Origin: Bradyrhizobium sp. LTSP885
GTDB taxonomy: Bacteria > Pseudomonadota > Alphaproteobacteria > Rhizobiales > Xanthobacteraceae
NCBI RefSeq assembly: GCF_000938305.1
Contig: NZ_JYMT01000043.1
Coordinates: 62,001-126,000, forward strand
Direction: 5' to 3'
Length of the DNA stretch: 64,000 nucleotides
The notes beneath the pieces were generated by a model. That model made no database searches and was not told the DNA's origin. It saw nothing but the letters and a program-made list of their open reading frames with translations. Position numbers and translations under genes: made by a program. Below, one piece after another: positions 1-64,000 of this stretch. The stretch's first letter is position 1, and every line of letters starts with the position of its first letter.

Positions 1-218
1 TAGGTCTGTCTTAGGACGAGCGGTTTCCAGCACTCCGTGAGGTGTGCGAGAAGCTCGTCCGCGAACCAATGAAACTCGTTAGTGTCTTCACCGGAGACGG
101 GCCACACAAAGCCGCCGTCGACAACCAATCCGATAGCGGCAAGAGTCGTAAAAGACTCTCCTTCCACGGAATCGATCCATCGGACTCTAAACTCAATAAT
201 AGGGACGGCGTCGCTCAT
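1..218 (-). CDS. N-terminal part of an unidentified protein, cut by the window edge
   Basis: An open frame starts at ATG 218 and runs without a stop off the left edge, giving 72 residues beginning MSDAVPIIEF and ending near WKPLVLRQT. The start lies 2 nt after the stop of the upstream gene, so the two are almost certainly translated from one mRNA. The stretch FADELLAHLTECWKPL recalls the N-terminal segment of some ImmA/IrrE-type metallopeptidases, but the zinc motif (HExxH) would be beyond the edge, so this is only a guess. No function is assigned. Confidence 0.6.
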   Translation of the reverse strand, partial: MSDAVPIIEFRVRWIDSVEGESFTTLAAIGLVVDGGFVWPVSGEDTNEFHWFADELLAHLTECWKPLVLRQT

Positions 219-220
219 CT

Positions 221-637
221 TTAGCCTTGTACTGTGATGTAGTCCTTGACCCAACGATTAAACTCTTGCAGGCACGTCTTTTCGTTGGCTTTGACGCGAA
301 GCTCATCAACTATCGCCTTGCTGAGCGTCCCTCGGTAAGGGAAGCCATGATAGGTCTGACCTGCATCACTGGTCCTAGCCTCATATATAGCGCCTTCGTG
401 GACAGCATAAAGGTACTTTGCATACTCTGCCTCTCGATCTCCGTTTGGCGCTGCAACTGCCTCATTCAAGAGGGTTTCGCGCACCTGTTGAGACATGTTC
501 GCAGGGCAGAGGCCCTCGATTCTCTTCGGATCGTTTGTATAAGTGCGGAACTCAGGTTTAGAGCCCCTTCCTTGATGCTTAAGGCGCTTCTCTCCTTTGT
601 CATATTTCCGGGTCGGCAGTGCCACAATAGGCTCCAT
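221..637 (-). CDS. Conserved-looking hypothetical protein, 138 aa
   Basis: I do not recognise this soluble 138-residue protein. Its start ATG is preceded by AAGTGA. The C-terminal half (YAKYLYAVHEGAIYEAR, then YHGFPYRGTLSKAIVDELR) reads as a compact folded domain, and there is no signal peptide or membrane segment. It is spaced 2 nt from the next gene, which is strong coupling of the kind seen in two-gene accessory modules such as toxin-antitoxin or regulator-protease pairs. Codon use is less GC-biased than in the flanking arsenic genes, which suggests acquired DNA. Confidence 0.65.
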   Translation of the reverse strand: MEPIVALPTRKYDKGEKRLKHQGRGSKPEFRTYTNDPKRIEGLCPANMSQQVRETLLNEAVAAPNGDREAEYAKYLYAVHEGAIYEARTSDAGQTYHGFPYRGTLSKAIVDELRVKANEKTCLQEFNRWVKDYITVQG

Positions 638-773
638 TCACTTGGCAATTCTGGGTAGAATTTGGCTAAAAATGCAATACCCATGAAGACTAGGGCCGCG
701 TCGTAAGAAATGTGTATGTCGGCGAAGTATCACGTGCGGATGAGATCACGGAGTTGGCGGCGAGCGATGAGCG

Positions 774-1247
774 TCAGCAGCAGGCGCTTGGTGGCAGTAC
801 CGCTGCCTGCGGAGCACAGCACGCTGCTTCCTGCTTCTCCTGTGCGACCCGGGCGCGGTTCTCACCGGTGCCGTCGCCGTAGTCGGTGCTTTCGCCTGTG
901 GTGTGGAAGGTCTCCCACGCGATCCCGGCCGGATCGTCGATCCAGGACTTTTCGGACTTGGCATAGCAACAGGTGGTCTGTCCCTGCTCGATGACCTCGC
1001 CGCCGGCCTGCCGCAGCCGTTCGTGGACCTCGTGCAATTCCTCGCCGGTCTCGACCTGGATGCCGAGGTGATCGAGCCCCGGTTGCCGTCCGCGTGTCGA
1101 GATGGCGAAATTCACCCGCGGGTCGTCGAGCATCCATTTCGCGTAATCGGGCTTCACGACCGACGGCTTGGCGGCGAACAGCGCCGAGTAGAAGCCGATC
1201 GAACGGGACAAGTCCGAAACGGAGACGTGAACATGCATGCGCTTCAT
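774..1247 (-). CDS. arsI: ArsI-type C-As lyase (VOC dioxygenase), 157 aa
   Basis: This is a vicinal-oxygen-chelate dioxygenase of the ArsI type, which cleaves the carbon-arsenic bond of trivalent organoarsenicals such as methylarsenite. The known family features are present: candidate Fe(II) ligands His5, His60 and Glu112, and the vicinal cysteine pair Cys93-Cys94 in TTCCYAKSEKSW that binds arsenic. The start is ATG 1247 behind AAAGGA; the frame is open further upstream, but that part is repeat DNA. The C-terminus carries a second cysteine-rich tail (AACC and SACC). It is the last gene of the minus-strand arsenic arm, separated from the MFS gene by a palindromic repeat. Confidence 0.9.
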   Translation of the reverse strand: MKRMHVHVSVSDLSRSIGFYSALFAAKPSVVKPDYAKWMLDDPRVNFAISTRGRQPGLDHLGIQVETGEELHEVHERLRQAGGEVIEQGQTTCCYAKSEKSWIDDPAGIAWETFHTTGESTDYGDGTGENRARVAQEKQEAACCAPQAAVLPPSACC

Positions 1248-1327
1248 GATGTGTCCTTTCGGGCGATCAGCTTGGCGTACTTTCGCGCAAGTTTGTACGC
1301 GGCAACGGGCCTTCAGGCAACGCGGCA

Positions 1328-1433
1328 CTAGAGCGGGATGACTCTTCTTCGAATCGTCATCCCGCTCTATCTCTTTGTTTTGAGCATGATCTTTTCGGAA
1401 AACCGCTACACACTTTTCCGGATCATGCTCTAG
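1328..1433. repeat. Rhizobiales palindromic intergenic repeat (two hairpins)
   Basis: Two successive inverted repeats: AGAGCGGGATGA pairs with TCATCCCGCTCT, then GAGCATGATC pairs with GATCATGCTC around a TTTTCGGAAAACC segment. Repeats of this kind are scattered through Bradyrhizobium-type genomes. Here it lies between the MFS gene and arsI and could act as a partial terminator or mRNA-stability element within the operon. Confidence 0.85.
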
Positions 1434-1464
1434 CCGCACCACACATTCAGTGCCGCCCGCTGCA

Positions 1465-2643
1465 TCACTCCGCAAGTACGGATTCAGATACGTGCTGCGT
1501 ACGTGCTCGCGGCAACATGGCCAACGCGATCAGTGCAGCCAGACTGAGGCCCGCCGACACAACGACCACCATCCGGCCCATCGGCTCGATCAGCAGCCCG
1601 AAGGCCAATGGCGCAGCTGCCTGACAGATCCGGGACGGCGCCCCGATCAAGCCCAGCCTGTAGGCGTAGTTCTCGGGCCCAAAGAGTGCGAGCGGCAACG
1701 TGCCGCGCGCGATCGTCAGAATGCCGTTACCCGCGCCATGCAGCAGCGCAAACGCTGCAGCGGCGCCGCCGCCGACGACACCGATCACGCATGCACCGAG
1801 CGGGTGCGTCAGGCAGGCAAGCCGCGTCGAGAGCAGTGGATGGAAGCGGCTCAGCAAGCTCGCCTCGAGCACGCGGGCGGCGACCTGGGCGGGACCGATC
1901 ATCATGCCGGCGAACACCGCCTGAGCAGGCGTCGCCCCAAATGTCTCGACGATGCGCGGGAGATGCGCCGCCATCGCCGACGTCACCGTCCAGGCGGCGG
2001 CGAATGCGAACGCGAGCAGCACCATGGTCCGGTCAAACGGAATGTGGGGCTTCACGACCGGCCCCTTGGCTGAGGTCGTCCGTACCGTCTTCGGCAGCAA
2101 CAGATTGAGCGGCAGGCCGATCACGATGTGCGCTACCGCCCAGGCGTAGCAAGTCTCCCGCCAGCCGATCGTCTCGAGCCCGAGCGAACTCAACGGCCAC
2201 CCGACGGTGCTGGCGAAGCCTGCGATCAAGGTGATGCCGGTGATCGATGCGCGTGCGTCGCTGCCGTAAATGCGGCCCAGGGCACCGAACGCCGCATCGT
2301 AGAGGCCGAGGCCCATGCCGATGCCGAGCAGCAACCACGCTGCCGACATCGTCCACACCGAGGCCGATGCACCGAGCAGCGCCAGACCCGCCGCCAGAAT
2401 CAGATTCGAGGCGCAGAGAACCTGCCGGCCGCCGACGCGATCGATCTCACGGCCTACTCGGGGACCGAGCAGACCGGAGATCACAAGCGACACGGAGAAG
2501 GCCGCGAAGAACCAGTTGCTGGAAATTCCGAGGTCATGCGCGATCGGATCGGCCAGGATCGCCGGCAGATAGTAGCTCGATCCCCAAGCCAGCGTCTGTG
2601 AACTGCCCAGCGCGGCGACGACGACAAGCCGTCCCCGATCCAT
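1465..2643 (-). CDS. MFS transporter of the arsenic cluster, 392 aa
   Basis: A major facilitator superfamily carrier with about 12 hydrophobic segments, read from ATG 2643 (MDRGRLVVV). This start overlaps the TGA of the upstream flavoprotein gene by one base, so translation is coupled; the longer upstream frame merely overlaps that gene. Its position between an ArsO-like flavoprotein and ArsI suggests efflux of arsenite or of a trivalent organoarsenical, possibly the ArsK role described for an Agrobacterium MFS protein, but no sequence motif here fixes the substrate. No arsB or acr3 gene is present in the window, so this carrier and AqpS are the only candidate arsenic exits seen. Confidence 0.8.
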   Translation of the reverse strand: MDRGRLVVVAALGSSQTLAWGSSYYLPAILADPIAHDLGISSNWFFAAFSVSLVISGLLGPRVGREIDRVGGRQVLCASNLILAAGLALLGASASVWTMSAAWLLLGIGMGLGLYDAAFGALGRIYGSDARASITGITLIAGFASTVGWPLSSLGLETIGWRETCYAWAVAHIVIGLPLNLLLPKTVRTTSAKGPVVKPHIPFDRTMVLLAFAFAAAWTVTSAMAAHLPRIVETFGATPAQAVFAGMMIGPAQVAARVLEASLLSRFHPLLSTRLACLTHPLGACVIGVVGGGAAAAFALLHGAGNGILTIARGTLPLALFGPENYAYRLGLIGAPSRICQAAAPLAFGLLIEPMGRMVVVVSAGLSLAALIALAMLPRARTQHVSESVLAE

Positions 2644-4010
2644 CAGGCGCAACCGCAGCCAGACTTGCCGGCCGACTTGGCCGACGCATCGTCGGCGCAG
2701 CAGGCCTCGACGCTGGCAGGGGCCGGCCCGCCGCAACAGCCGGATGACGCTCCGCCCTCTACGCCACCGCGCGTACAGACGCCCGTTTCCGGAAGTTCGA
2801 GCTCCACGCGCTCGGCTGCTTCCCTGTCGCCGGCGATGTCGGCGGCGATCGAGCGCACCTGTTCGTAGCCGGTGATCATGAGGAAGGTCGGCGCACGGCC
2901 GTACGATTTGATGCCGGCAAGGTAGAAACCCGGATCGTCCTGCACCAGTTCGCGCGCGCCGTGCGGACGCACGGTTCCGCAGGAGTGCTCGTTCGGATCG
3001 ATCAGCGGCGCAAGCGCGACGGGCGCCTCGATTGCCGGATCGAGCCGAAGCCGGATTTCGCCTAGGAACGAGAGGTCCGGGCGGAAGCCGGTCGCGACCA
3101 CCAGCTCATCGACGACGATGCTGCGTCCACAGCAGGCGGACGACGTCGCGATCCGCAGCCGGCCATCCGCCTGCGAGATGGCGGCGACCGGAAAGCCGGC
3201 TTCAACCCGGACCTTGCCGGATGCGACGAGGGAAGCGAAGTGAGCCCCGAGTTCGCCGCGGGCTGCCAGCTTGTCGTTGGCGCCGCCGCCGAAAGCCTTG
3301 GCGGGATCCGTTCCACGCAGCAGCCAGATCGGCTGCGTGCCATCCGCCTGCTGTGCCAATGTGGTCAGGTCCGTCAGCGTGCCGATCGCCGAGTGGCCAG
3401 CGCCTAGGACAGCCACGGTTTTGCCGGCGAAGCGGGCGCGGTCCCTCCCGAGGACGTCGGGCATGCCATACGACATCTGCGCCGCGGCCTCGCGCTCGCC
3501 GATCGCGGTCAGACCATTGGCGCCGGCGGGATTCGGCGAGGCCCACGTTCCGGAAGTATCGATCACCGCGTCGGCCCGCAGCGTCTCGGGGCCCTTGCCG
3601 TTCTGGTAACGAATCTCGAAAGGCGCCGCCTCGCGGCCCTTGGTCTTCGCTTTGTCGAAGCCCGCACGCCCGATGGCGGTGACGCGGCTCGATGTGCGGA
3701 TGACGTCGCGCAGTGCAGTCTTGGTCGCGAGAGGTTCGATGTAACGCTCGAGCAGTTCGGCTCCAGTCGGATAGACTTGCGGGTCGGGAGAATTCCACCC
3801 CGTCGGCGCGAGCAGGCGGGCGGCGGCCTTGTCGACGTTGTATTCCCATGGCGAGAACAATTGCACGTGCTGCCATTGCCGCATGGAGTGACCGGCCTCC
3901 GGCCCCGCTTCCAGCACGATCGGCGTCATGCCGCGCTCCAGGACATGGGCTGCTGCGGCGAGGCCGACCGGCCCGGCACCGATGATGGCGACCTTTTTCG
4001 ATGTGCTCAT
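2643..4010 (-). CDS. arsO: ArsO-like FAD/NAD(P)-binding flavoprotein monooxygenase, 455 aa
   Basis: A flavin-dependent monooxygenase-like protein with two Rossmann motifs: GAGPVG at residues 11-16 (FAD) and GAGHSA at about 203-208 (NAD(P)H). A VVATGFRPDLSF segment is typical of the class. Start ATG 4010 is chosen because GGGAAGTGAG lies just upstream; an ATG 15 bases earlier has no ribosome site. The last 46 residues form a cysteine-rich tail (GVC, SGCC, EACC, GCGC; seven cysteines), unusual for the fold and suggestive of metalloid binding. ArsO proteins are known in ars operons, but their reaction is not well established. The gene is translationally coupled to the MFS gene. Confidence 0.78.
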   Translation of the reverse strand: MSTSKKVAIIGAGPVGLAAAAHVLERGMTPIVLEAGPEAGHSMRQWQHVQLFSPWEYNVDKAAARLLAPTGWNSPDPQVYPTGAELLERYIEPLATKTALRDVIRTSSRVTAIGRAGFDKAKTKGREAAPFEIRYQNGKGPETLRADAVIDTSGTWASPNPAGANGLTAIGEREAAAQMSYGMPDVLGRDRARFAGKTVAVLGAGHSAIGTLTDLTTLAQQADGTQPIWLLRGTDPAKAFGGGANDKLAARGELGAHFASLVASGKVRVEAGFPVAAISQADGRLRIATSSACCGRSIVVDELVVATGFRPDLSFLGEIRLRLDPAIEAPVALAPLIDPNEHSCGTVRPHGARELVQDDPGFYLAGIKSYGRAPTFLMITGYEQVRSIAADIAGDREAAERVELELPETGVCTRGGVEGGASSGCCGGPAPASVEACCADDASAKSAGKSGCGCA

Positions 4011-4027
4011 TGGCTCACTTCCCATTC

Positions 4028-4047
4028 TTCTAGAACATTCGAAATAA
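4028..4047. promoter_or_regulatory. ArsR operator-like site 1
   Basis: The 20-mer TTCTAGAACATTCGAAATAA lies 18 bases upstream of the flavoprotein start. It matches, with two differences, a second copy at 4419-4438 between the divergent arsR genes, in the same orientation. Two copies at the two expected control points of one operon make an ArsR operator the natural reading. Confidence 0.6.
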
Positions 4048-4058
4048 ACGGCAGAAAA

Positions 4059-4376
4059 TCAGGCTGCCGTCTGGGTTGGCGTGCATTCCTTTTCGTCGAC
4101 GCAGCACTCCGCAACCAGAAAGTCCACCAAGCCTTGCATCGTGTCGTATTCTGCGTGACAGACCAGCGTCGTACCCTCGCGGACCTGCGAGATCAGCCCG
4201 ACGGCGACGAGTCCCTTGACGTGATGCGACAGGGTCGACGCTGGAATCTTCAGCCGTTCCTGCAAGCGGCCGACGGGCATGCCGGCGCGGCCGGCACGCA
4301 CGAGCGTCCGGTAGATTTTCAGGCGCGTTGGATTGCCCAGTGCTTCGAGGCGGGCTGCCGCGTCATCGATTTTCAT
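4059..4376 (-). CDS. arsR: ArsR/SmtB-family repressor 1, 105 aa
   Basis: A winged-helix metalloregulator with the family helix-turn-helix (LQERLKIPASTLSHHVKGL) after an ALGNPTRLKIYRTL dimer/HTH lead-in. The tail AECCVDEKEC offers the clustered cysteines expected to bind As(III) and release DNA. The classical ELCVCDL box is absent, so the sensing site is likely C-terminal, as in some alphaproteobacterial ArsR proteins. ATG 4376 is preferred; a TTG at 4412 in frame sits directly against the operator-like site and has no ribosome site. It heads the arm arsR-flavoprotein-MFS-arsI. Confidence 0.9.
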   Translation of the reverse strand: MKIDDAAARLEALGNPTRLKIYRTLVRAGRAGMPVGRLQERLKIPASTLSHHVKGLVAVGLISQVREGTTLVCHAEYDTMQGLVDFLVAECCVDEKECTPTQTAA

Positions 4377-4418
4377 GAAGACGAGGTTGAACCGCTCTCC
4401 GACCGATGTCAACCGTAT

Positions 4419-4438
4419 TTCTAGAATATTCGAAATAT
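4419..4438. promoter_or_regulatory. ArsR operator-like site 2
   Basis: TTCTAGAATATTCGAAATAT, the second copy of the motif at 4028-4047, lies in the 124-bp region between the two divergent arsR genes. Its core GAATATTC is self-complementary. It is well placed to repress the minus-strand arsR promoter and perhaps the divergent one. Confidence 0.6.
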
Positions 4439-4465
4439 GAAAGGGCGCTTCATTGCGAATCCGGA

Positions 4466-4502
4466 TTGACAGGCATCAATATATCTATACTTCGGGATAT
4501 AT
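4466..4502 (+). promoter_or_regulatory. Promoter/dyad region for the arsR2-aqpS-arsC arm
   Basis: TTGACA at 4466-4471 is followed by an AT-rich stretch. The dyad ATATATC (4479-4485) / GATATAT (4496-4502) runs into the ATG of the second arsR. This differs from the other two operator-like sites, so the second ArsR may recognise its own site. A -10 box with ideal spacing is not evident. Confidence 0.35.
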
Positions 4503-4863
4503 GGAAATAGAAGCTGCCCTGCTGGCTCTCGCCGCCCTTTCCCAATCGACCCGTCTGGAGGCTTTCCGGGCGCTGGTCAGACATGAGCCCAATGGCCTTG
4601 CTGCCGGCGACCTGGCCCGGCTGTTGGAAGTCCCGCAGAACACGCTTTCGGCGCATCTGTCCATCGTGACCCGTGCGCGGCTGGTGACCTCGGAGCGGCA
4701 TAGCCGCTCGATCCTCTATCGGGCCAATCTCGAGGAATTTCGTGATGTCGTGGTTTTCCTGTTGCGGGACTGCTGCGGCGGGAAGCCGGAGATTTGCGCC
4801 CCGGTTGTCGAGATCCTGCAGTCTTGCTGCGCGCCGAGGCGAAAGGAGCGAAGCCGTGCCTGA
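4501..4863 (+). CDS. ArsR-family repressor 2, 120 aa
   Basis: A second ArsR-type winged-helix regulator (ALAALSQSTRLEAFRALVRHEP, then LARLLEVPQNTLSAHLSIVTRARLV). Start ATG 4501 follows GGGATAT; the frame is open 48 bases further upstream, but that would cover the promoter. The C-terminal part has RDCCGGKPEIC and, near the end, QSCCAPRRK: two separate cysteine-pair motifs for metalloid sensing. It is the first gene of the arm with aqpS and arsC and overlaps aqpS by 8 bases. Confidence 0.88.
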   Translation: MEIEAALLALAALSQSTRLEAFRALVRHEPNGLAAGDLARLLEVPQNTLSAHLSIVTRARLVTSERHSRSILYRANLEEFRDVVVFLLRDCCGGKPEICAPVVEILQSCCAPRRKERSRA

Positions 4864-5569
4864 TCACTTGGACGCGTTCGACCTTTCCCGGCGTCTGGCG
4901 GCGGAAGCTCTCGGGACCGGCATCCTTGTCGCCACCGTGGTCGGCTCCGGCATCATGGCCGAGACGTTGACCAAGGACGTCGCGCTCGCGCTGCTTTGCA
5001 ACACGCTGCCGACGGGCGCGATCCTCGTCGTCCTGATCACGGTGCTGGGGCCGATTTCAGGCGCGCATTTCAATCCTGCGGTGACGCTGGTCTTCACCGG
5101 CAAGCGCGAGCTCCCCGTGAACGAAGCCGCGTTCTACGTGATCGCGCAAATCGGTGGCGGCGCCATCGGCACCCTGGTGGCCCATCTGATGTTCGCGCAT
5201 CCCTTGATCGATCTCTCGATGAAGGTGCGGACCGGCGGAGCCCAGTGGTTCGCGGAGGCGGTAGCCGCGTTCGGTCTGGTCGTCACCATACTCGCCGGCA
5301 TTCGCTTCCAGCGTGCGGCCGTTCCCTGGCTGGTGGGCCTCTACATCACCGCAGCATATTGGTTCACAGCATCGACCTCTTTCGCCAACCCGGCCGTCGC
5401 GATCGCGCGGTCGCTGACGAACACGTTTTCGGGCATCCGGCCCGCCGACTTGCCCGGTTTCATCGTCGCAGAACTCTGTGGAGCGTTCGCCGGCATGCTG
5501 TTGATGAACTGGCTGCTGGGCCGTCATGAGGTGCGCGGCCCGGTCGCTATCGCGGAGACACATTCATGA
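4856..5569 (+). CDS. aqpS: AqpS-type aquaglyceroporin of ars operon, 237 aa
   Basis: A MIP-family channel with six hydrophobic helices and both asparagine boxes: SGAHFNPAVTL (Asn73) and FANPAVAIARS (Asn178). In Sinorhizobium meliloti an AqpS in the same position (arsR-aqpS-arsC) replaces ArsB and lets As(III) made by ArsC leave the cell; the same role is inferred here. The start is GTG 4856, set by GAAAGGAG seven bases upstream; the longer frame lies inside arsR2. It overlaps arsR2 by 8 bases and arsC by 4, so the three genes are translationally coupled. Confidence 0.92.
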   Translation: MPDHLDAFDLSRRLAAEALGTGILVATVVGSGIMAETLTKDVALALLCNTLPTGAILVVLITVLGPISGAHFNPAVTLVFTGKRELPVNEAAFYVIAQIGGGAIGTLVAHLMFAHPLIDLSMKVRTGGAQWFAEAVAAFGLVVTILAGIRFQRAAVPWLVGLYITAAYWFTASTSFANPAVAIARSLTNTFSGIRPADLPGFIVAELCGAFAGMLLMNWLLGRHEVRGPVAIAETHS

Positions 5570-5967
5570 GCGTCACGATCTATCATAATCCTGGCTGCGG
5601 GACGTCGCGGAATACGCTTGCGATGATCCGGCAGAGTGGTGTCGAGCCCACCGTCATCGAATATCTCAAGACGCCTCCGTCGCGTGACACATTAAAGGAG
5701 TTGATCGCCTCGATGGCAATTCCGGTGCGCGACCTGCTGCGCCAGAAGGGCACCCCTTATGCGGAGCTGGGTCTCGCCGATCCGAAGCGGACTGACGAAG
5801 AGCTGCTCGATACCATGATGGCGCATCCCATTCTCATCAACCGTCCCATCGTGGTTACGCCGAAGGGCGTACGTCTGTGCCGGCCCTCGGAGGCCGTCAT
5901 CGACTTACTGGACAATCCGATCGGGCGGTTCGTGAAAGAAGACGGTGAAGTGGTCGCGCCTCGTTAA
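5566..5967 (+). CDS. arsC: Glutaredoxin-dependent arsenate reductase ArsC, 133 aa
   Basis: A thioredoxin-fold arsenate reductase of the glutathione/glutaredoxin class, reducing As(V) to As(III). The active-site cysteine is Cys11 in NPGCGTSRNTL. The loop INRPIVVTPKGVRLCRPSE carries the arginines that hold the oxyanion in this family. Its length is typical. The ATGA overlap with aqpS couples production of arsenite to its channel. No arsH follows. Confidence 0.95.
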   Translation: MSVTIYHNPGCGTSRNTLAMIRQSGVEPTVIEYLKTPPSRDTLKELIASMAIPVRDLLRQKGTPYAELGLADPKRTDEELLDTMMAHPILINRPIVVTPKGVRLCRPSEAVIDLLDNPIGRFVKEDGEVVAPR

Positions 5968-6045
5968 GCGCGCGGACGCGGCATGCTCATCGCGCCGCGA
6001 TGAATGCTGATGTATATGACTCCTAGGCCGTTCAATAAACTCACT

Positions 6046-6167
6046 GTCGTCCCGGGCTTGACCCGGGACCCATAACCACCAATGCGAATTGCTTTACGAC
6101 GCTGGGGCCGCGATCCCTACGACAACAAAGCCCTGTGGTTACGGGTCCCTGCTTTCGCAGGGACGAC
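6046..6167. repeat. REP-like imperfect inverted repeat
   Basis: The ends GTCGTCCCGGG...CCCGGGACCCATAACC and GGTTACGGGTCCCTGC...GCAGGGACGAC form a long imperfect inverted repeat. Related copies occur at 19545-19667, 48552-48673 and 49917-50014. It lies between the converging arsC and TAXI genes and may fold as a bidirectional terminator. Confidence 0.75.
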
Positions 6168-6193
6168 GGTGGCATATGCCGCGCGACCGTCGG

Positions 6194-7594
6194 TCACCCG
6201 CTCGCGGCCTTCACCACCACCACATTGTCCTCCAGCTGCTGCGGGTGGCGCTTGAGATGATCGCGGCGCAGCGCGATCTCGTCGCGGACCAGCTCGTAGC
6301 CGAGCTTGAAGGTGTCGAGCCCGTCACTGCTGATGGTGCCGTCCCGCAAGCCGATCACCGCGTGGCGCAGGATCGTCTCGAGTTCGTCCTGCAGCTCGTC
6401 GAGATGGTCGATGCACATGGCGTGCTCCATCCGCTCGCCGACGTCGAGGATCCGGATCGCCAGCTCGCTGGCCTTTTCCGGCGCGACGCGGGTGATCTTG
6501 GTGTAGATCGCGGCGAAGATCGAACCGATGACGCTGAGCGCGCCGGCGCCGAGATACATCATGTCGCTGTAGCGATCCATGAACGACTTGGTGTCGTCGT
6601 TGATGTATTGGGCGGCGCCGGGATGGGCGATGATGAAGGCGTCCTTGTCGGTCGCCGCCGGCTCGATCTTGGAGGCGAAGCCGTCGTCGAGCGCGAGCTC
6701 GGCCTTGTTCTCGTAAACGACGCGCGCGAGCTCGGACGCCGTGGACGTCGACACCTGCGACTGCGCGACCAGAAGCCATTCCAGGCCGATGGTGTCGACA
6801 TCGTCGTCGGGAATCGCCGGCGAGGACGACAGCATGCCGGTCGAGACCGTCTCCTCGGAGATCGCCGGAAATTTGCGGGCGAGCGCCTTGGCCGAATCGA
6901 TCGCGTTCAACGTGAAGCCGCCGCCATGCTTGGCGAACTGTTCGTAGGTCTTGTCCTTCATGATCGTCGAGGTGTGCTCGATGGCAACGACCGCGGAGAA
7001 ACCCGACGCGAACAGTTTGTCGAACGGGGTGTTCGGCGGTGCCTGCTGCACCCGCTGTGCCGCATCGGGACTGTCGGAAATCTCGAGCGCGCTGCGGACG
7101 AAGTTGACGCTGTTCTCGCTGTAGCCGACCACCGCAATCTTCTTCTTCTTGAGGTCGGACAGCGACTTGATCTTCTTGCCGCCGGGGCTGAGCACCAGCA
7201 CCACGTCATGCTCGAGGATCGCGATCGTGCGGGCGCGCGGCGGCACTTTGGCGTCGGTACGCAGGATCGCAAGACCGGCGTCGCGCCGGTCGAACTGCGC
7301 CAGCGCCTTGGCATTATCGGGATTGGGCACGATCTTGAGCCGCAATCGCGACGAATTGGCCTTCAGCACGGCCTTGAGCTTGGCGGCGAACCTGGCCTCG
7401 GGGCCATTGGCATCGCCGACCGCGAACACCAGCGTCTCCGAATTGCGCAGCCAGACCCGGCCGCCCCACACGGTGGCGGCGCTCAGGATCAGCGTCAGGA
7501 TCGAGAAGATGATGATCTGCGCACGATTGCTCTTGACAACCCTGGCGCGAGGCGGCGGCAGGGCCGGCATAGGCGTGGGGGCTTCGGCGCTCAT
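6194..7594 (-). CDS. Membrane-anchored TAXI-family TRAP solute-binding protein, 466 aa
   Basis: A TAXI-type (NMT1-like) periplasmic binding domain spans roughly residues 55-330. Instead of a cleavable signal it has an uncleaved-looking N-terminal membrane helix (about 25-44, IIIFSILTLILSAATVWGG). A second helix lies near 345-367 (MMYLGAGALSVIGSIFAAIY), followed by a ~100-residue, charged, probably cytoplasmic tail rich in Glu, Asp and Arg. No TRAP permease is nearby, so it may work with a distant permease or act as a sensor. The ligand is unknown. It is followed by a REP-like repeat. Confidence 0.8.
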   Translation of the reverse strand: MSAEAPTPMPALPPPRARVVKSNRAQIIIFSILTLILSAATVWGGRVWLRNSETLVFAVGDANGPEARFAAKLKAVLKANSSRLRLKIVPNPDNAKALAQFDRRDAGLAILRTDAKVPPRARTIAILEHDVVLVLSPGGKKIKSLSDLKKKKIAVVGYSENSVNFVRSALEISDSPDAAQRVQQAPPNTPFDKLFASGFSAVVAIEHTSTIMKDKTYEQFAKHGGGFTLNAIDSAKALARKFPAISEETVSTGMLSSSPAIPDDDVDTIGLEWLLVAQSQVSTSTASELARVVYENKAELALDDGFASKIEPAATDKDAFIIAHPGAAQYINDDTKSFMDRYSDMMYLGAGALSVIGSIFAAIYTKITRVAPEKASELAIRILDVGERMEHAMCIDHLDELQDELETILRHAVIGLRDGTISSDGLDTFKLGYELVRDEIALRRDHLKRHPQQLEDNVVVVKAASG

Positions 7595-7964
7595 GGCTCA
7601 TCACCCGTCCGGGGAAGACTCGTGCCGCTTCTCAACTGGCGGCGGCATGCCCGGTGAATTGGTAAATCACTATAAAAGAAAGAAAATTTCGCGCGCCGTC
7701 GATGATATGCCTCCCGGCGCGGAATGCAAACCGGCACCCCGCCGTAACCTTAACCCGTCGGGGTCGCGCCGCGATGCCACATGACGATCGCCACTATCGC
7801 CGCCGGGACACATCATGTGATTTTCGCTCCACCCACAGGTGCATTCCGCCGCCGGAGGTGTCATAAATGCGACACGCTTTGGAATTGTCCGGGTTTGAGA
7901 AATTGTGCTGACGGTCTGACCCAGATTTCTTGCGATCACTTTCATCCCATTAAGGGGCGTCAGC
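7595..7964. other. 370-bp intergenic region between divergent genes
   Basis: The region separates the divergent TAXI and DUF3307 genes and must hold both promoters. I see no gene, RNA or clear repeat in it. AAGGGG at 7952-7957 is the ribosome site of the DUF3307 gene. Confidence 0.5.
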
Positions 7965-8372
7965 TTGTTGTTTCCCTCGATGTCATCGTCGGTGTTGGTT
8001 GGTGCCCTGGTCGGATGGATGCTGCTTCTGACGGCGAAGCACATCATCGCCGACTTCATGCTGCAGAGCGCCTGGATGGCGATCGGCAAGGACCAGAAGA
8101 CCGGCTGGGGAATGCCGCTGCTTGCGCATTGCCTGGTGCATCTTGCGGTCGCACTGGTACTGATCCTGGTCGTCGCGCCACGCTTCTGGTACGTCGCCTT
8201 CGTTGATTTCGTCATCCATATCATCATCGACCGCTGCAAGGGAATCTGCGCCTCGCGCTTCGGCGTGACGCTAGAGTCCGGGCATCCCTGGTTCTGGACC
8301 CTGATCGGGGTCGACCAGGCGCTGCACCATCTCACCGGCTTCGCCCTGTCGATCTACATGGCCGCCAACTGA
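7965..8372 (+). CDS. DUF3307 family membrane protein, 135 aa
   Basis: A small integral membrane protein with about three or four hydrophobic helices and histidines in LTAKHIIADFMLQSAWM and ALHHLTGF, matching the DUF3307 family, whose function is unknown. The ribosome site AAGGGG sits seven bases before TTG 7965, which favours a TTG start over the ATG at 7980. It stands alone in its transcription unit, as far as can be seen. Confidence 0.8.
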   Translation: MLFPSMSSSVLVGALVGWMLLLTAKHIIADFMLQSAWMAIGKDQKTGWGMPLLAHCLVHLAVALVLILVVAPRFWYVAFVDFVIHIIIDRCKGICASRFGVTLESGHPWFWTLIGVDQALHHLTGFALSIYMAAN

Positions 8373-8556
8373 GCGGTTCCCGCTCGATCTCCCCAGGTTA
8401 GCTCTCCAACGTCGCGCCGGCTTGAATCCGCCGTTCGCGGCGCGCGGATGTGATTCGTATGCAACGGGCAAGGGGCCTCGGTGACGACCGGGGGCCGTGG
8501 TTAACCTTTCGTTAGAGGATTGCGCGGCATCTTCGCAATCGAAGGGGGATTTGCAA

Positions 8557-8970
8557 ATGTTTTCAAGCCGTGACGCGTACGAGAACGATGCCTGCCCGGT
8601 CGGCGACGATATGCTCGGCCAGATGTATCGCGCCAATCCGAACGGCCTGTCGCTTCTGGTCGCCAACGTCTCACCCGACGCAAGGGCGATGCTGGCGCTG
8701 TTCTGTTATCGCCGCAGTCATTTGCACTCACTTGCGCTCGCGATTGCTTCAAGCTGCAACGAGCGCGATCTGATCAATATCGGCGGACGGGTCGGCTCGA
8801 CCCTTTATGCGCTGTCGCGCGAACCGGCACGCGCCGCCGCGGTGTCACACGGCAACCGCAAGCCGATCACATTGTCGACCAAGCCGCTGTCGACCTTTGC
8901 GCCTGTTGTCGATGATGATCTCGACGACGAAGATTTTACCGACACTGTGACGGCCCAAGCCGGAGCCTGA
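8557..8970 (+). CDS. Hypothetical protein with acidic C-terminus, 137 aa
   Basis: I do not recognise this protein. The start ATG 8557 follows GAAGGGGGATTTGCAA; the frame is open 60 bases upstream but without a ribosome site. The middle part (LLVANVSPDARAMLALFCYRR, SLALAIASSCNERDLINIGG) looks helical and soluble, and the end is acidic (VVDDDLDDEDFTDT). There is no signal peptide. It converges on the YkgJ-type gene 18 bases away. Confidence 0.7.
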   Translation: MFSSRDAYENDACPVGDDMLGQMYRANPNGLSLLVANVSPDARAMLALFCYRRSHLHSLALAIASSCNERDLINIGGRVGSTLYALSREPARAAAVSHGNRKPITLSTKPLSTFAPVVDDDLDDEDFTDTVTAQAGA

Positions 8971-8988
8971 TCCGGTCACCTCGCGCCT

Positions 8989-9306
8989 TCAGATGACCGG
9001 CAGCCCGTGCCGTCGCCGCGCCATTGCGCATTCCGCATCGCCGGGCATGCAGGTCCGGCATACCTCCGGCCGCACCGCATAGACATCGCAGCACGTCTTG
9101 ACCCCGATCTGGCCTGACAGCGCCGCACAGCGGTCGCCGTCGCACCGCATGCCGGATAGCCGCGCGTTGACGAACTTTGCCGGGATCAGCTCGAGCTGGG
9201 CGTCGTCCTCGATCGTGAAGCGCGGCCAGTTCTCCGAATAGCTGCAGCAGGCCCCGCAGGACTGGCAGGGGCTCTCGCCGGTGGCTCCGAAGTTCTCAGC
9301 TTCCAT
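8989..9306 (-). CDS. YkgJ-family cysteine-cluster protein, 105 aa
   Basis: A zinc/iron-chelating YkgJ-type (CxxCxxCC) protein: CQSCGACCSYSENWPRF, then CDGDRCAALSG, CCDVYAVRPEVCRTCMPGDAEC. The cysteine spacing, RPEVC and the length are all typical. The biochemical role is unknown. Start ATG 9306 is behind AAGGATACGTG. It lies 10 bases downstream of the WYL regulator gene on the same strand, so the two are probably co-transcribed. Confidence 0.88.
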   Translation of the reverse strand: MEAENFGATGESPCQSCGACCSYSENWPRFTIEDDAQLELIPAKFVNARLSGMRCDGDRCAALSGQIGVKTCCDVYAVRPEVCRTCMPGDAECAMARRRHGLPVI

Positions 9307-9316
9307 CACGTATCCT

Positions 9317-10015
9317 TCAGGTATCCTTGGGCGCTTCCCAGACCAGGCTGCGCCGCCAGCGCGCCCTGAGCAGGTCGCGCCGCTCCGGATATTTCTCGTC
9401 GTGGTAGAGCGCGGTGACGACGCGGTCGGTGCGGAAGCTGCGGAAATCCTTGCGCAACTCGCACCAGGCCGCGAGCAGCCGCACCGCCTCGTGATAGCCG
9501 ACCGCGATCGGCCAGATCGTGCGCTCGCTATCGCGACCATGCTCGTCGCGGTAGTTCAGCGTGATCTTCTTGCCTTCATGGATATGGCTGCGCGTCCTGA
9601 CCATGTCGATCCTGTCAGGCTCCCGGTTCCAGGCCGACCGGGCGCGGCTGGCCGGCTCGAGCACGAACGGCCGCAGGCGGTCGGGCACGGTATCGGCGAT
9701 CTTGGCCATCAGGTCTTCGGCGGCGCGCGCCAGCGCCGGATCGGCGTGGCCGACCACCCATTGCGCGCCGAGCACGCAGGCCTCGATCTCGTCGGGTGTC
9801 AGCATCAAGGGCGGCAGGTCGAATCCCTTCTCCAGGATATAGCCCATGCCGGCTTCGCCGCGGATCGGCACCCGCTGCTCGATCAGGGTCGCGATGTCGC
9901 GGTAGATCGTGCGCTTCGAGGTCTCGAGCTCGGCCGCGATCGCATCCGCGGTCAGCGGTTTGCGGGTGCGGCGGAGCACCTGGATGATCTGAAACAGCCG
10001 GTCGGCACGTCGCAT
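9317..10015 (-). CDS. YafY-type HTH/WYL-domain transcriptional regulator, 232 aa
   Basis: An N-terminal winged helix (MRRADRLFQIIQVLRR, LTADAIAAELETSKRTIYRDIATL) is followed by a WYL-type ligand domain from about residue 130 to the end. This is the YafY/DeoR-like architecture. Start ATG 10015 opens the standard MRRADRL N-terminus of the family. The divergent promoter region holds a 22-bp near-palindrome, and the same sequence occurs again in front of the GST gene at 10480, so the protein probably controls itself, the small gene at 10172 and the GST gene. Confidence 0.9.
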   Translation of the reverse strand: MRRADRLFQIIQVLRRTRKPLTADAIAAELETSKRTIYRDIATLIEQRVPIRGEAGMGYILEKGFDLPPLMLTPDEIEACVLGAQWVVGHADPALARAAEDLMAKIADTVPDRLRPFVLEPASRARSAWNREPDRIDMVRTRSHIHEGKKITLNYRDEHGRDSERTIWPIAVGYHEAVRLLAAWCELRKDFRSFRTDRVVTALYHDEKYPERRDLLRARWRRSLVWEAPKDT

Positions 10016-10102
10016 GGTGATTCTCTTGGCAAATCTCTTGAGCCGTCTTTGGCTCTGCTTTGGCCCGTCTCGTCGTCGCTTTTTCGCGTCTCGCCGCGTT
10101 GC

Positions 10103-10126
10103 TGCTGACAGCATGTTGGCAGCAGG
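10103..10126. promoter_or_regulatory. Putative WYL-regulator operator, copy 1
   Basis: TGCTGACAGCATGTTGGCAG plus CAGG lies between the divergent WYL regulator and the gene at 10172. It matches 22 of 24 positions at 10412-10435 and is a near-perfect dyad (TGCTG.CA.CATG.TG.CAGCA). It is followed in both places by a G-run and GCTA. Confidence 0.7.
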
Positions 10127-10171
10127 TGGGGGCTATAGCAGGACAACACCTCAAGTGAAGGGAATTTGTCC

Positions 10172-10417
10172 ATGACCAATCTTGACGAACTCGGTTTCCG
10201 GCAGGCGCAGAGCTTCGCGCTGGAACAAATGCTTACGGTCTACTCCACCTCCGGCGACCTGCGCTGGGCCCTGATTGCGCTGATGGCACGATCGGTCTCC
10301 GCAGCCTGGTCGTTTGGGCGGGCGCGGGTGGTGAAACGTATCAGCGAGGCGGTCCGCCGCCTCGCACCCGCAAGCCCGCTCCAAAGCCCGATCGGCCGTG
10401 AATGCCACTACTGCTGA
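10172..10417 (+). CDS. Small hypothetical protein, 81 aa
   Basis: Start ATG 10172 follows GAAGGGAATTTGTCC. The protein is basic, with a helical middle (LRWALIALMARSVSAAWSFGRARVVKRISEAVRRL), and ends in CHYC. It is divergent from the WYL regulator and shares its operator region. I do not recognise it. It resembles the small Arg-rich DUF1127-like proteins in size and charge, but the diagnostic motif is absent. Confidence 0.6.
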   Translation: MTNLDELGFRQAQSFALEQMLTVYSTSGDLRWALIALMARSVSAAWSFGRARVVKRISEAVRRLAPASPLQSPIGRECHYC

Positions 10418-10435
10418 CACCATGGTGGCAGCAGG
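10412..10435. promoter_or_regulatory. Putative WYL-regulator operator, copy 2
   Basis: TGCTGACACCATGGTGGCAG plus CAGG overlaps the stop codon of the 10172 gene and lies 45 bases upstream of the GST gene. As a 22-bp dyad it has a single mismatched pair. It is the second copy of the motif at 10103-10126. Confidence 0.7.
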
Positions 10436-10479
10436 GGGGCGCTAGCCTCAATCCACGGTAACAGGCAATCGGGAGCAGC

Positions 10480-11211
10480 ATGATGATTACGCTTTTTGGC
10501 TTTGGCACGGGCTTCGGTCTGCCGGAAATCAGCCCGTTCGTGACCAAGACCGAGGTTCAGCTCAAGATGGCCGGGCTTGCCTACGTCAAGGAAAAGGCGA
10601 TGCCGCCGGCCTCTCCCAAGGGCCAGCTGCCGTTTATCTCTGACGACGGCGAGACGATCGCCGATTCGACCTTCATCCGCGCCCATATCGAGGGCAAATA
10701 CGGCTTCGATTTTGACGCGCCGCTGAGCCTGCAGGCCCGCGCCCAGGCCTGGGCGTTCGAGCGCATGATCGAGCATCACGTCTACTGGGCGCTGGTCGGC
10801 GCACGCTGGGTCGACGACACCAATTTTGCCAAGGGGCCGGCGCATTTCTTCGATGGCGCTCCCGATCACATGCGCGACAAGATGCGCGAGGATGCCCAGT
10901 TCCGCGTCGCCGAGAATTATCTGTTGAGCGGCCTCGGTCGCCACGGGCCCGACGATGACGTCGATCTCGCCATCCGCTCGCTGTTCGCGCTCTCGGTGCA
11001 ACTGGGCGACAAGCCCTATCTGATGGGCGATACCCCCTGCGGCACCGACGCCACGGCGTTCGGCGCACTTGCCGGGATCCTGACGCCGTACTTCTCGTCG
11101 CCGCTACGCGAGCGCGCCGAGACGTTCGACAATCTCAGCGCCTATGTCGACCGGATGATGCTGCAATATTACCCTGAATTCGCCTGGGTGCAGCAGCAAC
11201 AGGCGGCCTAA
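10480..11211 (+). CDS. Metaxin-like glutathione S-transferase family protein, 243 aa
   Basis: A GST-fold protein: a thioredoxin-like N-terminal domain (MMITLFGFGTGFGLPEISPF, then KGQLPFISDDGETIADSTFI with the GST cis-proline and DS motif) and an all-helical C-terminal domain (GDKPYLMGDTPCGTDATAFG). The form resembles the metaxin/Fax-like class, as seen in YWALVGARWVDDTNF. The substrate is unknown. The operator-like dyad upstream links it to the WYL regulator. It converges with the PPOX gene and their ends overlap by 4 bases. Confidence 0.85.
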   Translation: MMITLFGFGTGFGLPEISPFVTKTEVQLKMAGLAYVKEKAMPPASPKGQLPFISDDGETIADSTFIRAHIEGKYGFDFDAPLSLQARAQAWAFERMIEHHVYWALVGARWVDDTNFAKGPAHFFDGAPDHMRDKMREDAQFRVAENYLLSGLGRHGPDDDVDLAIRSLFALSVQLGDKPYLMGDTPCGTDATAFGALAGILTPYFSSPLRERAETFDNLSAYVDRMMLQYYPEFAWVQQQQAA

Positions 11212-11846
11212 TCAGCTGTCGCGGCCGCAGCCGGCTGGCCCTTCAATGCGGCCAACTCGGCTTCGAGTTCGGCGATGCGCTGGTCGCGTGAGGCGAGCGC
11301 GGTCGACACATCGGCCGCGTCGAACTTCTGCGGAATATGCTGCGGGCAGTTGATGTCCCATGCCGTCACCTTGAACACGATCGCCTGCTCGGGGCGTGCG
11401 CGATAGCCTTGCGGCATCAGCGACCGCGTCAACGCGGGATCGTCCTCCACCACGCGCGCCTCGCCCCAGATCTTGATGCGTTGGCGGTACGCATAGTTCA
11501 TCACGAAAATATGGGCCTTCGGATTCTCGGACAGATTGCCCTGGGTGATGAATTGCCGGTTGCCGGCGTAGTCGGCGAACGCGATCGTTTGCTTGTCGAG
11601 GATCTTGATGAACCCCTTCGGCCCGCCGCGATGCTGGATGTAGGGCTGGCCGTCGGCGCTAGCGGTCGCGAAATAGAAGCTGTTGGTGTTCGTAAGGAAC
11701 GCGGTCAGATTCTCGTCGATCTCCGTCCGCCAGCCGCCCTGCGCCTCGACCTCGGCATAGGTCTCACGCGACCCCTTGCGGATCTGGATCTGCTTCACCG
11801 CCGGGGTAAATCCGACATCGCTGGGATAGCTTTTTACATCCGACAT
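11208..11846 (-). CDS. Pyridoxamine 5'-phosphate oxidase-family FMN protein, 212 aa
   Basis: A PPOX split-barrel flavoprotein: FYFATASADGQPYIQHRGGPKGF and FITQGNLSENPKAHIFVMNY are the usual FMN-site strands. A short C-terminal coiled coil (about residues 180-205, ASRDQRIAELEAELAAL) is an addition to the fold. The start ATG 11846 is set by GGAGG five bases upstream. It is divergent from a LysR regulator, the usual arrangement for a LysR target. The substrate is unknown. Confidence 0.88.
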   Translation of the reverse strand: MSDVKSYPSDVGFTPAVKQIQIRKGSRETYAEVEAQGGWRTEIDENLTAFLTNTNSFYFATASADGQPYIQHRGGPKGFIKILDKQTIAFADYAGNRQFITQGNLSENPKAHIFVMNYAYRQRIKIWGEARVVEDDPALTRSLMPQGYRARPEQAIVFKVTAWDINCPQHIPQKFDAADVSTALASRDQRIAELEAELAALKGQPAAAATAD

Positions 11847-11940
11847 CTGAGCCTCCGTCCTGGGCGACAAAACGCTCGTCCTTGAACGCTAAGATGGGTA
11901 TTCCCGGATTGTAGGCAATCTTGTCGATTGACACTTCACT

Positions 11941-11957
11941 ATTGCCGATTATGCAAT
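11941..11957. promoter_or_regulatory. LysR-type dyad between divergent genes
   Basis: ATTGC-N7-GCAAT, a 17-bp dyad of the T-N11-A type, lies just ahead of the LysR start in the 117-bp divergent region. TTGACA at 11928-11933 overlaps it on the left. This is the expected autoregulatory and target site. Confidence 0.5.
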
Positions 11958-11963
11958 GGTGAC

Positions 11964-12857
11964 ATGGATCGCCTGGACGCCATGCAGGCCTTTGTCGCCG
12001 TCGCCGACCTCGAGGGCTTTGCCCCCGCGGCGCGCAAGCTCGGCCTGTCGCCATCAGCCGTCACCCGGCTGATCGCGGCGCTGGAGGAGCGGCTCGGCGC
12101 GCGGCTGCTGCAGCGGACCACCCGGCAGGTGACGCTGACCGACGCCGGCTCGCGCTATCTGGAACGGGCGCGCCGGATCCTCGCCGATGTCACCGAGGCC
12201 GAGGATGCGGTCGAGAGCGAACGGACCCGCCCCGAAGGCCGGCTGGTGATCTCGGCCCCGTTCGGTTTCGGCCGGCTGCATGTCAGCCCGGTCGTCTCGG
12301 CCTATCTGAAGCGCTATCCTGATGTCGGCGTCGATCTGCGGCTATCGGACCGCAGGATCAACCTGGTCGAGGACGGCGTCGACCTCGCGGTCCGGATCGG
12401 GCATCTGCCGGACTCGACGCTGGTGGCGCGTCATGTCGGCGAAATGCGCCGGATCGTGGTGGCGTCATCCGGCTATCTCAAGCGCCGCGGCGAGCCGAAG
12501 CGGCCGGCGGACCTCGCGACCCATGACACGATCCAGTTCGGCGCCATGACCGCCGCGCCGGATTGGCGTTTCGTCGAGGATGGACGCGAGGTCCGCATCG
12601 CCCCTTCGCCGCGCTTCACCAGCAACAGCTCGGATGCGGCCATCCAGTATGCCGAGCAGGACGGCGGGTTGACCCAGTTGATGGCCTACCAGGCTGCCGA
12701 ATCACTTAAAGCGCAGCGGGTCCAAATCGTGCTTGCGGAGTTCGAGCGGCCGGCGGTGCCGATCCACGTCGTCTATCCGACGACGCGGCTGCTGTCGGCC
12801 AAGGTGCGGACCTTCATCGATCTCGTGACCGAGATCACCGACTGGCATTTCGGCTAG
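11964..12857 (+). CDS. LysR-family transcriptional regulator, 297 aa
   Basis: N-terminal winged helix (MDRLDAMQAFVAVADLEGFAPAARKLGLSPSAVTRLIAALEE, shown here only to mark residues 1-42) and C-terminal periplasmic-binding-like effector domain. The N-terminus and the DLRLSDRRINLVEDGVDLAVRIG block are characteristic of the CrgA/DmlR branch. Start ATG 11964 is the family start. It probably controls the divergent PPOX flavoprotein; the effector is unknown. Confidence 0.92.
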   Translation: MDRLDAMQAFVAVADLEGFAPAARKLGLSPSAVTRLIAALEERLGARLLQRTTRQVTLTDAGSRYLERARRILADVTEAEDAVESERTRPEGRLVISAPFGFGRLHVSPVVSAYLKRYPDVGVDLRLSDRRINLVEDGVDLAVRIGHLPDSTLVARHVGEMRRIVVASSGYLKRRGEPKRPADLATHDTIQFGAMTAAPDWRFVEDGREVRIAPSPRFTSNSSDAAIQYAEQDGGLTQLMAYQAAESLKAQRVQIVLAEFERPAVPIHVVYPTTRLLSAKVRTFIDLVTEITDWHFG

Positions 12858-12904
12858 ATCTTCCCAACCGAAGGCCTGCGCGCGCAAGGCAGATCAGTTG
12901 CCGC

Positions 12905-13393
12905 TCAATTGGCGTCCTTGTTCAATTCGATGGCGACCTGCGAGAGCCACGAGCCCGGCGCGTTCATCACGAACGACTGGTGGTTGCCCTTGGTCTTGAT
13001 CGTCACCAACGCGGCAACGGTCTCGCCCTCGATTCGCGCCTCGATCACCCCGTCGGAATTGGTCCCCGAGATATTGCCGCCCTGCCGGTACTCGTGCTCG
13101 AACCAGTTACCCGAGAGCTGCGTTCCGTTCTGCTCGATGTTGGCCGATAACGACATCTTGTAGGCATCGCTCGCACATCGGAGATCCAGGCTGATCGCCT
13201 TGTCCGGCTTCGTGACGTTGTACGCGACCTTGCAGCGGACCCTTTCCCAGGCTCCATCTTTGGGCTTCATCGAGCCGGATCCGGACCATCCGCCCTCCAG
13301 ATTGTCGAAACTTGTTGCCGCATATGACACGCCCAAGGTCATCAGCGCGAAACACGCCGCGGCGCTTCGCTTGAGCCAAAGTCTCCAAGACAT
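12905..13393 (-). CDS. Secreted hypothetical protein, 162 aa
   Basis: A cleavable signal peptide is evident (KRSAAACFALMTLGVSYA, cleavage near residue 25). The mature protein has the beta-rich, repeated-strand look of a small barrel or lipocalin-like fold (GGWSGSGSMKPKDGAWERVRC, SLSANIEQNGTQLSGNWFEHEY). The family is known mainly as conserved hypothetical proteins of Bradyrhizobium; the function is unknown. It stands alone, converging with the LysR gene. Confidence 0.75.
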   Translation of the reverse strand: MSWRLWLKRSAAACFALMTLGVSYAATSFDNLEGGWSGSGSMKPKDGAWERVRCKVAYNVTKPDKAISLDLRCASDAYKMSLSANIEQNGTQLSGNWFEHEYRQGGNISGTNSDGVIEARIEGETVAALVTIKTKGNHQSFVMNAPGSWLSQVAIELNKDAN

Positions 13394-13592
13394 TCAGTTG
13401 ATCTCCGAACCGCAATACGGCGAGCTTACCCGCGCCAGGTCGCCGGGATGTGGCGAACATGTTAAGAGATGTTGCAGATTTTGGCTTTCTGTTGACCGCA
13501 GCAAGGCGCGTCCTGCGCAGGCAGGGCCGGGCCCTCGTGGATATCGATGCGCGTGTCGGGCGGCTGGCCCGAATCCGCTCGAGAGAACCCCA

Positions 13593-13691
13593 GAGCGTTT
13601 TCAAGCGAAGTGGGTCCCGGTTCGCGTGAAGAAAACGCGTCAAAACAAGAATCTAGAGCCCCGTTCCGATTCCATCGGAACGGGGCTCTAG
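13593..13691. repeat. Rhizobiales palindromic repeat with perfect 18-bp arms
   Basis: AGCGTTTTCAAGCGAAGTGG...GAAAACGCGTCAAAAC is followed by a perfect inverted repeat (13653-13670 against 13674-13691, loop TCC). This is a common Rhizobiales intergenic element. The stop codon of the thioesterase gene (13688-13690) lies inside its last arm, so the repeat probably also ends that transcript. Confidence 0.85.
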
Positions 13692-14131
13692 CCGACAGGC
13701 TCCTTTTTCGGCACCACGCGGAACGTGCCGCTGGAGCGCGCGATCGTGACGTCGTCGGCCTTGATCATGCACTGTGCGAAGCAGATCGTGCTGCCGGTCT
13801 TGATCACGTCGCCCTCGACCGCGAGCCATTGCCCGACCTTGGCGCTGCCGACGAAATCGACCGCCAGCGAGATGGTCACGAACGAGGTGGTCCAGCCGGT
13901 CGCCTGCGCGCAGCTGTAACCCATCGCGGCGTCGGCGAGCGCTGCGATCAGCCCGCCATGGATCAGGCCGCGGCTGTTGGTATGGGGCCTCGCCAGCCGC
14001 AGGCCGACGCTGACGCCTTTGTCGGTCTTCTTCGAGTAAAGTGGTTCCCAGGGATCGGTGAGCGGGCTCTTGCGGAAATGCGGCTCGTAGCCTTGAGGGA
14101 TGTCGGCGACGGTTGATGGTTCGACGGTCAT
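13688..14131 (-). CDS. PaaI-type hotdog thioesterase, 147 aa
   Basis: A single hotdog domain of the PaaI type: NSRGLIHGGLIAALADAAMGY holds the HGG catalytic segment, followed by TTSFVTISLAVDFV. The expected reaction is hydrolysis of acyl-CoA or aryl-CoA. The start is uncertain: ATG 14131 is preferred, with ATG 14167 and GTG 14194 also in frame; none has a strong ribosome site. It lies two transcription units away from pobA and may act on aromatic CoA thioesters, but the sequence does not show it. Confidence 0.85.
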   Translation of the reverse strand: MTVEPSTVADIPQGYEPHFRKSPLTDPWEPLYSKKTDKGVSVGLRLARPHTNSRGLIHGGLIAALADAAMGYSCAQATGWTTSFVTISLAVDFVGSAKVGQWLAVEGDVIKTGSTICFAQCMIKADDVTIARSSGTFRVVPKKEPVG

Positions 14132-14273
14132 GTGAAGCTCGCGTGCTGGCGTTTGGTTTGTCGCCATTGAACGCGATGTCGCTGACGGCTGCACCGCCTA
14201 CAAAGTTTTAAACGGGATTTGCGTGGGTGTTTGAAAAGCGGTCGCGCTCTCACACCGGTACGCTCTTGATCCC

Positions 14274-14376
14274 GTCATGCCGAGGAGCGCGGAACGCGCG
14301 TCTCGAAGCACGAGGGCCCGTCTGTGGCCGTGCATCCTTCGAGGCTCGCCGAAGACGGCGAGCACCTCAGGATGAC
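14274..14376. repeat. REP-like inverted repeat
   Basis: Starts GTCATGCCGAGGAGCGCGG and ends CTCAGGATGAC, with internal pairing GCTCGCCGAAGACGGCGAGC. It is a member of the GTCAT...ATGAC repeat group of this window and sits 25 bases after the pobA stop. Confidence 0.7.
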
Positions 14377-14400
14377 GGGGTGGGCTTCAGTGACCGGCCC

Positions 14401-15648
<1,248 letters not shown>

Positions 15649-15788
15649 CTATATCATATAACAGTCTTGGCAAGGTGCGTTTGCGCGGGGAAATGTGTTC
15701 GCCGCAATGCAAGATGTCGCAGCGGCCGGATTTGGCGGGTGCGACCGAGCGTCCGAAGAGTGGATTCCGTCTTGATCGGGCGTGCAAA

Positions 15789-15808
15789 TTAGATAACATG
15801 TTAATTAA
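15789..15808. promoter_or_regulatory. AT-rich dyad upstream of the TRAP genes
   Basis: TTAGATAACATGTTAATTAA has 8 of 10 base pairs matching across its centre, in an otherwise GC-rich region 47 bases before tarP. It is a plausible MarR- or LysR-type operator. Another AT-rich stretch (TATATCATATAACAG) lies near 15650 on the pobA side. Confidence 0.4.
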
Positions 15809-15854
15809 CGAGACCGGGCGGAAAGCCCGCCGTCATGGAGAGGGAGGAGATGCG

Positions 15855-16877
15855 ATGAGGAAACTAGTGTTGGCGCTGCTCGTGGCGGCCAGCGTCACGC
15901 CTGCCGTCACGCCCGCCTTGGCGCAGGACAAGACCGTCAATCTCAAAGTCTCGTTGTGGGTGCCGCCGGCGCATCCGCTGGTGCCGGCGACGCAGGCCTG
16001 GGCCGCCGACATCGAGAAGGCGTCGGGCGGCACCATCAAGGTCTCGGTGTTCCCGTCCGAGCAGCTCGGCAAGGCGTTCGACCATTACGACATGGCGCGC
16101 GACGGCATCGCCGACGTCACCTATGTCAATCCCGGCTATCAGCCCGGCCGCTTCCCGATCGCGGCCGCGGGCCAGCTTCCGTTCACCTTCTCCGACGGCA
16201 AGAAGGGCACGCTGGCGCTGAACGAATGGTACCACAAATACGCACCCACCGAGATGAAGGACACCAAGCTGTGCTTCGCCTTCATCCACGATCCGGGCGC
16301 GCTGCACGGCAAGAAGAAGATCCTGCTGCCGAGCGACCTCTCCGGCGTGAAGGTGCGCCCCGCCCAGAGCACGATCGGCGAAATGGTGAAGATGTTCGGC
16401 GGCGTCAACATCCAGGCCTCGGCGCCGGAATCGCGCGACGCGATCGAGCGCGGCACGGCCGACGAGATCACCTTTCCCTGGGGCTCGATCTTCCTGTTCG
16501 GCATCGACAAGGTGGTGAAGTACCACATGGACGTGCCGCTCTACACGACGGTGTTCACCTACAACATCAACCTCGACAAATATAATTCGATGTCGGACGC
16601 CCAGAAGAAGGTGATCGACGACCATTGCACGCCGGAATGGGCCTCGAAGGTCACCGACCCCTGGACCGATTTCGAGGCCAATGGCCGCGTCAAGATGAAG
16701 GCACTGGAAGGCCACGAGGTCTATCCGCTGACCGCAGACCAGCTGGCCGAGTGGAAGAAGGCGACGAAGCCGCTGCATGACAGCTGGGAAGCGGCGGTGA
16801 AGAAAGCCGGCGGTGACGCCGAAAAGATCGACGCCGATCTGCAGGCCACGCTGAAGAAGTATGAGGCGGGGATTTGA
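15855..16877 (+). CDS. tarP: DctP-type TRAP binding protein (TarP-like), 340 aa
   Basis: A periplasmic DctP-family receptor with a signal peptide (MRKLVLALLVAASVTPAVTP, cleavage after ALAQ). The typical receptor features include FPSEQLGKAFDHYDMARDG and the ligand arginine region VRPAQSTIGEMVKMFGG. Start ATG 15855 follows AGGGAGGAG. In Rhodopseudomonas palustris a TarPQM system next to the cou genes takes up p-coumarate and related lignin aromatics. The same neighbourhood here supports that substrate class, but only by context. Confidence 0.85.
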   Translation: MRKLVLALLVAASVTPAVTPALAQDKTVNLKVSLWVPPAHPLVPATQAWAADIEKASGGTIKVSVFPSEQLGKAFDHYDMARDGIADVTYVNPGYQPGRFPIAAAGQLPFTFSDGKKGTLALNEWYHKYAPTEMKDTKLCFAFIHDPGALHGKKKILLPSDLSGVKVRPAQSTIGEMVKMFGGVNIQASAPESRDAIERGTADEITFPWGSIFLFGIDKVVKYHMDVPLYTTVFTYNINLDKYNSMSDAQKKVIDDHCTPEWASKVTDPWTDFEANGRVKMKALEGHEVYPLTADQLAEWKKATKPLHDSWEAAVKKAGGDAEKIDADLQATLKKYEAGI

Positions 16878-16881
16878 CCCC

Positions 16882-16995
16882 GTCATTCCGGGGCGCGCGC
16901 GAGCGCGAACTATGATGTGCTATGCACATCTGAGAATCTCGCGCCGCAACCTCTGGATTCCGGGTTCGCTCGCGTCGCGAGCGCCCCGGAATGAC
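16882..16995. repeat. REP-like inverted repeat between tarP and tarQ
   Basis: GTCATTCCGGGGCGCGCGCG...CGAGCGCCCCGGAATGAC, with long inner pairing. It lies directly after the receptor stop and before the small permease, a position where such hairpins can raise receptor over permease levels by protecting the 5' mRNA. Confidence 0.8.
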
Positions 16996-17022
16996 AGTTC
17001 CTGACAACGGTCATTCTGCATC

Positions 17023-17589
17023 ATGACTGCCAATTCTGAAGTTTCTCAAGACGGCGTCATCACCGGCCCGCCCGGGCCGGTGCGCAAGAATGTGATGGAC
17101 CGCTTCATCGATTCCATCGAATGGATCGCGGCGTTCTTCGTCGGCATTGTCGCGCTCAACACCTTCGTCGCGGTGGTCATGCGAAAATTCTTCGCGGTGA
17201 CAATTCCCGACTATTACAATATCGGCCAGTTCCTGCTCGGCATCCTGATCTTCTGGGGCATCGCGGCGACCAGCTATCGCGGCACCCACATCACGGTCGA
17301 TTTGGTCTGGGCCAATGCCACGCCGCGCCATCAGCGCTGGATCGATATCTTCGCGACGCTGGTGCTGCTGTTCGTGGTGACGGTGCAGACCTACACGCTG
17401 ATCGACAAGGTGATCGACACCAGGAACAGCCACATCGTCACCATGGATCTCGGCATACCTGTCTGGCCGTTCTTCCTGGTGTCGTGGATCGGCGACGTCT
17501 CCGCGGTGCTGCTGATCGCGATTCGCACCTGGCGGCTGATCTTCCATCCGGAAGACATTCATGACGCCAAGATCAAGACCGCGGAGTAG
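17023..17589 (+). CDS. tarQ: TRAP small permease subunit DctQ (TarQ-like), 188 aa
   Basis: The small four-helix TRAP membrane subunit: ALNTFVAVVMRKFFAVTIPDYYNIGQ and LLGILIFWGIAATSYRGTHITVD are the characteristic DctQ segments. The N-terminal 23 residues are hydrophilic and the ribosome site is weak, so ATG 17092 (MDRFIDSIEW) cannot be excluded as the start. It ends 6 bases before tarM. Confidence 0.88.
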   Translation: MTANSEVSQDGVITGPPGPVRKNVMDRFIDSIEWIAAFFVGIVALNTFVAVVMRKFFAVTIPDYYNIGQFLLGILIFWGIAATSYRGTHITVDLVWANATPRHQRWIDIFATLVLLFVVTVQTYTLIDKVIDTRNSHIVTMDLGIPVWPFFLVSWIGDVSAVLLIAIRTWRLIFHPEDIHDAKIKTAE

Positions 17590-17595
17590 CCGGCA

Positions 17596-18900
17596 ATGAG
17601 CAACGAAGCTGTTGCCGTCATCGGCTTTGTCAGCCTGTTCGGGCTGATGCTGCTGCGCGTGCCGGTCGGCATGGCGATGGGCCTCGTCGGCATCACCGGC
17701 TTCGGCTATCTCACCGGTTTTGCGCCGGCGCTGAAGCTGATCGGCCAGACCACCATGCGCACGGTGACCGACTATTCGTTCGGCGTGATCCCGATGTTCC
17801 TCTTGATGGGCGCCTTCGTGTCGGTGTCCGGCATCAGCCGCGAGCTGTTCCGCGCCGCCAACACCTTCGTCGGCCACTGGAAGGGCGGGCTCGGTATCGC
17901 GACGATCGCGGCCTGCGGCGGCTTCGCCGCGATCTCAGGCTCCTCGGTTGCGACCGCCGCGACATTCTCCGCGGTGGCCTATCCCGAGATGCGCCGCTTC
18001 GGCTATCCGCAATCCTTCTCCGCCGGCGTGATCGCGGTCGGCGGCACGCTGGGGGCAATGCTGCCGCCGTCGACCGTGCTCGCGGTCTACGGCATCATCA
18101 CCCAGCAGGACATCGGCAAGCTGTTCATCGCCGGGATCGTGCCTGGCCTGCTCGCGATCGCCATGCACATGATCACGATCGGCATCATCGGCGTGGTGCG
18201 GCCCGGCTTCCTGCCTGCCGGCCCGAAAGCATCGTGGCATGACCGTCTGGTCGCGTTGCGCGACGTCTGGTCACCGCTGCTGCTGTTTTTGTTCGTGATC
18301 GGCGGCCTCTATGGCGGCTTCTTCATCCCGACCGAAGCCGGCGCCGTGGGCGCCGTCGGTGCCTTCCTCATCGGCATCGTCAGAGGCAAGCTGACCAAAG
18401 ACGGCATCCTGCAATCGCTGCTGCAGGCGACGCGCACGGCGGCGGCCGTGTTCACGGTTTTGATCGGCGCGCTCTGCTTCGGCTATTTCCTCACCATCAC
18501 CCAGACACCGCAAAACGTCACCGCGTTCCTGACCGGTCTCGGCATCGGCCCCTATGGGGTGCTGGCGCTGATCCTGCTGATGTATTTGGTGCTCGGCTGC
18601 CTGATGGACGCGATGGCGATGGTGATCCTCACCGTGCCGATCGTGTTCCCGGTCGTCACCGCGCTCGGCTTCGATCCGATCTGGTTCGGCATCATCATCG
18701 TCATGACGGTTGAGCTCGGCCTGATCCATCCGCCGGTCGGCATGAACGTGTTCGTGATCAAGAGCGTGATCAAGGACGTCAACATGTCGACGATCTTTGT
18801 CGGCGTGCTGCCCTTCGTGATCACCGACCTGATCCGGCTGGTGATCCTGATCCTGTTCCCGCTGCTCGCGACCTGGCTGCCGCAACGCATGATTGGTTAA
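17596..18900 (+). CDS. tarM: TRAP large permease subunit DctM (TarM-like), 434 aa
   Basis: The large 12-13 helix TRAP transporter subunit, with family signatures FGVIPMFLLMGAFVSVSGIS, GGFAAISGSSVATAATF, GGTLGAMLPPSTVLAVYGI and ELGLIHPPVGMNVFVI. It couples Na+ or H+ entry to solute uptake together with TarP and TarQ. Length is typical. The DUF3237 gene begins 4 bases after its stop. Confidence 0.93.
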   Translation: MSNEAVAVIGFVSLFGLMLLRVPVGMAMGLVGITGFGYLTGFAPALKLIGQTTMRTVTDYSFGVIPMFLLMGAFVSVSGISRELFRAANTFVGHWKGGLGIATIAACGGFAAISGSSVATAATFSAVAYPEMRRFGYPQSFSAGVIAVGGTLGAMLPPSTVLAVYGIITQQDIGKLFIAGIVPGLLAIAMHMITIGIIGVVRPGFLPAGPKASWHDRLVALRDVWSPLLLFLFVIGGLYGGFFIPTEAGAVGAVGAFLIGIVRGKLTKDGILQSLLQATRTAAAVFTVLIGALCFGYFLTITQTPQNVTAFLTGLGIGPYGVLALILLMYLVLGCLMDAMAMVILTVPIVFPVVTALGFDPIWFGIIIVMTVELGLIHPPVGMNVFVIKSVIKDVNMSTIFVGVLPFVITDLIRLVILILFPLLATWLPQRMIG

Positions 18901-18904
18901 ACCC

Positions 18905-19366
18905 ATGACGCCCGAGATCAAGACCGAATACGCCTTCACGATCACAGCAAAAATCGCGGACGTGACATCGGCCGGCGACATCGGCAGCGGCGTCCGCCGC
19001 ATCATCCCGATCGTCGGCGGTGAGGTGAGGGGCGAGAAGGTCAACGGCAAGGTGCTCGGCTTCGGCGCCGACTTCCAGATCATCCGTCCCAACGAGCTGA
19101 TCGAGCTGGAAGCCAGATATGCCTTCGAGACCGACGACGGCGCCGTGGTCTATGTCGAAAACAGGGGCATCCGCTTCGGGCCGGTCGATCTGCTTGAGAA
19201 GCTGAAGCGCGGCGAACCGGTCGACCCGAAACTGATCTATTTCCGCACCGTGCCGAGATTCGAAACCGGCGCCGAGAAATACCGCTGGCTGATGCAGCAC
19301 ATCTTCATCGCCTCCGCCGCCCGCCACGCCGACCGCGTCGTGATCGACGTGCACCAGGTGTTGTGA
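18905..19366 (+). CDS. DUF3237 family protein, 153 aa
   Basis: A DUF3237 beta-barrel protein (GVRRIIPIVGGEVRGEKVNGKVLGFGADFQ, residues 27-56; YFRTVPRFETGAEKYRWL). Its function is unknown, but members often accompany aromatic-degradation and TRAP genes. It follows tarM by 4 bases and so belongs to that operon. The ATG 18905 has no strong ribosome site, consistent with coupling to tarM translation. Confidence 0.88.
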   Translation: MTPEIKTEYAFTITAKIADVTSAGDIGSGVRRIIPIVGGEVRGEKVNGKVLGFGADFQIIRPNELIELEARYAFETDDGAVVYVENRGIRFGPVDLLEKLKRGEPVDPKLIYFRTVPRFETGAEKYRWLMQHIFIASAARHADRVVIDVHQVL

Positions 19367-19402
19367 GCAGCAATCATCGCGGCTCCAACTCCGCTCACGG
19401 CT

Positions 19403-19667
19403 GTCATCGCCCGCGAAAGCGGGCGACCCAGTACGCCGCGACCCATCGGCTCAAGCACGGCTGCGTCTGGAATACTGGATCACCCATATGCGTAGGTGAT
19501 GACACCGTGAGTGGGTTTCCCGCTTCGCGCACCACAAACTCACTGTCGTCCTGGCGAAAAGCCAGGACCCATTACCCCAAATGCCGGTTGCTACGCGCCG
19601 CTGGGGCCACGGTCCCTCTCACAACAAATGTCGGTGGTTATGGATCCTGGCTTTCGCCAGGACGACG
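19403..19667. repeat. Two adjacent REP-like inverted repeats
   Basis: The first (19403-19503) has the ends GTCATCGCCCGCGAAAGCGGG and GGTGATGAC. The second (19545-19667) has GTCGTCCTGGCGAAAAGCCAGG and CCTGGCTTTCGCCAGGACGAC around ACCCATTACC/GGTTATGGAT. Together they fill most of the 414-bp gap between the TRAP operon and the acyl-CoA operon; no gene is visible in it. Confidence 0.8.
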
Positions 19668-19735
19668 ATGGGGGACACCGCGGGCTCGACTCCATCACCG
19701 TCATTGCGGGGAGCCCCCATATTGACTCCGCCGCC

Positions 19736-19758
19736 AATAGTTATAAAACATAACTATT
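19736..19758. promoter_or_regulatory. Perfect 9+9 palindrome upstream of the acyl-CoA operon
   Basis: AATAGTTAT (19736-19744) and ATAACTATT (19750-19758) form a perfect AT-rich dyad with a 5-base spacer, 22 bases before the crotonase start. It is the best candidate operator for the MarR-type regulator encoded at 29939. Repression here, lifted by an aromatic-CoA, is what is known for CouR in Rhodopseudomonas. Confidence 0.65.
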
Positions 19759-19780
19759 CTGGACAGGAAACAATAACGCC

Positions 19781-20578
19781 ATGGGAAACGCCGACGCTGC
19801 CGCGGGTGATGCTTCGCTGCTCAGGATCGAGACGCGCGGCACGGTGCTGACCGTGGGGCTCAACCGTCCCGCCAAGCGCAATGCGTTGAACGACGGCATC
19901 ATCCTGGCGCTGCAGGATTGTTTTTCCGCAATTCCCGACGATGTCGGCGCCGTGGTCATCCACGGCATCGGCGATCACTTCTCCTCCGGCCTCGACCTCT
20001 CCGAGCTGACCGAGCGCGACGCCACCGAGGGCCTCATCCACTCCCAGATGTGGCATCGCGTGTTCGACCGTATCCAGTATTGCCGCGTGCCGGTCATTGC
20101 CGCGCTGCAGGGCGCCGTGATCGGCGGCGGGCTGGAACTGGCCTGCGCCGCGCATATCCGCGTTGCCGAGCCGTCGGCCTATTTCGCGCTGCCCGAGGGC
20201 CAGCGCGGTATCTTCGTCGGCGGTGGCGGCTCGGTGCGGCTGCCGCGCCTGATCGGCGTGCCGCGGATGGCCGACATGATGCTGACCGGCCGGGTCTATT
20301 CCGCGACCGAAGGCGCGGCCTACGGCTTCTCGCAATACCTCACCGAAGCCGGCGGCGCGCTGGCGAAGTCGTTGGAGCTGGCCGAGCGGGTTGCTGCGAA
20401 CGCGCCGCTGACCAATTTTGCCGTGCTGCAGGCGTTGCCGATGATCGCGGAGGCCAATCCGCAGACCGGCCTCTTGATGGAATCGCTGATGGCGACCGTG
20501 GCGCAGAGCGACAAGGAGGCCAAAAAACGCATCCGCGCGTTCCTCGATCGCAAGACCGCCAAGGTGAAGCCGACATGA
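19781..20578 (+). CDS. Enoyl-CoA hydratase/crotonase-family protein, 265 aa
   Basis: A crotonase-fold protein. Oxyanion-hole segments HFSSGLDLSEL and AALQGAVIGGGLELACAAHIRVAE are present, and the second catalytic Glu lies in FALPEGQRGIFVGGGG. The first Glu in GGGLELA is also conserved, so hydration of an enoyl-CoA (for example a cinnamoyl-CoA) is likely. A retro-aldol (hydratase/lyase) reaction, as for CouA or Ech, cannot be ruled out by eye. AGGAAACAAT precedes the ATG. The gene overlaps the ligase start by 4 bases (ATGA). The SDR in the operon favours hydration followed by oxidation. Confidence 0.85.
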   Translation: MGNADAAAGDASLLRIETRGTVLTVGLNRPAKRNALNDGIILALQDCFSAIPDDVGAVVIHGIGDHFSSGLDLSELTERDATEGLIHSQMWHRVFDRIQYCRVPVIAALQGAVIGGGLELACAAHIRVAEPSAYFALPEGQRGIFVGGGGSVRLPRLIGVPRMADMMLTGRVYSATEGAAYGFSQYLTEAGGALAKSLELAERVAANAPLTNFAVLQALPMIAEANPQTGLLMESLMATVAQSDKEAKKRIRAFLDRKTAKVKPT

Positions 20579-22446
20579 GCGCGAAGCCCGACATGTCTGC
20601 GACCAGCGCGCATCCGCTGCGCCCGATCTCGTTCGGCAATCCTGAGGTCACTGTCGAGCGCCGCGACGACGGCACGATCTATCTGCGCCCAAAGGTCAAA
20701 CTCGCCGACTATCCGGTCCGCATCACCGATCGCCTGCATCATTGGGCGAGGGCCGAACCGAACCGCGTGTTCATGGCCGAGCGCGTCGCCGGCGGCGGCT
20801 GGCGGCAGATCACCTACGCGCAACTGCTGGATACGACGCGTCGCATCGCCTCCGCGCTGATCGCGCGCGGGCTGTCGGCGGGAAGGCCGATCGTGATTCT
20901 ATCAGGCAATTCGATCGATCACGCGCTGATCGCGTTCGGCGCGCTGTATGCCGGCATTCCGTTCTGCCCGGTCTCGCCGGCCTATTCGCTGGTGTCGCGT
21001 GACTATGGCAAGCTGAACTTCCTGATCAAGCTGTTGACGCCCGGGCTCGTCTTCGTCGACGACGCCGACAAATTCGCCGATGCGCTGCGCGTCAACGTGC
21101 CCCTGGGCACCGAGATCGCGGCAACCCGTGGTGCGGTGGCCGGTCGCGATGTGACCCGGCTCGCCGATCTCATCGCGACGGCGGAAGACCCGCGCCTCGA
21201 CGCCATCAATGACGGCATCGGCCCCGACACGATCGCAAAATTTCTGCTGACCTCGGGTTCGACCGGCAATCCCAAGGCCGTCATCAACACCCAGCGCATG
21301 ATCTGCGCCAACCAGGTGATGCTACGCGAGACGCTGGCCTTCCTGAAGGACGAGCCGCCTGTGATCGTCGACTGGCTGCCGTGGAATCACACCTTTGGCG
21401 GCAACCACAATATCGGGCTGACGCTCTACAATGGCGGTTCGATGTATCTCGACGAGGGCAAGCCGATGCCCGGCGGCATCGAGGAGACCGTGCGAAACCT
21501 GCGCGAGATCTCGCCGACGGTCTATTTCAACGTACCCAAGGGCTATGAATCGCTGCTGCCCTATCTGCGCGACGACGCGAGCCTGCGGGCAAAATTCTTC
21601 GACCGGCTGCATGCGATGTTCTTCTCCGGCGCGGCGCTGTCGCCGTTCATCTGGAACAGCCTCGATGAGCTCGCCGTGCAGGAGAAGGGCTATCGGGTGC
21701 CGATGCTGACCGGGCTCGGCGCCACCGAGACCTCGCCGTTCTTCATGTCGGTACGTCCGGACACCAGCCGCTCCGGCCATGTCGGCCTTCCGGTGTCGGG
21801 CAATGACGCAAAACTGCTGCCGAACAATGGCAAGCTGGAGGTCCGCGCCAAGGGGCCGAACGTCACGCCCGGCTACTGGCGCCAGCCGGAATTGACCGCG
21901 AAAGCGTTCGACGAGGAAGGCTTCTACAAATTCGGCGATGCGCTGAAGCCGGTCGATCCTGGCAATTTCGATGCCGGTTTCGACTTCGACGGCCGGATCG
22001 CCGAGGACTTCAAGCTGGCAAGCGGCACCTGGGTCAGCGTCGGCCCGTTGCGCGCGCGCTTCGTCGGCACCTGCGCGCCGCTGGTGCGTGACGTCGTCAT
22101 CGCCGGCCTCAATCACGACGAGATCTCGGCGCTCGTCATCCTCGATCTCGATGGCTGCCGGCTGATCAATCCAAACCTTGCGGCGAACGACATTGCCGCG
22201 GCGGCCAGCGATCCGAAGGTGCGCGCCGCGTTCCGCGAGCGCTTCACGCGGTTTCTCGCCAGTGCCACCGGCTCGTCGACCCGCATCACCCGTGCGGTCC
22301 TGCTCGATACCCCGCTGTCGATCGACCGCGGTGAGGTCACTGACAAAGGCTCGATCAACCAGCGCGCCGTGCTGGAGCATCGCGCCGCCCTGATCGAGAC
22401 GCTCTATGCGCCGGTGCCGCCGGCATCCGTGATCAAGCTTAGCTGA
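20575..22446 (+). CDS. couB: Feruloyl/coumaroyl-CoA synthetase-type AMP-binding ligase, 623 aa
   Basis: An acyl-adenylate-forming CoA ligase. The phosphate-binding loop LLTSGSTGNPKAV is at about residues 223-235, and WLPWNHTFGGNHN, GLGATETSPFF and the C-terminal SIDRGEVTDKGSINQ follow. Length and segment order match the feruloyl-CoA synthase family; the usual YRTGD motif is modified to YKFGDAL, as in that family. ATP-dependent CoA activation of a hydroxycinnamate is inferred. The start is ATG 20575, overlapping the crotonase stop; a much longer open frame upstream is antisense or out of frame with the crotonase. CouB of Rhodopseudomonas palustris lies in an equivalent locus. Confidence 0.82.
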   Translation: MSAKPDMSATSAHPLRPISFGNPEVTVERRDDGTIYLRPKVKLADYPVRITDRLHHWARAEPNRVFMAERVAGGGWRQITYAQLLDTTRRIASALIARGLSAGRPIVILSGNSIDHALIAFGALYAGIPFCPVSPAYSLVSRDYGKLNFLIKLLTPGLVFVDDADKFADALRVNVPLGTEIAATRGAVAGRDVTRLADLIATAEDPRLDAINDGIGPDTIAKFLLTSGSTGNPKAVINTQRMICANQVMLRETLAFLKDEPPVIVDWLPWNHTFGGNHNIGLTLYNGGSMYLDEGKPMPGGIEETVRNLREISPTVYFNVPKGYESLLPYLRDDASLRAKFFDRLHAMFFSGAALSPFIWNSLDELAVQEKGYRVPMLTGLGATETSPFFMSVRPDTSRSGHVGLPVSGNDAKLLPNNGKLEVRAKGPNVTPGYWRQPELTAKAFDEEGFYKFGDALKPVDPGNFDAGFDFDGRIAEDFKLASGTWVSVGPLRARFVGTCAPLVRDVVIAGLNHDEISALVILDLDGCRLINPNLAANDIAAAASDPKVRAAFRERFTRFLASATGSSTRITRAVLLDTPLSIDRGEVTDKGSINQRAVLEHRAALIETLYAPVPPASVIKLS

Positions 22447-22466
22447 CTATCAAAGAGGAGAACGCC

Positions 22467-23228
22467 ATGCAGTTGAAGGACCATGCCGCTATCGTCACCG
22501 GCGGCGCATCGGGATTGGGTGCCGCAACCGCGCGCCGGCTGGCCGCCCAGGGCGCCAAGGTCGCAGTCTGCGACCTCAACGCAAAACTCGCCGAGAGCGT
22601 TGCGGCCGAGATCGGCGGCATTCCGCTGGTCTGCGACGTGTCGGATGCGGCGGCGGCCGAAGCGGCGGTCGCGGAAGCCGCCAAGGCGCATGGCCCGGCC
22701 CGCGTGCTGGTGAATTGCGCCGGCATCGGCGTGGCAAAGCGCGTGATCGGCCGCGAGGGGCCGATGGCGCTTTCCGATTTCGAGAAGGTGATCAAGGTCA
22801 ACCTGATCGGCTCGTTCAACATGCTGCGGCTCGCGACATCGGGCATGTCCAAGCTCGAGCCGCTCGCCACCGGTGAACGTGGCGTCGTGATCTGCACCGC
22901 CTCGGTTGCGGCCTATGACGGCCAGATCGGGCAGGCGGCGTATTCGGCCTCGAAGGGCGGCATCGTCGCGATGACCTTGCCGATCGCGCGCGAACTGGCG
23001 CAGTTCGGCATCCGCGTGCTGACGATCGCGCCCGGCCTGTTCATGACGCCGCTGCTCGGTAGCCTGCCGCAGGAGGCGCAGGATTCGCTCGCCGCCGCGA
23101 TCCCGTTCCCGCGCCGGCTCGGTCAGGCCGACGAGTTCGCCTCGCTGGCGCTGCACATGATCGACAATCCCTATCTGAACGGCGAAGTGGTGCGGCTCGA
23201 TGCCGCGCTCCGGATGGCGCCGCGCTAG
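22467..23228 (+). CDS. SDR dehydrogenase, 3-hydroxyacyl-CoA dehydrogenase type II-like, 253 aa
   Basis: A classical short-chain dehydrogenase: TGGASGLGAATARRL is the NAD-binding glycine motif and the catalytic Tyr and Lys are in AAYSASKGG. The overall sequence (GPARVLVNCAGIGVAKRVIG, and the tail PYLNGEVVRLDAALRM) is close to the HSD17B10-like 3-hydroxyacyl-CoA dehydrogenases. It would oxidise the 3-hydroxy-3-aryl-propanoyl-CoA made by the crotonase. AAAGAGGAG precedes the start; the gap to the ligase is 20 bases. Confidence 0.88.
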   Translation: MQLKDHAAIVTGGASGLGAATARRLAAQGAKVAVCDLNAKLAESVAAEIGGIPLVCDVSDAAAAEAAVAEAAKAHGPARVLVNCAGIGVAKRVIGREGPMALSDFEKVIKVNLIGSFNMLRLATSGMSKLEPLATGERGVVICTASVAAYDGQIGQAAYSASKGGIVAMTLPIARELAQFGIRVLTIAPGLFMTPLLGSLPQEAQDSLAAAIPFPRRLGQADEFASLALHMIDNPYLNGEVVRLDAALRMAPR

Positions 23229-23254
23229 AGCATGATCATGATCATCGAGGGTAA

Positions 23255-23677
23255 ATGATGTTCGTCACCCGGCGCGACGTGCAGATCCAGTGGGGCGATT
23301 GCGACCCCGCCAACATCGTCTATTACCCGCGCTACTTCGCGATGTTCGACGATTCGACCTCGATCATGTTCGAAGCGGCCGGCTTCTCGAAGCAGGATAT
23401 CATCAAGACGTACGGCCTGGTCGGCATCCCCATGGTCGACACGCGGGCGAAATTCCACATCCCGTCGACCCATGGCGACTGGATTACCATCGAGAGCCGG
23501 ATCGACAGCATCAAGCGGTCGAGCTTCGAGGTGGTACACCGGGTCTTCAAGGGCGAGGCGCTTGCGATCGAGGCCTTCGAGATCCGGGTGCTGGTCGGCC
23601 GTCACCCGGATGATCCCGCCAAGCTGAAATCGGCGCCGTTTCCGCAGGAGATCATCGACCGTTTCATGCAAGGCTGA
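23255..23677 (+). CDS. 4-hydroxybenzoyl-CoA thioesterase-type hotdog protein, 140 aa
   Basis: A hotdog thioesterase with the 4-HBA-CoA thioesterase signature near the N-terminus (QIQWGDCDPANIVYYPRYF), including the catalytic Asp of WGDCDPA. It would release 4-hydroxybenzoate from 4-hydroxybenzoyl-CoA, which PobA, encoded on the opposite side of the cluster, then hydroxylates. No thiolase is seen in the operon to make the benzoyl-CoA, so that step must be encoded elsewhere or occur by another route. GAGGGTAA precedes ATG 23255. Confidence 0.88.
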   Translation: MMFVTRRDVQIQWGDCDPANIVYYPRYFAMFDDSTSIMFEAAGFSKQDIIKTYGLVGIPMVDTRAKFHIPSTHGDWITIESRIDSIKRSSFEVVHRVFKGEALAIEAFEIRVLVGRHPDDPAKLKSAPFPQEIIDRFMQG

Positions 23678-23784
23678 CTTGTTCATGAAGGGCTGACTTG
23701 CCGTCCTTCATGACCTAAAGAAGGGGCTGAATTGGCCCGCAAAACCGGCTTAAACCCAAAAAACATATCCGCAGGGAGGAATGA

Positions 23785-24936
23785 ATGAAGAAGGCCACTC
23801 TCGCCGCAGCAGTGCTCGCGGCGATTTTTGCGCTGCCGGGCTCGCCGTCGCAGGCGCAGACCAGTGACATCACCATCGGTATCTCGATCTCGACCACGGG
23901 ACCGGCCGCAGCCCTCGGCATCCCCGAGCGCAACGCGCTGGATTTCGTGCCGAAGGAAATCGCCGGCGTGCCGCTGAAGCTGATCGTGCTGGATGATGGC
24001 GGCGATCCGACGGCTGCGACCACCAACGCGCGGCGCTTCGTCACCGAGTCCAAGGCCGATATCATCATGGGCTCCTGCACCACGCCGCCGTCGATCGCGG
24101 TCTCGACGGTCGCCAACGAGGCCGGCATCCCGCATTTCGGTCTGGCGCCGTTCCCGATCAACGAGGCGCGCGCAAAATGGTCGGTCGATTTGCCGCAGTC
24201 GATCCCGATCATGGCCAAGGTGCTGTACGAGCACATGAAGGCGCACAACATCAAGACCGTCGGCTATATCGGCTACTCCGATTCGTACGGCGATCTCTGG
24301 GTCAACGATTTCAAGACCACCGCCGTGCCGATGGGCCTGACCATGACCGACGAGGAGCGTTTTGCGCGTCCCGACACCTCGGTCGCGGGCCAGGTGCTGA
24401 AGCTCGTCGCCGCCAATCCCGACGCGATCCTGATCGGCGCCTCCGGCACTGCCGCGGCGCTGCCGCAGACCGCGCTGCGCGAGCGCGGCTACAAGGGTCT
24501 GATCTACCAGACCCACGGCGCCGCCAGCATGGACTTCATCCGCATCGCGGGTGCGGCCGCCGAGGGCGTCATCATGTCGGCGGGCCCGGTGATGTCGCCG
24601 GAGACGCAAGCTGACAGCGCGCTGACCAAGAAGCCGGGCCTCGCGCTCAACACGGCCTATGAAGCCAAATACGGCGCCAACAGCCGCAGTCAGTTCGCAG
24701 GCCATTCCTACGACGCCTTCGAGGTGCTGAAGCGGATCATCCCGGTGGCGCTGAAAACCGCCAAGCCCGGCACGCCGGAATTCCGCGAGGCGATCCGCCA
24801 GGCGTTCCTCAGCGAGAAGGAGATCGTCGCGACCCAAGGCGTCTACAACTGGACCGAAAAGGACCGCTACGGCCTCGACGACCGCTCGCGGATCCTGCTG
24901 ACGGTCAAGGACGGGAAGTACGTTCCGGCGATGTGA
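23785..24936 (+). CDS. couP: ABC transporter periplasmic binding protein (CouP-like), 383 aa
   Basis: A type I periplasmic binding protein of the Liv/aromatic-acid family, with a signal peptide (MKKATLAAAVLAAIFALPGS, cleavage after SQAQ). The fold is marked by ISISTTGPAAALGIPERNAL and YIGYSDSYGDLWVNDF. Its own permease and ATPase genes lie on the opposite strand beyond the repeat array (26203-29744). CouP of Rhodopseudomonas palustris binds p-coumarate and relatives and is encoded in a comparable neighbourhood. A strong hairpin terminator follows. Confidence 0.85.
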   Translation: MKKATLAAAVLAAIFALPGSPSQAQTSDITIGISISTTGPAAALGIPERNALDFVPKEIAGVPLKLIVLDDGGDPTAATTNARRFVTESKADIIMGSCTTPPSIAVSTVANEAGIPHFGLAPFPINEARAKWSVDLPQSIPIMAKVLYEHMKAHNIKTVGYIGYSDSYGDLWVNDFKTTAVPMGLTMTDEERFARPDTSVAGQVLKLVAANPDAILIGASGTAAALPQTALRERGYKGLIYQTHGAASMDFIRIAGAAAEGVIMSAGPVMSPETQADSALTKKPGLALNTAYEAKYGANSRSQFAGHSYDAFEVLKRIIPVALKTAKPGTPEFREAIRQAFLSEKEIVATQGVYNWTEKDRYGLDDRSRILLTVKDGKYVPAM

Positions 24937-24963
24937 GTTGGATTGCGTGATATCGACACAGAC

Positions 24964-24999
24964 GAGCCGGTCTTCGCAAGGAGGCCGGCTCTTTCTCTT
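24964..24999 (+). terminator. Rho-independent terminator after couP-like gene
   Basis: Stem GAGCCGG (24964-24970) with CCGGCTC (24985-24991), followed by TTTCTCTT. It lies 28 bases after the stop and ends the ligase-SDR-thioesterase-receptor operon. Confidence 0.8.
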
Positions 25000-25235
25000 A
25001 CCCTCCCCTGGAGGGGGAGGATCGCCTCGCATCGCGGAGCGATGAGAGGCGGGGTGGGGTGACAGTCTATCGTCGTCGGAGGTGCTTCAATGGAACCGCT
25101 TCGGCGTCACGCGAACCATAGAGCTCGACGTAGATCCGCTCCGGCACCGCATTTGCGGCTTCACCCCACCCCGATCGCATCCGACGATGCTGCGCATCGC
25201 CGTTTGCGCTCGACCCTCCCCCTCCAGGGGAGGGT
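25000..25235. mobile_element. Inverted-repeat element, copy 1 (236 bp, internally deleted)
   Basis: Bounded by 25-bp inverted repeats (25000-25024 and 25211-25235), each itself a CCCTCCCC/GGGGAGGG hairpin; inner segments GGGGTGGGGTGA and TCACCCCACCCC also pair. Relative to copy 2 it lacks most of the DUF559 gene but keeps the last ~25 codons (25067-about 25145) in the same place, so it is an internal-deletion derivative. Confidence 0.75.
25067..25145 (-). pseudogene. C-terminal remnant of a DUF559 gene in copy 1
   Basis: The frame ends ERIYVELYGSRDAEAVPLKH, identical to the end of the intact DUF559 protein at 25351-25746. Everything upstream of the Pro-Glu-Arg-Ile junction is missing, and the deletion joins directly to the element's right-hand segment. 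It cannot encode a working nuclease. Confidence 0.75.
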
Positions 25236-25283
25236 GAAGTGGAGTGCAATCATCGCATGAATGCAAGGCTATCGGTTCTTCTC

Positions 25284-25831
25284 ACCCTCCCCTGAAGGGG
25301 GAGGGTCGCCTCGCATCGCGGAGCGATGAGAGGCGGGGTGGGGTGACAGCCTATCGTCGTCGGAGGTGCTTCAATGGAACGGCTTCGGCGTCACGCGAAC
25401 CATAGAGCTCGACGTAGATCCGCTCCAGCACCGCATTGAGGTCGGCCGTGATCTCCGAATTCCAGAATCGGATGACGCGATATCCTTCCCTTTCGAGCCA
25501 CGCCTGCCGTTCACGATCGCGGTGGGCTGTTTCGTCCTCGTTGTGGTGCCCGCCGTCCAACTCGATGATCAGTCGTTTCGCAGGACAGAAGAAGTCGACG
25601 ACGTAAGGACCGATAGGAGCCTGACGCCGAAAATGTGTACCGTCGACCGGTAGCTCTCGCAACGCTCGCCACAGAATCCGCTCGTGCGGTGTGGTGTTAG
25701 CGCGAAGCTTCCTGGCAGTCGCTCTGCGGATCGACGTTGACACCATTTGTGCGGCTTCACCCCACCCCGATCGCATCCGACGATGCTGCGCATCGCCGTT
25801 TGCGCTCGACCCTCCCCCTCCAGGGGAGGGT
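25284..25831. mobile_element. Inverted-repeat element, copy 2 (548 bp) carrying a DUF559 gene
   Basis: Left end 25284-25308 and right end 25807-25831 are inverted copies of the same 25-mer, with one difference. Inside, the left and right structured segments of the other copies flank an intact DUF559 nuclease gene on the minus strand. This is the fullest copy in the array. A 48-bp spacer, also conserved, separates it from copies 1 and 3. Confidence 0.75.
25351..25746 (-). CDS. DUF559 (Vsr-like PD-(D/E)XK) endonuclease-domain protein, 131 aa
   Basis: A small DUF559-family protein. The family core is present: TTPHERILWRALRELPVDG with its Glu, THFRRQAPIGPYVVDFFCP with the catalytic Asp, and LIIELDGGHH (E-x-D), then RVIRFWNSEI. 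These positions correspond to the Vsr-like nuclease fold; cleavage is inferred, not shown. Start ATG 25746 is chosen because the open frame upstream is only element DNA. The gene lies entirely between the inverted ends of a repeated element whose other copies have lost it, so it may be the element's own mobility or maintenance function, or a passenger. Confidence 0.85.
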   Translation of the reverse strand: MVSTSIRRATARKLRANTTPHERILWRALRELPVDGTHFRRQAPIGPYVVDFFCPAKRLIIELDGGHHNEDETAHRDRERQAWLEREGYRVIRFWNSEITADLNAVLERIYVELYGSRDAEAVPLKHLRRR

Positions 25832-25879
25832 GAAGTGGAGCGCAATCATCGCGTGAATGCAAGATGATCGATTCTTCTT

Positions 25880-26061
25880 ACCCTCCCCTGGAGGGGGAGG
25901 GTCGGTTCACATCGCGTCAGCGACGTGAACCGGGGTGGGGTGACAGTCTATCGTCGTCGGGGAGCTTCAATGGAACGGCTTCGGCTTCACCCCACCCCGA
26001 TCGCATCCGACGATGCTGCGCATCGCCGTTTGCGCTCGACCCTCCCCTTCCAGGGGAGGGT
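25880..26061. mobile_element. Inverted-repeat element, copy 3 (182 bp, gene-less)
   Basis: Left end 25880-25904, right end 26037-26061. No DUF559 coding sequence is left: GGAACGGCTTCGGC joins directly to TTCACCCCACCCC. The left inner hairpin differs from copies 1 and 2 (GTTCACATCGCG...GACGTGAAC instead of GCCTCGCATCGCGG) but keeps the pairing. Confidence 0.75.
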
Positions 26062-26109
26062 GAAGTGGAGCGCAATCATCGCGTAAATGCAAGATGATCG
26101 ATTCTTCTT

Positions 26110-26180
26110 ACCCTCCCCTGGAGGGGGAGGGTCGGTTCACATCGCGTCAGCGACGTGAACCGGGGTGGGGTGAAGGTCTA
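26110..26180. repeat. Solo left half of the element, copy 4
   Basis: The left 25-mer (26110-26134), the GTTCAC/GTGAAC hairpin and GGGGTGGGGTGA are present, but no right end follows. The array therefore ends in a truncated copy just before the converging ABC ATPase gene. Confidence 0.7.
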
Positions 26181-26202
26181 TCTGCATCCGAGCTTCCACA
26201 AC

Positions 26203-26934
26203 TCAAATCGCGCTCTCGCCCTCGTACTGAAAGCCGAGATAGCTCGCGGCGACACCCTTGTTGGCTGCGATCTCCTTCGCCGTGCCTGACAGCACGAACT
26301 CGCCGAGCTCCATCACATAGGCGCGGTCGGCGATTTGCAGTGCTGCCTGTGCGTTCTGCTCGACCAACAATACCGAGACGCCGGCGGCGCGGAGCTCGCT
26401 GACGATGCGGAAAATGTCGGCGACGATGATCGGGGCAAGGCCAAGACTCGGCTCGTCCAGCATCAGCAGCTTCGGCGCGCCCATCAGCGCACGCCCCATC
26501 GCCAGCATCTGCTGCTCGCCGCCGGACAGCGTGCCGGCGAGCTGCTTGCGCCGCTCCTTCAGGCGCGGAAACAGCGCGTAGACCTTCTCGATCGAGATCG
26601 CCGCGGTGGCCTTCGCAATCCGGAAGGCGCCGAGCTCCAGATTGTCCTCGACATTCATCGAGCCGAACAATTCGCGATGCTCCGGCACCAGGCTGAGGCC
26701 ACTGGCGACGCGGTCCTCGATATCGAGCGGCGTCAGATCAGTGCCGGCGAAGGTCGCGCGGCCCTTCAGCGGCAGGATGCCCATCACGGCGTTGAGCAGC
26801 GTGCTCTTGCCGGCGCCGTTGGCGCCGATGATGGTGACGATCTCGTTCTCGGCGACGTCGAGCGAGACGCCGCGCACGGCCTCGACCTTGCCGTAGGCAA
26901 TGTGGACGTCGCTGACCGTCAACAGCGCGCTCAT
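26203..26934 (-). CDS. LivF-type ABC ATPase, 243 aa
   Basis: A branched-chain/aromatic acid type ABC ATPase: Walker A GANGAGKSTL, LSGGEQQMLAMGRAL signature, Walker B LLMLDEPSLGL, and the LivF-like tail AYVMELGEFVLSGTAKEI. Start ATG 26934 overlaps the stop of the fused permease-ATPase gene by 3 bases. It is the last gene of the minus-strand uptake operon, paired with the receptor at 23785. Homologous to the CouPSTU-type ATPase by context. Confidence 0.92.
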   Translation of the reverse strand: MSALLTVSDVHIAYGKVEAVRGVSLDVAENEIVTIIGANGAGKSTLLNAVMGILPLKGRATFAGTDLTPLDIEDRVASGLSLVPEHRELFGSMNVEDNLELGAFRIAKATAAISIEKVYALFPRLKERRKQLAGTLSGGEQQMLAMGRALMGAPKLLMLDEPSLGLAPIIVADIFRIVSELRAAGVSVLLVEQNAQAALQIADRAYVMELGEFVLSGTAKEIAANKGVAASYLGFQYEGESAI

Positions 26935-28700
26935 GCCGCGGCTCCGAGATAGGCCTTGATCACGTCGGGATTGCGCTTGATCGCGGCGGGCGTGCCCTCG
27001 GCGATCTTGGTGCCGAAATCGAGCACCACGATGCGGTCGGCGAGATCCATCACGAAGCCCATGTCGTGCTCGACCAGCAGCACCGACATGCCGCCGTCGC
27101 GCAATTGCCGGAGCAGCGCGGCGAGCCGCTGCTTCTCCATGTGGCGCAATCCCGCGGCGGGCTCGTCGAGCAGCAGCAGCATCGGATCGACGCACAGCGC
27201 CCGCGCAATCTCGACGATGCGCTGCTGCCCGAGCGACAGCGAGCCGGCGAGCTGGTCGACCTGCTCGGACAGGCCGACGCGTTCGATCTGCCGGGCGGCT
27301 TCCGCCAGCAGCTTCGCTTCGTCGGCGCGGTCGAGCCGCAGCATGCTCGATATCGCGCCGGACGACCCGCGCAGATGCGCACCGATCGCGACGTTCTCCA
27401 GCACGGTCATATCAGGCACCAGCTTGACGTGCTGGAACGTCCTGGCCACGCCAAGCTTGACCACCTCCTGCGGCGGTGCGTTGGCAACCTCCTTGCCGAG
27501 CACCGAGATCTTGCCGCCGGTTGCGGTCAACACGCCGGTGATCAGGTTGAAGGTCGTGCTCTTGCCGGCGCCGTTCGGGCCGATCAGCGCGACGATCTCG
27601 CGGGCATTGACCTCGAAGGAGACGTCGTTGACGGCGACCACGCCGCCGAACTGCTTGCGTGCCTTCTCGATCCGCAGAAGTGCCCCCGACGTCACGGGCG
27701 CCTGCTCGCGGGCCGGCAGCTTGAGGGAGGTGTCCGGCGTCCTGCGGCCCGGCTTGAACGGCAGCCGCGACATCAGCCACGGCCAGACGCCTGCTGGTGC
27801 GAGTTGCAGCAGCAGCACCAGCAGGATGCCGAACACGATGGTCTCGAGCTGGCTCTGGCCGCCGAAGATGTAGGGGAGATAGCTCTGCAGCACCTCCTTG
27901 AGGATCACGACGATGCCGGCGCCGAGCACCGCACCCCAGACGTAACCCGCGCCGCCGACGACCGCGATGAACAGATATTCGATGCCGGCCTGCGCGCCGA
28001 ACGGCGTCGGATTGGCGGCGCGCTGGAAATGCGCATAGAGCCAGCCGGACAGGCCGGCCAGAACAGCCGCGTAGATGAACACCAGAAGCTTGGCGCGTGG
28101 CGTCTGCACGCCAAAGGCCTCGGCCGCGATATGGCCGCGGCGCAGCGCGCGGATGGCGCGGCCGGTGCGGGAATCCAGCAGGTTCATGGTCAGCAGCGCC
28201 GAGATCAGCACCCCGACCCAGATCGCGTAATAGATCGTGTCGGGGCTCAGCATCTTGAACGTGCCGATCGACAGCGGCGGTATGCCGGAGATGCCGTCAT
28301 TGCGGCCGAGGAATTCGAGCTTGCTGAACAGATAGAACAGCCCGATGCCCCAGGCGATGGTGCCGAGCGGCAGATAGTGGCCGGACAGCCGCACCGTGAC
28401 GATGCCGAGCAGCACGGCGGCGATGCCGCTGACCACGAGCGAGGCCGGCAGCGTCAGCCATGGCGAGACGCCGTAGGCTGTGGTCAGCACCGCCGTGGTG
28501 TAGGCGCCGAAGCCGCAGAATGCGGCCTGGCCGAACGAAGTGAGACCGCCGACGCCGGTGAGCAGCACCAGCCCCATCGCGACCAGGGCGGCGAGGCCGA
28601 TATTGTCGAGCAGCACGATCCAGAACGGCGGAACGCCGGGGAGGAACGGGATCACCGCCATCAGGAGCGCGAAGATGATGAGGGGCAGCCGCTGCGTCAT
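26931..28700 (-). CDS. Fused LivM-type permease and LivG-type ATPase, 589 aa
   Basis: One polypeptide carries a LivM-like permease (residues 1 to about 320, eight to ten helices, [17 protein letters not shown] and the EAA-like [15 protein letters not shown]) followed by a LivG-type ATPase (about 345-589, Walker [39 protein letters not shown]). The junction is a short polar linker near [17 protein letters not shown]. Such fusions are known among aromatic-acid ABC systems. The gene sits 3 bases after the LivH-type gene and overlaps the next ATPase. Confidence 0.92.
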
Positions 28701-28703
28701 CGC

Positions 28704-29744
28704 TCAATCCTTCTCTTCCTCGACCGCGGGTGCCGCGAGCGAACGCAGCACCAGCACGGGGAGGATCAGGAAGAAGACGATGACTTCCTTGAAATTGCTG
28801 GCGTAGAACGAGGAGAAGGCCTCGACGATGCCGACCACGATGGCCGCGACCGCGGTCAGGGGATAGCTGACGAGGCCGCCGATGATCGCGGCGATGAAGC
28901 CCTTCAGGCCGATCAGAAAGCCGGTGTCGTAATAGAGCGTCGTGATCGGCACGATCAGGATCCCCGAAAGCGCGCCGATCACGGAGGCGAGCAGGAACGC
29001 GATCTGGCCAGAGAGCGAAGTGCGGATGCCGACGAGGCGGGCGCCGAGCCGATTGACGGCGGTGGCGCGCAGCGCCTTGCCGGTCCTTGTATAGCCGAAG
29101 AACAGCCACAGCCCGACAATGAAGGCGACCGTCAGCGCATAGACCGCAAGGCTCTGGCCGGTGAAGCGCAGCGGGCCGGCGGTCACCGCGGCGCTCGACA
29201 GTGCAGGCCCGCGCAATCCTTCGGCGCCGAAGAACACGAGGCCAAGGCCCTGCAATGCGAGGTGGCAGCCGACGGCAGCAATCAACAGCACCAGCACGGA
29301 TGTATGCGCGATCGGCTGGAACGCGATGCGGTAGAGGAACAACCCGATCGCGGCCACGATCAGCAGTGCCAGCGCGATATTGACGGCCATCGGCGTCTTG
29401 GGGCCGACCAGCGCATAGGTGAGGGCGAGCAGCGCAACGGGAAAGACGATGTTGAGCGCGGCGGAGCGCAGCACCAGCTTTGCGCGCAGGGCCTTGCGCG
29501 CAAAGAACAGGTCGAGGCCGAAGGCAACGACGCCCATCGCGACGGCGAGCCGCACTGTGCCGGGCACCTGTCCGGCCGCCAGCATGGCGTAGCTCAGCGC
29601 GCCATAGGTGACGAATTCGCCCTGCGGGATCAGGATCACCCGCGTGACCGCAAACACCAGCACCAGCGCCAGCCCGAGCAGCGCGTAGATCGCGCCGTTG
29701 GTGATGCCGTCCTGCAGCAGGAACAGCATGATCGTCGTGTTCAA
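28704..29744 (-). CDS. LivH-type ABC permease, 346 aa
   Basis: The second permease subunit: ITNGAIYALLGLALVLVFAVTRVILIPQGEF (about residues 14-44) is the typical LivH N-terminus, and YTRTGKALRATAVNRLGARLVGI is the ATPase-contact loop. The preferred start is TTG 29744, seven to eight bases after GGGGGAG; ATG 29729 is the alternative. It is longer than LivH of amino-acid systems (about 290) owing to an extra helical segment near residues 60-120. First gene of the operon divergent from the MarR regulator. Confidence 0.9.
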   Translation of the reverse strand: MNTTIMLFLLQDGITNGAIYALLGLALVLVFAVTRVILIPQGEFVTYGALSYAMLAAGQVPGTVRLAVAMGVVAFGLDLFFARKALRAKLVLRSAALNIVFPVALLALTYALVGPKTPMAVNIALALLIVAAIGLFLYRIAFQPIAHTSVLVLLIAAVGCHLALQGLGLVFFGAEGLRGPALSSAAVTAGPLRFTGQSLAVYALTVAFIVGLWLFFGYTRTGKALRATAVNRLGARLVGIRTSLSGQIAFLLASVIGALSGILIVPITTLYYDTGFLIGLKGFIAAIIGGLVSYPLTAVAAIVVGIVEAFSSFYASNFKEVIVFFLILPVLVLRSLAAPAVEEEKD

Positions 29745-29804
29745 GACCGCGCGCTCCCCCTCAAGCGTCAACCCGCCGTCGTCACCAGGAACGGCCGGGC
29801 TGAC

Positions 29805-29834
29805 CAATATCGGTTGTTGCAATATCGGTTGTTG
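29805..29834. promoter_or_regulatory. Perfect 15-bp tandem repeat and AT-rich control region
   Basis: CAATATCGGTTGTTG occurs twice head to tail (29805-29819, 29820-29834) in the divergent region between the ABC operon and the MarR gene; a partial third CCAATAT follows at 29842. Further right, CAATTATCAATTAT (29866-29879) is another direct repeat. Both are plausible regulator sites for the divergent promoters. Confidence 0.5.
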
Positions 29835-29938
29835 AAAGCCACCAATATTTGATATGGTTCATAACAATTATCAATTATAATCTCAAGACCCACGAGCGCT
29901 GCGCAGGGATATTGTATCTGGATTGCGAGCCACGAGCG

Positions 29939-30457
29939 ATGACTGTTCCCAAATCCGCCTCCGATGCCATCAGGCCGGCCCGCCCCTCGCGCAAGGATAT
30001 CGTCGATCCCGCCGGCGACGACAGCATGCTGCAGCTGGGCGAGCTGTCCGGACTGCTCGGCTATTCGCTGAAGCGCGCGCAACTCAAGGTGTTCGAGGAC
30101 TTCCTGCGCTGCGTCGCTCCGCTGCAACTGACGCCGGCGCAGTTCTCGGTGCTGCTGCTGCTCGACAAGAACCCCGGCCGCAACCAGACCGAGATCGCCA
30201 ACACGCTCGGCATCCTCCGCCCGAACTTCGTCGCCATGCTCGACGCGCTGGAGAGCCGCGACCTTTGTGCACGGATGCGCTCCACCAACGACCGCCGCTC
30301 TCACATCCTGGTTCTGACCGACAAGGGCCGCGCCGTGCTGGCCCGCGCCAAGAAGCTGGTCGCCACCAAGCACGAGGCGCGGCTGATCGAAGTGCTCGGA
30401 CCGTCGAACCACGCCGCGCTGCTGGAGATGCTGGCGAAGCTGGCGCGGGAGTATTAG
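29939..30457 (+). CDS. couR: MarR-family regulator (CouR-like), 172 aa
   Basis: A MarR winged-helix protein: LGYSLKRAQLKVFEDFLRC opens the dimer region, and LTPAQFSVLLLLDKNPGRNQTEIANTLGI with LESRDLCARMRSTNDRRSH is the DNA-binding wing. Aromatic-CoA-responsive repressors such as CouR and HcaR have this form, and CouR of Rhodopseudomonas lies next to the same transporter and ligase genes. Start ATG 29939; the frame is open upstream into the promoter. The AT-rich palindrome at 19736 is the most likely target. The last ~45 codons are duplicated at 32787-32927. Confidence 0.85.
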   Translation: MTVPKSASDAIRPARPSRKDIVDPAGDDSMLQLGELSGLLGYSLKRAQLKVFEDFLRCVAPLQLTPAQFSVLLLLDKNPGRNQTEIANTLGILRPNFVAMLDALESRDLCARMRSTNDRRSHILVLTDKGRAVLARAKKLVATKHEARLIEVLGPSNHAALLEMLAKLAREY

Positions 30458-30475
30458 CGCTCCCGCCCTCACCAC

Positions 30476-30623
30476 GTCATTGCGAGGAGCTCGCGACAAA
30501 ATTGCAAGGCAATTTTGCGCTGAAGCGACGAAGCAATCCATGCCTCCGCAAGCGGTGCGATGGATTGCTTCGCTGAGCCTGTCATCGGGCGCGCGTTCGA
30601 GCGACCCGTTGGCTCGCAATGAC
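30476..30623. repeat. REP-like inverted repeat
   Basis: GTCATTGCGAGGAGC at the left and GGCTCGCAATGAC at the right, with inner pairing around GAAGCAATCCAT/ATGGATTGCTTC. It starts 18 bases after the couR-like stop. A related copy is at 58610-58693. Confidence 0.8.
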
Positions 30624-30676
30624 GGTAAGACCGCTCGCTGCACAACGTGCGGAACTGGACGGTGGTTCACCATCAG

Positions 30677-31096
30677 TTACATCAAACCACGAGACAGCCA
30701 TTGATACGCCGTGCCATCCCTGAGCCTTTCGATGGCTTGGTTCGCGACGATGTGTTCGATGTCACCTTGTGGCACACCGATATCCATCAGCGCTCTCTCG
30801 CTCAGGTCGCGCAAACTGACTCGCAACCTCTCGCGCTGGTGCCGCTCTCGAAGCGCACGCCAATAGTCCCGCAGCAAATCCAAGACGCTCCGCTCCAAGA
30901 CGCTCCGCGTCGATGCGACTGGTGGTCCAGCCGCTTCCTTTTCCGAGAAAGCGTCTCTCAGCGTTGCGATGGAGGCATCGGGGCGCGCCTCGGCAAAAGC
31001 ATCGCCCGTAGCGTTTTTCACCAAAGCGATGGTGAGGCGGGGCCTTGCGGCGTCGCGCCTGGTCAGGGATGTGACGTTCGTCTGTTGGGGTGGCAT
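30677..31096 (-). CDS. DUF1127-domain protein, 139 aa
   Basis: The C-terminal ~45 residues carry the DUF1127 (YjiS-like) motif: LRVSLRDLSERALMDIGVP followed by GDIEHIV. DUF1127 proteins are small Arg-rich factors, some of which bind RNA or affect phosphate and carbon metabolism. This one is unusual in having a ~90-residue polar N-terminal extension. Start ATG 31096 follows GGAGCATCCG. A hairpin with a T-tract lies in its leader (31134-31168). It sits inside the island bounded by the duplicated MarR 3' end. Confidence 0.75.
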   Translation of the reverse strand: MPPQQTNVTSLTRRDAARPRLTIALVKNATGDAFAEARPDASIATLRDAFSEKEAAGPPVASTRSVLERSVLDLLRDYWRALRERHQRERLRVSLRDLSERALMDIGVPQGDIEHIVANQAIERLRDGTAYQWLSRGLM

Positions 31097-31133
31097 CGGA
31101 TGCTCCTGCTGTTGTGCCGGCAGGGAGCTTGGC

Positions 31134-31168
31134 CAAACAAAAGGCCCCGTCCGATGCCGGCGGGGCCT
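31134..31168 (-). terminator. Hairpin with T-tract in the leader of the DUF1127 gene
   Basis: Read on the minus strand, AGGCCCCG (31168-31161) pairs with CGGGGCCT (31149-31142), followed by TTTGTTT. It lies 38 bases upstream of the DUF1127 start on the same strand, so it is either an attenuator in that leader or the end of a short upstream transcript. A 25-codon frame (31195-31272) precedes it but lacks a ribosome site. Nothing else is evident in 31097-31431. Confidence 0.6.
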
Positions 31169-31431
31169 GGTGAAAAGATCGCGTCGTCGAATTCCTAGCG
31201 CACGACTCCTTCCACGGCCCAGCGAGAGCGGGTCATGTGTTTACGGTTCGAAATGCGCGCGACGTTGATCATCACGCGCAACTACCACGGAGATCGCGCA
31301 AAATCAAGGGTGTCCAAGTTACTCGCATCCCGGCTACTCGCATCCTGGAGGCGAGCTCCCCTGACCTGACGCAGACCTTGGGTTGTCAGAGCTTTTGGGA
31401 CTGCACTAGACTGACAGCGCGTGGGGTAGTC

Positions 31432-32172
31432 ATGGTCTACAAGTTCGATCCGAGATGGTTCAACGGCACAATCTTTCAGTTCAACGACGCGTCGCGGATG
31501 TCCAAAGGCTGGATGGAATACGAGCGTCGTTGCCAACCAATCCCGCCTTCCTATTTTCCAGGATCGCTTATCGTCGAGAGAGCAAAGGCACCGCTGCCCG
31601 ACCTGTTTCACACTTCGCGAGGCCTCTTCGTTGTGTCCGAGCGAGCACGGGCGATCTTTGAGAAACTGGCCCCCGGGGAGGTTGAATTCATTCCTGTTGA
31701 AATCAGGAAAGCCTCCACAGGCTGGCGAAATCCATTCGTCGACGCCTACTATTCGGTGAAGGATTTGGGCCGTCCGGTGGCCGCGCAATTCGTAAGGGGC
31801 CAACCTGACTTCCTTCTGGTATGCGATGAACCAAAGCCGCGCATCACATTGCGCCTCAATCTCGCGAGCGCCTACTATTTCATAAATGTCCTCGGCCGCG
31901 CACAGCGGATGCTGTGGCTCCAAACGCCGTCAAGTCAATTTGGACCGCAGGAGGACGAAGTAGAGCGATTTGGGCTGACACAGGACTTTCATAAATGGAG
32001 ATTGTGTGAGCGCTCCGGCGGAGAACCACTCATCTGGCGCGAAACGTGGTGGCGCGATGGCAATAAGGAGTACCGAGGTCATAACGAAGTTCTCGTCGAC
32101 GACATTCTTTGGCGAGCGCTTGACGAAAGGTTTCCTGATCAACTTCACCCTCTGCGGGCCGGTCAGCCCTAG
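31432..32172 (+). CDS. Imm11 (DUF1629)-like putative immunity protein, 246 aa
   Basis: The layout resembles the Imm11/DUF1629 family: LFVVSERARAIFEKLAPGEVEFIPVEI, then SAYYFINVLGRAQRMLW and a C-terminal VLVDDILWRAL. Such proteins usually neutralise polymorphic toxins. ATG 31432 follows GTGGGGTAGTC; the frame is open 195 bases upstream without a start signal. Base composition is visibly less GC-rich than in the neighbouring metabolic genes. No toxin gene is adjacent, so it may be an orphan immunity gene. Family assignment is by eye and moderate. Confidence 0.55.
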   Translation: MVYKFDPRWFNGTIFQFNDASRMSKGWMEYERRCQPIPPSYFPGSLIVERAKAPLPDLFHTSRGLFVVSERARAIFEKLAPGEVEFIPVEIRKASTGWRNPFVDAYYSVKDLGRPVAAQFVRGQPDFLLVCDEPKPRITLRLNLASAYYFINVLGRAQRMLWLQTPSSQFGPQEDEVERFGLTQDFHKWRLCERSGGEPLIWRETWWRDGNKEYRGHNEVLVDDILWRALDERFPDQLHPLRAGQP

Positions 32173-32463
32173 ACCCGTGGTGCAGAGAAGTGACGATGAC
32201 CGCCACTGGGCCTTTTGAGGCATACGGTCGAGGCCTCAGAATGTCCGTCCTCTGGGCAGGTCCAGAAGTCATCGGCTCCTGGTCGGAATGACGCGGTTGA
32301 CCCGGAGCGGGGATCGTGACCGGCACCCAGATCATTCCCGCATTTGAACCAACACCAAATCTGGCCACACTACAAACCAGGTAGCGCTCATGCATGCCTG
32401 CGTCCGGCCCTCAACCCTGCCGAATCGACGAGCAATACGGCCCGGTCGTCCAATCAGGACCTG

Positions 32464-32766
32464 ATGAACGGATGTCGAATGCATTTTTTCTTTTATGAGA
32501 TCGTCGCTCGCATTGTCGCAATCTATTTGGGCGTCGATTGCATTCGAAAGGTGCAGTCTGGCCTTGTCGAGAGAAAGATCACGTCCTTCCTTCGTGGTAC
32601 TGGTATTTTTGACTTGGTCGCAGAGAGTCTTTTGGGCTGGCCGAGTCAGGTTTTTCACAGAGACACCGCGCCGGTCCGGTACTGGATGGAAATGGGCCAC
32701 CAGACTGTAGCCTTTCTTGCGTGCCTCGTTGTTGCGATACATGGGTGGTGGCAGCCAAGCGCCTGA
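32464..32766 (+). CDS. Small hypothetical membrane protein, 100 aa
   Basis: ATG 32464 is preceded by AGGACCTG. Two hydrophobic segments are visible: about residues 6-20 (MHFFFYEIVARIVAIYLGV) and 78-92 (TVAFLACLVVAIHGWW). I do not recognise it. It ends 20 bases before the duplicated MarR fragment and lies within the putative island. The start could also be ATG 32479. Confidence 0.5.
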   Translation: MNGCRMHFFFYEIVARIVAIYLGVDCIRKVQSGLVERKITSFLRGTGIFDLVAESLLGWPSQVFHRDTAPVRYWMEMGHQTVAFLACLVVAIHGWWQPSA

Positions 32767-32786
32767 GCATCCGCTTATGGCCCAAG

Positions 32787-32927
32787 GCCGACATGGGCCG
32801 CGCCGTGCTGGCGCGCGCCAAGAAGCTGGTCGCCAACAAGCATGAAGCGCGGTTGATCGAGGTGCTCGGACCGTCGAACCACGCCGCGCTGCTGGAGATG
32901 CTGGCAAAGCTCGCGCGGGAGTATTGA
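32787..32927 (+). pseudogene. Duplicated 3' end of the couR-like gene
   Basis: About 140 bases ending in TGA are roughly 92% identical to 30317-30457, and encode GRAVLARAKKLVANKHEARL... through LAREY, the C-terminus of the MarR protein. No DNA-binding domain is attached. It is a fragment, not a gene, and marks the right border of the 30458-32786 segment. Confidence 0.85.
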
Positions 32928-32933
32928 GGGGCT

Positions 32934-33036
32934 GTCATTCCGGGGCTCGCGAAGCGAGAACCCGGAATCCATTGCGCAGCAAGCTTCGCGGCTGAATGGA
33001 TTCCGGGCTCAGCCCTTCGGGCTGCCCCGGAATGAC
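32934..33036. repeat. REP-like inverted repeat
   Basis: GTCATTCCGGGGCTCGCGAA...TGCCCCGGAATGAC. Nearly the same left arm opens the repeat at 51224. It directly follows the MarR fragment, much as a REP follows the intact MarR gene at 30476. Confidence 0.8.
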
Positions 33037-33045
33037 GAAGGTGGA

Positions 33046-34329
33046 TCAATCCACCAAAATCACGCGCACGTCGTTGACGTTGGTCAGCGTCGGGCCCGTC
33101 AGCAACAAATCGCCGGTCTGCGCGAAGAATCCCGTCGCGTCGTTGTTTGCGAGATAGGCCTTCGGATCCAGCCCCAGCGATTTCATCTTCGCAAATGTCG
33201 CCTGATCGATGACCGCGCCGGCCGGATCGCTGGCGCTGCCGGCGCCGCCGTCGGCGCCGTCGGTGTCGGCGGCGAGTGCCGAGATGTCGGGCGTATCCTG
33301 GAGCAGATCGGCGAGCGCCAGCGCGTATTCCTGGTTGGGGCCGCCGCGGCCGTTGCCGCGTACGGTCACCGTGAGCTCGCCGCCGGAGATGATCGCGACG
33401 CGCTTGCCCTCGCTGCGGGCCTGCAGCGCGAGGCGGGCGTGAGCGGCGGCGACGTCACGGGCCTCGCCTTCGAGATCGGCGCCGAGCGCGATCGTCTCGT
33501 AGCCGGCGTCGCGCGCGACTTTCACCGCGGCATCGATCGAGGCCTCTGGTTTCGCCAGCAGTTCGAACGTCGCGCGCGCAAAGGCGGGATCGCCGGGCTT
33601 GCAGCTCTCGTTCCTGGGATCGTCGAGCGCCCGGCGTACGGCGTCGTCGACCGCGAGATTGTATCTGGCGACCAGCGCGCGGGCGTCGGCGAGTGTCGTC
33701 GTATCAGGCACCGTCGGCCCCGATGCGATCGCGGAGGGATCATCATGCGGCACGTCTGATATCGCGAGCGTCACGATCTCGGCGGCGCGTTGGCCGGCGC
33801 GCGCCAGCCGTCCGCCCTTGATGCGCGACAGGTGCTTGCGGACGATGTTCATCTCGCCGATCGGCGCGCCCGAGCGCAGCAGCGCGCGGTTGACCTGCTG
33901 CTTCTGCGCAAAGCTCACGCCCTCGACCGGTGCGATCCAGTTCGCCGAGCCGCCGCCGGTCAGCAGCACCAGCAAGAGATCGTCAGACGTCGCCTCGGCA
34001 GCGAGCCGCAGCGTATCGTCGGCCGCCTTCAGCCCGGCCTCGTCGGGCACGGGATGGCCGGCCTCGACCACCTTGATGCGCCGGGTCGGCACGCCGTGGC
34101 CGTGACGCGTCGTCGCGATGCCGACCAGCCGAGACGGATCGAGCCCGAGCCCGTCGAGATAGTGCCGTTCGGCCGCCGCGGCCATCGCGCCGGCGCCCTT
34201 GCCGGCGGCGAGGCAGATGATCCGTCCCTTCGGCACCGGCCGCAGCCGTGACGCCAGCACGACGTCGGGGTGCGCGGCCGCAACGGCGGCATCGAAGATC
34301 GAACGCAGCAGGGGACGTCGGTCGGTCAT
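33046..34329 (-). CDS. Glycerate 2-kinase GckA/TtuD (MOFRL family), 427 aa
   Basis: A glycerate kinase of the MOFRL class, producing 2-phosphoglycerate from D-glycerate and ATP. Signatures: LAAGKGAGAMAAAAE, LLTGGGSANW, HLSRIKGGRLA, DVPHDDPSAIASGPTVPD, and the C-terminal MOFRL segment ISGGELTVTVRGNGRGGPNQEYALAL. The length is typical. ATG 34329 is the family start; the ribosome site is weak. It stands alone between a REP-like repeat and the binding-protein array, and is not evidently linked to either. Confidence 0.93.
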   Translation of the reverse strand: MTDRRPLLRSIFDAAVAAAHPDVVLASRLRPVPKGRIICLAAGKGAGAMAAAAERHYLDGLGLDPSRLVGIATTRHGHGVPTRRIKVVEAGHPVPDEAGLKAADDTLRLAAEATSDDLLLVLLTGGGSANWIAPVEGVSFAQKQQVNRALLRSGAPIGEMNIVRKHLSRIKGGRLARAGQRAAEIVTLAISDVPHDDPSAIASGPTVPDTTTLADARALVARYNLAVDDAVRRALDDPRNESCKPGDPAFARATFELLAKPEASIDAAVKVARDAGYETIALGADLEGEARDVAAAHARLALQARSEGKRVAIISGGELTVTVRGNGRGGPNQEYALALADLLQDTPDISALAADTDGADGGAGSASDPAGAVIDQATFAKMKSLGLDPKAYLANNDATGFFAQTGDLLLTGPTLTNVNDVRVILVD

Positions 34330-34561
34330 GGCAGGACTCACGAACAGCAGGGTGTGACGAGATGAAGCTGAATTGCAAGCTGCAGCATTCCCTCTCCCGC
34401 TTGCGGGGGGCCAGGGGAGCGCTTGCACGATTTCGGAATATTGGAAGAATAACGCGGAGTTGCCCGACGTGTCAAGTTCCTGGTCGAGCGTCGGCCGTCA
34501 TCGGTTACTTTGGATCGGCTACTTTGCATGGGGTTGTTTTCGATATTTTCAGGTGATCCCG

Positions 34562-35794
34562 CTAGTTGCCGACGATTTCACCACTGATGACGTCGCCGAA
34601 CAGCTGCCAGCGTTCGCCCTTGAACTGCATCAGTTGCAACTGCTCGATCGGCTGGAAGTCGTCGGGGCCGGTCGACAGCGTCACGCCTGGCAGCAGGCCG
34701 CCCTGCGCGAACTGCTGCAGGCTCGCCGCCTGCTTCATGACATTGGCGCGCGTCAGGTCATCGCCGCAGCGGCGCAGCACCTCGACCATGGTGGTCGCCA
34801 TGTTGTAGCCGGTCATCGCGGAGGCATCGACGCGATTGGTCTCGGGCATGTATTTGGCGAGCAGCTCGTCGAACGCCTTCATGCCGGCGTCATCCTTCCA
34901 CTGCGGGTCGCTGGCGTCCTTGGCGTAGGCTGCCGAGATCACGCCCTGCGCATTGTCCATGCCCGCCGGTCGCATCACGGTTGCGGTCGAGGCCGAGACG
35001 TTGGAGACGATCGTGACCGGCTTCCAGTTCATCTCGCCGACCTTCTTGATCGCCTGCGCGCCGAATTTCGGCGTAGTGAAGAAGATGATGACGTCGGGGT
35101 TGGATGATTTCAGCCGCACCACGTGCGAGTCGATGGTGGGCTCGGCAACCTCGTAGCTCTCCTCGGCGACGATGCGCGCGGGATCGCTGGCGAAGCCGTC
35201 CTTGAGGCCCTTGAGATAGTCCTTGCCCATGTCGTCGTTCTGGTAGAGCACCGCGATCTTCGCGGCCGGCTTCTCCTTGATCAGATATTTCGCGTAGATG
35301 CGCGACTCGCTCTGGTAGCTCGGCAGCCAGCCCATGGTCCATGGGAAGGTCTGTGGGGCGTTCCACTTGGTCGCACCGGTGGCGACGAACAGCTGCGGCA
35401 CCTTCTTGGCGTTGAGGTACTTCTGGATTGCGGTGTTCGAGGCGGTGCCGAGCGTGCCGAACAGGAACAGCACCTCGTCGCTCTCGACCAGCTTGCGGGC
35501 CTGCTCGACCGCCTTGGGCGGCGAATAGGCATCGTCATAGGAGATGAAGTTGATCTTGCGCCCGTTGATGCCGCCGTCGTCGTTCGCCTTCTTGAACACG
35601 GCGGCCATCGCCTTGCCGACCACGCCATAGGCCGAGGCCGGCCCGCTATAGGGCACGATGTTGCCGATCCTGATCTCGGTGTTGCTGGCGCCCGTATCGT
35701 ATTTCTTCTGCGCCAGCGCCGCGCTGCAGCTCGCGGCGGCAATGGTGAGGCCGAGGAGGGCGGTCGCGACGCGGTGTCTGATCGGCATAGCCAC
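34562..35794 (-). CDS. ABC periplasmic binding protein, array member 1, 410 aa
   Basis: A Liv-type receptor with a signal peptide (ATALLGLTIAAASCSAALAQ). It shares with the next three genes the N-terminal block QKKYDTGASNTEIRIGNIVP, the EQARKLVESDEV segment and CGDDLTRANVMKQAASL near the C-terminus. It is the most divergent of the four (FLFGTLGTASNTAIQ, GEMNWKPVTIVSNVSAS). GTG 35794 lies seven bases after GGAGA; ATG 35788 is the alternative. No hairpin follows its stop. The ligand is unknown; carboxylates related to the pim pathway are the contextual guess. Confidence 0.9.
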   Translation of the reverse strand: MAMPIRHRVATALLGLTIAAASCSAALAQKKYDTGASNTEIRIGNIVPYSGPASAYGVVGKAMAAVFKKANDDGGINGRKINFISYDDAYSPPKAVEQARKLVESDEVLFLFGTLGTASNTAIQKYLNAKKVPQLFVATGATKWNAPQTFPWTMGWLPSYQSESRIYAKYLIKEKPAAKIAVLYQNDDMGKDYLKGLKDGFASDPARIVAEESYEVAEPTIDSHVVRLKSSNPDVIIFFTTPKFGAQAIKKVGEMNWKPVTIVSNVSASTATVMRPAGMDNAQGVISAAYAKDASDPQWKDDAGMKAFDELLAKYMPETNRVDASAMTGYNMATTMVEVLRRCGDDLTRANVMKQAASLQQFAQGGLLPGVTLSTGPDDFQPIEQLQLMQFKGERWQLFGDVISGEIVGN

Positions 35795-35945
35795 TTGAAG
35801 GTCTCCCGGTTCTTGCGCGCCTCACGGAAAGGCGCCGGCTTGTTGTTCGCTCTGCCGCATCGATACCTAGCGCATCGCCAAGTGGAGTGTAAACGGCCGG
35901 GCCGTCTGCGTTTTTGTCGGTGAGGCGTCGGAAGCGAAAGACAAA

Positions 35946-35976
35946 GCAAAACCCCCTGCGAAAGTGTCGCAGGGGG
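35946..35976 (-). terminator. Rho-independent terminator after receptor 2
   Basis: On the minus strand, CCCCCTGCGA (35976-35967) pairs with TCGCAGGGGG (35961-35952), then TTTTGC. It lies 26 bases after the stop of the 36003-37232 gene. Confidence 0.88.
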
Positions 35977-36002
35977 CAGGATTTCCACGATGCGGGAAAG
36001 CT

Positions 36003-37232
36003 TCAGCCGCCGACGTCGGCGCTGATCACGTCGCCGAACAGTTCCCACTTCTCGCCCTTGAACTTCATCAGTTGCAACTGGCTGATCGGGGCGAAATCGC
36101 TCGGGCCGGTGTTGATCTTGATGCCGGGCAGCAGCACCTCGGTGCGGAAGTCCTGCAGGTTCGCTGCCTGTTTCATGACGTTCTCGCGGGTCAGATTATC
36201 GCCGCACTGCTTCAGCACCTGTACCAGGGTCTGGGCCACGCCGAAGCCGACAACGGTGCCGCCGTCGAGCCTGTCGCCTTCAGGAAAATCCTTGGCCATG
36301 AAGGCGTAGAACTCCTTCATGCCGGGATCATTGTCCCATTGCCTGTCGGAGGCGTCCTTCAGGTAGTTGGCCGAGATGATGTCCTGCGCGTTCTCATAGC
36401 CGGCCGGCCTGATCACCGAGCCGACCGAGGCCGACACGTTGTTGAGGAAGTGGGTCGGCTTCCAGCCGAGCTCCGTGACCTTCTTGATCGCCTGCGCCGC
36501 GAATTTCGGCGTTGCGATGTCGACGAAGACATCGGCGTTGCTCGACTTCAGCTTGACGATGTGGTTGTCGATGGATGGCTCGGAGGTCTCAAAGCTCTCC
36601 TCGGCGACGATCATGCTCGCGGCCTTCTGGCCGAGCCCGTCCTTGAGGCCCTTCAGGTAGTCCTTGCCGTAATCGTCATTCTGGAAGATCACCGCGATCT
36701 TGGCGTTCGGCATGTTCTTCAGGATGTACTTCGCGTAGATCTGGGTCTCGCTCTGATAGTTGGGCTGCCAGCCCATGGTCCATGGAAACTCCTTCGGGTC
36801 GTTCCATTTGGTGGCGCCGGTGGCGACGAACAGCTGCGGCACCTTCTTGGAGTTCATGTACTTCTGGATCGCCGAGTTCGACGGTGTGCCGAGCGAGTTG
36901 AAGACCAGCAGCACCTCGTCGCTCTCGACCAGCTTGCGGGCCTGCTCCACCGCCTTCGGCGGCGAGTAGGCGTCGTCATAGGAGACGAAGTTGATCTTGC
37001 GGCCATTGATGCCGCCGGCATCGTTGATCTTCTTGAAGTAGGCGGCCTCGGTGCGGCCGATGATGCCGTAGGCGGACGCGGGGCCGCTATAGGGCATGAT
37101 GTTGCCGATCTTGATCTCGGTGTCGGTGGCGCCGGTGTCGTATTTCTTCTGGGCCACGGAGGGGTCGGTGGTTGCTGCGAGCAGTGCGAGGGCAGCCGAA
37201 AAGGCCCCCAATCGCAGATGGATAGCAGGCAT
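36003..37232 (-). CDS. ABC periplasmic binding protein, array member 2, 409 aa
   Basis: A close paralogue of the neighbours: signal peptide (LGAFSAALALLAATTDPSVAQ), QKKYDTGATDTEIKIGNIMP, PQLFVATGATKWNDPKEFPW. It differs in the central ligand region (FVDIATPKFAAQAIKKVTELGWKPTHFLNNVSAS, about residues 225-258). GGGAGATCAAA precedes the ATG. A strong terminator follows, so it can be expressed as its own unit. Confidence 0.92.
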   Translation of the reverse strand: MPAIHLRLGAFSAALALLAATTDPSVAQKKYDTGATDTEIKIGNIMPYSGPASAYGIIGRTEAAYFKKINDAGGINGRKINFVSYDDAYSPPKAVEQARKLVESDEVLLVFNSLGTPSNSAIQKYMNSKKVPQLFVATGATKWNDPKEFPWTMGWQPNYQSETQIYAKYILKNMPNAKIAVIFQNDDYGKDYLKGLKDGLGQKAASMIVAEESFETSEPSIDNHIVKLKSSNADVFVDIATPKFAAQAIKKVTELGWKPTHFLNNVSASVGSVIRPAGYENAQDIISANYLKDASDRQWDNDPGMKEFYAFMAKDFPEGDRLDGGTVVGFGVAQTLVQVLKQCGDNLTRENVMKQAANLQDFRTEVLLPGIKINTGPSDFAPISQLQLMKFKGEKWELFGDVISADVGG

Positions 37233-37333
37233 TTTGATCTCCCTTGGATCACGATGAATGTGTCATGTTCTTTTGATTGAGAGCACTTCGCGGCTCCTCG
37301 CGATATTGAATACCTTTCGCCCTTTGCCAGCAA

Positions 37334-37366
37334 CAAAAAGCCCCCCGCGGTCGTGGCACGGGAGGC
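37334..37366 (-). terminator. Rho-independent terminator after receptor 3
   Basis: On the minus strand, GCCTCCCG (37366-37359) pairs with CGGGGGGC (37347-37340), then TTTTTGTTG. It lies 47 bases after the stop of the 37414-38640 gene. Confidence 0.82.
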
Positions 37367-37413
37367 GTCATTTAGTCGAAGGCGCGGACCCGGGAAGCGC
37401 CGGACGCGGACGA

Positions 37414-38640
37414 TCAATGGCTCATATTGCTTGAAATGATGTCGCCGAACAACTCCCACTTCTCGCCCTTGAAGCGCATCAACCGCAGCTGCTTGATCGG
37501 TGCGAAGTCGGTCGCCGACGTGTTGATGGTGATGCCGGGCAGCAACGTGTCGGCGGTGAAGTCTTTCAGGCTCGCGGCCTGCTTCATGACGTTGGTGCGG
37601 GTGAGATCGTCGCCACACATCTCCAGCACCCTCACCATGGTCTGCGCGGCGCCGTAGCCGAAGGCTGTAGCGCCGTCGAGCCTGTTGCCTTCCGGATAAT
37701 CCTGCTTGAGGAAGGCAAGGAATTTCTGCATGCCGGGGTCGTTGTTCCATTGCGGGTCGGCGCCGTCCTTCAGGTAGGCGGCCGACAGGATGCCCTGGGA
37801 ATTCTCGAAGCCCGCCGGCTGCATCACGCCGCCGACGGACGCCGAGACGTTGGCGACGATCTGCAGCGGTGCCCAGGCGATCTCGGCGGCCTTCTTGATC
37901 GCCTGTGCCGCGAATTTCGGCGTCGCGATGCTGATGAAGGTGTCGGCGCCGGCGGCCTTGAGCTTGACGATGTGATCGTCGATCGTGGGCTCCGAGGTCT
38001 CGTAGCTTTCCTCGGCGACGATCATCGATGCCTTGTCGCCGAAGGCGTGCTTCAGGCCCTTGAGGTAGTCCTTGCCGAAGTCATCGTTCTGGTAGAACAC
38101 GGCCACCTTGGCGTTCGGCTTCTCCCTGATGATGTATTTTGCATAGATATGCGCCTCGTCCTGGTAGCTGGGCTGCCAGCCGATGGTCCAGGGAAATTCC
38201 TTCGGGTTGTTCCATCTGGAGGCACCGGAGGCGACGAACAGCTGCGGCACCTTCTTCTCGTTCATGTATTTCTGGATCGCCGAGTTGGTCGAGGTGCCGA
38301 GCGAGTTGAACACCAGCAGCACCTCGTCGCTTTCGACCAGCTTGCGCGCCTGCTCCACCGTCTTCGCCGGCGAGTAGCCGTCGTCGTAGGAGATGAACGT
38401 GATCTTTCGGCCGTGGATGCCGCCCTGTGCGTTGATCATCTTGAAATAGGCGGCCTCGGTCTTGCCGATCACCCCGTAGGCCGAGGCAGGGCCGCTGTAG
38501 GGCATGATGTTGCCGATCTTGATCTCGGTGTCGCTGGCCCCGGTGTCGTAGGTCTTCTGGGCCATTGCGACATCGCCACTCGCCACGATCAGTGCAAGCG
38601 CTGTCAAGAGCGCCGTCAGGGACAGGCGTACAGCAGTCAT
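37414..38640 (-). CDS. ABC periplasmic binding protein, array member 3, 408 aa
   Basis: Third paralogue: signal peptide (SLTALLTALALIVASGDVAMAQ is the hydrophobic part), QKTYDTGASDTEIKIGNIMP, LFVASGASRWNNPKEFPW. Start ATG 38640 follows GGGGAAACC; the frame is open 33 bases upstream. Compared with members 2 and 4 it has its own central segment (TFISIATPKFAAQAIKKAAEIAWAPLQIVANVSAS, about residues 225-259). Followed by its own terminator. Confidence 0.92.
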   Translation of the reverse strand: MTAVRLSLTALLTALALIVASGDVAMAQKTYDTGASDTEIKIGNIMPYSGPASAYGVIGKTEAAYFKMINAQGGIHGRKITFISYDDGYSPAKTVEQARKLVESDEVLLVFNSLGTSTNSAIQKYMNEKKVPQLFVASGASRWNNPKEFPWTIGWQPSYQDEAHIYAKYIIREKPNAKVAVFYQNDDFGKDYLKGLKHAFGDKASMIVAEESYETSEPTIDDHIVKLKAAGADTFISIATPKFAAQAIKKAAEIAWAPLQIVANVSASVGGVMQPAGFENSQGILSAAYLKDGADPQWNNDPGMQKFLAFLKQDYPEGNRLDGATAFGYGAAQTMVRVLEMCGDDLTRTNVMKQAASLKDFTADTLLPGITINTSATDFAPIKQLRLMRFKGEKWELFGDIISSNMSH

Positions 38641-38699
38641 GGTTTCCCCACCGCGTGTTCTTGGTCCGCGCATTCAATACCATCGGCACGGGCCGTCAA

Positions 38700-38732
38700 C
38701 AAAAAGCCCCCGCGACGTCAGCCGCGGGGGCT
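38700..38732 (-). terminator. Rho-independent terminator after receptor 4
   Basis: On the minus strand, AGCCCCCGCG (38732-38723) pairs perfectly with CGCGGGGGCT (38714-38705), then TTTTGTTG. It lies 25 bases after the stop of the 38758-39996 gene and would end the liv transcript here. Confidence 0.9.
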
Positions 38733-38757
38733 CTCGGTTCATTCTTGCACTGCAACG

Positions 38758-39996
38758 TTATTCGGCAGCGACGTCACCCGAGATGGTCTCGCCGAACAGT
38801 TCCCACTTCTGACCCTTGAAGCGCTGCATCTGCAGTTGCGAGATCGGCGCAAAGTCGGTCGCCGAGGTGTTGATCTTCACGCCCGGCAACAGCGTGTCGG
38901 GCGTGAAGTCCTTCAGGCTCGCCGCCTGCTTCATGACGTTGGCGCGGGTGAGGTCGTCGCCGCACATTTCGAGCACCTTGGCCAGCGTTTGCGCCGCGCC
39001 ATAGCCGTAGACGACGCTGTTGTCGGTCTTGTCGGCACCCGGCATGTACTTGTCGACGAACGCGCTCCACTTCTTCATGCCGGGATCGGTGACCCATTGC
39101 GGGTCGGTGCCGTCCTTGGCATAGGCGGCCGAGAGCACGCCCTGGGCATTCTCGAAGCCCGCCGGCTGCATCACGCTGCCGACCGAGATCGAGACGTTGG
39201 TGACGATCTGCAGCGGCTTCCAGCCGAGTTCGCCAGTCTTCTTGATGGCTTGCGCGGCAAATTTCGGCGTGGCGTAGATCAGGAACACGTCGGGGTTGGC
39301 GGCCTTGATCTTGACGATATGGCCGTCGATCGAGGGCTCGGACACTTCATAGCTTTCCTCCATGATGATGGTGGAGGCGGCCTTGGCGCCGAACCCGTCC
39401 TTGGTGCCCTTGAGGTAGTCTTTGCCGAAATCGTCGTTCTGATAGAGGATCGCGACCTTGGCGTCGGGCTTCTCCTTCATCAGCCATTTGGCATAGATTT
39501 GTGCCTCGCTCTGGTAGCTCGGCTGCCAGCCGATGGTCCACGGGAAGGCCTTCGGGTCGTTCCACTTGGTTGCACCGGTGGCGACGAACAGCTGCGGGAT
39601 CTTCTTGGCGTTGAGGTACTTCTGGATCGCGGTGTTCGACGGGGTGCCGAGCGGATTGAACACGACGAGGACCTCGTCGCTTTCGGCAAGCTTGCGCACC
39701 TGCTCGACTGCCTTTGGCGGCGAATAGGCGTCGTCATAGCTGACGAAGCTGACCTTGCGGCCGTTGATGCCGCCCTGATCGTTGATCATCTTGAAATAGG
39801 CTTCTTCGGTCTTGCCGATCACGCCGTAGGCGGAAGCAGGTCCGCTGTAGGGCATGATGTTGCCGATCTTGATCTCGGTGTCGGTGGCCCCGGTGTCGTA
39901 CTTCTTCTGGGCGAACGCGGCGGTGGAGGTCACAGCAAAAGCGGCGACCGCCGCGGCAGCCGCGGCAGCCGCGGCGATGCGTAGTCTCGAAAGCAT
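38758..39996 (-). CDS. ABC periplasmic binding protein, array member 4, 412 aa
   Basis: Fourth paralogue and the one physically joined to the permease operon (29 bases after livM). Its signal peptide is unusual, with a run of nine alanines (RIAAAAAAAAAVAAFAVTS). The body is close to member 3 (DKTDNSVVYGYGAAQTLAKVLEMCGDDL). GGAGACACT precedes the ATG. It is the likely principal receptor of this transporter. Confidence 0.92.
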   Translation of the reverse strand: MLSRLRIAAAAAAAAAVAAFAVTSTAAFAQKKYDTGATDTEIKIGNIMPYSGPASAYGVIGKTEEAYFKMINDQGGINGRKVSFVSYDDAYSPPKAVEQVRKLAESDEVLVVFNPLGTPSNTAIQKYLNAKKIPQLFVATGATKWNDPKAFPWTIGWQPSYQSEAQIYAKWLMKEKPDAKVAILYQNDDFGKDYLKGTKDGFGAKAASTIIMEESYEVSEPSIDGHIVKIKAANPDVFLIYATPKFAAQAIKKTGELGWKPLQIVTNVSISVGSVMQPAGFENAQGVLSAAYAKDGTDPQWVTDPGMKKWSAFVDKYMPGADKTDNSVVYGYGAAQTLAKVLEMCGDDLTRANVMKQAASLKDFTPDTLLPGVKINTSATDFAPISQLQMQRFKGQKWELFGETISGDVAAE

Positions 39997-40025
39997 AGTG
40001 TCTCCTGGTTTCTTCTTGGGTATTG

Positions 40026-41069
40026 TTAGTTCTTCTTGAGTTTTCCGATCAGTTGCTGGGCAACGATCGCAACTTGCCTGGCGCCATGCGGCACGAGGAA
40101 GATGACGAGGAACAGCAGCACGCCGAACACCGCGCCGGAGAGGCCCTTGGAGAAGCTCTCGGCGATGTTGGGCACGAAGATGATGAAGGCACTTCCTACG
40201 ATCGAGCCGGGCAGCCAGCCGACGCCGCCGACCACCATGCCGAGGAACAGCTGGATCGCGAGCGTGATGGTGTAGCCGTCGGGCGCCACGAATTGCACCG
40301 CAATGGCGCCGAGACCGCCGGCAACGCCGGTGATGCCGGCCGAGACGCCGAACGCCAGCGTCTTGTACAGCGCGACGTCGACGCCCATGGCGGAGGCCGC
40401 GATCTCATTGTCGCGGATCGCCATGAAGGCGCGGCCCGAACGCGAGCGCAGCAGGTTCACCGAAGCGATATAGATCGCGATCCCGACCGCCAGCGTGAAG
40501 TAATACAGCCACATGTCCTGCGAGATCGACTTGTGGAACCACGAGGCCATCGCCTGCAGCAATTCGGGCGCGTCCGGCTTGGTCACGACCAGGCCCTGCA
40601 CGCCGCCGGTCCAGTGCTCGAAATAGCCGAGTTTCAACAGCTGCGGCATCGCGGTGGCGAGCGCAAACGTCGCAAGCGCCAGATAGACGCCGCTGAGCCG
40701 CAGCGCCGGCTGGCCGAACAGGAAGCCGAAGCCGAAGCAGACGATGCCGGCGATCGGCAGCGTCAGAGCATAGTTCATGCCCACGTGCTCCATCAGGATC
40801 GCCGAAGTGTAGGCGCCGACCGCGTAGAACGCGCTCTGGCCGAGCGAGAACTGTCCGCTGCCACCGGTCAGGATGTTCAGCGCCAGCACCGCGAGGGCGT
40901 AAATCAGCAGCATCGTCAACTGAAAGATGATGAAGTTCTTCACGAACAGCGGGACGAGGATGAGCACGGCCAGCACCACGAGTGAGGTGCCGAAGCCGAG
41001 TGTCATGGCTCGCTTGGGAACGGCCTCGACGGCCGGGGCTTCGGTGACGATGTCTTCAGCGGTGCTCAT
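40026..41069 (-). CDS. livM: LivM-type ABC permease, 347 aa
   Basis: A LivM-family inner-membrane subunit with about ten helices: GSGQFSLGQSAFYAVGAYTS is the conserved N-terminal signature and LRSRSGRAFMAIRDNEIAASAMGV the ATPase-contact loop. Start ATG 41069 lies 2 bases after the livH stop; a TTG 6 bases earlier overlaps it. The N-terminal ~25 residues (EDIVTEAPAVEAVPKRA) are a polar extension. Substrate specificity rests with the receptors downstream. Confidence 0.92.
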   Translation of the reverse strand: MSTAEDIVTEAPAVEAVPKRAMTLGFGTSLVVLAVLILVPLFVKNFIIFQLTMLLIYALAVLALNILTGGSGQFSLGQSAFYAVGAYTSAILMEHVGMNYALTLPIAGIVCFGFGFLFGQPALRLSGVYLALATFALATAMPQLLKLGYFEHWTGGVQGLVVTKPDAPELLQAMASWFHKSISQDMWLYYFTLAVGIAIYIASVNLLRSRSGRAFMAIRDNEIAASAMGVDVALYKTLAFGVSAGITGVAGGLGAIAVQFVAPDGYTITLAIQLFLGMVVGGVGWLPGSIVGSAFIIFVPNIAESFSKGLSGAVFGVLLFLVIFLVPHGARQVAIVAQQLIGKLKKN

Positions 41070-41071
41070 GA

Positions 41072-41950
41072 TCAAACTCGCTTGACGATGGGCCGGCCAA
41101 ACAGCCCAGCCGGTTTGACAACCAACACGGTGATGATCAGCGCAAGCGCGATCGGTAGCTTCAATTCATTGCCGACGCCGGGGATATAGGTCCCGACCAG
41201 GTTTTCGAAGATCCCGACCAGGAAGCCGCCCATCACAGCACCGAACGGACTGGTCAGGCCGCCGAGCACGGCGGCGGCAAATCCGTAGATCAGCACGCCC
41301 AGCATCATGTTGGGCTCGAGGAACACCACCGGCGCGATCATCATGCCGGCGACCGAGCCGATCGCGGCGGCCATGCCCCAGCCCAGCGCGATCATCCACG
41401 AGGTGTTGATGCCGACCAGCCGCGCCGATTCAGGAAGCGACGCGGCCGCGCGCATCGCGAGGCCCACCCGGGTGAAGCGAAAGAAGAAGAACAGCATGAC
41501 CAGCATCAACAGCGTGATGCCGATCATGCCGGCCTGGTGGGTCGAGATCAGCTGGCTGCCGAGGAACGGCGAAGAGCCGAACGGCGTCGGATATTGCTTG
41601 ATGGTGAAGTCCCAGATCAGGCCGGCGACGCTGTTGATGATCGCGTACAGCGCGATGAAGCCGGCGACGTTGGTCAGGATCGGCGCCTTCGCCAGCGGCT
41701 TGAACAGCAATCGCTCGATCGCGATGCCCGCGGCGAACGAAAACGCGACGGTGAGGACGAAGGCTCCCCAGTAGGGGATGCCCCATTGCATCAACTGCCA
41801 GGAGACGAAGGTCGAGAACATCGCCATTTCGCCCTGGGCGAAATTCAGATGGTCGATGGCCTGGTAGATCATGACCACCGCGAGCGCCATGCAGGCGTAG
41901 ATCGCGCCGGTGGCGATGCCGGCCAGGACCTGGTTGGCAAAAAGCTCCAT
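41072..41950 (-). CDS. livH: LivH-type ABC permease, 292 aa
   Basis: LivH-family permease: GIATGAIYACMALAVVMIYQAIDHLNFAQGEMAMF (residues 11-45) and FFFRFTRVGLAMRAAASLPESARLVGI (contact loop) are diagnostic. The standard length is about 290. It is 12 bases after livF and 2 bases before livM in one minus-strand operon. Confidence 0.93.
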   Translation of the reverse strand: MELFANQVLAGIATGAIYACMALAVVMIYQAIDHLNFAQGEMAMFSTFVSWQLMQWGIPYWGAFVLTVAFSFAAGIAIERLLFKPLAKAPILTNVAGFIALYAIINSVAGLIWDFTIKQYPTPFGSSPFLGSQLISTHQAGMIGITLLMLVMLFFFFRFTRVGLAMRAAASLPESARLVGINTSWMIALGWGMAAAIGSVAGMMIAPVVFLEPNMMLGVLIYGFAAAVLGGLTSPFGAVMGGFLVGIFENLVGTYIPGVGNELKLPIALALIITVLVVKPAGLFGRPIVKRV

Positions 41951-41962
41951 TGTCCTTGCTCC

Positions 41963-42676
41963 TCAGTAGCCGAGATAGGATTTGCGGACGTCTTCGTTGT
42001 TGGCGATGTCCTTGGCGTTGCCCGACATCACGATCCGTCCGGTTTCGATCACATAGGCCTGGTCGGCGAGCTCGAGCGCGAGCTGCGCGTTCTGCTCGAC
42101 CACCAGGATGGTGACCTTCTCCTCGCGATTGATCTTGCCCAGAATGCGGAACAGGTCGCGCACGATCAGCGGTGCAAGGCCGAACGACGGCTCGTCGAGC
42201 AGCATCAGCCGCGGCCGCAGCATCAGCGCGCGGGCGACTGCGAGCATCTGCTGCTCGCCGCCCGACAGCGTGCCGGCCTGCTGGGTGTAGCGCTGCTTCA
42301 GCACCGGGAAATGGTCATACATCCGCTCGATGTCGGCGACGATGTTCTTCTTGTCGGATCGGCTGATGGCGCCGAGCTGCAGGTTCTCCTCCACCGTCAT
42401 GGTGGTGAAGGTGCCGCGGCCCTGCGGCACATGCGCGATGCCGAGGCGGACGACGTTCTCGGTCGAGCGGGTGCCGATCGGCTTGCCCTCGAACTCGATT
42501 GCGCCGGTCGAGCGCACCATGTTGCAGATCGCCCGCAGCGTGGTGGTCTTGCCAGCGCCGTTGGCGCCGAGCAGCGTGGTCAGCGAGCCTTCGTTGAGCT
42601 GGAAGTTGAGGCCGTGCAGGGCCTGGACCTGGCCGTAATAGGCGCGCAGGTCCTTGACGTTGAGCATCGAGGTCAT
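41963..42676 (-). CDS. livF: LivF-type ABC ATPase, 237 aa
   Basis: ABC ATPase with Walker A GANGAGKTTTLRAI, signature LSGGEQQMLAVARAL and Walker B RLMLLDEPSFGLAPL, ending in the LivF-type YLGY. The ATG overlaps the livG stop by 4 bases (ATGA). Energises uptake by the LivH-LivM pair together with LivG. Confidence 0.94.
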   Translation of the reverse strand: MTSMLNVKDLRAYYGQVQALHGLNFQLNEGSLTTLLGANGAGKTTTLRAICNMVRSTGAIEFEGKPIGTRSTENVVRLGIAHVPQGRGTFTTMTVEENLQLGAISRSDKKNIVADIERMYDHFPVLKQRYTQQAGTLSGGEQQMLAVARALMLRPRLMLLDEPSFGLAPLIVRDLFRILGKINREEKVTILVVEQNAQLALELADQAYVIETGRIVMSGNAKDIANNEDVRKSYLGY

Positions 42677-43470
42677 TGGTCCTTGCTCCCCAGATAGGCC
42701 TTGATGACATCCGGGTCGGCTTGGACCTGGGCCGGCGTGCCCTCGGCGAGCTTGCGGCCGAAATTGAGCGCCACGACGTGGTCGGCGATCGACATCACGA
42801 GGCCCATGTGGTGCTCGACCAGCAGCACGGTGATCTTGCGGTCGTCGCGGATTTTGCGGATCAGGTCGCCGAGTACGTAGACTTCCTCATGGTTGAGGCC
42901 GCCGGCCGGTTCGTCGAGCAGCAGGATCTTCGGGTCTGCGGCCAAAGCGCGCGCCAGCTCGACGCGCTTCTGGGTGCCGAAGGGCAGGCCGGAGACCACG
43001 GTGTGGGCGACGCTCTCGAGATCGAGATAGCCGAGGATCGCGTGAACCTTCTTGTTCACGTCGGCTTCGCCGCGCCGAATCCAGGCCAGCCGCAGCGAGT
43101 CGCTGACGATGTCGCTCGAGCTGCGCGCATGGGCGCCGACCCGCACATTGTCGATCACGGAAAGATTGGGAAACAATGCGACGTTCTGGAAGGTGCGGCC
43201 GATGCCGATCTCGGCGATCCGGTGCGGCGGGCGCTTCAGGATGCTCTCGCCTTCCATCAGGATGTCGCCGGACGACGGCTGGTAGAGCCGCGACAGACAG
43301 TTGAACAGCGTCGTCTTGCCGGCCCCATTCGGTCCGATCAAGCCGAGGATCTGCCCCTGATGCATGTCAAAGGACACGCCATTCAGCGCGATGATACCGC
43401 CGAACACGACGCTGACGTCGCGAACCGCGAGCAGGGGTGATTGTCCCTGCGCGAGCTGTGCCTGCGTCAT
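42673..43470 (-). CDS. livG: LivG-type ABC ATPase, 265 aa
   Basis: ABC ATPase with Walker A GPNGAGKTTLFNCL, a LivG-type insertion (RVGAHARSSSDIVSDSLRL), a degenerate signature (LPFGTQKRVELARALAADP) as usual for LivG, and Walker B ILLLDEPAGGL. It ends with the LivG motif VIKAYLG. First gene of the transporter operon, 69 bases after the IclR gene on the same strand, so both may share one message. Confidence 0.94.
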   Translation of the reverse strand: MTQAQLAQGQSPLLAVRDVSVVFGGIIALNGVSFDMHQGQILGLIGPNGAGKTTLFNCLSRLYQPSSGDILMEGESILKRPPHRIAEIGIGRTFQNVALFPNLSVIDNVRVGAHARSSSDIVSDSLRLAWIRRGEADVNKKVHAILGYLDLESVAHTVVSGLPFGTQKRVELARALAADPKILLLDEPAGGLNHEEVYVLGDLIRKIRDDRKITVLLVEHHMGLVMSIADHVVALNFGRKLAEGTPAQVQADPDVIKAYLGSKDQ

Positions 43471-43539
43471 CTCGTCTCGCCCGCCATCTTCACGCGATGC
43501 GAGCGAACCTGCGAAACCTTTCGCTGGTCGTGATGGAGG

Positions 43540-44424
43540 CTATCGGATCCCCTCGGCCAAACGTGCAACTTTCCCTCCTACTCTAGACTTTTTGCTTTCT
43601 TGTTTTTTTGATTGCGGCGCCATCCCACCCAGCACCTGCTCGATGTTCCTTACCATCGCGACAAGACGAGGTCCAATGTCGTTGATCAATCGGTCTTCCG
43701 TGAAGCGGAATGCCGGCGCGCCACAATTGAAGGCGTAGGGTCCGGTTCCGTCATTCAGCGTCAAACCGACGCCGACTGCGGCGACGTCGTCCTGCCAGTC
43801 ACCTGTGGACATGGTGAACCCGTACTTCGCCACCGTCTCGCCGGAGCGTTCGATGCCGTCGCGCATCTTGGGCCAGCGGCTGCCGTAGTGCTCGCGCAGT
43901 TCACGCAATAAAGCGGCACGCTCGTCGGGAGGCAATGCCCAAATATAGGCACGGCCCATCGCCGTGGTTGCGATGGGTACCCGCGAACCGACGTCGAGTT
44001 GCACGCCGAGCGCCAAGCCATTCCGGCTCTGGCCAAAGTAGATCATGCTGTGACGGTCGCGGCCGCCAACCGCGACGGCGCCGCCGGTCTGGCGCATCAC
44101 GTCCTCCCGATAGGGCTCGGACAAATGCCGAACGCCTAGATTGGCGAGCGCCGCATAGCCCAGCGCCATGGCCGATGGCGCAAGCTGGTACTTCTCGAAC
44201 CGCGGCACGGGTGTAAGGTAGCCCAGCTTGGTCAACGTGTAGGTCAGCCGGGAGATGGTCGGCTTAGGTAATTTTGTACGGGCGGCGATCTCTTGATTGC
44301 CCAGGAGTCCGTCATTGGGCTGGAATGCGCGCAGAACATCAAGTCCGCGGGAAAGCGCGACGACGAAGTTGCGATCGGTCGCTGCCTTCTTGCCAGAACG
44401 TTTCATTCCCTGCCGCTTTGTCAT
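43540..44424 (-). CDS. IclR-family transcriptional regulator, 294 aa
   Basis: Winged helix (ALSRGLDVLRAFQPNDGLLGNQEIAARTKLPKPTISRLTYTL, about residues 24-65) followed by the IclR ligand domain (YGFTMSTGDWQDDVAAVGVGL). The C-terminal tail is lysine-rich (SKKQESKKSRVGGKV). The start is taken as ATG 44424; TTG 44436 and ATG 44406 are in frame. It is divergent from the pim-like operon and heads the liv operon, with a 19-bp palindrome in between, so it probably controls both in response to a carboxylate or CoA intermediate. Confidence 0.9.
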   Translation of the reverse strand: MTKRQGMKRSGKKAATDRNFVVALSRGLDVLRAFQPNDGLLGNQEIAARTKLPKPTISRLTYTLTKLGYLTPVPRFEKYQLAPSAMALGYAALANLGVRHLSEPYREDVMRQTGGAVAVGGRDRHSMIYFGQSRNGLALGVQLDVGSRVPIATTAMGRAYIWALPPDERAALLRELREHYGSRWPKMRDGIERSGETVAKYGFTMSTGDWQDDVAAVGVGLTLNDGTGPYAFNCGAPAFRFTEDRLINDIGPRLVAMVRNIEQVLGGMAPQSKKQESKKSRVGGKVARLAEGIR

Positions 44425-44480
44425 GCTCGTTGACAAGGCTCGTGCTTCAAAATAACCCTCCGTGTCAAGATGTGGAATTC

Positions 44481-44499
44481 AATTTCGCAGTGCGAAATT
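44481..44499. promoter_or_regulatory. 19-bp perfect palindrome, likely IclR operator
   Basis: AATTTCGCAGTGCGAAATT, symmetric around a central G, lies in the 163-bp region between the divergent IclR gene and the pimF-like gene. Its size and position suit an IclR-family operator controlling both directions. Confidence 0.7.
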
Positions 44500-44587
44500 A
44501 GTCTAAATCGCGAAAACGTAGCGGCTCGACGCAAGTCGGGCAGCTGCTCAACACAAGTTCAAGAACAAGCATCCAGGGAGAGTCCCG

Positions 44588-46684
<2,097 letters not shown>

Positions 46685-46706
46685 TTGGCCAAAGGCCCAA
46701 CAATGT

Positions 46707-46812
46707 GTCGTTCCGGGGCATCGCAAAGCGATGAGCCCGGAACCCATTGCGCCTCAGAGCGTGCGGCCTGATGGATTCCGGGCCTGGCCCTTCGTTCCAT
46801 CCCGGAATGACG
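46707..46812. repeat. REP-like inverted repeat between pimF and pimA
   Basis: GTCGTTCCGGGGCATCGCAA at the left and CATCCCGGAATGACGAC at the right, with inner pairing GAGCCCGGAACCCATTG / TGGATTCCGGGC. It fills the 154-base gap within the operon. Confidence 0.8.
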
Positions 46813-46838
46813 ACCTTTAGAGTCCTGCGAAGGCATTC

Positions 46839-48527
46839 ATGATCCATCCCGGCGAACAGTATTATCCGAACGGCGTGCACTGGAGCGACGAGATCGTGCG
46901 CGGCACCTTGCCCGATCTGCTCTCGACCGCCGCTGCCGAGTACGGCACGCGCCCGGTGCTCGAATTCCGCGATCGGCCGATTAGCTACAGCGAGCTCGAA
47001 GCCCTGGTTGAAACCGCAGCTAGCGCCTTCATGCGCGCCGGCTACGGCAAGGGCGCGTCGGTCGCGCTGTTCCTCGGCAACACGCCGGATCATCCGATCA
47101 ACTTCTTCGGCGCCCTGAAGGCTGGCGCCCGTGTCGTGCATCTGTCGCCGCTCGACGGTGAGATCGCGCTGTCGCACAAGCTCTCTGACTCCGGCGCGCG
47201 CGTGCTGGTCACCAGTAATGTGTCGGCGCTGTTGCCGACTGCGTTGAAATTCCTCGCCAAGGGGCTGCTCGACCGGCTGATCGTCTGCGAGGACGACAAT
47301 TGGGGCAAGGCCGGCACAGCGCAGACGGCGTTGCCCGACAACCCTGCAGTGGTCACGCGCAGCCAGTTCATCGATGGCGCGACCAAGCCGACGCAATGGC
47401 CAGCGATCGATGTCGAGGACGTTGCGCTGCTGCAATATACCGGCGGCACCACCGGCCTGCCGAAAGGTGCGATGCTGAGCCACGGCAATCTGACCGGGGC
47501 GGTGTCGATCTACGACGTCTGGGGCAAGCCGGCGCGGCTCGAGCGCAATGCGACCGAGCGTGTGATCTGCGTGCTGCCGCTGTTCCATATCTATGCGCTC
47601 ACCGTCGTGCTGCTGTCGGCGATCCGCCGCGGCCATCTGATCTCGTTGCACCAGCGCTTCGACGTCGAGGCCGTGATGCGTGACATCGAGGTCAAGCGCG
47701 CCACGGTGTTTCCCGGCGTACCGACGATGTGGATTGCGATCGCGGGGCTACCCGATCTCGACAAGCGCGACCTGTCGTCGCTGGTCTCCTGCGGCTCCGG
47801 CGGCGCGCCGCTGCCGGTGGAAGTCGCTAAAATCTTCGAGCGCCGCGTCGGCATGAAGCTGAAGAGCGGCTGGGGCATGACCGAAACCTGTTCGCCCGGC
47901 ACCGGCCATCCGAAGGAAGGACCGAACAAGGTGGGCTCGATCGGGCTGATGCTGCCCGGCATCGAGATGGATGTGGTGTCGCTGGACGATTCGACGAAGC
48001 TGATGCCGGTCGGCGAGGTTGGCGAGATCCGCATCCGCGGCCCGAACGTCACCAAGGGCTACTGGAACAGGCCGAAGGAAACCGCGGAGGCCTTCGTCGG
48101 CGACCGCTTCCTGACCGGCGACATCGGCTACATGGATGCCGACGGCTACTTCTATCTGGTCGACCGCAAGAAGGACATGATCATCTCCGGCGGCTTCAAC
48201 GTCTATCCGCAGATGATCGAGCAGGCGATCTACACGCACCCTGCCGTGCAGGAGGTGATCGTCATTGGTATATCAGACGATTACCGCGGCGAGGCGGCAA
48301 AGGCCTTCATCAAGCTGCGCGACGGGCAACAACCGTTCTCGCTCGACGAGTTGCGCGCGTTCCTGACCGGCAAGCTCGGCAAGCATGAATTGCCCGTTGC
48401 GGTCGAGTTCGTCGCCGAGCTGCCGCGCACTCCGGTCGGCAAGCTGTCGCGCCACGAATTGCGCCAGCAGCAGCCGAAAGCCCTTCAACCCCATCAGCAA
48501 CAGACTGCATCAGGACAACGCGCATGA
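46839..48527 (+). CDS. pimA: Acyl/dicarboxylyl-CoA ligase (PimA-like), 562 aa
   Basis: An AMP-forming acyl-CoA ligase: LLQYTGGTTGLPKGAM at about residues 196-211, GWGMTETCSPGTGHP, FLTGDIGYMDADGYFYLVDR and the C-terminal RTPVGKLSRHELR. The distinctive N-terminus (MIHPGEQYYPNGVHW) and its place after pimF agree with PimA, the pimeloyl-CoA ligase with broad di- and monocarboxylate range. AAGGCATTC precedes the ATG. The last ~25 residues are Gln-rich (QQQPKALQPHQQQTASGQ). No thiolase gene (pimB) follows, unlike the Rhodopseudomonas operon. Confidence 0.87.
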   Translation: MIHPGEQYYPNGVHWSDEIVRGTLPDLLSTAAAEYGTRPVLEFRDRPISYSELEALVETAASAFMRAGYGKGASVALFLGNTPDHPINFFGALKAGARVVHLSPLDGEIALSHKLSDSGARVLVTSNVSALLPTALKFLAKGLLDRLIVCEDDNWGKAGTAQTALPDNPAVVTRSQFIDGATKPTQWPAIDVEDVALLQYTGGTTGLPKGAMLSHGNLTGAVSIYDVWGKPARLERNATERVICVLPLFHIYALTVVLLSAIRRGHLISLHQRFDVEAVMRDIEVKRATVFPGVPTMWIAIAGLPDLDKRDLSSLVSCGSGGAPLPVEVAKIFERRVGMKLKSGWGMTETCSPGTGHPKEGPNKVGSIGLMLPGIEMDVVSLDDSTKLMPVGEVGEIRIRGPNVTKGYWNRPKETAEAFVGDRFLTGDIGYMDADGYFYLVDRKKDMIISGGFNVYPQMIEQAIYTHPAVQEVIVIGISDDYRGEAAKAFIKLRDGQQPFSLDELRAFLTGKLGKHELPVAVEFVAELPRTPVGKLSRHELRQQQPKALQPHQQQTASGQRA

Positions 48528-48551
48528 CTGCTATGATGGTGCATTGAATTC

Positions 48552-48673
48552 CGTCGTCCCGGCGAAGGCCGGGACCAATACGCCGCGGCTCACGTAAGAG
48601 GCACAAGCGGCAGCCGGCTTTGCCAGTTGCGACGGCCGGTGGTTATGGGTCCCGGCTTTCGCCGGGACGACGA
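48552..48673. repeat. REP-like inverted repeat between pimA and pimC
   Basis: GTCGTCCCGGCGAAGGCCGG at the left and TCCCGGCTTTCGCCGGGACGAC at the right. It occupies the 184-base gap where pimB would be expected from the Rhodopseudomonas order; no thiolase remnant is visible. Confidence 0.8.
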
Positions 48674-48711
48674 GGGATAGAGTTCTGGAATTTAATTCAA
48701 AGGAGGATCCG

Positions 48712-49902
48712 ATGGATCTCGCTTTCACCAAGGAAGAGATAGCGTTTCGTGAGGACGTGCGGGCGTTCTTCAAGGCCAACGTCCCGCCGGACACGCGCCG
48801 CAAGCTGCAGGAAGGCCGCCATCTGTCGAAGGATGAGATGGTCACCTGGTGGCGCATCCTCAACAAGAAGGGCTGGGGCGTCACCCACTGGCCGAAGGAA
48901 TTCGGCGGCACGGGCTGGACCTCGGTCCAGCACTACATCTTCAACGAGGAGCTGCAGTCCTACCCCGCGCCGCAGCCGCTCGCCTTCGGCGTCAGCATGG
49001 TCGGCCCTGTCATCTACACCTTCGGCAACGAGACGCAGAAGAAGCAGTATCTGCCGCGTATCGCCAATGTCGACGACTGGTGGTGCCAGGGCTTCTCAGA
49101 GCCCGGCTCCGGCTCTGACCTCGCCTCGCTGAAGACCAAGGCCGAGCGCAAGGGTGACAAATGGATCATCAACGGCCAGAAGACCTGGACCACGCTCGCC
49201 CAGCACGCCGACATGATCTTCTGCCTCTGCCGCACCGACAACAATGCGAAGAAGCAGATGGGCATTTCCTTCATCGTGTTCGACATGAAGTCGAAGGGCG
49301 TCACTGTGCGCCCGATCCAGACCATCGACGGCGGCGTTGAGGTCAACGAAGTCTTCTTCGACGACGTCGAGGTGCCCTATGAGAACCTGATCGGCGAGGA
49401 GAACAAGGGCTGGGATTACGCCAAGTTCCTGCTCGGCAATGAGCGCACCGGCATCGCCCGGGTCGGCGTGTCGAAGGAGCGGCTGCGCCGCATCCGCGCG
49501 CTGGCTTCCAAGGTCGAGGCCGGCGGTCGTCCCGTCATCGAGGATCCGGCGTTCCGCGAAAAGCTCACGGCCTGCGAGATCGAGCTGAAGGCGCTCGAAC
49601 TCACGCAGCTCCGCGTCGTCGCCGACGAGGGCAAGCACGGCAAGGGCAAGCCCAATCCGGCCTCCTCGGTGCTGAAGATCAAGGGCTCGGAAATCCAGCA
49701 GACCACCACCGAACTCCTGATGGAGGTGATCGGCCCGTTCGCCGCGCCCTACGACGAGCACGGCGACGCCGGCTCGAACGAGAGCATGGATTGGAGTGCA
49801 CAGATCGCGCCGAGCTACTTCAACAACCGCAAGGTTTCGATCTACGGCGGCTCCAACGAGATCCAGCGCAACATCATAAGCAAGGCGGTGCTGGGGCTTT
49901 AG
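48712..49902 (+). CDS. pimC: Acyl-CoA dehydrogenase (PimC-like), 396 aa
   Basis: Acyl-CoA dehydrogenase family flavoprotein: WCQGFSEPGSGSDLASLKTKAERKG (FAD-contact segment, about residues 127-151) and the C-terminal ISIYGGSNEIQRNIISKAVLGL-type motif (here SIYGGSNEIQRNII). It is paired with the shorter homologue downstream, as PimC and PimD are, and the two probably form a heteromeric enzyme oxidising pimeloyl-CoA or similar. AAAGGAGG sits five bases before ATG 48712, the strongest ribosome site of the operon. Confidence 0.9.
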   Translation: MDLAFTKEEIAFREDVRAFFKANVPPDTRRKLQEGRHLSKDEMVTWWRILNKKGWGVTHWPKEFGGTGWTSVQHYIFNEELQSYPAPQPLAFGVSMVGPVIYTFGNETQKKQYLPRIANVDDWWCQGFSEPGSGSDLASLKTKAERKGDKWIINGQKTWTTLAQHADMIFCLCRTDNNAKKQMGISFIVFDMKSKGVTVRPIQTIDGGVEVNEVFFDDVEVPYENLIGEENKGWDYAKFLLGNERTGIARVGVSKERLRRIRALASKVEAGGRPVIEDPAFREKLTACEIELKALELTQLRVVADEGKHGKGKPNPASSVLKIKGSEIQQTTTELLMEVIGPFAAPYDEHGDAGSNESMDWSAQIAPSYFNNRKVSIYGGSNEIQRNIISKAVLGL

Positions 49903-49916
49903 CCACAAGTTCGGTT

Positions 49917-50014
49917 GTCGTCCCCCGCGCATGCGGGGGACCCAGTACGCCGCGGCAGTCGTGGTTCACGACGATGGCCGCTGAGTACTGGATCCCCGCT
50001 TTCGCGGGGATGAC
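49917..50014. repeat. REP-like inverted repeat between pimC and pimD
   Basis: GTCGTCCCCCGCGCATGCGGG...CCCCGCTTTCGCGGGGATGAC with an inner pair CCCAGTAC/GTACTGGA. It is one of four such repeats placed in gaps of this operon. Confidence 0.8.
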
Positions 50015-50068
50015 GAGGGGAGATCGGGGCGGCAGTGGTGCCCCATGCGATTTTGGAGAGATGGTAAA

Positions 50069-51214
50069 ATGGATTTTGATCTGTCCGAGGAGCAGCGGCT
50101 TCTCAAGGAAAGCGTCGACGGGCTTCTCACGGATGCCTACGACTTCGATGCGCGCAAGAAGTACATGAAGGAGAAGGGCGGCTGGAGCAAAGCGCTCTGG
50201 GGCAAGCTTGCCGAGCAGGGCCTGCTCGGTCTGCCCTTTGCGGAGGCCGATGGCGGCTTCGGGGCCGGTGCGGTCGAGACCATGATCGTGATGGAGGCGC
50301 TCGGCAAGGCGCTGGTGGTCGAGCCGTATCTCGCCACGGTCGTCATCGCCGGCAGCTTCCTGCGCCACGGCGGCTCGGCCGAGCAGAAGGCCAAGTACAT
50401 CCCCGGCATCATCGACGGCAGCAAGACTTTTGCGTTCGCGCAGCTTGAGAAGAGCTCGCGCTACGATCTGCACGACGTCGTGACGACGGCGAAGAAAAAG
50501 GGCGACGGTTGGGTGATCGACGGCGAGAAGTTCGTCGTGCTCAACGGCGAGAACGCCGACACCTTGATCGTCACTGCGCGCACCAAGGGCGGTCAGCGCG
50601 ACAAGACCGGCGTCGGCGTGTTTCTTGTGCCGGCAGACGCCAAGGGCATCACCAGGAAGGGCTATCCGACCCAGGACGGCCTGCACGCGGCCGACATCAC
50701 CTTCACCAATGTCGAGGTCGGGGCTGATGCCGCGATCGGCGATCCCGAGAATGCGCTGCCGCTGATCGAACGGGTGGCGGACGAAGCCCGCACCGCGATC
50801 TGCGCGGAAGCTGTCGGTGCGATGGATGAGTCGCTGAAGAGCACGGTCGAATACCTCAAGACGCGCAAGCAGTTCGGCGTTGCGATCGGCTCGTTCCAGA
50901 GCCTGCAGCACCGCGCCGCCGACATGTTCGTGGCGCTGGAGCAGGCCCGCAGCATGTCGATGCTTGCGACCATGGCGTCGGATTTCGACAACGCCAAGGA
51001 CCGCGCCAACTCGGTCGCCGCGGCCAAGGTGCAGATCGGCAAGTCGCTGAAGTTCGTCGGCCAGCAGTCGATCCAGCTCCATGGCGGCATCGGCATGACC
51101 ATGGAGGCCAAGATCGGCCACTACTTCAAGCGACTGACCATGATCGAGAACACCCTCGGCGACACCGACTACCACCTCCGCCGCGTCAGCGAGGGCGGCG
51201 GGCTGTTGGGGTAA
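50069..51214 (+). CDS. pimD: Acyl-CoA dehydrogenase, small-subunit type (PimD-like), 381 aa
   Basis: Acyl-CoA dehydrogenase family. It lacks the usual GSGSD segment, having instead FAQLEKSSRYDLHDVVTTAKKKG, and keeps KFVGQQSIQLHGGIGMTMEAKIG and HYFKRLTMI near the end. This partly degenerate partner of a full-length dehydrogenase is the PimC/PimD pattern. ATG 50069 follows GGAGAGATGG. Confidence 0.88.
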   Translation: MDFDLSEEQRLLKESVDGLLTDAYDFDARKKYMKEKGGWSKALWGKLAEQGLLGLPFAEADGGFGAGAVETMIVMEALGKALVVEPYLATVVIAGSFLRHGGSAEQKAKYIPGIIDGSKTFAFAQLEKSSRYDLHDVVTTAKKKGDGWVIDGEKFVVLNGENADTLIVTARTKGGQRDKTGVGVFLVPADAKGITRKGYPTQDGLHAADITFTNVEVGADAAIGDPENALPLIERVADEARTAICAEAVGAMDESLKSTVEYLKTRKQFGVAIGSFQSLQHRAADMFVALEQARSMSMLATMASDFDNAKDRANSVAAAKVQIGKSLKFVGQQSIQLHGGIGMTMEAKIGHYFKRLTMIENTLGDTDYHLRRVSEGGGLLG

Positions 51215-51223
51215 GTCGCCTTC

Positions 51224-51318
51224 GTCATTCCGGGGCTCGCGAAGCGAGAACCCGGAATCTCGATGTTGCACGTCACCTCTGGATTCCGGGTTCGCGCTCG
51301 CGCGCGCCCCGGAATGAC
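51224..51318. repeat. REP-like inverted repeat between pimD and the SDR gene
   Basis: GTCATTCCGGGGCTCGCGAA at the left and CGCGCCCCGGAATGAC at the right, with inner GAACCCGGAATCTC / GATTCCGGGTTC. Close to the copies at 16882, 32934 and 57494. Confidence 0.85.
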
Positions 51319-51344
51319 GGGTCAAATACAGGGAGACAACAACA

Positions 51345-52118
51345 ATGAAAAATACTCCATTCGATCTCACCGGCACCGTCGCAGTCGTCACCGGATCGAG
51401 CCGCGGCATCGGCCGTTCCTCCGCCGAACTTCTCGCCAAGCTCGGCGCCAAGGTCGTGATCTCCTCGCGCAAGGCGGACGCCTGCAAGGAGGTAGCCGAC
51501 GGCATCAACGGCAGCGGCGGTGATGCGATCGTCATCCCCTGCAACATCTCGCGCCGCGAAGAGGTCGAGGCGCTGATCTCGGGCACGATCAAGCATTACG
51601 GCAAGATCGACACGCTGGTCTGCAACGCCGCGGTGAATCCCTATTACGGCCCGCTGCTCGACATCAAGGACGAGGCCTTTGACAAGATCATGGGCTCGAA
51701 CGTCAAGAGCAACATCTGGCTCTGCGCGCTCGCGGTTCCGCAGATGGCCGAACGCGGCAAGGGCTCGGTCGTGATCATCTCCTCGATCGGCGGCCTGCGC
51801 GGTTCGACCGTGATCGGGGCCTATGGCATCTCGAAAGCGGCAGACTTTGCGCTGTGCCGCAGCCTCGCCGGCGAATGGGGCCCGAAGGGCGTGCGCGTCA
51901 ATTGCGTGGCGCCGGGCCTGGTGAAGACCGATTTCGCCCGCGCGCTGTGGGAGGATCCGGAAAACCTGAAGCGTCGCACGGCGTCGTCGCCGCTCCGCCG
52001 CATCGGCGAGCCCGAAGAGATCGCAGGCGCGGTGGCCTATCTGGCCTCCGACGCCTCGACCTTCATGACCGGCCAGACCATCGTGATCGACGGCGGCGTC
52101 ACCACGGCGGCGACCTGA
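51345..52118 (+). CDS. SDR-family oxidoreductase, 257 aa
   Basis: A classical SDR: TGSSRGIGRSSAELLAKLG nucleotide motif, NAAVNPYYGP, catalytic YGISKAAD (Tyr-x-x-x-Lys) and the terminal FMTGQTIVIDGG. The sequence resembles DHRS4-like carbonyl/3-oxoacyl reductases. It probably belongs to the pim-like operon and could reduce or oxidise a 3-oxoacyl or hydroxyacyl intermediate; the substrate is not evident. CAGGGAGACAACAAC precedes the ATG. It converges with metZ. Confidence 0.88.
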   Translation: MKNTPFDLTGTVAVVTGSSRGIGRSSAELLAKLGAKVVISSRKADACKEVADGINGSGGDAIVIPCNISRREEVEALISGTIKHYGKIDTLVCNAAVNPYYGPLLDIKDEAFDKIMGSNVKSNIWLCALAVPQMAERGKGSVVIISSIGGLRGSTVIGAYGISKAADFALCRSLAGEWGPKGVRVNCVAPGLVKTDFARALWEDPENLKRRTASSPLRRIGEPEEIAGAVAYLASDASTFMTGQTIVIDGGVTTAAT

Positions 52119-52125
52119 AGTTGAC

Positions 52126-52146
52126 CCTCCCCGCTTGGCGGGGAGG
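52126..52146. terminator. Bidirectional hairpin between converging SDR and metZ genes
   Basis: CCTCCCCGC (52126-52134) pairs perfectly with GCGGGGAGG (52138-52146) around a 3-base loop. It fills the 36-base gap between converging genes; there is no T-tract. Confidence 0.6.
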
Positions 52147-52154
52147 GGACAGCC

Positions 52155-53348
52155 TCACACTTGCGCCAGCGCCTGATCGAGATCCTCGATCAGGTCGTCG
52201 ACATGCTCCAGCCCCGCCGAGAAGCGGATGAAGCCTTCGCTGATGCCGAGTTCGGCACGGGCTTCCGGCGCGAGGCGCTGATGTGTCGTGGTCGCGGGAT
52301 GCGTGACCAGGCTCTTGGCGTCGCCGAGATTGTTGGAGATCCGCGAGATCTTCAGCGCGTTGAGGCAGCGGAAGGCGCCGGCCTTGCCACCCTTCACCTC
52401 GAAGCCGACCAGCGTCGAGCCGGCGCGCATCTGCTTCTTCACCGTCTCGGCTTGCGGATGGTCGGCGCGGCCGGGATAGACCAGCCGCGTGATCTTCGGA
52501 TGGTTCGCCAGCACATCGGCGATCTTCGCCGCGCTCTCGGTCTGCGCCTTGACGCGAATGCCGAGCGTCTCCAGCCCCTTCAGCAGCACCCAGGCATTGA
52601 ACGGCGAGAGCGACGGCCCGGTCTGGCGCATGAAATTATGGATGTGCTCGGCGATGAAGGCTTCCGACGACAGGATGACGCCACCGAGGCAGCGGCCCTG
52701 GCCGTCGATGTGCTTGGTCGCGGAATAGACCACGACGTCGGCGCCGAGCGTGAGCGGGCTCTGCCAGATCGGCGTGGCGAACACGTTGTCGACGATCAAC
52801 CGGGCGCCGCCGCTGTGCGCGATCTTGGCAATGGCGGAAATATCGAGCACGTCGAGCGTCGGATTGGTCGGGCTCTCCAGGAAGAAGGATTTGGTGTTCG
52901 GCCGCAATGCGCGCTGCCACTGGTCGAGATCGAGGCCGTCGACCAGCGTCGTCTCGATGCCGTAACGCGGCAGTAGGTCCTGCACCACATAAAGGCACGA
53001 GCCGAACAGGGCTTTCGACGCGACCAGATGATCGCCGGCCTTCAGCGGCGCGAGGATCGCGGTCGTCACCGCGGCCATGCCGGTCGCAGTCGAGCGCGCG
53101 GCTTCGGCTCCCTCCAGCTCGATCATGCGGCGCTCGAACATCGCGATCGTCGGATTGGAATAGCGCGAATAGATAAAGCCGGGATCCTGGCCCTTGAAGC
53201 GCGCCTCGCACTGCTCAGCGCTGTCGTAGACATAGCCCTGGGTCAGAAACAGGCCTTCCGACGTCTCGCCGAATTGCGAGCGCAGCGTGCCGCCATGGAC
53301 GAGACGGGTTTCGGGACGATAGTGGGCGGTAGATTTGGCTTCAGACAT
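52155..53348 (-). CDS. metZ: O-succinylhomoserine sulfhydrylase MetZ, 397 aa
   Basis: A PLP-dependent Cys/Met-metabolism enzyme that makes homocysteine from O-succinylhomoserine and sulfide. PLP lysine Lys212 lies in YSATKHIDGQGRCLGG; YSRYSNPT near the start and SLGDAKSLVTHPATTTH-type segment (here NNLGDAKSLVTHPATTTHQR) near the end are family signatures. GGAGGTCAC precedes ATG 53348; the frame is open 81 bases upstream into the leader. A SAM-II riboswitch and a terminator hairpin in the leader show control by S-adenosylmethionine. Confidence 0.95.
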   Translation of the reverse strand: MSEAKSTAHYRPETRLVHGGTLRSQFGETSEGLFLTQGYVYDSAEQCEARFKGQDPGFIYSRYSNPTIAMFERRMIELEGAEAARSTATGMAAVTTAILAPLKAGDHLVASKALFGSCLYVVQDLLPRYGIETTLVDGLDLDQWQRALRPNTKSFFLESPTNPTLDVLDISAIAKIAHSGGARLIVDNVFATPIWQSPLTLGADVVVYSATKHIDGQGRCLGGVILSSEAFIAEHIHNFMRQTGPSLSPFNAWVLLKGLETLGIRVKAQTESAAKIADVLANHPKITRLVYPGRADHPQAETVKKQMRAGSTLVGFEVKGGKAGAFRCLNALKISRISNNLGDAKSLVTHPATTTHQRLAPEARAELGISEGFIRFSAGLEHVDDLIEDLDQALAQV

Positions 53349-53388
53349 GTGACCTCCGACGCGGCCATTCCCTCGGGAAAATAGCCAC

Positions 53389-53423
53389 AAAAAAACCGGC
53401 CTGGAGAAACCTCCACAAGCCGG
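53389..53423 (-). terminator. Attenuator hairpin in the metZ leader
   Basis: On the minus strand CCGGC (53423-53419) with TGGAG pairs with CTCCA and GCCGG (53400-53396), then TTTTTTT (53395-53389). It lies 20 bases downstream of the SAM-II aptamer and 41 bases before the metZ start, as expected for a transcription attenuator switched by the riboswitch. Confidence 0.82.
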
Positions 53424-53442
53424 GATCACACTGTCCCCGGCC

Positions 53443-53497
53443 TGTTTAGCGACTTATTTAACGTGGCTGCAAGCCGGCCGGCTCAAATCACCACGGG
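53443..53497 (-). ncRNA. SAM-II riboswitch ahead of metZ
   Basis: On the minus strand, CGTGGTGATTTGAG, then CGGCTTGCAGCCACG, TTAAATAAG and GTCGCTAAA reproduce the SAM-II (metA-motif) consensus, including the P1 pair CGTGG/CCACG and the 3' pseudoknot strand. SAM-II controls metA, metX and metZ in alphaproteobacteria. High SAM is expected to favour the terminator that follows. Confidence 0.94.
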
Positions 53498-53628
53498 ATA
53501 AGTGTTGCTGATATTCCCTCGCGGCCTTTCCGTCAAGGCGGTCATCAGATAACTCGTAAAAGCCCATATTTTGGGGCTTGGATGGCCGCTCAGGGTATGA
53601 TTTTGGGCCATCCCGAGGGACCCGCGCC

Positions 53629-54735
53629 GTGTCGTTCACGCTGGAAGATGAATCCAACGGAATCCTGCCCGACCGCATGATCGCGGAGATGGCGGAGGCC
53701 GGCCTCATTCTGCCGGCGTACCCGTTCATCGAGAGCCAGATCCAGCCGGCGAGCCTCGATCTGCGCCTCGGCGATATCGCCTATCGCGTGCGCGCGAGCT
53801 TCCTGCCCGGGCCTGACTCCACCGTCGCCGAGCGCATCGACCAGTTGAAGCTGCACGAGATCGATCTGTCCGACGGCGCGGTGCTGGAGACCAATTGCGT
53901 CTACATCGTTCCGCTGCTGGAAAGCCTGGCGCTGCCGCCGGAGATCGTCGCCGCCGCCAACCCGAAGAGCTCGACCGGCCGGCTCGACGTCTTCACCCGC
54001 GTGATCGCCGACGGCACCCGCCGCTTTGACATGATCGGCGCCGGCTATCACGGACCGCTCTACGCCGAGATCAGCCCGAAGACCTTCCCTGTGCTGCTGC
54101 GCGAAGGCTCGCGATTGAGTCAGGTGCGCTTTCGCATCGGCGACGCGGTCCTCACTGCCGATGAGCTCGACGCGCTGCATGCCGCCGAGCGGCTGGTCGA
54201 TGTCGACGATGCCGATCTGGTCGAGGGCGTTGCGCTCTCGGTCGATCTCTCCGGCGAAAACTCTAACGGCTTCGTCGGCTACCGCGCCAAGCGCCACACC
54301 GGCGTGGTCGATGTCGACCGCCGCGCCGGCTACGCGGTCGATGATTTCTGGGAGCCGATCAAGGCGCGCACCGACGGCAGTCTCATTCTCGATCCCGGCG
54401 AGTTCTACATCCTGGCTTCGAAAGAGGCCGTGCAGGTGCCGCCGGATTACGCCGCCGAGATGGTGCCGTTCGATCCCCTGGTCGGCGAATTCCGCGTCCA
54501 CTATGCCGGCTTCTTCGATCCCGGCTTCGGCTATGCCGGCGCCGGCGGCAGGGGGTCGCGCGCGGTGCTCGAAGTGCGTTCGCGCGAAGTGCCGTTCATC
54601 CTCGAGCACGGCCAGATCGTCGGCCGTCTCGTTTACGAGAAGATGCTCGAGCGGCCCGATGCGATGTACGGCCAGCGCATCGGCTCCAACTACCAGGCGC
54701 AGGGCCTGAAGCTCTCGAAGCATTTCCGGGTGTAA
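53629..54735 (+). CDS. dcd: 2'-deoxycytidine 5'-triphosphate deaminase, long two-domain form, 368 aa
   Basis: The N-terminal half has SQIQPASLDLRLGDIAYRVR, AAANPKSSTGRLDVFTRVIAD and GPLYAEISPKTFPVLLREGSRLSQ; the second half has a further dUTPase-like segment (PGEFYILASKEAVQVPPDYAAEMVPFDP). It is about twice the length of Escherichia coli Dcd (193), matching the long form known in alphaproteobacteria. It makes dUTP for dTTP synthesis. GTG 53629 after GAGGGACCC is preferred; TTG 53578 in frame has no ribosome site. Confidence 0.9.
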   Translation: MSFTLEDESNGILPDRMIAEMAEAGLILPAYPFIESQIQPASLDLRLGDIAYRVRASFLPGPDSTVAERIDQLKLHEIDLSDGAVLETNCVYIVPLLESLALPPEIVAAANPKSSTGRLDVFTRVIADGTRRFDMIGAGYHGPLYAEISPKTFPVLLREGSRLSQVRFRIGDAVLTADELDALHAAERLVDVDDADLVEGVALSVDLSGENSNGFVGYRAKRHTGVVDVDRRAGYAVDDFWEPIKARTDGSLILDPGEFYILASKEAVQVPPDYAAEMVPFDPLVGEFRVHYAGFFDPGFGYAGAGGRGSRAVLEVRSREVPFILEHGQIVGRLVYEKMLERPDAMYGQRIGSNYQAQGLKLSKHFRV

Positions 54736-54739
54736 TTCC

Positions 54740-54827
54740 GTAGCCCGGATGAAGCGAAGCGAAATCCGGGGCCGCTCCAACCGCGGATGCACCTGCCCCG
54801 GATTGCGCTTCGCTCCATCCGGGCTAC
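54740..54827. repeat. Inverted repeat (GTAGCCCGGATGAAGCG type)
   Basis: GTAGCCCGGATGAAGCGAAG at the left, CGCTTCGCTCCATCCGGGCT plus AC at the right, with inner ATCCGGGGC/GCCCCGGAT. A common Bradyrhizobium intergenic repeat, starting 4 bases after the dcd stop. Confidence 0.85.
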
Positions 54828-54876
54828 GATCATGCACGCGAGGTCACTTCTCGCCAATGAGAACACGGGAGCGAAC

Positions 54877-55926
54877 ATGACCGGAGAGCAGGACGCGCGT
54901 GAGGCGCAGTGGCGGAAGTGGCGCAGCGTCGCTGATCTCTACCACGCCTTCTTCACCGGCCTCATCCTCACCGTGGTGACGCGGCGCGGCACCGCCGATG
55001 CCGCCGAGTTCATGTTCCGGGTGTTTCGCCGCCAGCAGCAGGAGCGCTTCCTGCCGGGGCTGAAGAAGCTCGGCCTCGACGGCCTGCCGCCGGCGGTCGC
55101 GGCCGCACAATATCACTATCTCTCGAACTGGATCGGCGGCGTGCATGTCGAATACATGCACGAGACGGACCGCAAGGCCTGGATTCGCTATCCGCCGCCG
55201 CGCTGGATCTGGAAGGGCACCGCGATCTGCGGCGTGCCCGGCGAAGTCTCGCGCGCGATGCTACGCGGCTGGCACGCCAACAATGGTGCAGCCCTCGGCG
55301 ATCTCAGGCTCGGCTTCGTCTGCACCAAGCAGAGCGTCGACGGGCAGGATGGACTTGAAGGCTATTACTGCGAATACGACCGTCCGCTCGAGCTCGACCA
55401 GCGACTTGTCTTCGCGCGCCATCTCGAGGCGCCGCTGTTCGATTCCAGCACCGCGCCGGCACTGCCGGTCGATAGCTGGCCGAAGCCGCGGCTCGAAAAA
55501 GCCTATCGCAACTACGCGATGGAATATGTGAAGACGGCAGCACCCGTGATCGTGCAGGTGTTCGGCCCGGAGGATGCGAGCTATCTGCTGCATCTCACCG
55601 GCAAGCTGATTGGCATGCAGTATTTCGACGAGGTCGCGCAGGCGCTTGGTGGTCGTCGTGGCCGTGCGGCGGAATTTGCCGCGTTCCTGCGCGTCCTCTT
55701 CGAATCGCAGGATGATATCGCCGAAATCAGCGAGTCCGAGGGCCAGTTCGAAATCCGCCAGCAGGGCTGGAAGCTGATGGCCGACGTCGCCGATTATCAT
55801 CCGGCCTGCGCCAGCGTGCTGACGGGTATGCTTGAGGGGCTGGCGGCCGGTTGCGGGCGGCATATTCCGGTGCATTTGCAGCCGAACGGAAGCGTCCGCG
55901 CGCAGTTGGTGTGGTCGGTGGGGTAG
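54877..55926 (+). CDS. Conserved-looking hypothetical protein, 349 aa
   Basis: I do not recognise this protein. It is soluble, with no signal peptide. Features include RRQQQERFLPGLKKLGLDGLP, a histidine/tyrosine-rich AAAQYHYLSNWIGGVHVEYM, an aromatic patch RYPPPRWIWKGTAICGVP, and an internal YYCEYDRPLELDQRLVFARHLE. GGGAGCGAAC precedes ATG 54877; the open frame before it is repeat DNA. It stands between dcd and the MATE gene without evident coupling. Confidence 0.75.
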   Translation: MTGEQDAREAQWRKWRSVADLYHAFFTGLILTVVTRRGTADAAEFMFRVFRRQQQERFLPGLKKLGLDGLPPAVAAAQYHYLSNWIGGVHVEYMHETDRKAWIRYPPPRWIWKGTAICGVPGEVSRAMLRGWHANNGAALGDLRLGFVCTKQSVDGQDGLEGYYCEYDRPLELDQRLVFARHLEAPLFDSSTAPALPVDSWPKPRLEKAYRNYAMEYVKTAAPVIVQVFGPEDASYLLHLTGKLIGMQYFDEVAQALGGRRGRAAEFAAFLRVLFESQDDIAEISESEGQFEIRQQGWKLMADVADYHPACASVLTGMLEGLAAGCGRHIPVHLQPNGSVRAQLVWSVG

Positions 55927-56046
55927 CGCGAAGGTTCACCTGCAATCACGCAGGCCCCCCTTGCGTCCCGCGCACGTGGAATCGGCTGCCACCATGGTAG
56001 GGAGACACCACGGCGCGGCTCCCGAAGATCGCGCGCGGGAGACGAA

Positions 56047-57489
56047 ATGTCCGATCTCGGCCTCGCCGAAATACCCGTCGACGAACACGAACGGCCGTTG
56101 CCGCCGCCGGTGACCAGGCCGGCGCGCAATGCGCTGCTCGAGGGGCCAATCCTGCGCACGCTGCTGTGGCTGGCCTGGCCGAATGTCATCGCGCTGTCCG
56201 CCGGCACTTGCGTGGTGATCGCGGAGACCTCCTATATCGGCCGGCTCGGTGTCGAGTCGCTCGCGGCGATGACGCTGGTGTTTCCCTGCGTGATTCTCAC
56301 CATGACGATGTCGGGCGGTGCCATGGGCGGCGGCGTGGCATCCTCGATCGCGCGCGCGCTCGGCGCCGGCGAGATCGAGCGCGCCTCGACGCTTGCGGCG
56401 CATGCGTTGCTGATCGGCCTGACCTTCGGCCTGACATTCATGCTGGGCATGCTGATCTTCGGCCCGCGCCTGCTCGAACTGCTCGGCGGCCGTGGCAATG
56501 TGCTGGCGCAAGCGATCGGCTATTCGCAGATCTTCTTTGGCGGCGCGATCCTGCCCTGGCTGATGAACACCATGGCCGGCATCCTGCGCGGCACCGGCAA
56601 CATGAAGCTGCCGTCGACCATGATCCTGTCGTCGGCGGTGTGGCAGATCATGCTCGGCGGCACGCTCGGGCTCGGCCTCGGTCCGGTGCCGCAATTCGGC
56701 ATGCGCGGCGTCGCGGCCGGCTCGCTGATCGCCTATTCGATCAGCATCACCGTGATGGGCTGGTATTTGTTCTCCGGCCGCGCCCGCGTCGTTCCGAAGC
56801 TCAGAGGATTGCGGGTGCAGGGAGCGATGTTCATCGACATCCTCAAGGTTGGCGCCATCTCCTGCTTCTCGCCGCTGCAATCGGTGCTGACGATCTCGAT
56901 CTTCACCCACATGCTGGCGCAGTTCGGCACTCCTGTGCTCGCCGGCTATGGCGTCGGCGCCCGGCTCGAATTCATGCTGACGTCGGTCGCGTTCGCCGTC
57001 GGCATCGCATCGGTGCCGATGATCGGGATGGCGGTCGGCGCCGAGCGCATCGCGCGCGCGCGTCGCATCGCATGGACCGCGGGCACGATGGCGTTCTTGA
57101 TGGTCGGCGCAGTCGGCAGCTTCATCGCCGTATTCCCCGACCTCTGGGTCAATCTCTTCACCGATGACCCGCATGTGCGGAGCACCAGCCATCAATATCT
57201 CTCCACGGCCGCGCCGATGTACGCCTTCATCGGGCTTGCGATGTCGATGTATTTTTCCTCGCAGGGCGCCGCCAAGGTGCTGGGTCCGGTGTTGGCGCAG
57301 AGCGCACGGCTGATCTTCATCGCGACCGGCGGCTGGTGGCTGTCGACCCATGACGCGACCGCGCAAAACTTCTTCACCCTCGCCGCTGCCTCGATGGGCG
57401 TGCTCGGCACACTCTCCTGCCTTAGTGTGATCCTGACGCGCTGGGGCAAGCCCGCGCCGATCGCCAAGGTGCAGCCGGCGTTGTCTTGA
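56047..57489 (+). CDS. MATE-family multidrug/toxin efflux transporter, 480 aa
   Basis: A MATE exporter with 12 predicted helices in two six-helix halves: LRTLLWLAWPNVIALSAGTC, AGILRGTGNMKLPSTMILSS (a MATE signature) and a matching second half (GYGVGARLEFMLTSVAFAVG). It exports drugs or cations using H+ or Na+ gradients. GGAGACGAA precedes ATG 56047. The N-terminal ~35 residues are polar. The substrate is unknown. Confidence 0.92.
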   Translation: MSDLGLAEIPVDEHERPLPPPVTRPARNALLEGPILRTLLWLAWPNVIALSAGTCVVIAETSYIGRLGVESLAAMTLVFPCVILTMTMSGGAMGGGVASSIARALGAGEIERASTLAAHALLIGLTFGLTFMLGMLIFGPRLLELLGGRGNVLAQAIGYSQIFFGGAILPWLMNTMAGILRGTGNMKLPSTMILSSAVWQIMLGGTLGLGLGPVPQFGMRGVAAGSLIAYSISITVMGWYLFSGRARVVPKLRGLRVQGAMFIDILKVGAISCFSPLQSVLTISIFTHMLAQFGTPVLAGYGVGARLEFMLTSVAFAVGIASVPMIGMAVGAERIARARRIAWTAGTMAFLMVGAVGSFIAVFPDLWVNLFTDDPHVRSTSHQYLSTAAPMYAFIGLAMSMYFSSQGAAKVLGPVLAQSARLIFIATGGWWLSTHDATAQNFFTLAAASMGVLGTLSCLSVILTRWGKPAPIAKVQPALS

Positions 57490-57493
57490 CACT

Positions 57494-57596
57494 GTCATTC
57501 CGGGGCGATGCGAAGCATCGAACCCGGAATCTCGAGATTCCCCGGTGCGCAATTGCGCACCTGAGGTCTGGTGCTGGCGCACCATCCCGGAATGAC
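57494..57596. repeat. REP-like inverted repeat
   Basis: GTCATTCCGGGGCGATGCGA at the left, CACCATCCCGGAATGAC at the right. It starts 4 bases after the MATE stop and lies between converging genes. Confidence 0.85.
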
Positions 57597-57606
57597 GGGA
57601 CCGGGT

Positions 57607-58059
57607 CTACCGCTGCCGGTGCCGCCGGCCGTGACGTCCACCGCCGCCGAAATTCGCCATCCGCATGATTTGCGGGATCATGCCCATCAGCTCGCCGCCG
57701 CCACCGCCGCCGAGCATGTCCATGATATCGCCGCCGCCACCGATGCCGCCCAATCCGACACCGTAGCTCTCGGGGGTGCTCGGCATTCCGCCGCCATATG
57801 TGCTGGCGCTGCCGCCGCCAGAGCCGCCGCCGCCATCCATCATGCCGCTCATCATCGGGCCCATGGTTTGCATCATCATGGCAAAGCGGCGCTTGCCCAT
57901 CTTCGCCTTCATCATCTCCAGCATCGGCGCCATTTGCGTCATCATGTCCTGGCCGCCTCCGCCTCCGCCCAGGAATTGCGCCTTCGCGGGTGTCGATGTC
58001 AGCGCAAACAGCAGAAGCAGCGTGGCCGCCTGGCACACGACCTTATCGGCTCCCGTCAT
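57607..58059 (-). CDS. Secreted Met- and Gly-rich protein, 150 aa
   Basis: Signal peptide (VVCQAATLLLLFALTSTPAKA, cleavage after AKA). The mature protein is low-complexity: GGGGGGQ, then a methionine-dense block (MMTQMAPMLEMMKAKMGKRR, RFAMMMQTMGPMMSGMM) between glycine-rich segments, and a basic C-terminus (GGGRHGRRHRQR). Clustered methionines in a periplasmic protein recall copper-binding proteins, but no such family is recognised. GAGGGTTTGCC precedes ATG 58059. Expressed as a real protein: the reading frame, start and signal are coherent. Confidence 0.7.
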   Translation of the reverse strand: MTGADKVVCQAATLLLLFALTSTPAKAQFLGGGGGGQDMMTQMAPMLEMMKAKMGKRRFAMMMQTMGPMMSGMMDGGGGSGGGSASTYGGGMPSTPESYGVGLGGIGGGGDIMDMLGGGGGGELMGMIPQIMRMANFGGGGRHGRRHRQR

Positions 58060-58160
58060 GGCAAACCCTCCCGCGCGCCCGCAGCCCACGATTGCGGGCG
58101 AGGATCCGGACGCACGGGTTGAGGCTTAGAGGCGGAAGCGGCCCTCTTCTGTGAGGAAGG

Positions 58161-58577
58161 TCACGCAGCTTTCTCATCCCTGGCGGATCGCGCCAATGCG
58201 GTCTGCATCGCAGCCGCGCCGAGGTCCATCTGTGCGTCCATGTAGGGCGCGACCTCGTGCGGCAGCACATCGGCGATCCATACCACGCGGCAGCGGCCGT
58301 CGGCCTCGGCGAACACCTGCGCCGACGCCGAGTGCTGCTTCAGCCGTTCGCTGCTGATCGCATAGACCAGCCGCTGTCGCTTGTCGTCGCAATCGACCAG
58401 CGTCTCGCGCGCCACCGACCCGTTGCTGAAGGTGACGATGCGCACGTCGCCCTCGAGCTTTGTGTCGGTGACGAAGCCCGGCGCTAGCCGCGTATGCAGC
58501 GCGCCGAAATCGCGCAGCGCGTCCCAGACGTGGTCGGCCGGCGCGTCGATCAGGATGTCCTTGTAAATCGAAGCCAT
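58161..58577 (-). CDS. SRPBCC (START-like) family protein, 138 aa
   Basis: A SRPBCC helix-grip protein of the polyketide-cyclase type: IDAPADHVWDALRDFGALHTRLAPGFV is the family N-terminus (residues 10-36), and CRVVWIADVLPHEVAPYMDAQMDLG the C-terminal helix region. These bind small hydrophobic ligands; the function is unknown. AAGGATCCAATCCC precedes the ATG. Confidence 0.85.
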   Translation of the reverse strand: MASIYKDILIDAPADHVWDALRDFGALHTRLAPGFVTDTKLEGDVRIVTFSNGSVARETLVDCDDKRQRLVYAISSERLKQHSASAQVFAEADGRCRVVWIADVLPHEVAPYMDAQMDLGAAAMQTALARSARDEKAA

Positions 58578-58609
58578 GGGATTGGATCCTTTGGTTGGTT
58601 GGGAATGTC

Positions 58610-58693
58610 GTCATTGCGAGGAGCGAAGCGACGAAGCAATCCATCCGTCCGCATGCGCGGGCCCATGGATTGCTTCGCTTCGCTCGCAATGAC
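58610..58693. repeat. REP-like inverted repeat
   Basis: GTCATTGCGAGGAGCGAAGC...GCTTCGCTCGCAATGAC with inner GAAGCAATCCAT/ATGGATTGCTTC; same type as 30476-30623. It lies between the VOC and SRPBCC genes. Confidence 0.85.
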
Positions 58694-58702
58694 GGTGGAA
58701 AC

Positions 58703-59062
58703 TCAGGTGCACACTGCCTCGACGTTGTTGCCATCAGGATCGATCAGGAACGCGGCGTAATAGGTCAGGCTGTAGTCCTTGCGGTGATCTGCCGCGCCAT
58801 TGTCCTTGCCGCCGGCTTTCGCGCCTTCGCTGTGGAATGTCTTGATCGCGTCGTGGCTCGGCGCCTTGAAGGCGACGTGGGCGCCGCCCGCGGCCTTGCC
58901 CTTGTGCAGATACAGCCAGAGCGCGGGCTCGCCCTTCGGGCCGAAACCGGCGCCGCTGTCGTCGCGCGAGCAGAGCACGAAGCCGAGCGGTGCGAGCGCG
59001 GCGGTGTAGAAGCGCACGCTGGCGTCGAGGTCGGCGACACGCAATCCGATATGGTCGTACAT
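58703..59062 (-). CDS. VOC-family (glyoxalase-like) protein, 119 aa
   Basis: A single-domain VOC protein: MYDHIGLRVADLDASVRFY with the metal-ligand His near the N-terminus, HVAFKAPSHDAI, and YYAAFLIDPDGNNVEAVC with the terminal Glu ligand. Similar proteins are annotated as glyoxalase/bleomycin-resistance-like; the substrate is unknown. GGAGACAATC precedes the ATG. It may follow the AraC gene in one transcript (54-base gap). Confidence 0.88.
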   Translation of the reverse strand: MYDHIGLRVADLDASVRFYTAALAPLGFVLCSRDDSGAGFGPKGEPALWLYLHKGKAAGGAHVAFKAPSHDAIKTFHSEGAKAGGKDNGAADHRKDYSLTYYAAFLIDPDGNNVEAVCT

Positions 59063-59116
59063 GATTGTCTCCAGATGATGCGCGCGCCGGTGACGCGCGG
59101 CCTGGAGAAACCCTAG

Positions 59117-59956
59117 CTATTGCAGCGCGAGACGTTCTTGGAAAATCTTGCGGTCGCCGCGGGAGGCTTGGCGGAATTTCAGCGGCGAGGCGCCGGCGGC
59201 GCGGTGGAAGCTGCGGACGAAATTCGAGAGATCGCCAAATCCAACGTCATAGGCGATGTCGGTGATCGGGCTATCATCGTCGGCAAGCCGGCGCGCCGCA
59301 TGGCGCAGCCGCGAGCGCACCAGATATTGATGCGGGGTGACGCCGAGCACCGCGGAAAACAGCCGCAGGAAATGGAATGTGCTGAGGCCTGCCTGATCGG
59401 CCGTATCGTCGAGATCGATGGCGCGATGCGAATTGGCATCGATCCACAGCGCGGCCTCGACGGCACGGCGGCGGTCGCGCAAGCCGGCGGTGAGAGGTTT
59501 GGCCTTGCGGTCGGAGACCAGTTCGACAAGGCGGCTGACGAGGAGATGCCCGACCTCGTCGAGGCCGACGTCGCTGTTGCCATCTGCCGCCGTTTGCGCG
59601 AGTTCGCCCAGCACCATCAGCTCGGACAGCGGCGGCACCGAGCCGACCTGCCAGACTGCGGCGCGATCGCCGATCGTCTCCACCAGCTCCGGATCGAGGA
59701 AGAACGAGAGGCACTCGTCGCCGACCACGTGATCGTGGGTGCAGGTGTATTCGTCACCGGGATGGCCGATCAGGAACGATCCCGCCACCAGCTCGTGGAA
59801 GCGGCCGCGGCAATGGCAGCCGAAACTGCCCTTGCGCACATAGGACACCGAATGGTTGGCAAACTGCTCGACAAACGTTTTGTCGCCGGGCTCAGCCGTG
59901 CAGCAAAACTCGTTGACGGTGATGCGATCGCGCTGCAACAGCGTGGTGCGGTTCAT
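59117..59956 (-). CDS. AraC-family transcriptional regulator, 279 aa
   Basis: C-terminal double helix-turn-helix of the AraC type: [33 protein letters not shown] and [35 protein letters not shown] (both ~33-35 residues). The N-terminal domain is cupin-like and cysteine-containing ([30 protein letters not shown]). It begins 9 bases after the ogt stop, so the two are co-transcribed. The regulated genes are unknown. Confidence 0.88.
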
Positions 59957-59965
59957 GCCCTACAG

Positions 59966-60544
59966 TTAAGGATGCGGCCGCGGCGGCGCAACTGACAGCA
60001 GCACGTCGAACAGGGTCTTGCTGGTGCTGGTCTGCGCCCCTTCGATCGAGAGCAGCCGCCGCTTGGAGATGCTGCCGCCGTGCGGCGAGATCGGGTCGGC
60101 ATAATGGCCCGCTTCCAGCACGCGGTGACACGGCACGATGATCATGAAGGGATTGCGGCTGATCGCCTGCGCCACCGAATAGACCGCGCCGGAGGCGCCT
60201 AACGCACTTGCCACCTCGTCATAAATTCGGGTTTCGCCGCGCGGAATCGTCCGGACAAACTGGTAGACGCGCTGGTTGAAAGCCGGAATGTCGGTCATGT
60301 CGAGTGTCACGCCTGTGAGGTCGCTGTTGCCGCCGCGCAGGATCGCGGCGATGCTCTCGATCGCGACCTCGATCTCCTCGGATGGCCGCATGTCGCGGGC
60401 GTCGGGATAAAGCCGGAATAGCCGCCTGCGGGTCTCGATCTCGCGTGCTTCGGGAAGCTGCACGCCGACCACGCCGATCTCGCCCCATGCGATGCCGCAT
60501 CGGCCGATTGCCGTGTCGAAAATGGTGTACCCACGCCCCGCCAT
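59966..60544 (-). CDS. ogt: Methylated-DNA-protein-cysteine methyltransferase (Ogt-like), 192 aa
   Basis: An O6-alkylguanine-DNA alkyltransferase: the acceptor is Cys139 in IIVPCHRVLEAG, followed by HGGSISKRRLLSIEGA, and IPRGETRIYDEVASALG is the N-terminal part of the DNA-binding domain. The usual arginine finger (RAVG) is replaced: the aligned stretch reads AVYSVAQAI, with Tyr in the Arg place. Repair may thus differ in base flipping. It is upstream of, and coupled to, an AraC gene, echoing the Ada fusion as two separate proteins. Confidence 0.9.
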   Translation of the reverse strand: MAGRGYTIFDTAIGRCGIAWGEIGVVGVQLPEAREIETRRRLFRLYPDARDMRPSEEIEVAIESIAAILRGGNSDLTGVTLDMTDIPAFNQRVYQFVRTIPRGETRIYDEVASALGASGAVYSVAQAISRNPFMIIVPCHRVLEAGHYADPISPHGGSISKRRLLSIEGAQTSTSKTLFDVLLSVAPPRPHP

Positions 60545-60771
60545 GACAGCACCAACCCCGGGAGAGATGATAGCACCCTTGCCCTCGCGCGCATCCGGAA
60601 TCTTAACGTTCGGTTAAGGATATCGCAGGCGGCTCCGGACGCCCGGCCGATGTCCAATGCCCGTCCTCCGGTCACGCTTCTTTCCGGTCACGCATCTTAA
60701 AGGCATGGGCGCTATCTGTTCGTCAGTGCTGCTCCATGAGGCCCGGGCCTCCCGATACGGTCGGCGGAACG

Positions 60772-62292
60772 ATGACGAGAACGAGCGCCGATCCATCGCC
60801 TGGCAACACGGGCGAGGTCGGACCAGCGACCGGGCGCTTTCACCCCCTGGCGGAATTGTTGCTGCTCGCCTTGGCGATCCGCCTTCCGCTCGCTGTCTGG
60901 CCCAACATCATCCATCCCGACGAGATCTTTCAGTACCTCGAGCCGGCGTGGCGGCTGCTCGGCCATGACGGCATCGTCACCTGGGATTGGCGCTACGGTA
61001 TCCGTGGCTGGTTCCTGCCGACATTGCTGGTGGGGCCCGTCGCTGTCGGCGACCTCGTTGTGCCTGGTGGCGCGGGGGCTTTCGTGGTGCCTCGCCTGGT
61101 CGCCGCGCTCGCATCGCTGTCGATCGTGGCCAGCGCCTGGTTCCTGGGCGCGCGGATTTCGCGCGCCCACGCCATCGTTGCGGCCTTTGTCGCTGCGATC
61201 TGGTTCGAGTTCATCCTGTTCGCGCCGCACACATTGAGCGAGCCATTGGCGACGGCCCTCATCGTGCCGGCGGCGCTGCTGTTGACCGGCGGCCCATCGC
61301 AGCGACGCCTCGTCATCGGCGGTGCATTGCTCGCGCTCGCCTTCGTCTGCCGCTTTCAATATGCGCCGGCGATTGCCGTGCTGGCGATCGGCGCGTGCTG
61401 GCGCAACTGGCGGAATCTGATTCCGCTGGTCGCCGGCGGACTCGTCGTGCTGCTGCTCGCTGCCATTGTCGATGTCGCACACGGCGTCGTCCCGTTCCGT
61501 TGGCTGATCGCGAACATCGAGCAGAATCTGCTGCACGACCGTGCGGCCGAGTTCGGCCTGCAGCCTGCGGTGACCTATCTCGTCAGTTTCTGGATGGTCT
61601 GGTCAGTGGCGGTCGTGCCGCTGCTGTGGGCGATCTGGCGCGGCGCGCGACACGCGCCGCTGCTGCTGGCCGTGGCGCTCGTGAACCTGGTCTTTCACAG
61701 CCTGATCGGACACAAGGAATACCGTTTTGTCTTTTTGTCGATAGTCCTGCTCATCATCGTGGCGGCGCTGGGCTCGGCCGATTGGATCCAGTCGCTGCGC
61801 GCGAAGCGCGCTTGGCGACGGTGGGCGCTGCCGCTCGTTGCCGGCGGATGGGCGCTGGTCTCGGTGGCACTCGCCGGGGCAAGCGAAGAAATGCATGACG
61901 ACTGGATGCGCGGCGTCGGCGCGGCACGACTGGCGGCGGAATTGCGCGCCGATTCCAAATTGTGCGGACTCGCGCTTTACGATGTTCCCTTCCATTTGCT
62001 GCCGGGGCAGGAACGGCTGGCGGGTTCGTCGCCGCTCTACGCGCTGCAGCCCGGCGATCCCCTTGCGAAGGGACGTCTTCCGGCCACGGTCCAGGCGACA
62101 AAGTCAGCCTTCAACCGCATCCTTGCAAGACCGACCTCGGCAGCCGATCTCCCGGCGGAATTTTCACGGCGCAGTTGCGCTGCCGTTGGCAATGGCGATG
62201 CCTGCGTTTTCGTGCGAAACGGCACCTGCGACGCGGTGGCGGCTGTAGCACCATTCGTCATCAATGACGTGCTCGTGCGGCTCGACTATTAG
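60772..62292 (+). CDS. GT22-like (ALG9/PIG-B type) membrane glycosyltransferase, 506 aa
   Basis: A polytopic membrane protein with about 8-10 helices. The first loop has HPDEIFQYLEPAWRLL and DWRYGIRGWFLP, the acidic HPDE motif and arrangement of Alg9-type mannosyltransferases; a later loop has SLIGHKEYRFVF, matching the HKEERF motif of the same family. A lipid-linked sugar donor and a mannosyl-type transfer are inferred. Start ATG 60772 follows GGCGGAACG; ATG 60736 is possible. A periplasmic C-terminal region (about 400-506) contains three or four cysteines. Confidence 0.8.
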   Translation: MTRTSADPSPGNTGEVGPATGRFHPLAELLLLALAIRLPLAVWPNIIHPDEIFQYLEPAWRLLGHDGIVTWDWRYGIRGWFLPTLLVGPVAVGDLVVPGGAGAFVVPRLVAALASLSIVASAWFLGARISRAHAIVAAFVAAIWFEFILFAPHTLSEPLATALIVPAALLLTGGPSQRRLVIGGALLALAFVCRFQYAPAIAVLAIGACWRNWRNLIPLVAGGLVVLLLAAIVDVAHGVVPFRWLIANIEQNLLHDRAAEFGLQPAVTYLVSFWMVWSVAVVPLLWAIWRGARHAPLLLAVALVNLVFHSLIGHKEYRFVFLSIVLLIIVAALGSADWIQSLRAKRAWRRWALPLVAGGWALVSVALAGASEEMHDDWMRGVGAARLAAELRADSKLCGLALYDVPFHLLPGQERLAGSSPLYALQPGDPLAKGRLPATVQATKSAFNRILARPTSAADLPAEFSRRSCAAVGNGDACVFVRNGTCDAVAAVAPFVINDVLVRLDY

Positions 62293-62401
62293 CGGCGAGT
62301 GACCCGCGACCGCTGTGAATGCACGCTTGATCCTTGGCGCTGGCCCGGGCTATTGTCCGGCACGGTCCTGCTCGGTAAAGCGGACCTAAGCGATTGAGAT
62401 C

Positions 62402-62475
62402 GCGGGCGTAGTTCAATGGTAGAACGGCAGCTTCCCAAGCTGCATACGAGGGTTCGATTCCCTTCGCCCGCTCCA
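62402..62475 (+). tRNA. tRNA-Gly (anticodon CCC)
   Basis: Full cloverleaf: acceptor GCGGGCG/CGCCCGC, D arm GTTC..GAAC, anticodon stem GCAGC/GCTGC with loop TTCCCAA (anticodon CCC), T arm GAGGG TTCGATT CCCTT, discriminator T and encoded CCA (62473-62475). Confidence 0.97.
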
Positions 62476-62546
62476 ATTCTTTCAACAATTTTGCGTCTGA
62501 CCGATAGCGGCTCCACGGCACGCTCCAAGCGTTACCGTTTTGATTC

Positions 62547-63566
62547 TCAGCGCCACCCAAGCGCAGGCGCGATCTGGGTCAGAATAGTCTCGATCACATG
62601 CGAATTGTAGGCGACGCCGAGCTGATTGGGGACGGTCAGCAGCAGTGTGTCGGCCTCCGCGATCGCCTCATCGGCCTTGAGTTGTTCGATCAGTGCCTCC
62701 GGCTCGGCGGCGTAGCCGCGGCCGAAGATGGCCCGCGTCCGCTCGTCGATGAAGCCGATCTGGTCCTCGTCCTGCCCGTTTCCGAAATAGGCGCGGTCGC
62801 GATCGTCGACCAGTGCGAAGATGCTGCGGCTCACGGAGACCCGCGGCTCGCGCACATGACCGGCCTCCTTCCAGGCCGCACGATAGGCGCGGATCTGGGC
62901 CGCCTGCTGGACGTGGAAGGCTTCTCCGGTCTCGTCGTTCTTGAGGGTCGAGCTCTGCAGGTTCATGCCAAGTTTGGCCGCCCAGACCGCGGTGGCGTTC
63001 GAGCCGGCGCCCCACCAGATTCGGTCGCGCAGGCCTTCCGAGAGCGGTTCGAGCCGCAGTAGGCCGGGAGGATTTGGGAACATCGGCCGCGGATTCGGCT
63101 GCGCAAAGCCTTGCCCGCGCAGCAGGTCGTAGAATATCTCCGCGTGACGCCGCCCCATGTCGGCGTCGGTCTGGCCTTCAGGCGGCTGATAGCCGAAATA
63201 GCGCCAACCATCGATCACTTGCTCGGGCGAGCCCCGGCTGATGCCGAGCTGCAGGCGTCCGCCGGCGATCAGATCGGCTGAGCTCGCGTCCTCGACCATG
63301 TACATCGGATTCTCGTAGCGCATGTCGATCACGGCGGTGCCGATCTCGATGCGGCTGGTCCTGGCGCCGACCGCCGCCAGCAGCGGGAAGGGCGAAGCCA
63401 GCTGGCGGGCGAAGTGATGGACGCGAAAATAGGCGCCGTCCGCGCCCAATTCCTCGGCGGCGACGGCGAGGTCAATGGATTGCAGGAGCACATCGGCGGC
63501 CGAACGCGCTCCCGATTGCGGCGAGGGCGTCCAGTGCCCGAACGAAAGGAATCCGATTTTCTTCAT
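62547..63566 (-). CDS. LLM-class flavin-dependent (luciferase-like) oxidoreductase, 339 aa
   Basis: A bacterial-luciferase-family F420/FMN oxidoreductase: MKKIGFLSFGHWTPSPQSGA start, LAVAAEELGADGAYFRVHHFARQ, GGRLQLGISRGSPEQVI and WWGAGSNATAVWAAKLGMNLQ are the family's beta-barrel strands. The substrate is unknown. ATG 63566 is preferred on family grounds; ATG 63575 is in frame. It is divergent from the Old Yellow Enzyme gene across 164 bases. Confidence 0.9.
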   Translation of the reverse strand: MKKIGFLSFGHWTPSPQSGARSAADVLLQSIDLAVAAEELGADGAYFRVHHFARQLASPFPLLAAVGARTSRIEIGTAVIDMRYENPMYMVEDASSADLIAGGRLQLGISRGSPEQVIDGWRYFGYQPPEGQTDADMGRRHAEIFYDLLRGQGFAQPNPRPMFPNPPGLLRLEPLSEGLRDRIWWGAGSNATAVWAAKLGMNLQSSTLKNDETGEAFHVQQAAQIRAYRAAWKEAGHVREPRVSVSRSIFALVDDRDRAYFGNGQDEDQIGFIDERTRAIFGRGYAAEPEALIEQLKADEAIAEADTLLLTVPNQLGVAYNSHVIETILTQIAPALGWR

Positions 63567-63682
63567 ACCGGCCATGTAGGCATATTCAGGGTGATTTGCG
63601 AACGGCGAAGTGCGCCATCATGCATCCAGGTCGTATCGCCTGCGTCGTTGCGCGGCTTGCGATGAGGCGGTGGGCCGCCTAG

Positions 63683-64000
<318 letters not shown>

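Follow-up and report, generated by a model that had tools for sequence, protein, structure and literature searches.

A Vsr-like DUF559 nuclease gene and its C-rich hairpin repeats as a candidate partnership of the REP/RAYT kind

We propose that DUF559 nuclease genes and the C-rich hairpin repeats that enclose them form one partnership, in which the nuclease would act on its own repeats; judging from sequence comparison, we give this reading a probability of about 0.72. Repeats of the REP-like kind occur in many bacteria; to our knowledge, a dedicated enzyme for such repeats has been described only for the GTAG kind. A repeat family together with a dedicated enzyme is a known kind of system; the enzyme and the repeat class described here appear to be new. 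The best reading, reached by analogy, suggests a partnership similar to that of REPs and RAYTs that is built on a Vsr-like nuclease, with an enzyme and repeats that are unrelated to RAYT and REP.

The window, that is the whole stretch of DNA that was analysed, lies on contig C38 of a draft genome (G000) of 7.85 Mb and is 64 kb long. In the interval from a periplasmic binding-protein gene (23785-24936, plus strand) to an ABC ATPase gene (minus strand, ending at 26203) it carries an array that consists of three inverted-repeat units and one half unit, separated by three spacers of 48 nt each, and that includes one intact DUF559 gene:

25000-25235, no strand: copy 1, internally deleted inverted-repeat unit, last ~28 DUF559 codons left
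25236-25283, no strand: spacer 1, 48 nt
25284-25308, plus strand: left outer hairpin of copy 2, the 25-mer with one difference
25307-25335, plus strand: left inner hairpin of copy 2, covarying in 11 termini
25335-25346, plus strand: G-rich box GGGGTGGGGTGA, facing the gene
25351-25746, minus strand: DUF559 (PF04480) gene of a Vsr-like PD-(D/E)XK nuclease, 131 amino acids plus stop, ATG at 25746
25755-25769, minus strand: right-hand G-rich box, CTTCACCCCACCCCG on the plus strand
25770-25806, minus strand: right inner region of copy 2, short hairpin CGATGC..GCATCG, read by eye
25807-25831, minus strand: right outer hairpin of copy 2, exact reverse complement of the 25-mer
25832-25879, no strand: spacer 2, 48 nt
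25880-26061, no strand: copy 3, internally deleted inverted-repeat unit, last ~13 codons left
26062-26109, no strand: spacer 3, 48 nt
26110-26175, plus strand: copy 4, solo left half

The 25-mer ends, which begin at 25000, 25284, 25880 and 26110 on the left and at 25211, 25807 and 26037 on the right, confirm the unit layout given in the preliminary description, copy 4 as a solo left half included. The claimed identity of the 25-mer throughout did not stand: it is exact in four of the seven ends, on the left in copies 3 and 4 and on the right in copies 1 and 2, while the other three (on the left in copies 1 and 2, on the right in copy 3) have one difference each. Copies 1 and 3 hold only the last ~28 and ~13 codons of the gene, respectively, and are therefore deletion derivatives of a DUF559-bearing unit; the preliminary description had given ~25 codons for copy 1 and none for copy 3.

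The gene of copy 2, on the minus strand, is, as had been stated, an intact DUF559 gene; its protein matches the PF04480 profile with E = 1.4e-37 and 128.4 bits (curated cut-off 20.6). Its best reading extends from ATG 25746 to TAG 25351, so that the gene occupies the whole interior of the unit from one G-rich box to the other; this 131-residue reading was preferred to a 164-residue ORF, the start of which is a TTG further out, inside the right-hand repeat. Residues D51, E62 and D64 are without variation across 43 sequences, and from knowledge of the fold we take them to be the catalytic residues. The predicted structure of the protein (pLDDT 88, pTM 0.81) has the solved DUF559 protein 3hrl as its closest match (Z 14.4), and also matches the homing endonuclease I-Bth0305I (3r3p; Z 12.6, Foldseek E 2e-5) and Vsr (Z 10.7). 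As modelled, the fold resembles that of a known homing nuclease, a resemblance that does not imply function. The dN/dS ratio is 0.04-0.12 in 13 DUF559 pairs (15 were tried and two gave no estimate; dS exceeds 1 in five) and 0.08 between the window and a relative, G010 (dN 0.076, dS 0.98), therefore the protein is kept functional by purifying selection.

DUF559 genes lie inside such ends far beyond the window, in support of the preliminary interpretation. When the 300 nt upstream of the DUF559 domain were aligned with the reverse complement of the 300 nt downstream, an inverted-repeat score of at least 15 was obtained for 113 of 137 DUF559 loci of Pseudomonadota and for 4 of 299 control ORFs (taken from 20 stretches of 20 kb; 0/131 for those shorter than 700 nt), and a score of at least 18 for 104/137 and 1/299, respectively; for 6 of the 137 loci, the highest score among 20 shuffles was 15 or more. 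Within the genus of the source strain, all 29 scored best-scoring loci (30 were taken, one flank being too short) and 18 of the 20 lower-ranked loci are flanked, and so are 17 of 28 tool-chosen phylum loci and 49 of 60 phylum loci fetched by descending score to about 110 bits, weaker places being left out. The 88 phylum loci belong to 34 genera and 20 families, and a flanked copy is present in 27 and 16 of these, respectively. In named genomes 62 of 80 loci (the best 80 of at least 537 confirmed) are flanked, and 56 of these 62 are C-rich by rule; the flanked records carry the names Pseudomonas, Gallionella, Methylococcus, Legionella, Nitrospirae, Desulfobacterales, Gastranaerophilales and Dehalococcoidia, many of them being metagenome bins with possibly wrong names. 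Paired flanks are absent at 24 of the 137 loci and at 18 of the 80. A simple rule for C-rich hairpins is satisfied by 108 of the 113 flanked loci and by one of the four flanked controls, and the five flanked loci outside the rule appear to be variants.

The usual order of elements, from the outside inward, is a C-rich hairpin, often a second hairpin, a G-rich box and the gene, the other end carrying these elements in inverted form. The outer hairpin is of the CCCTCYCCC..GGGRGAGGG type (for example CCCTCTCCC-loop-GGGAGAGGG) and the box of the GGGTGAGGGG type (for example GGGGTGAGGG); the interior of a unit is either DUF559 or a short spacer, and stem and loop vary between repeat types. By a rough rule, 66 upstream arms of the 113 flanked loci could be read clearly, with the hairpin outside in 59 and the box outside in 7, and 43 arms in the named genomes, with the hairpin outside in 33 and the box outside in 10 (e.g. 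Pseudomonas L245-L248), the rest being unclear or hairpin only. The swap of the inner hairpin between copies with its pairing kept, noted earlier in the window, is real and is joined by relatives. Across 11 termini 95.5% of the cells pair, both sides are changed in 4 of 10 pairs, a number attained by 27 of 500 shuffles, and in 12 cells, a number attained by none of the 500; this covariation supports selection on the repeat structure. A G-quadruplex motif is found in 53 of 114 arms against 2.2 expected on shuffling, an excess that may be a consequence of G runs retained for another reason.

Within one genus, three nuclease families each accompany their own repeat class. C-rich, CGTC and GTAG repeats stand on both sides of 39, 0 and 1 of the 51 DUF559 loci of the genus, respectively, and on at least one side of 42, 14 and 3. 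At the 31 loci of a GIY-YIG subfamily of the YYVYILAS kind, CGTC repeats are present on both sides of 19 and on at least one side of 21, C-rich repeats at none, and GTAG repeats on both sides of none and on at least one side of 5. Y1 transposases (26 loci scored; 4 more were dropped for being near a contig end or too short) have GTAG repeats on both sides at 14 loci and on at least one side at 16, the other kinds being absent by either count. None of 19 other GIY-YIG loci (17 MWYVYIIRSI-like, L349 of another kind, and L350, the motif of which was unread) has any repeat kind on both sides, with GTAG on one side in 2; random positions (n = 130) gave no both-sided case and 4, 5 and 4 one-sided cases for C-rich, CGTC and GTAG. 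By the plain inverted-repeat score, 10 of 11 YYVYILAS loci among the tool-chosen 30 are flanked, as are 18 of 20 lower-ranked YYVYILAS places that were fetched, where the subfamily was assumed for 7 (6 of them flanked) in which the motif did not recover the protein. That several unrelated nuclease classes are each the partner of a REP-like class of their own (HUH/RAYT with GTAG, GIY-YIG with CGTC, DUF559 with C-rich hairpin and G-box) is a generalization to which we give even odds.

Where both ends of a DUF559 locus could be typed they are of the same type in 38 of 39 cases, a further 12 of the 51 loci having an untyped end. The repeat type follows the protein tree, which answers the question of the preliminary description whether DUF559 phylogeny follows element ends: on a tree of the 51 genus domains, many forks of which are unresolved, six repeat types (47 rows) require 6 changes, and shuffled types required at least 20 in all 200 shuffles. 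By flank homology the 51 typed loci represent 9 sites, thus the within-genus counts are not independent and much of the fit to the tree is shared descent. One of the sites tells more: it is occupied by T1 units (19 species) or, in other species, by T4 units (6 species), their proteins falling into the T1 and T4 clades, respectively.

The repeats also occur without the gene. Hairpins of the general pattern number 80 in the source genome, which has a single small DUF559 gene, against 0 matches to the reversed pattern, hence the hairpins are not a product of chance. A purely local duplication in the window is ruled out by these 80 hairpins together with the flanked loci of the phylum and of the named genomes. 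Among 49 of the 50 hairpins listed for the source genome, 30 form 15 pairs, all facing outward and 104-173 nt apart from start to start. Elsewhere in this genome four solo pairs are bounded by the 25-mer, one arm of which may differ at up to three positions; their interiors hold another short inverted repeat and, by eye, no DUF559 remnant; solo units are therefore not simply deletion products, and this explanation was rejected for the four pairs. In another genome, G407, the repeats around DUF559 are identical to eight of nine other copies listed, the ninth having a single difference; in several genomes, this one included, the hairpins of solo pairs face inward, an orientation for which the model does not account. 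Solo pairs are many and nuclease-bearing units few per genome.

Repeats and nuclease co-occur across genomes. Taking at least three pattern repeats and a strong DUF559 match (E <= 1e-20) as presence, 249 Pseudomonadota genomes comprise 41 with both, 9 with repeats only, 19 with DUF559 only and 180 with neither (Fisher odds ratio 43, p 1.4e-23, kinship of genomes ignored); strong DUF559 is thus found in 41 of the 50 genomes with at least three repeats versus 19 of the 199 others. Three of the 9 repeat genomes without strong DUF559 have a weak match, and one of the 9 holds 128 repeats. The tested pattern, which misses some repeat types, is absent from 14 of the 60 strong-DUF559 genomes.

The site of the array was compared among 30 loci found at the orthologous ATPase gene (own included), with both neighbours reachable in 8. 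G010 (L059) has one DUF559 unit and a solo half unit at the same place, and G004 (L058) has a remnant with repeats of another type. G003 (L060) and G015 (L086) each have only a half unit, which adjoins the ATPase gene in the former and the binding-protein gene in the latter. Three loci (L063, L066 and L068) have no C-rich hairpin by pattern and a different sequence there, with 83-88% protein identity, and the 8 loci with both neighbours include no close, clean empty allele of this site. Because relatives show simpler states at the same site, local tandem recombination that started from a G010-like state is the probable origin of the array in the window, in agreement with the tandem duplication suggested earlier. 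Inverted hairpin pairs of the same or another type were also observed downstream of the ATPase gene in L071, L072, L073, L077, L078 and L079.

Empty sites in sister genomes, which the preliminary description had looked to, exist at a site of G004. A DUF559 unit is present there in G004, G009, G011 and G007, with an extra repeat in G004 and G011; G010 has a single terminus, in flanks 93-94% identical to those of G004, and G005, G013 and G014 have no repeat (L385, L387 and L389 as empty versus L383, L386, L388 and L390 as filled loci). Such states could reflect gain or loss alike, and the state of G010 could derive from that of G004 through recombination between repeats that point the same way.

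We propose that the DUF559 nuclease would bind and then cut or nick its own terminal hairpin and box, perhaps in an extruded or single-stranded form. Recombinational repair of the break would copy the unit elsewhere in the manner of a homing endonuclease, either the nuclease-bearing unit or, in trans, a solo one, and tandem recombination through repeats and spacers would then have built the array in the window. We prefer this homing-like route on three grounds: among characterised folds, a homing endonuclease and Vsr come closest, a strand-transfer domain is missing and no target duplication was seen; if the partnership is granted, the chances of this modelled route are about balanced. In an evolution experiment, recombination hotspots were segments containing a transposase and DUF559, and GIY-YIG homing endonucleases, and 44% of 61 long-range structural variants lay between pairs of such hotspots, according to PMC12308824; the transposase that shares a segment with DUF559 may be the cause of these hotspots. 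Besides that transposase, the points that count against the partnership are the DUF559 loci without paired flanks, the repeat-bearing genomes without strong DUF559 and the strong-DUF559 genomes without the pattern, the small number of independent genus sites, the one-sided CGTC and GTAG palindromes at some DUF559 loci, the varying order of box and hairpin, the inward-facing solo pairs and the mismatch-repair role proposed for a Caulobacter DUF559 protein.

In an unlikely variant of the partnership, DUF559 would itself act like a transposase, the unit being excised and inserted directly and not via host repair. The terminal inverted repeats, the MITE-like deletion derivatives and the empty and filled sites are consistent with this variant, and so is a structural match to TnsA, a transposition endonuclease, although its Z of 7.4 is inside the range of common fold matches. 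However, the gene encodes the nuclease domain alone and lacks a strand-transferase partner, comparison of one site by eye showed no target-site duplication, and the genus copies are confined to few sites. With only 9 sites for the 51 genus loci, the pattern is not that of an autonomous transposon that jumps often. The earlier likening of the array to an autonomous element and its MITEs stands as far as deletion derivatives beside a DUF559 unit are concerned and is otherwise modified, as frequent jumping is not seen, the gene encodes a nuclease domain only and the single site compared by eye showed no target-site duplication. A domesticated RAYT and its REPIN population offer the closer analogy.

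We regard it as somewhat less probable still that the nuclease is a passenger, i.e. that the C-rich repeats spread by other means and DUF559 settles between copies as safe intergenic or recombination-prone places. The 80 hairpins of the source genome and the repeat-rich genomes without strong DUF559 would fit this, and the dnaN-recF interval holds other nuclease genes in sister genomes. Among 28 complete dnaN-recF loci returned, 7 have an intact and 3 a broken or partial DUF559 domain, 7 a GIY-YIG ORF between CGTC-type repeats (read by eye, in agreement with the PF01541 places in G004, G026 and G018), and 11 have spacers, which in 4 loci measure 74-75 nt and contain a lone CGTC-like palindrome and in the other 7 measure 102-219 nt; four further loci were added because they were already known to hold DUF559. 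A passenger, on the other hand, would not account for both-sided repeats that are family-specific (save the single DUF559 locus with GTAG), for ends of the same type, for a repeat type that follows the protein clade, or for a similar syntax in other phyla.

It is doubtful that DUF559 is a Vsr-like repair or defence nuclease and the hairpins merely terminators or mRNA structures. The Vsr fold points in that direction, and the Caulobacter DUF559 protein VsrA is proposed in PMC12907096 as a mismatch-repair nuclease and linked there to DNA damage upon loss of cognate methylation. In PADLOC, parts of defence proteins were matched weakly and over short stretches only, with 24 bits at best; six models matched at E 0.01, one of them being named homing endonuclease. 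Against this, the hairpins stand on both sides, are of the same type at both ends and also form solo pairs, and the Vsr model TIGR00632 (NCBIfam) scores 18 bits, far under its cut-off of 97.85, by which a plain Vsr mismatch endonuclease was rejected. A mismatch-repair role and the partnership may both hold if VsrA is a domesticated copy. Finally, movement of the C-rich repeats by RAYT (Y1) transposases, as for GTAG REPs, would suit the REP-like arrangement in inverted pairs and the Y1 matches in 33 of 60 genus genomes, but is rejected as highly improbable, since the source genome with its 80 C-rich hairpins has no Y1 match at E 0.001 and none of the 26 scored Y1 loci has a C-rich hairpin within 400 nt, GTAG palindromes being what surrounds 14 of them.

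If DUF559 and the C-rich repeats are partners, the pairing would span several phyla and include ycjD of E. coli, which is annotated as DUF559. A 71-nt stretch with GGGGAGAGGGTTAGGGTGAGGGG beside ycjD is found in 5357 of 5426 genomes, at a median of 14 places per genome; it may be the BoxC family. The E. coli locus differs in that the C-rich repeats are downstream only and the upstream palindrome is different. No clean empty ycjD site was found, three E. coli genomes without ycjD having other genes adjoining sapF. If several nuclease classes each have a repeat class of their own, non-RAYT repeats would owe their maintenance to homing-like copying driven by endonucleases, for which the DNA might be single-stranded, cruciform or in G-quadruplex form. 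Should DUF559 and the GIY-YIG subfamily be such partners, one could test with single genes in laboratory strains, ycjD included, how these repeats arise and spread, and a concrete substrate would be at hand for two protein families whose function is guessed or unknown. In the open-access literature we found no report of a link of DUF559 or GIY-YIG to REP-like repeats, a term search within PMC12306157 gave neither a DUF559-repeat nor a GIY-YIG-REP link, PMC9465073 mentions both GIY-YIG and the REP phrase, and a search for the literal repeat strings returned no paper on these repeats, judged by title.

Compared with known systems, the unit shares terminal inverted repeats and internally deleted copies with MITEs and their autonomous insertion sequences, but it has no transposase domain, no target duplication was seen, and four solo pairs have no gene remnant by eye. 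The Vsr-like homing endonuclease I-Bth0305I is the closest characterised fold after the solved DUF559 protein, and similarly to free-standing homing genes DUF559 is intergenic, with empty alleles in sister genomes; as differences, it was seen without intron or intein and its flanking repeats are multicopy. The CGTC REPs are mostly alphaproteobacterial, form head-to-head pairs and are described as apparently lacking a dedicated transposase in the 2013 survey of Di Nocera et al. (PMC3733652), by which untagged kinds await study; the DUF559 repeats differ in being untagged, and the CGTC repeats appear to be paired with the GIY-YIG subfamily. The closest likeness in kind is to REP/REPIN and RAYT (TnpA-REP). 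The enzyme here is a PD-(D/E)XK Vsr-like nuclease and not a Y1/HUH transposase, and the repeats have a C-rich stem and a G-rich box instead of the GTAG tag. Similar to the REP/RAYT system, short palindromic repeats, often in inverted pairs, occur many times per genome, a rare dedicated gene is flanked by its own repeats with type specificity and long persistence at few sites, and the inverted pairs dispersed in the genome are made of the same repeats that lie around the gene.

The repeat arms of flanked DUF559 nuclease loci are rich in potential G-quadruplexes, the motif being present in 53 of 114 arms (114 flanked loci), as compared to 2.2 expected on shuffling. In some genomes the hairpins of solo pairs, which have no DUF559 gene between them, face inward (G407, contigs C51, C111 and C119; G217, C1; G226, C2), the reverse of the outward pairs of the LTSP885 genome and of most DUF559 units. 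C-rich units of genome G004 (L058 and L383) contain long hairpins (GCAACCGGGGT..ACCCCGGTTGC and CAAGTCGGGC..GCCCGACTTG) that look like a further repeat family inserted there. In Escherichia coli, ycjD is a DUF559 gene (L359:1487-2060) with C-rich G-box repeats on its downstream side; the median E. coli genome has one of these repeats at 14 places.

A TrmJ-type RNA methyltransferase of LTSP885 (contig C35, L010:1468-2670) ends in a DUF559-like domain whose nuclease motif has ELVN in place of ExD, and no inverted repeats flank this gene. Many genomes of the genus hold weak matches that score like this protein.

In the genus, GTAG repeats, e.g. GTAGGGTGGGCAAAGCGAAGCGTGCCCACCA, flank many Y1 (RAYT) transposases (L407-L436), and a C-rich hairpin was found within 400 nt of the transposase at 0 of the 26 loci scored. 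CGTC-type REPs lie on the flanks of most members of the GIY-YIG subfamily YYVYILAS..YIGVTN; the GIY-YIG loci behind this observation are L338-L354, L363-L382 and the following places:

GIY-YIG loci at the dnaN-recF intergenic site: L215, L220, L223, L227, L237, L243, L244

Such flanks are absent from the other GIY-YIG genes encountered in this genus. We propose this subfamily as a candidate for the dedicated enzyme of the CGTC repeats. Two of the GIY-YIG places listed, L363 and L375, are adjoined by CCGGAATCTCGAGATTCCGG, exact or nearly so, which is the Br-REP1 consensus as printed in PMC5082802.
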